NCBI RefSeq assembly: GCF_948948975.1
Contig: NZ_CARBVX010000028.1
Location: 1 to 18,658, forward strand
Reading direction: 5' to 3'
DNA from: an uncultured Lactobacillus sp.
Lineage (GTDB): Bacteria; Bacillota; Bacilli; Lactobacillales; Lactobacillaceae
Length of the DNA: 18,658 nucleotides
Position 1 is the stretch's first letter. Each line of letters opens with the position of its first letter. The notes beneath the pieces were generated by a model that ran no database searches, was not told the origin of the DNA, and saw only the letters and a program-made list of their open reading frames with translations. This document shows positions 1 through 18,658 of the stretch, in pieces. Position numbers and translations under genes: made by a program.

Positions 1-7
1 AAAAAAT

Positions 8-43
8 CCTGTCGATAGGATATCATAGATATCCATCAACAGG
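8..43 (-). terminator. hairpin, probable minus-strand intrinsic terminator
   Basis: A near-perfect inverted repeat has a left arm starting CCTGTCGATAGGATATC and a right arm GATATCCATCAACAGG, with one bulged base and a 3-base loop. Read on the minus strand it is followed by a run of six T (bases 6-1), so it suits leftward transcripts. On the plus strand it is followed by A residues. No minus-strand gene is visible just upstream, so the transcript it would end is unknown. Confidence 0.5.
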
Positions 44-170
44 AAAAAGTATAGAGCCAGTTTTTATAGACTAAGAATGTAAGAGTTAGAAATCATTAAC
101 ATATTATTTGTTTTGAGTGATAATAAAATATAGAAATGTTTTTAAATAATAAGGGAGGAGAAAAATATTT

Positions 171-506
171 ATGAATAATAAATATGATATGGAAAAAATC
201 CATTTGCAGAAACCAGATAAACTTTTTGTTGAGAAGTTAGTGGATGATTTTTATGATTATTTGGTACTACAAAATCATAAGTCAGTTACAGAAAAACAAG
301 TAGATGTATTTACTATTCCTGACCTTGTTCATAATCCAACTTTAAATCAAGTGTGTGATTCATTAAATGCAAAATGTAAAGAAGATGGAGAACCTGCAAA
401 TTATATCTTAGCGAGTGTTCCAGATGCAAAAAATGGTTGGGGTGGATTAAAAGGAATTTATGATGATGATTATGCTATGAAGTTAATAGGAGATTTTGAA
501 GGATAG
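171..506 (+). CDS. unrecognised 111-aa protein
   Basis: I do not recognise this protein. It is 111 aa, acidic and soluble-looking, with no signal peptide or membrane segment. The C-terminal part is rich in Gly and Asp (GWGGLKGIYDDDYA). The start is supported by a strong Shine-Dalgarno GGGAGG at 153-158, although the 12-base spacing is long. The next Met, at codon 7, has no site of its own. About 95 bases after the stop lies a long hairpin (601-644) that could end the transcript. The gene stands alone between a hairpin at the window edge and a gene-free stretch. It could be a small accessory or phage-derived protein. No function is proposed. Confidence 0.6.
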   Translation: MNNKYDMEKIHLQKPDKLFVEKLVDDFYDYLVLQNHKSVTEKQVDVFTIPDLVHNPTLNQVCDSLNAKCKEDGEPANYILASVPDAKNGWGGLKGIYDDDYAMKLIGDFEG

Positions 507-979
507 TTAGTAAAATTAAAAGATATCACTTATTAACTACAAGTATCTTTTATCACACTCTGTTTGGATTGGCTAAAAGTAAATGATGAAAAATTAGAGT
601 AAATAGTGAATTGATTATCCAATAAAATGATTAATTTGCTATTTTTGGTTGTGACTTTGGATAGAAATAAGGGTAAATATAGTAAATTGGTAAATTTCAA
701 TTTATATAAACTATATTTGAGATTTAAGATAAGTAGACCATTAATTCAATTTGAAAATTGATTAGTAAAAATAAAATTACATTTCTTAAAATTAATCATA
801 TTTTCAAATTGCTGCTGATGTATCAACAAAATATTTATTTAAAAAATTGCGAATATAATATTGAATTAATCATAATGCTTTTCTTTTATAATTTAGTATT
901 ATAATGAGTCTGTTGCTTGATTTTTTCTAATGAAGTTATTATGTAAAGTGATTTATATATTAATTAAGGAGGATTTAAT
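507..979. other. gene-free AT-rich stretch
   Basis: I see no coding frame of useful length here. The stretch holds the hairpin at 601-644 and several TATAAT-like boxes (854-859, 887-892, 900-905). One of these could serve the gene that starts at 980, but none has a good -35 partner at 16-18 bases. Confidence 0.4.
601..644 (+). repeat. imperfect palindrome, terminator-like, related to 3039-3082
   Basis: The arms 601-620 and 625-644 pair over 18 consecutive positions when G-T pairs are allowed (four G-T pairs), around a short AATA loop. The outermost bases are AAATAG/CTATTT, and TTTTT follows in part within the arm. The left arm AAATAGTGAATTGATTATCC matches 18 of 20 bases of the left arm at 3039-3058. 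Conservation of pairing through G-T wobbles argues for a role as RNA, such as a terminator for the gene ending at 506, rather than a DNA-binding site. Confidence 0.5.
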
Positions 980-1864
980 ATGGATCGTTTTATGTTGAGA
1001 GATAGTGATTATTTTAGTTATAAAATTAATTCAAACAATTTTGATAATTATACAAACAGAGATTATCCTTATGTTCAATTATCCCAAAGTAATGGAGATC
1101 GGTATTATGGAGTGTGTCCGGGATGCGGTAATCCAATATTATTGGTAAATCTATATAAGAATCAAGTAGGACAAGTGAATCCGTATGGAAGGCATGTAAA
1201 GAAAGATGTTCCGAATATTGCTAATTATAATCAACATAATTATAATAATTGTCCGTATTCTAATCCGAATTGGCATACTAATAATACATCTTTAAATGCT
1301 AATAGTCTTTTAGGATTGAGAAATAAAAAAATGTTAAAAGAACAATTTGATAGAATTATTTATATTTTAAAAATACAAACTGGATTATGTTTCTCTGAAA
1401 ATTTGGCTAAAAAGATGCTAAATAGTTTTGTTAGAAACAAAGGATGGTTATATCGCTGGACTATTCCAGATAATTTACCATGGAAATTTGCAGAAAGTAG
1501 TCCAGCTCAAATTTTAAATGGGCAATTTTTGAAGTTAGATTCTGATCTTGGAAAAATATTATCTCAAAAATATCATATTGATAAGCAGGAAGAAGATAGT
1601 GATAGAATTCAAGTTCCAGTTAGAAATAATAATATCGGATTATTAAAATTTGTTTTTAAAGATTTTAAGCATAAATTGACTAATAATGGGCAGCATATTG
1701 AAGAAACAATCCGATTTGCGGTTCTTGATGTAAATCAAAATGAGGTTTTTGATGAAACTCTTGAAGTTGAGCCCGATTTTTTAATTAATTTAATTAGAAA
1801 AACTGATACTGAAAAGTATCGTAATAAAGATTTGTTAGAATATGCAAAAAAAAGCATTCAATAA
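980..1864 (+). CDS. unrecognised 294-aa protein with a putative zinc site
   Basis: The family is not recognised. The N-terminal third has CPGCGNP (Cys46 and Cys49), then a conserved-looking PYGRH (His72) and NNCPYSNP (Cys91). Together these could form a CxxC...H...C zinc-binding module. The rest (about residues 105-294) is charged and probably mixed helix and strand, with no membrane segment. The start is secure: AAGGAGGATTTAAT precedes the ATG with ideal spacing. The gene is very AT-rich and stands alone, with about 470 gene-free bases before it and over 1.2 kb of decayed insertion-sequence DNA after it. This suggests acquired DNA. It could be a nucleic-acid-binding accessory protein, but that is only a guess from the zinc-like motif. 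Confidence 0.6.
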   Translation: MDRFMLRDSDYFSYKINSNNFDNYTNRDYPYVQLSQSNGDRYYGVCPGCGNPILLVNLYKNQVGQVNPYGRHVKKDVPNIANYNQHNYNNCPYSNPNWHTNNTSLNANSLLGLRNKKMLKEQFDRIIYILKIQTGLCFSENLAKKMLNSFVRNKGWLYRWTIPDNLPWKFAESSPAQILNGQFLKLDSDLGKILSQKYHIDKQEEDSDRIQVPVRNNNIGLLKFVFKDFKHKLTNNGQHIEETIRFAVLDVNQNEVFDETLEVEPDFLINLIRKTDTEKYRNKDLLEYAKKSIQ

Positions 1865-1949
1865 AAACAGTTGTCACGTTTCAAAAACAATTTATATAGT
1901 TTCGTTAATTTAAAAAACTTGATACATTAGATTATCCATGAGACAGAAT

Positions 1950-2424
1950 CTTTTCTATTAAAGTCTTTTGCTTTTTTATGACATTATATAATTAATTATG
2001 CTTGAAAATTAATAACTTACTTTCTCATAGCTTGTTTCGAATAGAAGTCATAAAGTTCTGCACGCCTAATATATATTTGCAATCTCTTGAGTGAGATAGT
2101 CCTTGAAATTCTAGTCAGAATAAGATGTCTTTTTATTTAGCTTGTCATATCTCATGAGATAAAAACTTCTAGGTGGATTTTAAGGGTCTGTATTTAGTAA
2201 CTGGATAGCGATAGCTTGCATCAGCAGTAATAAAGGAAGTATATCGCCCATTGCTTAGGATTATTGGAATGGCAGTAAGGGTAATCAAGCTGAATAAGTT
2301 TTGCTACATAGAGATTATGATATTTGCCGTTAATATATTTTTTGAAATAATCAGAAAAAAACAATAGTAGGGTCTTTAATATTAAGATGAAATTTAATAC
2401 AATCATTGTTAGAGGACAGAGCAC
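1950..2424 (-). mobile_element. decayed ISL3-family-like transposase N-terminus
   Basis: Read on the minus strand from about 2410, one frame gives NNDCIKFHLNIKDPTIVFF. This resembles the start of ISL3-type transposases (asparagine-rich start, then LNIKDPN). After a frameshift the sequence runs on through KYHNLYVAKL and DYPYCHSNNPKQW, which matches the position and style of the ISL3 zinc finger. Further left, in shifting frames, come LSLSSY, IQTLKIH and NFKDYLTQEIANIY, as expected of the next transposase segment. Several stops and frame changes show that it is dead. A 67-codon open stretch at 2221-2424 (GTG start, no Shine-Dalgarno) is part of this relic and not a gene. The family call is from remembered sequence style only. 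Confidence 0.5.
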
Positions 2425-2494
2425 AAACTCCTAGTAAACTTAATTGAATTGGACGAAGAAGGATTTTAAGTTAAGAGAGGCTATGGCCTCTTTC

Positions 2495-2990
2495 TACGTG
2501 AAGTTAAGCATACTAAGGTGTTTAGCTTTATTTTTTTATATTATATTTATGATATCGTAAATACAACTCAATTTATTTATCAAATAAAGTAAGACAAATA
2601 AGCATGTAAAACATGTCGCTTTTACGAGCTTAGGTCTACAATAAAGTAATTATACGATTAAAGTCTTTTTGATTATGTTTGGCTCATATGGTTGATCATT
2701 GATAATCAGAGCGTAAATAGTTCTGATTAGCTTATAAATTGAAGCAATAGAAACTCTTTGGTTTGAGAGGATAGCTTTTTGTTTTTATAATAATCTGCTA
2801 TATGACAAGAATCAGTTTTAGCAGAATTGGCTATTTGACCAATTAATTCCCAGACAGTAGAAGTAGACTTGCTTACATCAATCTCAAAAACAACTTGTAC
2901 AATAAATACTTCTTAAAGATTAGTAGTAAAATGCATTTGTTTAGAAGGATAGATCTAATTTTCTAAACTCGACATCAAGTGTCTAAAGAG
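2495..2990 (-). mobile_element. decayed IS110-family-like transposase, copy 1 (internally deleted)
   Basis: On the minus strand, 2900 down to 2727 reads as one 57-codon frame containing VFEIDVSKSTSTV, then AKTDSCHIADYYKNKK. The first motif is the usual N-terminal IS110 DEDD-transposase segment (xIDVSKxTSxV). The second resembles the KTDxxDAxxIADYY segment that lies about a hundred residues further on in an intact protein, so a large internal deletion has joined them. Farther left a shifted frame gives NDQPYEPN and KKTL, followed by decay. No start codon or full-length frame remains. A second diverged copy lies at about 4050-4480. Confidence 0.5.
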
Positions 2991-3038
2991 ACCATAACAT
3001 ATTGTTTTACTACTACTCCAATTCTACAATAAAACAGA

Positions 3039-3082
3039 AAATAGTGAATCAATTATCCCGTCGGATAATTGATTCACTATTT
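3039..3082 (-). terminator. perfect 20-bp hairpin, terminator of the minus-strand membrane gene
   Basis: Arms 3039-3058 and 3063-3082 are perfect reverse complements over 20 bases around a CGTC loop. On the minus strand the hairpin lies 43 bases past the stop of the gene ending at 3126 and is followed by TTTTCTGTTTT, so it fits an intrinsic terminator. Its left arm is nearly the same as that of the hairpin at 601-644. Confidence 0.65.
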
Positions 3083-3125
3083 AGCTCAGAATGTTTCTTC
3101 AATACTAGTCATAATAGGGATTAAT

Positions 3126-3620
3126 CTATTGTAAAAGCTCTCTTTGGAATGAATAAAGAAAGGAGAGAAATTTTTTTAGACGAAAGGTATGGTAAGTAGA
3201 ATAGATTGAATATACAATTAAAATTGTAATTAAACCTAATAGCCAACTATTTGGATTACTATAGAGTAATAAAGTTTTTTTGATATCTTTATACATATAT
3301 GTGTGTGTCATACTATTTATAAAAGCTAATTTTTCTTTTAGCGAATCAATTACAGACAGATCTTGAAAATATATTGAGTATAAAAATGCTGTACAAGAAA
3401 TGTATAAAGAATAAATTGATAAAATAAATGAAAAAATAGTACTTATAAAAGTTAGAAACTTTTTATTATTTATCTTAAACTGCAATTCATTAATTAAAGA
3501 ATTAATTTGATTTGAATTTAGCCTTGAGTGATTAAGTTCTTCTTCGAACTCTTTGCTATTTTTAAATAAAAAAGGATATTGTTTATAAATAATATTATTC
3601 AAGCTCAGTTCCTTTGCCAT
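3126..3620 (-). CDS. unrecognised two-helix membrane protein
   Basis: This is a 164-aa protein of unknown family. Residues 1-50 are polar and helical. A long hydrophobic stretch at about 55-85 and a second at about 125-146 are predicted to cross the membrane. A loop of about 40 residues lies between them, and a basic tail (RLKKF) follows the second helix. I chose the ATG at 3620 rather than the one four codons upstream at 3632. GGAG, lying inside those four codons, is spaced six bases from this ATG, while the upstream ATG has no site. A TATAAT box lies at 3659-3664 on the minus strand, and the 20-bp hairpin at 3039-3082 ends the unit. It is therefore a complete single-gene transcription unit between insertion-sequence relics. 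A membrane role in defence or stress is possible but unsupported. Confidence 0.6.
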   Translation of the reverse strand: MAKELSLNNIIYKQYPFLFKNSKEFEEELNHSRLNSNQINSLINELQFKINNKKFLTFISTIFSFILSIYSLYISCTAFLYSIYFQDLSVIDSLKEKLAFINSMTHTYMYKDIKKTLLLYSNPNSWLLGLITILIVYSIYSTYHTFRLKKFLSFLYSFQRELLQ

Positions 3621-3658
3621 AAAAATCTCCATAAATATTTTGATAATATTTATGTTTA

Positions 3659-3664
3659 ATTATA
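3659..3664 (-). promoter_or_regulatory. -10 box of the minus-strand membrane gene
   Basis: On the minus strand this reads TATAAT, about 39 bases before the chosen ATG at 3620. The -35 region is poor (TTTTCT at 17-base spacing), so this is a moderate call based on the perfect -10 and its position. Confidence 0.4.
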
Positions 3665-4000
3665 CATTCAAAGAAATACAAAGAAAATATTTAATGTAAG
3701 TTTTTAAAGAAAGTATAAATAGATTTTGAACATAGAAATATGAAATTTTATAATTATCCTATTAGGGTTTACTTATATAGTTACACTTGATTTTATTGTT
3801 AAATTTGTTTGAAAAAGCCAAAATATATTGAATAATACTATTTTTCTATCAGATAGTGTGGTTATGATGTTAAGATGCGACCATTTTTACCTAATAAAGG
3901 AATATATTGTATTTTGGTTTTATTCCTTAATGGAGATGAATATTAGGAGAGTAGTTTGATTAATTTAGATATAAATAGTTGTTTATCACACAGCCTAAAG

Positions 4001-4046
4001 CAGGAAATCAATTATAATCTGATAATGTTGTGATTCATCTCTTTTT
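4001..4046. repeat. degenerate palindrome, possible third member of the 601/3039 hairpin family
   Basis: The segment has GAAATCAATTAT on the left and ATAATGTTGTGATTC on the right, followed by TCTTTTTT. Partial pairing (ATTAT/ATAAT and GAAATCA/TGATTC) and the ATCAATTAT core resemble the hairpins at 601 and 3039, but the match is loose. It lies at the left edge of the second IS110-like relic. Confidence 0.3.
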
Positions 4047-4049
4047 TAC

Positions 4050-4480
4050 ATAAAATCAAGCATAACAAGGTCTTAGTCTTTAAAATCCTATTTTTGAGTG
4101 TCTAAGTGTCGTAAATTCGTCCCAATTATTAAGGATAACAAATAAATCTGTAATAAAATTGATCAATTTAACTACAATTAAAGTCTTTTTGTTTTCATAA
4201 TAGTTTATTATATGCAAGGATTGATTTTTGTGGTATTGTCTATTTGATTAATGAATCTGTAATGTTATTACGTTTCTATAAATAATAAAATAATATTTAT
4301 AGTCTTACCGTTGAAGACCTGAACGATATCGAAGTAGACATACTGCTCTTTTACAATTATCTTAGGTAGATTAAGGCCTAAACTTTATTCAATCAATATA
4401 ATTGAGTTCTTTAACAATTTCATCAAGTGTTAAATCCAAACTGAGGGTATAATTCTCAACTTAGCAAGTACTTGATAAGT
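4050..4480 (-). mobile_element. decayed IS110-family-like element, copy 2
   Basis: This stretch follows copy 1 (2495-2990) in order. Shared blocks include AAGCATAACAAGG versus AAGCATACTAAGG near the left end, ATTAAAGTCTTTTTG at 4178-4191 versus 2658-2671, the block coding for the ADYY/NKK region, and ACACTTGATG near the right end. On the minus strand a broken frame keeps VFNGKTI, which follows the DVSK segment in intact relatives and is deleted in copy 1. The two copies have therefore lost different parts. No frame is functional. Confidence 0.4.
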
Positions 4481-4589
4481 CAGGTATGACTTACAATGAT
4501 CGTTACTACTAATCAAATTTTTGTAAAGATTTTAGTCATGTTTAAAATATCTTAGAATTTTTCATTAATTAAATCAATAATTAAAACAT

Positions 4590-4645
4590 AATTTGTAAGA
4601 AATATTTACACAAATTATATTTACAATTATAATTAAAATTGTAAA
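4590..4645. promoter_or_regulatory. two operator-like inverted repeats before the 322-aa membrane gene
   Basis: The segment 4620-4645 has perfect 9-base arms, TTTACAATT and AATTGTAAA, around 8 bases. Just upstream, 4590-4616 has AATTTGT and ACAAATT arms enclosing TGTAA/TTACA. Both share the TTTACA/TGTAAA half-site and sit 40-95 bases before the ATG at 4684, where a promoter would be (AATTATAAAT follows at 4651). This suggests a repressor that binds TTTACA half-sites. The pattern resembles TACA/TGTA-type operators, but I cannot name the regulator. Confidence 0.4.
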
Positions 4646-4683
4646 GTTTAATTATAAATAATAGTAAAGGATCCATTTTATAT

Positions 4684-5652
4684 ATGGCAATAAAGTTTAC
4701 TAAAGATAAGAAGATAATGAATTATTTGAATAAAATAGGGGTTAGCTTTGATGATCAAAATATTCTTCAATTATTAATTTTAGTTATTTTATCTCTATTG
4801 TCTTTAAAAATTTTTGATATTCGAAAAACTTTTAATCATGAGATATTTCTATTGATAGTGTTTGAACTAATTAATTTAGCTGTGTGGTATTATTGTAGCA
4901 AGATATTTGAACGGCTTAGGAGAAATTTAAAATTTGAAGGTTATTCATTTTTTAAATATCGAATATTGAAAATTTTTATATACACAATGTATTTCTTTTT
5001 GATAATAATGGTTATTCCAAAAATTGTTTTTAATAATACAGATTTAAGTAAAGCATTAATTGATATATATCTTATTTTTTTCTTCTTACTAACTGCTATG
5101 GTTTATCCACTTATGGCAATCGTACCATATACATATTCACGAGAATATAAGGATACGATAATTGGAACATTTTTTAGTAAATTGTCTCAAAAACATTTAA
5201 ATATAGAAGATCTTTCTTCTATCATCAATAATAACGATAAATTAAATATATTTCTTAGTCCAGTTGTAAGTAATAAGTTAGATTCGATAAATGGAACAAA
5301 TATTATACAAAATTTATCTAAATTAAAACAAAAGAATATTGATACTTATTTTAAATTGAAAGTAAATGTAAAATTAAAAAATGATCCCCCTTTTTGGAAT
5401 TTAGGTTCTATTTTTATCGCCCTTTTACCTATATTGTCTACTCTCGTTTCTCATGATTTCTTTGTGGATATTATTAATGCTTTTACACCTGGAAAGGGGG
5501 ATAATATTAATAATCTTAATTTTACTATTGAGATATTCATAGGAATTTTATTTTTATTAATTTTTATCAGTCTAATAAAGGTTGGCCTTAACAAAGTTAA
5601 TCAAGCTTATTATGAAAGGATGTTAATGTATTTTAATGAAATAGAGAAATAA
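4684..5652 (+). CDS. unrecognised polytopic membrane protein
   Basis: This 322-aa protein has about six predicted membrane helices: roughly 27-44, 53-70, 96-116, 124-149, 240-262 and 281-302. A polar region of about 90 residues (150-238) between helices 4 and 5 includes the segment DLSSIINNNDKL and is probably cytoplasmic. The N-terminus is short and basic, without a cleavable signal. No transporter, protease or transferase motif is visible. The start has AAAGGA upstream, though at a longish 12-base spacing. The gene is preceded by two operator-like palindromes and ends in its own terminator, so it looks like a regulated single-gene unit. The high AT content and the flanking insertion-sequence relic suggest acquired DNA. 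I propose no function beyond integral membrane protein. Confidence 0.6.
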   Translation: MAIKFTKDKKIMNYLNKIGVSFDDQNILQLLILVILSLLSLKIFDIRKTFNHEIFLLIVFELINLAVWYYCSKIFERLRRNLKFEGYSFFKYRILKIFIYTMYFFLIIMVIPKIVFNNTDLSKALIDIYLIFFFLLTAMVYPLMAIVPYTYSREYKDTIIGTFFSKLSQKHLNIEDLSSIINNNDKLNIFLSPVVSNKLDSINGTNIIQNLSKLKQKNIDTYFKLKVNVKLKNDPPFWNLGSIFIALLPILSTLVSHDFFVDIINAFTPGKGDNINNLNFTIEIFIGILFLLIFISLIKVGLNKVNQAYYERMLMYFNEIEK

Positions 5653-5719
5653 TATTCATTTAACATTAGAAAGAATTTAGTATTTTTATAATTCTATAAC
5701 TATATTTCTCTATTTTTTT
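5639..5719 (+). terminator. large-loop terminator overlapping the stop codon
   Basis: AAATAGAGAAATA (5639-5651, running into the last codons of the membrane gene) pairs perfectly over 13 bases with TATTTCTCTATTT at 5703-5715, followed by a run of seven T ending at 5719. The 51-base loop holds a smaller hairpin, AGAATT/AATTCT. This makes a branched intrinsic terminator that can form only after the stop codon has been transcribed. Confidence 0.5.
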
Positions 5720-5769
5720 ATAAATTATGGAAGTGAATTTATTAGATGTAGTAGCAAAATAAGGTATTG

Positions 5770-5802
5770 GAGAAGGCTACAAAATCGTATTTTGTACTTC
5801 TC
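5770..5802 (+). promoter_or_regulatory. dyad upstream of the MerR-methyltransferase gene
   Basis: GAGAAG...ACAAAAT (5770-5785) is inverted as ATTTTGT...CTTCTC (5789-5802), with a small internal loop on each side. It ends 20 bases before the ATG and is followed by TTTT. It could be the operator of the MerR-type protein encoded next, since MerR proteins bind dyads between -35 and -10, or a 5'-leader attenuator. I cannot align convincing -35 and -10 boxes with the 19-base MerR spacing. Confidence 0.4.
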
Positions 5803-5822
5803 TTTTAAAAAAATAAGATTAC

Positions 5823-6995
5823 ATGTCAAAATACTACACAAGCGGTGAATTTGCGAAGAAGGCGCATGTTTCAATTCGTACAATTCGCTATTATGATCAA
5901 AAAAATCTATTAAAACCATCAACCCACACGGCAAGTAGAGCAAGACGTTACACCGATGCTGATTTTGCTAAATTGCAACAAATCCTCCTACTAAAGTATC
6001 TTGGCTTTTCTTTAAGTGACATTCGAGAAATGACTTTAGGAACAGGAGACAGGCAGCTTTTACTTGATTCTCTCCAGATTCAAAAAAGACTAGTGGAAGA
6101 ACGCCTTAAAGAGATGCAGAATGTAGCTATTGCTATTGATTCGACTAGTAGCACCTTAAAAGCGGGAGAAGAAGTAGACTGGAATAAGATGCTAGATTTG
6201 ATCCATTTGACTTCAATGAATCAGTCCCTAAGTACTCAATACCAAAATGCTTCCAATATTTCTGCGCGAATCAAACTTCACCGAGATTATTCTCTTAATA
6301 AAGAGGGATGGTTCCACTGGTTGTTTAGACAACTAGACTTAAAGCCAGGGATGAAGATTCTAGAACTAGGTGCCGGTAATGGTACTTTATGGTCACAAAA
6401 TTTAAATAGAATTCCAAAAGAATTAACCATTGTTTTATCTGATATTTCTGAAGGTATCTTAGCTGATGCGAAAAGTGAAATTGGAGACAGACCAGAATTT
6501 CAATATGCCGTATTTGATGCACAAAAAATACCTTTTGCGGACAATACATTTGATTTGGTAATTGCTAACCATATGCTTTTCTACTGTGACAATATTCCTA
6601 AGACCTTGAAGGAAGTAAAGAGAGTAATGAAAACGGGCGCTTCTTTTGCTTGTTCTACTTATTCTAAGAGACATATGCATGAAATTACGGATCTAGTTCA
6701 AGAATTTAATCCAGAAATTGTTTTATCTTCAACTAATCTGTATGATCGCTTTGGCTTAGACAATGGAGCAGAAATTTTATCTCATGATTTTACGGATGTT
6801 ACCTGCCATAAGTATGAAGATGCGATTGAATTGTCTGAATCTACGCCAGTAATTTCCTACATCTTATCTTGTCATGGCAATCAGAGTTCAATTTTACTAG
6901 ATCACTATAATGAATTTAAAAATTACGTTGATGATAAAGTAAAAGATGGCTTTCACATAACTAAAGATGCAGGTTACTTTATCTGTAAGAAATAG
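5823..6995 (+). CDS. MerR-family regulator fused to a SAM-dependent methyltransferase
   Basis: The 390-aa protein starts with a clear MerR DNA-binding domain: YYTSGEFAKKAHVSIRTIRYYD (residues 4-25), then the wing RARRYTDADFAKL and GFSLSDIREM. A helical linker (about 80-110), the dimer coil in MerR proteins, follows. From about 160 comes a class I methyltransferase: motif I LELGAGNG at 180-187, an acidic strand end at SDISEG, PFADNTFDLVIANHMLFY at 237-254, and EVKRVMKTGA at 264-273, as in the Methyltransf_11 family. The C-terminus ends at residue 390. It probably acts in the cytosol as a ligand-responsive regulator that also methylates a small molecule or drug. The substrate is unknown. Shine-Dalgarno pairing before the ATG is weak. 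It is a monocistronic unit with a dyad before it and a strong terminator after it. Confidence 0.85.
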   Translation: MSKYYTSGEFAKKAHVSIRTIRYYDQKNLLKPSTHTASRARRYTDADFAKLQQILLLKYLGFSLSDIREMTLGTGDRQLLLDSLQIQKRLVEERLKEMQNVAIAIDSTSSTLKAGEEVDWNKMLDLIHLTSMNQSLSTQYQNASNISARIKLHRDYSLNKEGWFHWLFRQLDLKPGMKILELGAGNGTLWSQNLNRIPKELTIVLSDISEGILADAKSEIGDRPEFQYAVFDAQKIPFADNTFDLVIANHMLFYCDNIPKTLKEVKRVMKTGASFACSTYSKRHMHEITDLVQEFNPEIVLSSTNLYDRFGLDNGAEILSHDFTDVTCHKYEDAIELSESTPVISYILSCHGNQSSILLDHYNEFKNYVDDKVKDGFHITKDAGYFICKK

Positions 6996-6999
6996 CAAC

Positions 7000-7037
7000 A
7001 AAGATCAAGCACATGAAGCTAAGTGCTTGATCTTTTT
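7000..7037 (+). terminator. intrinsic terminator of the MerR-methyltransferase gene
   Basis: AAAGATCAAGCAC (7000-7012) and GTGCTTGATCTTT (7023-7035) pair perfectly over 13 bases and are followed by T residues. The hairpin starts four bases after the stop codon. A second small hairpin with ATAGAATT/AATTCTAT arms and a T-rich tail follows at 7040-7067. Together they isolate this gene from the rhamnose operon. Confidence 0.85.
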
Positions 7038-7068
7038 CTATAGAATTAAAAATTCTATTTTTATTTTC

Positions 7069-7099
7069 TTGAAGGTGACGTAACGTAAGGATGTATGAT
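7069..7099 (+). promoter_or_regulatory. possible promoter of the rhamnose operon
   Basis: TTGAAG at 7069-7074 and TATGAT at 7094-7099 are separated by 19 bases, longer than ideal. They lie just after the double terminator and 30-60 bases before rfbB, which is where the operon promoter must be. The boxes themselves are only moderate matches. Confidence 0.35.
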
Positions 7100-7130
7100 A
7101 AGTAGTGAATAAAGAAAGGCAGATCTAATT

Positions 7131-8168
7131 ATGAAAGTTATTGTTACTGGCGGTGCCGGTTTTATCGGTTCAAACTTTGTTTTTTACATGTTAAAGAAGC
7201 ATCCTGATTATGAAATTATCTGTTTAGATAGTTTAACTTATGCAGGTAATTTATCTACTTTAAAGGATGTTATGGATAACCCTAACTTCAAGTTTGTTAA
7301 GTTAGACATTCGTGATCGTGAAGGTGTTTACAAGTTATTCGAAGAAGAAAAGCCTGATGTAGTAGTTAACTTTGCTGCTGAAAGTCACGTTGATCGTTCT
7401 ATTGAAAATCCAGAAATTTTCTTAGAAACTAACATTATTGGTACTTCTGTCTTAATGGATGCTTGCCGTAAGTACGGTATCAAGCGTTTCCACCAAGTTT
7501 CAACTGACGAGGTTTACGGTGATTTACCATTAGATCGTCCAGATCTTTTCTTCCACGAAGATACTCCACTTCATACTTCAAGTCCTTACTCATCAAGTAA
7601 GGCTAGTGCAGACTTGTTAGTTGGTGCATACGGCAGAACTTTCAACTTGCCAGTAACCATCTCACGTTGTTCTAATAACTATGGTCCATATCAGTTCCCA
7701 GAAAAATTGATTCCATTGATGATCCAAAGAGCATTAAACAATGAAAAATTACCAGTTTACGGTGATGGTAAGAACGTTCGTGACTGGCTCTACGTTGAAG
7801 ATCACTGCAAGGCAATTGACCTTATCTTAGAAAATGGTAAGCCTGGTGAAGTTTACAACATTGGTGGTCACAACGAAATGGCTAATATTGATATTGTTAA
7901 ACTTATCTGTGATTACTTAGACAAGCCATACTCATTAATTGAACACGTTACTGACCGTAAGGGTCATGACCGTCGTTATGCTATCGACCCAGAAAAGATT
8001 CACAATGAATTAGGCTGGCTTCCAGAAACTATGTTTAAAGATGGTATCAAGAAGACTATCCAATGGTACCTTGACAACAAAGAATGGTGGGAAAACATCA
8101 TTTCTGGTGACTACCAAAACTATTACGACGAAATGTACGGTAAGAAGCAAGTTTTAGATAAGGACTAA
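7131..8168 (+). CDS. rfbB: dTDP-glucose 4,6-dehydratase
   Basis: This is the second enzyme of dTDP-L-rhamnose synthesis. It turns dTDP-glucose into dTDP-4-keto-6-deoxyglucose using bound NAD. The 345-aa length is normal for the family. It is a short-chain dehydrogenase with the NAD-binding GGAGFIG at 7-13, the catalytic TDE triad in STDEVYGD (Thr125, Asp126, Glu127) and the YxxxK pair Tyr153/Lys157 in PYSSSKAS. ESHVDRS and NVRDWLYVEDH are also typical. AAAGGCAG lies upstream of the ATG. It is the first gene of the rfbB-A-C-D operon, with only 6 bases between its stop and rfbA. Codon use is that of well-expressed Lactobacillus genes, unlike the AT-rich neighbours. The enzyme is cytosolic. Its product feeds cell-wall or exopolysaccharide assembly. 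Confidence 0.95.
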   Translation: MKVIVTGGAGFIGSNFVFYMLKKHPDYEIICLDSLTYAGNLSTLKDVMDNPNFKFVKLDIRDREGVYKLFEEEKPDVVVNFAAESHVDRSIENPEIFLETNIIGTSVLMDACRKYGIKRFHQVSTDEVYGDLPLDRPDLFFHEDTPLHTSSPYSSSKASADLLVGAYGRTFNLPVTISRCSNNYGPYQFPEKLIPLMIQRALNNEKLPVYGDGKNVRDWLYVEDHCKAIDLILENGKPGEVYNIGGHNEMANIDIVKLICDYLDKPYSLIEHVTDRKGHDRRYAIDPEKIHNELGWLPETMFKDGIKKTIQWYLDNKEWWENIISGDYQNYYDEMYGKKQVLDKD

Positions 8169-8174
8169 TTCAGC

Positions 8175-9059
8175 ATGAAGGGAATTATTTTAGCAGGCGG
8201 TTCAGGTACGCGTTTATATCCATTGACTTTAGTAACTAGTAAGCAATTATTGCCAGTTTACGACAAACCAATGATTTATTACCCATTATCTACTTTGATG
8301 CTAGCTGGTATTAAAGATATTTTAGTTATTTCTACTCCAGCCGACACTCCACGTTTTAAGGAACTATTAGGTAATGGTTCACAATTTGGTGTTAACCTTT
8401 CTTACAAGGTTCAACCAAGTCCAGATGGGTTGGCTCAAGCATTTACATTAGGTGAAGATTTCATTAATGGTGAAGCGTGTGCCATGGTTTTAGGTGATAA
8501 CATTTTCTACGGTAATGGTTTTACTGAGTTGCTTAAGAATGCTGCTGAAGATGCCCAAAAGGGTAAGGCAACTGTCTTTGGTTACTACGTAAATGATCCA
8601 GAACGTTTTGGTGTTATTGGTTTTGATGAAGATGATAATGTTGTATCTATCGAAGAAAAACCAGAACAACCTAAGAGTAACTATGCGGTTACTGGTCTTT
8701 ACTTCTACCCAGCTGGTGTAAGTGAAAAGGCTGCTCAAGTTAAGCCAAGTGCACGTGGCGAAGTAGAAATTACTAGTCTGAACGATATGTACTTACAAGA
8801 CGATAACTTAGGTGTACAACTTTTAGGCCGTGGTTATGCATGGCTTGATACGGGTACGATGCAAAGTTTAGTTGACGCTTCTAACTATGTTAAGATGATT
8901 GAAGAACGTCAAGGCGTTTCAGTTTCAGCTCCAGAAGAAATTGCTTATATTCACGGCTGGATTGACAAGGATCAATTACTTGCGGCTGCTAAGCACTATG
9001 GCAAGAGCCCATATGGTAAACATTTAAAATCAGTTGCTGAAGGTAAAGTTCGTTACTAA
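8175..9059 (+). CDS. rfbA: glucose-1-phosphate thymidylyltransferase
   Basis: This is the first enzyme of the pathway. It joins dTTP and glucose-1-phosphate to give dTDP-glucose and pyrophosphate. The 294-aa length fits the RfbA/RmlA family. The nucleotide-binding signature [11 protein letters not shown] lies at 8-18, followed by [17 protein letters not shown]. The metal-binding Asp sits in VLGDNIFYG (Asp107). [19 protein letters not shown] and [10 protein letters not shown] are typical of the sugar-binding half. It starts 6 bases after rfbB, and its Shine-Dalgarno (AAGGAC) overlaps the end of rfbB, so translation is probably coupled. The enzyme is commonly inhibited by dTDP-rhamnose, which is family knowledge rather than something seen here. 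Confidence 0.95.
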
Positions 9060-9089
9060 AATTTTTAATTAAGAAAGAAGCTTTTTAAA

Positions 9090-9698
9090 ATGGGACAAAT
9101 TAAAGTTGAAAAAAAAGTTGGTGGAATTGAAGGTTTAGCAGTTATCACTCCAACTGTTCACGGTGATGATCGTGGTTACTTCATGGAAACTTTTAACCAA
9201 AGAGATATGATGGATGCTGGTTTTAGCATTAACTTCGTTCAAGATAACCAATCAAGTTCAACTAAGGGTGTACTTCGTGGTTTACACTTCCAAAAGAAAT
9301 ACCCACAAATCAAGTTGGTTCGTGCTGTTCGTGGTAGCGTATTTGACGTTGCTGTTGACCTTCGTAGCGACTCAAAGACTTACGGTAAATGGTACGGGGT
9401 TGAATTGACTGCTGAAAACAAGAAGCAATTCTTAATTCCACAAGGTTTTGCTCATGGTTTCCTTGTTTTAAGTGATGAAGCAGAATTCTGTTACAAAGTT
9501 AACGATTTCTGGCACCCAAACGATGAAGGTGGTATGGCTTGGAACGATCCTGAAATTGGTATCGAATGGCCACATCTTAAGGGTGATTACCCAGGCAGTC
9601 CAGATGCTAGTGGCTACACTCTTGATGATGGTACTAAGCTTACTTTATCTGACCGTGATCAAGAATGGAAAGGCTTAAAGGATACTTTTAAGTTTTAA
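9090..9698 (+). CDS. rfbC: dTDP-4-dehydrorhamnose 3,5-epimerase
   Basis: This is the third enzyme. It epimerises C3 and C5 of dTDP-4-keto-6-deoxyglucose. The cupin-fold protein is 202 aa, slightly longer than the 180-190 aa common elsewhere but normal for lactobacilli. The catalytic His is in LRGLHFQ (His66), with KLVRAVRGSVFDVAVDLR after it (Asp90), GFAHGF (His122) and the catalytic Tyr in EFCYKVNDFW (Tyr135). An AGAAAG site precedes the ATG. Thirty bases separate it from rfbA and 16 from rfbD, so it belongs to the same operon. It acts as a cytosolic dimer in characterised relatives. Confidence 0.95.
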   Translation: MGQIKVEKKVGGIEGLAVITPTVHGDDRGYFMETFNQRDMMDAGFSINFVQDNQSSSTKGVLRGLHFQKKYPQIKLVRAVRGSVFDVAVDLRSDSKTYGKWYGVELTAENKKQFLIPQGFAHGFLVLSDEAEFCYKVNDFWHPNDEGGMAWNDPEIGIEWPHLKGDYPGSPDASGYTLDDGTKLTLSDRDQEWKGLKDTFKF

Positions 9699-9714
9699 TT
9701 AGTGAGGTAAATTA

Positions 9715-10701
9715 ATGAAAGTTTTTGTAACTGGCGTTAATGGTCAACTTGGCCATGACGTAATGAATGAACTTGCTAAACGTGGCTATGAAGGTGTTGG
9801 ATCAGACCTAGCACCTGAGTATGCTGGTGTAGCTGACGGCACAGCTGTGACTAAAGCTCCATACGTTTCTTTAGATATTACTGATGCAGCCGCAGTAGAC
9901 AAGGCTATTTCTGAAGTAAATCCTGACGTGATTATTCACTGTGCTGCTTGGACTGCAGTTGACATGGCTGAAGATGATGACAAGGTAGCTGCTGTTCGCA
10001 AAGTTAACGTTGATGGAACTCAAAACATCGCTAATGTTGCTAAAAAGCTAGATGCCCCAATGGTTTACTTATCAACTGACTACGTCTTTGATGGTCAAGG
10101 AACTACTCCTTGGGAACCTGACTTTAAGGGTTACAAGCCATTAAATGTTTACGGTGAAACTAAGCTTGGTGGAGAAGAAGCTGTTGCTAATACCTTGGAC
10201 AAGTACTTCATCGTTCGTATTGCTTGGGTATTTGGTGTAAACGGATCTAACTTCATTAAAACTATGCTTAAAGTTGGTTCAAACCATGATGAAGTTAAGG
10301 TGGTTAGCGACCAAGTAGGTACACCAACTTATACTTTTGATTTAGCTCGTTTATTGGTAGACATGATTGAAACTGATAAGTATGGTTACTACCATGCAAC
10401 TAATGCTGAATTACCAGCAAGTGAAGGCGACCATGATGAAAATGGTACTAAGACCGGCTATATTTCTTGGTACGATTTCACTAAAGAAATCTATCGTCAA
10501 GCGGGCTACAAGACTAAGGTTACTCCTGTAACTACTGAAGAATATGGCTTATCAAAGGCTGTTCGTCCATTTAACTCTCGCTTAGACAAGAGTAAGTTAG
10601 AAGAAAACGGCTTTAAGCCACTTCCAACTTGGCCAGATGCTATTGGTCGGTATTTAGACATTTTAAAGGCCGACGGCCTCTTTGATGAGTTAGGGAAGTA
10701 A
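9715..10701 (+). CDS. rfbD: dTDP-4-dehydrorhamnose reductase
   Basis: This is the last step. It reduces dTDP-4-keto-L-rhamnose to dTDP-L-rhamnose with NAD(P)H. The 328-aa SDR protein has GVNGQLG at 7-13 for cofactor binding, STDYVFDG (Thr121, Asp122) and the YxxxK pair Tyr146/Lys150 in YGETK. It is longer than the roughly 280-300 aa typical of RmlD. Acidic stretches such as ASEGDHDENGTKTG (about 238-251) account for part of the extra length, as in other Lactobacillus copies. GAGG precedes the ATG with good spacing. Its end is followed within 30 bases by the operon terminator. With rfbB, rfbA and rfbC it completes the pathway. No glycosyltransferase follows, so rhamnose transfer must be encoded elsewhere. 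Confidence 0.93.
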   Translation: MKVFVTGVNGQLGHDVMNELAKRGYEGVGSDLAPEYAGVADGTAVTKAPYVSLDITDAAAVDKAISEVNPDVIIHCAAWTAVDMAEDDDKVAAVRKVNVDGTQNIANVAKKLDAPMVYLSTDYVFDGQGTTPWEPDFKGYKPLNVYGETKLGGEEAVANTLDKYFIVRIAWVFGVNGSNFIKTMLKVGSNHDEVKVVSDQVGTPTYTFDLARLLVDMIETDKYGYYHATNAELPASEGDHDENGTKTGYISWYDFTKEIYRQAGYKTKVTPVTTEEYGLSKAVRPFNSRLDKSKLEENGFKPLPTWPDAIGRYLDILKADGLFDELGK

Positions 10702-10730
10702 AGTTTCTTAGTTAAATAATACCGAATGTG

Positions 10731-10760
10731 AGATCAAGCAATTTTTGCTTGGTCTTTTTT
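10731..10760 (+). terminator. terminator of the rhamnose operon
   Basis: AGATCAAGCAA (10731-10741) pairs with TTGCTTGGTCT (10745-10755), with one G-T pair, and is followed by six T. It begins 30 bases after rfbD. The stem resembles that at 7000-7035 (both have GATCAAGCA), so the two units on either side of the rhamnose genes use related terminators. Confidence 0.85.
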
Positions 10761-10779
10761 GATGGGGAAAATTTTTAAG

Positions 10780-10785
10780 TATAAT
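10780..10785 (+). promoter_or_regulatory. -10 box upstream of the structured leader of the Abi gene
   Basis: This is a perfect TATAAT after the rhamnose terminator. The -35 is weak (TTTTGA at 17 bases). A transcript from here would start at about 10792 and begin with the long hairpin 10797-10852, so this is the natural promoter for a separate leader or noncoding RNA. Confidence 0.4.
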
Positions 10786-10791
10786 CTTACA

Positions 10792-10971
10792 GAGAAAAAT
10801 GTTTCAATAGAAACACCTTTCCAAATAAAAAGGTGTTTTTATTGAAACATTTCTATTGAAATTTATGGCAGTAAACTATAAACTATATTTAACAGATCAA
10901 GTTTAGAGGCCGTAGGAGTTAGGTTCTAAACTAAAGAAAGTCTTGGTATAATTTTTATATCAAGACTTTTC
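10792..10971 (+). ncRNA. candidate structured RNA upstream of the Abi gene (abiF-type antitoxin RNA?)
   Basis: Three hairpins follow in series. The first has 24-base arms (10797-10820 with 10829-10852) pairing throughout with one G-T. The second has arms AGTTTAGA and TCTAAACT (10900-10907, 10925-10932) closing a purine-rich loop that contains CGTAGGAGTTAGG. The third has 14-base arms (10937-10950 with 10956-10969, one G-T) followed by TTCTTTTT, which looks like an intrinsic terminator. A TATAAT box precedes the first hairpin, and no open frame of useful size is present. It is established knowledge that a conserved RNA, the abiF motif, occurs next to genes of this Abi family, and that Abi HEPN proteins have been linked to noncoding RNA partners. 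Assigning this RNA to that class is inference; I cannot run a covariance search. Confidence 0.5.
10924..10952 (+). promoter_or_regulatory. extended -10 promoter of the Abi-SIR2 unit, inside a hairpin
   Basis: TTCTAA (10924-10929) and TATAAT (10947-10952) are separated by 17 bases, and TG one base before the -10 makes it an extended -10 promoter. The -10 lies within the stem and loop of the third hairpin (10937-10969). The same DNA can therefore end the upstream RNA and start the Abi mRNA, with the dyad a possible repressor site. GGAG at 10977-10980 then serves the ATG at 10989. Confidence 0.5.
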
Positions 10972-10988
10972 TTTTTGGAGATTTTTAG

Positions 10989-11972
10989 ATGGAAGATACA
11001 AAACCTTTTAAAACTTATCGACAACAATTACGCATACTTAGAGCACGTGGATTAGAAGTCCCGACTGATGGGAAAGCTAAACAGGCTTTAGAAAGAATAG
11101 GCTATTATACTTTAATTAATGGATATAAACATTTGTTTTTAGCAAGAGATTCATATGGTAATATTATTCATCCAGAAAAGTTTATTCCGGGAGCTAGTTT
11201 CAGAGAAATAGTTGCTTTATATGATTTGGATAAAGAATTGAGGTCTATTCTTTATGATGGACTCCTAGCTTATGAGACAACTTTGGGTGCAGAAATTTCA
11301 TATTGTTTTTCAGAAAAATATCCTGAAAAACATGCATATTTGGCCATGGATAATTTTAGTACTAATCCAAATAAACTCCCTCAGATTTTAAAAACTATAA
11401 GTTCCTTGTCTAGTACGATAAATAGAAAAGCCTCAGAAAGACGAGATAATGCTATTAAACATTATGTTAATAATCATCGTCATGTACCCTTATGGGTGTT
11501 AGTAAATTTTTTAACTTTTGGAGATTTGAATTATTTCTATAGTAATTGTACAGAAGATGTAAAAGTTGCTGCTGCTAAGGCTTTTACAAAAAAGAGAAAA
11601 GAAGAATATGGGATAAAAAAGACACCTAGTTTAACTCCGGATGTTATAGAAACAATAAATCATATGGTTAATCATTTTAGAAATGCAGTTGCACATAATG
11701 AAATTACATATTCAAAATATATTTATAAATCGGCAAGATTAAAACCTATCAAAAGTATGCTTAATGATTCCAGTTTAGAATTACAAAGCCAAGCTGGAGT
11801 TTTTGAACTAATTATGAGTCTTAAACTAGTATTAGATAAACGTGAATATACAATACTAATTAAAAAAATGAAATCTCTTTTAGATTCATATCAGTATAGT
11901 TTTCAATCGGTTAGTTTTGATGGAATTTTACAGGATATGCACATTCCTCAAAATTATTCAGAGTATTTATAA
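10989..11972 (+). CDS. Abi_2 family (AbiD/AbiF-like) abortive-infection protein with a HEPN RNase motif
   Basis: The 327-aa protein matches the Abi_2 family of lactococcal AbiD/AbiF proteins. N-terminal hallmarks are KTYRQQLRILRARGLEV, ALERIGYYTLINGYKHLF (33-50) and FREIVALYDLDKELRSIL (71-88). In the middle comes HVPLWVLVNFLTFGDLNYFY (165-184), the most typical segment. The HEPN-type motif RNAVAHNE follows (Arg231, His236; R-x4-H), as in HEPN ribonucleases. The protein is probably a soluble toxin that cleaves RNA when phage infection is sensed. GGAG is spaced eight bases before the ATG. The structured region in front could encode its RNA antitoxin, and the SIR2 gene 41 bases downstream is probably co-transcribed. 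Base composition is far more AT-rich than the rhamnose genes, which suggests transfer. The family call is strong; the RNase role is inferred from the motif. Confidence 0.85.
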   Translation: MEDTKPFKTYRQQLRILRARGLEVPTDGKAKQALERIGYYTLINGYKHLFLARDSYGNIIHPEKFIPGASFREIVALYDLDKELRSILYDGLLAYETTLGAEISYCFSEKYPEKHAYLAMDNFSTNPNKLPQILKTISSLSSTINRKASERRDNAIKHYVNNHRHVPLWVLVNFLTFGDLNYFYSNCTEDVKVAAAKAFTKKRKEEYGIKKTPSLTPDVIETINHMVNHFRNAVAHNEITYSKYIYKSARLKPIKSMLNDSSLELQSQAGVFELIMSLKLVLDKREYTILIKKMKSLLDSYQYSFQSVSFDGILQDMHIPQNYSEYL

Positions 11973-12013
11973 ATAATAAGTGGTACGTGACGAAAAAAAT
12001 ATAAAGAACAAGT

Positions 12014-15000
12014 ATGAAAAACTTTCGAGAAATAAATCATTCAGACTATAAAGAATTCATAAAAGATATTGTTCAGGCAAAAAAAAGTAGTTCATTATTT
12101 TGTTTTGTCGGAGCTGGAACATCTATTAGTCAGGGATTTCCAAATTGGAATGAATATGTAGATGGATTAATAGATTATTGGAGCTATCATTTAGAAGATA
12201 TTGTGGCTAATCCTAAAACAAAATTTTCTCAAGTCAAAGTTGCAGATAGAAGATATTTGCAGTGGTTAAAAAAGGTAAATTATTCTAAAGAGAGAAAAGT
12301 TGATTTAGTACACGAAATAATATCAGAGTATTCTCAATGTAATAATGCACGGGATTCTGCTACCATAGAGAAAAAATATATTCATCAATATGAGCAAACT
12401 GTGTTTATTGATTCCGAACCAATGCTTAAAGAAAATAAAATACTAAATGAATTGGTTAATCTACGTCCGATTTTTATTACTACTAATTATGATGAACAGA
12501 TAGAACGAGCATGTTTAGCAACAATAGGCTTGAAACCAACTGTTTATTCTAGTATCGACAAATATCATGGAGAAAAATTAATAACTGATGACGTTATTCA
12601 CTTACATGGTATGCCCAAAAGCATAGAAGATGTATTTATTAGCTCCTCTCAATCATATCTAAAAATGTATAATGAGAGAAATCAATATCGAGAACAGATA
12701 AAAAAATTATTTGCTTCAGTAAAGGATCCATTAATAATCTTTGTAGGATCTAGTTTACAAGAAGACGAGGTACTACATTTCTTAGATGTTGAAAACATTA
12801 AAGTTAGAAAATATGCAATTATGCTTTTTCAGACTGAGGGAAATGAACTTGATAATATTCGATCTATAAAGTTAAAGACATATTATTTAAATAGACAAGG
12901 AATTAGTCTTATTTGGTATGAAAAATCTTTTGATGATCTACCTGCTTTTTTAAAACAATTAAATAGGGATGTTGATTTAGAATTTAGTAAAGAAATTGTC
13001 GTTTCGGAAAAAGATCTAAAAAGTAAGGTTGATAATAACGAAAATCCAATACCAGAAATTTTAAAAGCAATAGCTAATCAAGAATTCATGATTGTGGATG
13101 AGTTCTTGGGAACGCTAAAAGAAGATTCAATACTAAATGACTTAATGAAGAATGATGAGTTTCTAAAGGTATTAAAGAGAGAGTCTAATCAACTTTTAGC
13201 ATTTTGGAATAATGTTGTAGAAAATTTTGATAAATTATCTTTAGAAGCACAAAAAAATGCTTTCCAAATTGTGAAAGCCGAGCAGTCGTCTAATTCAAAA
13301 CTAGCGAACTTAATGATTAGTATATCGCTTAAATTCTGGAAAAAATATTCTACCAGTAAAAAATGCGATTTTCTAAAAAATAATATAGAAAAATATTTAA
13401 CTCCGTATATTAGGGTAGAAGTACCAGATGACACAGTAAAATGTTTATATTTGATAGCTGCTCTTGGATTTAAATCATCTTATCCTATAGCAATAAATAC
13501 AGATCAAAGATTCAATTTTGATCAAGATACGTATTTATTATTAAGTAATGAATTACAAGAAATAGATAAAACTGGGATATTTTATAGTTCTTGGGAAAGT
13601 ATAAAAGATAGACAAGCTGTACGAATTCTATTTGATTTATGTAAGAAAGGAAACATTAGATACTTAAAAAGAAAAGATTTTCCAGCTAACTTTTATACAT
13701 ATAAGATTGTTCAAAAGATACTAGTAAACGTAGATTTAGCTGAGGTAAATTTAACAAAAAAAGTTAGGAAAAAATTATTTTCAAAAATTGATTGGAATTT
13801 TCAAAGTATTGGGAATGAATTTAATAAAATAAACAGAAAGTATATGCTGAATCCTGCCAAGAAATCTAATTATTTTCAAGATGGAATAGCAGATATCGGG
13901 GGAGTGGCAAGAGAAATTGATCAACTTCCCTTTTTTGAAATAAATATTGAAAAAGATATAAAAACGCCCAGTACTTTGTTAAACAACTTAGCTAACTCTA
14001 TTGGTGATACTAGTAAAATTAATTGGGACAATTTTACAGAAAAATCTTTGTCTGGTCAAAATAATGAATTAGTGAAGAAATTATGCGACGTTAATTTTTG
14101 GAGTAATTATTCAAGAGAGTACTTGAGCGTTATTATCGGACTGTTTGAAAATATTAGAATGTATAAATCATTTGATTATGCTATTGGCAAACTTATTAAT
14201 TTCGGTTTAGAAAATAATTTACCTAAAATAGATGAAATTGTTATGAAGTATATAGAATTTTTAGAAAGACATTTAGAGTTGGCATTTACATATCCGAATG
14301 ACTTTAATTTATGGGAAAAAATTCTAGAGTGTAAAAATATTGAAAATAAAGGCATTTATAAATTTTTGTTTAAAAAAGTTGAAATAAATAAATTAAATCT
14401 TTTGGTTCCTAAAAAAGACTATTTTGATATGCAGGATTATATGCAAACAGAATTTTTAAATTATTGTTATGTTTTAACAGTGATTAATGAATCTGACAAA
14501 ACTGTTCTAAGTAACTATATGCCCAAATTACTCAAAGAAATAAATAAAGCTGACATTAGTAAGCGTCAGGTCTTTAAAGGTATATTTTTTAATAGTATTT
14601 CATCAAAAGATGAGGAAAAATATAGCAAATTATCTTTATACTTTTTTATTAAATTTCATAATGGAATTAATGAAGAAATTTATTGCCTTTATAAAAAATC
14701 AATTGAATCTCTTTTAAAAGAAACGGTTAATGATCTAAACGTGATTAACTTTATTACAGCAATGATTTTACGATATGAGCAACCAACAACATCAACATTT
14801 ACTTTAATTACGCACTCTTCTTTTAGAAGTCAAATTTATAGGCTCATCTTTGACCTATATTGGGAGAGCGATGGCAGGCCCAAGTTTGCCACTCAATGGG
14901 TTAATCAATTAATTTTAGAAGATAAAATATTTATTTCTCAGAGTATTAGAACTATTGTTAGATATATCCGAGATGAAGAAGTTGATAAAACAAATTCTTT

Positions 15001-15301
15001 AATTAATATTTTAAAATCTTCAAATATAGAGCCTAATTATAAATTGAGAGAAGAAGATTTTATTATAATGACTTTTGTAAAAGAGTGCTCAAGAGAACAA
15101 TTAAAGAAGACAGTAGAGTTGATTAGGATTTTATGTGAAAAAGGGTATATGCATATTACTAAATTGATTGAAACTGAAATAGAAATTACTTTAAATAAAT
15201 TGCAGGAATATAATTTAGAAACAAAAAGTTTATTAGAATCATTAAAGCCATATACTAGATCACGTATATTTAGCGAATGGAACAGAAAGTATGGATGCTA
15301 A
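12014..15301 (+). CDS. large SIR2-domain protein, probable anti-phage NADase
   Basis: This is a 1095-aa protein with a SIR2 fold at about residues 15-320. NAD-binding FVGAGTS lies at 31-37 and QGFPNW just after. The catalytic-type Asn is in ITTNYDE (Asn158), the catalytic-type His in HLHG (His198), and FVGSSLQEDE at 243-252 corresponds to the GxS segment of the SIR2_2 group. The remaining 770 residues are charged, helix-rich and without a recognised domain, as in large defence proteins such as DSR1/DSR2, where the C-terminal part senses phage proteins and the SIR2 part destroys NAD. It lies 41 bases after the Abi gene, has no good Shine-Dalgarno, and is probably translated from the same mRNA. 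The next in-frame Met is far downstream, so the ATG at 12014 is the likely start. It is very AT-rich. The NADase role is inferred from intact motifs. Confidence 0.85.
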   Translation: MKNFREINHSDYKEFIKDIVQAKKSSSLFCFVGAGTSISQGFPNWNEYVDGLIDYWSYHLEDIVANPKTKFSQVKVADRRYLQWLKKVNYSKERKVDLVHEIISEYSQCNNARDSATIEKKYIHQYEQTVFIDSEPMLKENKILNELVNLRPIFITTNYDEQIERACLATIGLKPTVYSSIDKYHGEKLITDDVIHLHGMPKSIEDVFISSSQSYLKMYNERNQYREQIKKLFASVKDPLIIFVGSSLQEDEVLHFLDVENIKVRKYAIMLFQTEGNELDNIRSIKLKTYYLNRQGISLIWYEKSFDDLPAFLKQLNRDVDLEFSKEIVVSEKDLKSKVDNNENPIPEILKAIANQEFMIVDEFLGTLKEDSILNDLMKNDEFLKVLKRESNQLLAFWNNVVENFDKLSLEAQKNAFQIVKAEQSSNSKLANLMISISLKFWKKYSTSKKCDFLKNNIEKYLTPYIRVEVPDDTVKCLYLIAALGFKSSYPIAINTDQRFNFDQDTYLLLSNELQEIDKTGIFYSSWESIKDRQAVRILFDLCKKGNIRYLKRKDFPANFYTYKIVQKILVNVDLAEVNLTKKVRKKLFSKIDWNFQSIGNEFNKINRKYMLNPAKKSNYFQDGIADIGGVAREIDQLPFFEINIEKDIKTPSTLLNNLANSIGDTSKINWDNFTEKSLSGQNNELVKKLCDVNFWSNYSREYLSVIIGLFENIRMYKSFDYAIGKLINFGLENNLPKIDEIVMKYIEFLERHLELAFTYPNDFNLWEKILECKNIENKGIYKFLFKKVEINKLNLLVPKKDYFDMQDYMQTEFLNYCYVLTVINESDKTVLSNYMPKLLKEINKADISKRQVFKGIFFNSISSKDEEKYSKLSLYFFIKFHNGINEEIYCLYKKSIESLLKETVNDLNVINFITAMILRYEQPTTSTFTLITHSSFRSQIYRLIFDLYWESDGRPKFATQWVNQLILEDKIFISQSIRTIVRYIRDEEVDKTNSLINILKSSNIEPNYKLREEDFIIMTFVKECSREQLKKTVELIRILCEKGYMHITKLIETEIEITLNKLQEYNLETKSLLESLKPYTRSRIFSEWNRKYGC

Positions 15302-15440
15302 ATCTTTTAAGTGGTTTTTATTCGTTTCATCATTAATTTTTCTTCGTAGATTGCATAATGAAAGGAAAATAATAAGCTTTAGAAATGAGTGAAATTCTGA
15401 CGGAAAAATTTATCTGGCTCTTTGTCAAGCATCCTAAAGT

Positions 15441-15484
15441 AAAAAGGTAGATAGAAACATGAAAATGTTTTTATCTACCTTTTT
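15441..15484. terminator. bidirectional terminator, 20-bp stem with GAAA loop
   Basis: Arms 15441-15460 and 15465-15484 pair over 20 bases with a single G-T pair, closed by a GAAA tetraloop on the plus strand. The core is GGTAGATA. A-tract and T-tract flanks make it a terminator in both directions. On the plus strand it would end the Abi-SIR2 transcript about 140 bases after the SIR2 stop. On the minus strand it overlaps the end of the transposase relic. Confidence 0.8.
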
Positions 15485-15626
15485 TATACTTAGATTGAGG
15501 ACGATTAACTGAATGATGAAGCTTTTGAATTAGAGCGAGATAATAGGCGTCAGTTTTATCAGTCTTGCTATATTTCGAGCAAGGAATAGTAGTTAAATTT
15601 GTGTTTAATATTAATTTTTTACGAAA
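15471..15626 (-). pseudogene. transposase C-terminal relic
   Basis: On the minus strand an uninterrupted 51-codon frame, with no start codon, contains TNLTTIPCSKYSKTDKTDAYY and ends RPQSKYKKGR before a stop. The ending in basic residues and the terminator at the stop look like the tail of an insertion-sequence transposase. I cannot name the family. Upstream the frame is closed by stops and nothing recognisable remains, so it is a 3'-end fragment. Confidence 0.4.
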
Positions 15627-15874
15627 TTAACTACACATACTGAGAAGAATTACTCTTATTTCAATGTATTTAATCCCTGCATTCCTAGTCCTATTACACT
15701 TATTTAATCTGATACAAATTTATATTTATTTAAACTATTTTTATGAAAAGTGACTAGAGCAAGAATTTTATTGGGTAGAACACTGATTTGAAATCTTTTA
15801 TTGTAAAGAACTAAGAAAAGATTTATAGTATTTTAGAACACATGTTCAAAAAAATAGAAGGTATAGGTGATAAA

Positions 15875-16471
15875 ATGCAGACAGTAATATTAGAATTAGC
15901 TACACAACTAGCAAGTTTAACGGCAAAAGGTACGGTTTCAGGAATTCAAACTAAAATAGCTTCAATGAAGAATGAAAGCAATATAGAGAATCTAAAAAAT
16001 GATTATAATGAATTGATTGATCAACTTATATCTGAAAGAGCTGAAGCTATTAGAATCGCTAGAAGCTATAAAGATGAATTAGAAAAAGTAGAAATTAGTG
16101 ATGATGATATAACGCATTTGCATAATACCATTGAAAAAATATTAGACATTTTAAAAGAAACAATTGTTGTTGAGAATGATGATAATCGAGAAGTGATGAA
16201 ACAAATTTCTGCGTTTGAACAGATCAAAAACTTAATAAGCGTAGACACATTAAAAACTATGCAATTATTAGGTTTTAATTTTAAAATAGCGATTGGAGAA
16301 CCTCTAACTAATATGTTAAAGAATTTTATTAATTCAAAGTCTCCTGCTAGCAATCAATATGAGATTTTTGATAAATTTATTATGCCGGAAATGGTAGAGA
16401 TACTGAAAAATGAAACAGCTTATAATAATTTAAAAAATATGATGATTGGTGACGATACAGTTGAAAATTGA
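15875..16471 (+). CDS. unrecognised helical 198-aa protein
   Basis: The family is not recognised. It is soluble and almost wholly helical, with charged coiled-coil-like stretches at about residues 25-95 (ERAEAIRIARSYKDELEKVE, then ISDDDITHLHNTIEKILDIL) and a C-terminal helical part ending MMIGDDTVEN. No membrane segment or catalytic motif is visible. I chose the ATG at 15875 because AGGTGAT lies just before it. An ATG 11 codons upstream at 15842 has no ribosome site. The gene follows the Abi-SIR2 unit after a strong terminator and a transposase relic, so it has its own transcript. It may be another defence or phage accessory protein, but only its position suggests this. Confidence 0.6.
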   Translation: MQTVILELATQLASLTAKGTVSGIQTKIASMKNESNIENLKNDYNELIDQLISERAEAIRIARSYKDELEKVEISDDDITHLHNTIEKILDILKETIVVENDDNREVMKQISAFEQIKNLISVDTLKTMQLLGFNFKIAIGEPLTNMLKNFINSKSPASNQYEIFDKFIMPEMVEILKNETAYNNLKNMMIGDDTVEN

Positions 16472-16516
16472 TAAAAGTATTGCAGCCTTTACAAAAACGA
16501 ATAAGAAGGTTTAAAC

Positions 16517-16669
16517 ATGCAAAATATATTATGCTTTATAGAGAGACAGATTTTGAAAATTTTCTGGGGATTAGGATAGGTAAATAGACTATTGCAAAAG
16601 AAATGGTTAACAGTTGAAGAGATTCTTGAATTATCCGAAACATATCTCGAAAAGATGATGTCATCATAA
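16517..16669 (+). pseudogene. small HTH/excisionase-like ORF interrupted by an amber codon
   Basis: An ATG at 16517 with AGAAGG at good spacing opens a frame of 20 codons that stops at TAG (16577-16579). The same frame continues for 29 more codons to TAA at 16667, with the segment KKWLTVEEILELSETYLEKM. This resembles the helix-turn-helix start of excisionase-like DNA-binding proteins (KWLTVEEVAEL...). It is either a pseudogene made by one nonsense change, or a short upstream peptide followed by a TTG-started fragment. The total of 49 residues is shorter than typical excisionases (60-80 aa), so the C-terminus also seems lost. Confidence 0.35.
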
Positions 16670-16837
16670 TACTTAAGAAAAAATCATATTTAATATGACG
16701 GAGAAAGACTGAATTGACTTAAAGTAGAAAATCATAAAAATGAAAGCCTATAATTCAATAATGTTAGAAGATCAAACAAATAAAAATATAGGATTATTGT
16801 AAAGTACAGAAATTTAATATTTTCTGAATGAATAAAT

Positions 16838-16868
16838 TTAATAACAAAAAAGATAATTTTGTTATTAA
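16838..16868. repeat. perfect 12-bp hairpin
   Basis: TTAATAACAAAA (16838-16849) and TTTTGTTATTAA (16857-16868) are perfect reverse complements around a 7-base loop. It lies 27 bases before the 30-codon ORF at 16896. No T run follows, so it may be an operator or mRNA leader structure rather than a terminator. Confidence 0.4.
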
Positions 16869-16895
16869 TCTGGCTTAGAAATTGGAGACTTAAAT

Positions 16896-16988
16896 ATGGA
16901 AAGTTTAAATCTTAAAAGAATCAATCGATATAGTTTAATAAATCAAATTATTCCAATAATTTATTTCATGATAATTTATTTTTTGTAG
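16896..16988 (+). CDS. possible 30-aa small membrane peptide
   Basis: The frame opens with ATG after GGAG at eight-base spacing and encodes 30 residues. There is a basic N-terminal half (NLKRINRY) and a single hydrophobic helix in the C-terminal half (IIPIIYFMIIYFL). The next small membrane ORF starts 14 bases later, so the two could be translated in series. The good ribosome site is the main support. Small hydrophobic peptides of this kind occur as toxins, leader peptides or phage proteins, but I cannot assign one. Confidence 0.35.
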   Translation: MESLNLKRINRYSLINQIIPIIYFMIIYFL

Positions 16989-17002
16989 AGACAAGATGAA
17001 TC

Positions 17003-17197
17003 ATGAATTTTATTGATTTTTGTGCCTATACAATTTGTAGTGTAGGTATTATAGCTATATATTTTCTCTTAGGAGCAAAAATCATAAAATTGTTCGATGG
17101 AATATATAAAAAGTGGCCTTTTGTGATTCCATGGATTTTTGGTGGCTTGGCAATGGTACTGGGGCTTGCAGCATTTATTACTGCAAAGCTAAATTAG
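17003..17197 (+). CDS. unrecognised 64-aa two-helix membrane protein
   Basis: This small protein is made almost entirely of two membrane helices, about residues 8-30 and 40-61, joined by a short basic loop (KLFDGIYKKWP). No leader peptide or bacteriocin double-glycine motif is seen. Shine-Dalgarno pairing is weak, so translation may depend on the 30-codon frame just upstream. Its stop overlaps by nine bases the tail of the convergent minus-strand phage-like gene. Size and topology would fit a bacteriocin immunity protein, a holin-like protein or a small regulator; none is supported by a motif. Confidence 0.5.
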   Translation: MNFIDFCAYTICSVGIIAIYFLLGAKIIKLFDGIYKKWPFVIPWIFGGLAMVLGLAAFITAKLN

Positions 17198-17602
17198 TTG
17201 AATGATAAATTTCTTGGCAAATAATAAAAGAACTCTATTTTGTAATTTATTATATTGAGAAGAACTGTATTGAATTTTTAACACAACTTGCCATGCTGAA
17301 TGAAATTTTAAATATCGGTCAATAAGTATATTTTTATAAGGTGCATGTGGTCGATCAGGACATTTATTAATTGCTTGTTGAACATTCATGACAATCAAAT
17401 TTGCCTCAATTTGTTGGCTAATCAATTTTTCTAAGGCATCAGTCCGCCTAGTTTGGGTAACATATGGTTGAGTATAATCAATAGATTTTAATTCATAGTT
17501 TGTAAGGTCACTCAGATTAAGATAATTAGGATAATTGTAATTAAAGAATGATCTAATTCTTTGTAAAGTGGCCTTTCTATTAATATTGAGGGTTATTTTC
17601 AT
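17189..17602 (-). CDS. ArpU-like phage transcriptional regulator
   Basis: The 137-aa protein resembles the ArpU family of phage late-gene regulators, related to the DNA-binding end of sigma factors. The C-terminal segment, about residues 95-130, has the typical order DRYL, HSAWQVVLKI, QYSSSQYNKLQNRVLLLFA, in which the YSSSQYNKLQNRVLL part is the probable helix-turn-helix. The N-terminal 60 residues are less conserved. The length fits the family (about 130-160). No Shine-Dalgarno stands before the ATG and no other early start exists, so expression may be poor. It is alone, without terminase or lysis genes nearby, and converges on the 64-aa membrane ORF with a nine-base overlap. This suggests a prophage remnant. 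Confidence 0.6.
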   Translation of the reverse strand: MKITLNINRKATLQRIRSFFNYNYPNYLNLSDLTNYELKSIDYTQPYVTQTRRTDALEKLISQQIEANLIVMNVQQAINKCPDRPHAPYKNILIDRYLKFHSAWQVVLKIQYSSSQYNKLQNRVLLLFAKKFIIQLI

Positions 17603-17983
17603 ATTAATAATTACATGACTTTGTATAAATTGAATTGTTAAAAATAATTAAATACTCCAGTTTTTATAGAAGTAAACATTCTAAATAATACTATTTCTCT
17701 CTTAATTGTACATTATAGTTATTAGGAGAATGGAAATAAGAAATGTGAAATTTAATTTAGTTATTTAAGGAGGAAGATTATTATTTTCATTGGCTTGATA
17801 ACTATTTAAGAAAAAAGCTAATCCTTTTATTAAGTTTGATATTTTTTAAAATTACTGCTATAGTTAAACTGTTCTCATAGATAGAGAATACTATTGTCAG
17901 TGATCTCTTTAATTGATAGAGGTGATCCTTTAATTAAAGGATTAAAATTAAGTGATCTCTACAGTTTGTGGAGGAAAAATCAA
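17603..17983. other. intergenic stretch with an orphan ribosome site and operator-like repeats
   Basis: A strong AAGGAGG at 17767-17773 is followed by no start codon at a proper distance. The frame after it (HWLDNYLRKK...) is open for about 30 codons and then stops, which suggests a lost small gene. Closer to the next gene are a perfect palindrome and a direct repeat (17899-17960). Confidence 0.4.
17899..17960. promoter_or_regulatory. operator-like palindrome flanked by a direct repeat
   Basis: A perfect 18-base palindrome, ATCCTTTAATTAAAGGAT, lies at 17925-17942. AGTGATCTCT occurs at 17899-17908 and again at 17951-17960, one copy on each side. The cluster ends 23 bases before the ATG at 17984. 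This arrangement is typical of regulator binding sites. The regulator is unknown. Confidence 0.4.
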
Positions 17984-18556
17984 ATGGAGAAAAAACACAT
18001 GGATAGGAAAAATACCAACGGTACGTTCACAGATAAGGAAATAAAAGAAGAAGTACTAACGTTAGAAAATTACGAAGTAAAAGATATAGATTATGATCAT
18101 GGAGTATATAAGTCGACTTTAAGCTTAAGTACTGAAGATGAAAAAGAAGAAAAAAAGATAATTGCAGAGGCATATTGTTTCTTGGTGAATGGCGCTGAAG
18201 AAAATATAGTGGAAGTTGCAGATGATGAAAGCGGGGATCTATTTACGGTCGCTGATGTAATGGTTAATGATTACAAAATAGATAGTGGAAGCAGTATTGC
18301 TATCATCGATTATTATTACTTATATTCTTCCATAGCTACAGTTGAGAGTAAAAAATACTTGCTGACAAATTTTATTTTGCCTTATTTTAAAGATAAGGGA
18401 GTTGATTATGTAGGTTTCTGCAATGCAGGCTTTGAATTTACTAATGATACAAGAAATCAAAGAACTGTAGACAAAGCATTAGAAGAGACTCCTATAATTT
18501 TCACTAAAAAACAGAAGGAGACGAATGGAAGTCAACGGTTAATATCATTGATTTGA
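17984..18556 (+). CDS. unrecognised acidic protein, apparently frameshifted near the 3' end
   Basis: The start is the ATG at 17984, with GGAGG at 17970-17974 (nine-base spacing). A longer frame back to a TTG at 17894 has no site. The encoded protein is 190 aa, acidic and soluble. The first 60 residues are charged. The later part includes VADDESGDLFTVADVMV, SSIAIIDYYYLYSSIATVE and GVDYVGFCNAGFEF. I recognise no family. At 18506-18511 an A6 run (codons 175-176) is followed in this frame by a tail that ends at 18556. In the -1 frame a better-looking tail (EGDEWKST, VNIIDLKNIDDY, EKDYGLEELI) continues to TGA at 18610-18612, just before a terminator. The intact product would be about 209 aa. The shift could be a mutation, a sequencing error in the homopolymer, or slippage on the A run. 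Confidence 0.6.
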   Translation: MEKKHMDRKNTNGTFTDKEIKEEVLTLENYEVKDIDYDHGVYKSTLSLSTEDEKEEKKIIAEAYCFLVNGAEENIVEVADDESGDLFTVADVMVNDYKIDSGSSIAIIDYYYLYSSIATVESKKYLLTNFILPYFKDKGVDYVGFCNAGFEFTNDTRNQRTVDKALEETPIIFTKKQKETNGSQRLISLI

Positions 18557-18612
18557 AAAATATTGATGATTACATGCTAGAAAAGGACTATGGATTAGAA
18601 GAGTTGATATGA
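18511..18612 (+). other. out-of-frame C-terminal tail of the preceding gene
   Basis: After the A6 run the -1 frame gives 33 more codons with normal composition (for example KSTVNIIDLKNIDDYML), ending at TGA two bases before a terminator stem. The in-frame alternative is short and serine/isoleucine-rich. This tail is therefore probably the true C-terminus of the gene that starts at 17984. Confidence 0.5.
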
Positions 18613-18613
18613 A

Positions 18614-18646
18614 CCCCGAAATTCGGACAAGAATTTCGAGGTTTTT
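18614..18646 (+). terminator. terminator at the window end
   Basis: CCCCGAAATTC (18614-18624) pairs with GAATTTCGAGG (18631-18641) except at one C-A position, around a six-base loop, and is followed by five T. It sits right after the TGA at 18610-18612, which supports that stop as the real gene end. Confidence 0.7.
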
Positions 18647-18658
18647 ATTATGTCTAAA

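Follow-up and report, generated by a model that had tools for sequence, protein, structure and literature searches.

The 18,658-nucleotide stretch of Lactobacillus DNA analysed here (the window) carries, immediately upstream of a HEPN-type Abi_2 gene, a run of hairpins that raises three questions: whether it encodes an RNA, where such an RNA begins and ends, and what it might do to the adjacent protein. A preliminary description had read the region as a single candidate abiF-type RNA of about 180 nt, comprising three hairpins behind a TATAAT box and serving as an antitoxin or guide-like partner of the Abi_2 protein.

Extent and conservation of the RNA

The elements of that description are present in the sequence. 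The TATAAT box is found at 10780-10785 by direct reading, followed by hairpin 1, in which 10797-10820 pairs without interruption with 10829-10852 (24 pairs; 23 in the minimum-energy fold), hairpin 2 (10900-10908 paired with 10924-10932), whose purine-rich loop includes GGAG at 10915-10918, and hairpin 3 with its T-rich tail at 10936-10970, ahead of the Abi_2 open reading frame at 10989-11972. This 201-nt stretch is more stable than shuffled sequences (z = -8.2, none of 200 as good). The boundaries of the RNA were redrawn because, on comparison with relatives, only the middle hairpin and the terminator are found again in front of homologous genes. Judged from these sequences, the conserved unit is hairpin 2 plus the terminator, approximately 84 nt at about 10892-10975, in place of the three-hairpin unit first proposed, and this segment by itself is also more stable than shuffles (z = -5.7, 0/200). 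The resulting cassette is laid out as follows, with the basis of each assignment in brackets.

10797..10852, + strand, hairpin 1, a 24-bp near-palindrome outside the conserved RNA (stem search, fold)
10856..10884, + strand, probable sigma-70-type promoter of the RNA (TTGAAA, 17 nt, TAAACT; consensus scan, 9/12)
10892..10975, + strand, predicted AbiF-type small RNA of ~84 nt, a covarying hairpin and an intrinsic terminator (fold statistics, R3 match)
10893..10936, + strand, conserved 44-nt hairpin (alignments A2 and A7, covariation, R1, R2 and R3 matches)
10936..10976, + strand, intrinsic terminator separating the RNA from the toxin gene (terminator scan)
10977..10980, + strand, ribosome-binding site GGAG, 8 nt 5' of the ATG (direct reading)
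10989..11972, + strand, Abi_2 (AbiD/AbiF-type) HEPN protein, probable RNase toxin (RNAVAH motif at residues 231-236)

When 397 Lactobacillaceae genomes were searched by tblastn, Abi_2 matches at E ≤ 1e-20 turned up in 31. In 13 of these the match is at 48-68% identity, and the hairpin lies directly upstream in all 13, with a T-tailed hairpin at the same place as judged by eye. The best Abi_2 match in the other 18 genomes is at most 40% identical, and the 17 upstream sequences read by eye show different hairpin-like sequences. Terminator-like matches in the region of the window exceed chance (three versus 0.5 in shuffles), hairpin 1 being one of the three.

The conserved hairpin comprises an outer stem (10900-10906 with 10926-10932) and an inner helix of three pairs (10909-10911 with 10922-10924). 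In alignment A2, which consists of the 13 homologues and the window (14 sequences) and is the source of covariance model R1, 98.9% of the outer-stem cells pair and four of the seven pairs change on both sides, bearing out the earlier expectation of compensatory changes in homologues. The covariation score is 0.309 versus 0.182 in shuffles (0/500 as high) and does not exceed 0.129 when the structure is slid along the alignment; pair types are no more numerous than in shuffles (227/500 as high), and the inner helix has no compensatory changes in A2. In a larger alignment, of 37 sequences, pairing in the outer stem reaches 99.2%, and there are 43 both-side changes, compared with 14.4 expected by shuffle; the number of pairs with both-side changes (147/500 shuffles as high) and the number of pair types (500/500) are not above shuffle, and the bases AAGU, C, GA, UAGG, and ACUA are invariant. 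Since the window belongs to R1, a further model, R3, was built excluding both the window and its nearest relative, L009. R3 assigns 45.2 bits to the window (E = 6.7e-10) and 42.5 bits to L009, with nothing else at E ≤ 10 in 22.6 kb, and R1 and R3 each match the window once.

The promoter that fits the homologues consists of TTGAAA at 10856-10861, a 17-nt spacing, and TAAACT at 10879-10884, together nine of 12 positions to consensus. Scored against an author-compiled hexamer list, a -10-like hexamer ends 8-10 nt 5' of the sequence GATC in 10 of the 13 homologues and is missing in L011, L015, and L016; in the window the spacing is 10 nt, as it is in L009. Promoter-like consensus matches in the region are not above chance (six versus 7.6 in shuffles). 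Positions 10856-10884 are taken as a probable sigma-70-type promoter, from which the RNA would start near 10891-10892; a longer transcript, from near 10792, may also exist.

Hairpin 1 falls upstream of this promoter. The longest uninterrupted stem in the 150 nt preceding the RNA is 24 bp in the window versus 6-14 bp in the 13 homologues, and its DNA is strongly matched in one of 61 Lactobacillus genomes, G433, where the match is 96% identical and sits at a contig end; 12 further genomes have weak matches. That the functional unit is nevertheless the 180-nt, three-hairpin RNA starting from the TATAAT at 10780 appears improbable: box and hairpin exist, nearly unchanged, in G433, but no homologue has a stem longer than 14 bp at this place, and the -10-like hexamers of 10 of the 13 stand 8-10 nt before the conserved RNA. 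In G433 the palindrome carries two arm changes, with pairing kept by G-U or A-U as read from the sequence; in the window this near-perfect 24-bp palindrome sits between rmlD and the RNA promoter. Hairpin 1 was also considered as a dispersed repeat and rejected on the one strong and 12 weak matches in 61 genomes.

Relation to abiF RNAs and proposed mechanism

The Rfam abiF model (RF03085), against which the preliminary description had suggested testing the RNA, has no match in the window at the gathering score and is absent from the 45 Rfam matches at E ≤ 10 in 10690-11050. None of those 45 reaches gathering and the best are mostly microRNA families fitting the palindrome; all were rejected. 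The positive control, phiC2, is matched at 37.6 bits and is the only RF03085 match among the 16 loci given to the model, eight of which are Abi-linked loci of the window type. Because RF03085 fails on the window, the RNA is no member of that family as modelled, yet its position upstream of an abiF/Abi_2 gene is that of the family, and it is predicted to work like an abiF RNA. The AbiF pairs, which have been proposed to stand at the root of Cas13, gain in it an RNA group missed by the Rfam model, so that RNA partners of Abi_2 proteins are probably undercounted.

The Abi_2 protein carries the HEPN catalytic motif RNxxxH (R-x4-H) as RNAVAH at residues 231-236 and is predicted to adopt the AbiF fold, and a structured, conserved RNA with a terminator lies upstream of the toxin gene as in AbiF-type pairs. 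Collectively, the conserved RNA, its covariation, its linkage to one Abi_2 branch, the predicted AbiF-like fold, the catalytic motif, and the placement of the terminator are observed, and they make it likely that the small RNA and the HEPN-type Abi_2 gene are an RNA-antitoxin/protein-toxin pair of the AbiF kind. Against this stand the failure of RF03085 to match; the weak promoter of the window, with consensus matches not above chance and three of 13 homologues without a -10-like hexamer; the A2 pair types not above shuffle and the three-pair inner helix without compensatory change; and several chromosomal copies of the RNA that lack the toxin, because of which the RNA is not strictly tied to Abi_2.

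The steps of the proposed mechanism (transcription, binding, neutralisation, and the phage trigger) are those that we infer for such a pair. Transcription would begin just before 10893, and most transcripts would stop at the terminator near 10970 to give the RNA, with occasional read-through yielding an abi mRNA that has a ribosome-binding site of its own for translation. The RNA hairpin would bind the Abi dimer and hold the RNase inactive; on phage infection the short-lived RNA would be lost and the toxin freed. By analogy, the stop-at-terminator and read-through scheme should resemble that of AbiF-Cd/RCd22 (excerpts of PMC12373285) and AbiD1 (excerpts of PMC2661086), on which it is modelled.

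Among the closest known systems, AbiF-Cd/RCd22 of Clostridioides difficile and the RF03085 abiF RNAs likewise place a small RNA, followed by a terminator, immediately ahead of an Abi_2 gene, with read-through co-transcription (excerpts of PMC12373285), and share the HEPN RNxxxH motif. They differ in having two hairpin copies, whereas the window has one with a different conserved loop, GGAG-UAGG. The phiC2 Abi protein is about 22-27% identical to the Abi_2 protein of the window, and PbAbiF, known with AbiFr (PDB 8vz6), 18-22% identical. AbiD1 of Lactococcus lactis, compared by description only, also has a short transcript stopped by a terminator ahead of the gene (excerpts of PMC2661086); published accounts describe translational control that a phage protein activates and do not present an RNA antitoxin. 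PMC12373285 places it in a group with AbiF.

AbiD1 suggests a rival reading, in which the RNA is only a cis-acting leader, a terminator or attenuator keeping abi low, with no antitoxin action in trans. The terminator directly 5' of the gene fits this, as does the control of AbiD1 by read-through and translation (excerpts of PMC2661086), but a bare attenuator could do without a 44-nt hairpin ahead of the terminator that covaries and has invariant bases in its loop, and phages would not keep the hairpin without the gene; we regard this reading as unlikely. The antitoxin part of the earlier claim is upheld, as a likely role, by the 13 of 13 close loci, the covariation, the AbiF fold, and the RNxxxH motif. 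Its guide-like part is not. Cas13-like guided systems place a variable spacer beside a constant RNA repeat. Here hairpin and loop are conserved, with loop bases among the most invariant, and there is no variable guide segment within the motif, so that a Cas13-like role, in which the RNA would steer the HEPN protein towards target RNAs, is very hard to credit.

Copies without Abi_2 in genomes and phages

Beyond its Abi_2-linked setting, the RNA occurs without a toxin gene. In the 397 genomes R1 finds 27 places in 25 genomes: 13 Abi-linked (the model's own), one with an Abi remnant (L059), 12 without Abi_2, and one probably due to chance (L062). The 12 orphans, two of which are identical copies in one genome, have no Abi_2 within ~1.5 kb by tblastn with 120 close Abi_2 proteins at E ≤ 1e-4, a search that distant Abi_2 could escape. 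An order-wide R1 search matched nine of 395 genomes, six of them known, together with G105, judged chance, and L144 and L145. L062, L144, and L145 were rejected as chance matches, lying inside open reading frames or resembling coding sequence, and R1 E-values near 1e-3 are for that reason not trusted alone.

Pattern scans of IMG/VR gave 33 loci, of which 25 are toxin-less and directly follow a tRNA-like sequence, and five lie upstream of an intact or contig-cut Abi_2 gene. The remaining three are L080, at a contig end and undecidable, L086, with an Abi remnant of 20 aa, and L099, toxin-less without a tRNA-like sequence. Among annotated phages, BLAST with one orphan locus matched 26 records, and the hairpin is present in nine of 12 Lacticaseibacillus phages read (J-1, CL1, CL2, R24.2, JNU_P9, Lrm1, Lc-Nu, MLC-A, and iLp1308); in JNU_P9 it is degenerate, scoring no better than background with R1 (E = 0.3), and was recognised by eye. 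Abi_2 was found by tblastn at E ≤ 1e-5 in three Lactobacillus phage records (iA2 twice and JNU_P5) and in no Lacticaseibacillus phage, so that the hairpin-carrying phages have no detectable Abi_2. A hairpin without detectable Abi_2, 3' of a tRNA-like sequence, in these nine phages and 25 IMG/VR loci is the new observation here; no description of phage-borne orphan copies was found in the literature searched, which was available in part and did not include the Cell 2025 AbiF paper or the 2017 motif paper. Short BLAST with the motif gave no match in phages and three plasmid records (best E = 0.8); the longer query worked in phages, and an L084 query gave six marginal matches in Bacillus and Lysinibacillus phages.

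A2, LJ, and phiAT3 (L111, L114, and L115) lack the hairpin and keep the tRNA-like sequence and/or the terminator, a natural presence/absence polymorphism at one phage locus when set beside the carriers. Four carriers, Lrm1, Lc-Nu, MLC-A, and iLp1308 (L112, L116, L117, and L119), have a common 30-nt loop insertion, whose exact string also occurs in five IMG/VR contigs (L146-L150), three of which agree in record length with iLp1308, Lc-Nu, and Lrm1. For the RNA stretches of L110 and L084, one of 200 shuffles folds at least as well; that of L053, cut inside the terminator, is no more stable than shuffles (116/200 at least as good).

The phage and Abi-linked sets are recognised by each other's models. 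R2, built from 13 distinct phage orphans only, matches 14 of 14 Abi-linked loci and gives the window 22.6 bits, for an E-value of 0.0077 in 241 kb. Each of its 29 matches at E ≤ 10 falls on the motif or, for L022, on a related compact hairpin. It missed L058 and L059, both matched by R1.

A T-arm sequence lies within 32 nt upstream of 37 of 37 phage copies, compared with none of 19 Abi-linked copies and none of 12 other orphans, by a T-loop expression tuned on the same sequences, several of which are near-duplicates (e.g. L053/L077 and L104/L113); L038, scored negative, does follow a tRNA-Ser. With an acceptor/T-arm pairing score not so tuned, 20 of 37 phage copies reach p ≤ 0.02, compared with none of 31 others. 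Loose promoter matches, conversely, are found for no phage copies, 13 Abi-linked copies, and five other orphans. Directly upstream of the RNA, the Rfam tRNA model reaches gathering in three of 13 phage loci given (L061, L092, and L096) and ARAGORN calls one of five (L061), indicating that many of these tRNAs are degenerate or unusual; the sequence in CL2 is annotated tRNA-OTHER. Over 29 copies, mean pairwise identity is 94% for the hairpin, a value inflated because most copies were found by pattern, versus 41% for the 75 nt upstream. From this comparison the hairpin appears to behave as a module, kept while its tRNA-like partner is swapped.

We tentatively propose, at a confidence just short of calling it probable, that Lacticaseibacillus and related phages, including J-1, carry the RNA as a standing counter-defence, an orphan AbiF-type antitoxin. 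With the orphan directly after a phage tRNA-like sequence, processing of the tRNA 3' end would release it with the correct 5' end, and the freed RNA would titrate and silence host Abi_2 RNases; this neutralisation and anti-Abi activity are what we infer from the arrangement. If true, well-known dairy phages, among them the classic Yakult phage J-1, would naturally maintain a response to a HEPN defence that consists of RNA alone and is coupled to phage tRNAs.

A precedent exists in PhiTE, which escapes ToxIN through an expressed ToxI mimic (excerpts of PMC3475682). Its pseudo-ToxI is likewise a phage-encoded antitoxin RNA copy without a toxin, and the phage orphans fit the mimic idea by analogy. 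ToxI is a tandem-repeat pseudoknot, whereas the window has a single hairpin and no such repeat, and it was laboratory selection, acting on an incomplete locus, that gave rise to the active PhiTE mimic (both from excerpts of PMC3475682), whereas here the hairpin is kept, tRNA-linked, in many phages.

It is also a serious, if somewhat doubtful, possibility that the phage orphans, instead of serving counter-defence, act as a regulatory RNA of the phage or are remnants of abi loci since lost. The decayed copies are relic-like, L059 (in genome G369) retaining 38 aa and L086 20 aa of Abi_2; because both still keep the RNA, they suggest that the toxin was lost before the RNA. A regulatory role is favoured by the phage locus, near the switch to late genes: in J-1, CL2, and L053 the RNA is flanked by a late-activator gene of the ArpU type on one side and by genes leading to packaging on the other. 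Moreover, class-A Abi_2 (52% identity) occurs in just one of 30 Lacticaseibacillus genomes, 10 others having distant Abi_2 only (22-32%). Neither a relic nor a regulator accounts readily for the placement of all 37 phage copies directly 3' of a T-arm (by the tuned expression; 0/19 Abi-linked), nor for a hairpin kept while the sequence upstream is replaced (94% versus 41%, the former inflated).

Other Abi_2-linked RNAs and neighbouring genes

A second conserved upstream RNA, with the consensus ~CUCUACGGAG..CU.UUGCGG followed by a terminator, was seen at 13 loci (L024-L035 and L037) whose Abi_2 proteins belong to a different branch, about 27-30% identical to that of the window (40% in L033). Rfam, tried on three of the loci (L026, L028, and L034), has no match to it at gathering, its RNAalifold consensus consists of three inner pairs, two with compensatory change, and a pattern for it gave nine loci in viral contigs that may be chance. 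A compact form in L005, L006, L021, and L022 (Streptococcus phages and lactobacilli) has one T-run hairpin, e.g. GAUCAAGUCUAGG...CCUAGGCU in L022, that seems to double as RNA and terminator; the L022 hairpin scores weakly (E = 1 with R1, 0.22 with R2).

The cassette of the window lies directly downstream of rmlD. The end of rmlD (last 53 residues, 77%) is also found 5' of the cassette in L009, which is L. rodentium if judged by how the identical protein P0002 is named, and a nearly full rmlD (91%) precedes the decayed copy in G369. Starting 41 nt past the Abi_2 gene is a SIR2_2-domain protein of 1095 aa with a ThsA-like N terminus (12014-15301). RNA, SIR2, and Abi were considered as a single system and this was rejected: no SIR2 relative was found beside the other Abi_2 loci compared (tblastn, E ≤ 1e-5, with ~1.5 kb of flank for most whole-genome loci), so the SIR2 gene is taken as a neighbour. 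Elsewhere in the window, 5823-6995 encodes a methyltransferase domain fused to a MerR-type regulator, and an ArpU-like protein is encoded on the minus strand at 17189-17602 (TIGR01637, 39.2 bits, below a cut-off of 43.1); it may be what remains of a prophage at the end of the window.
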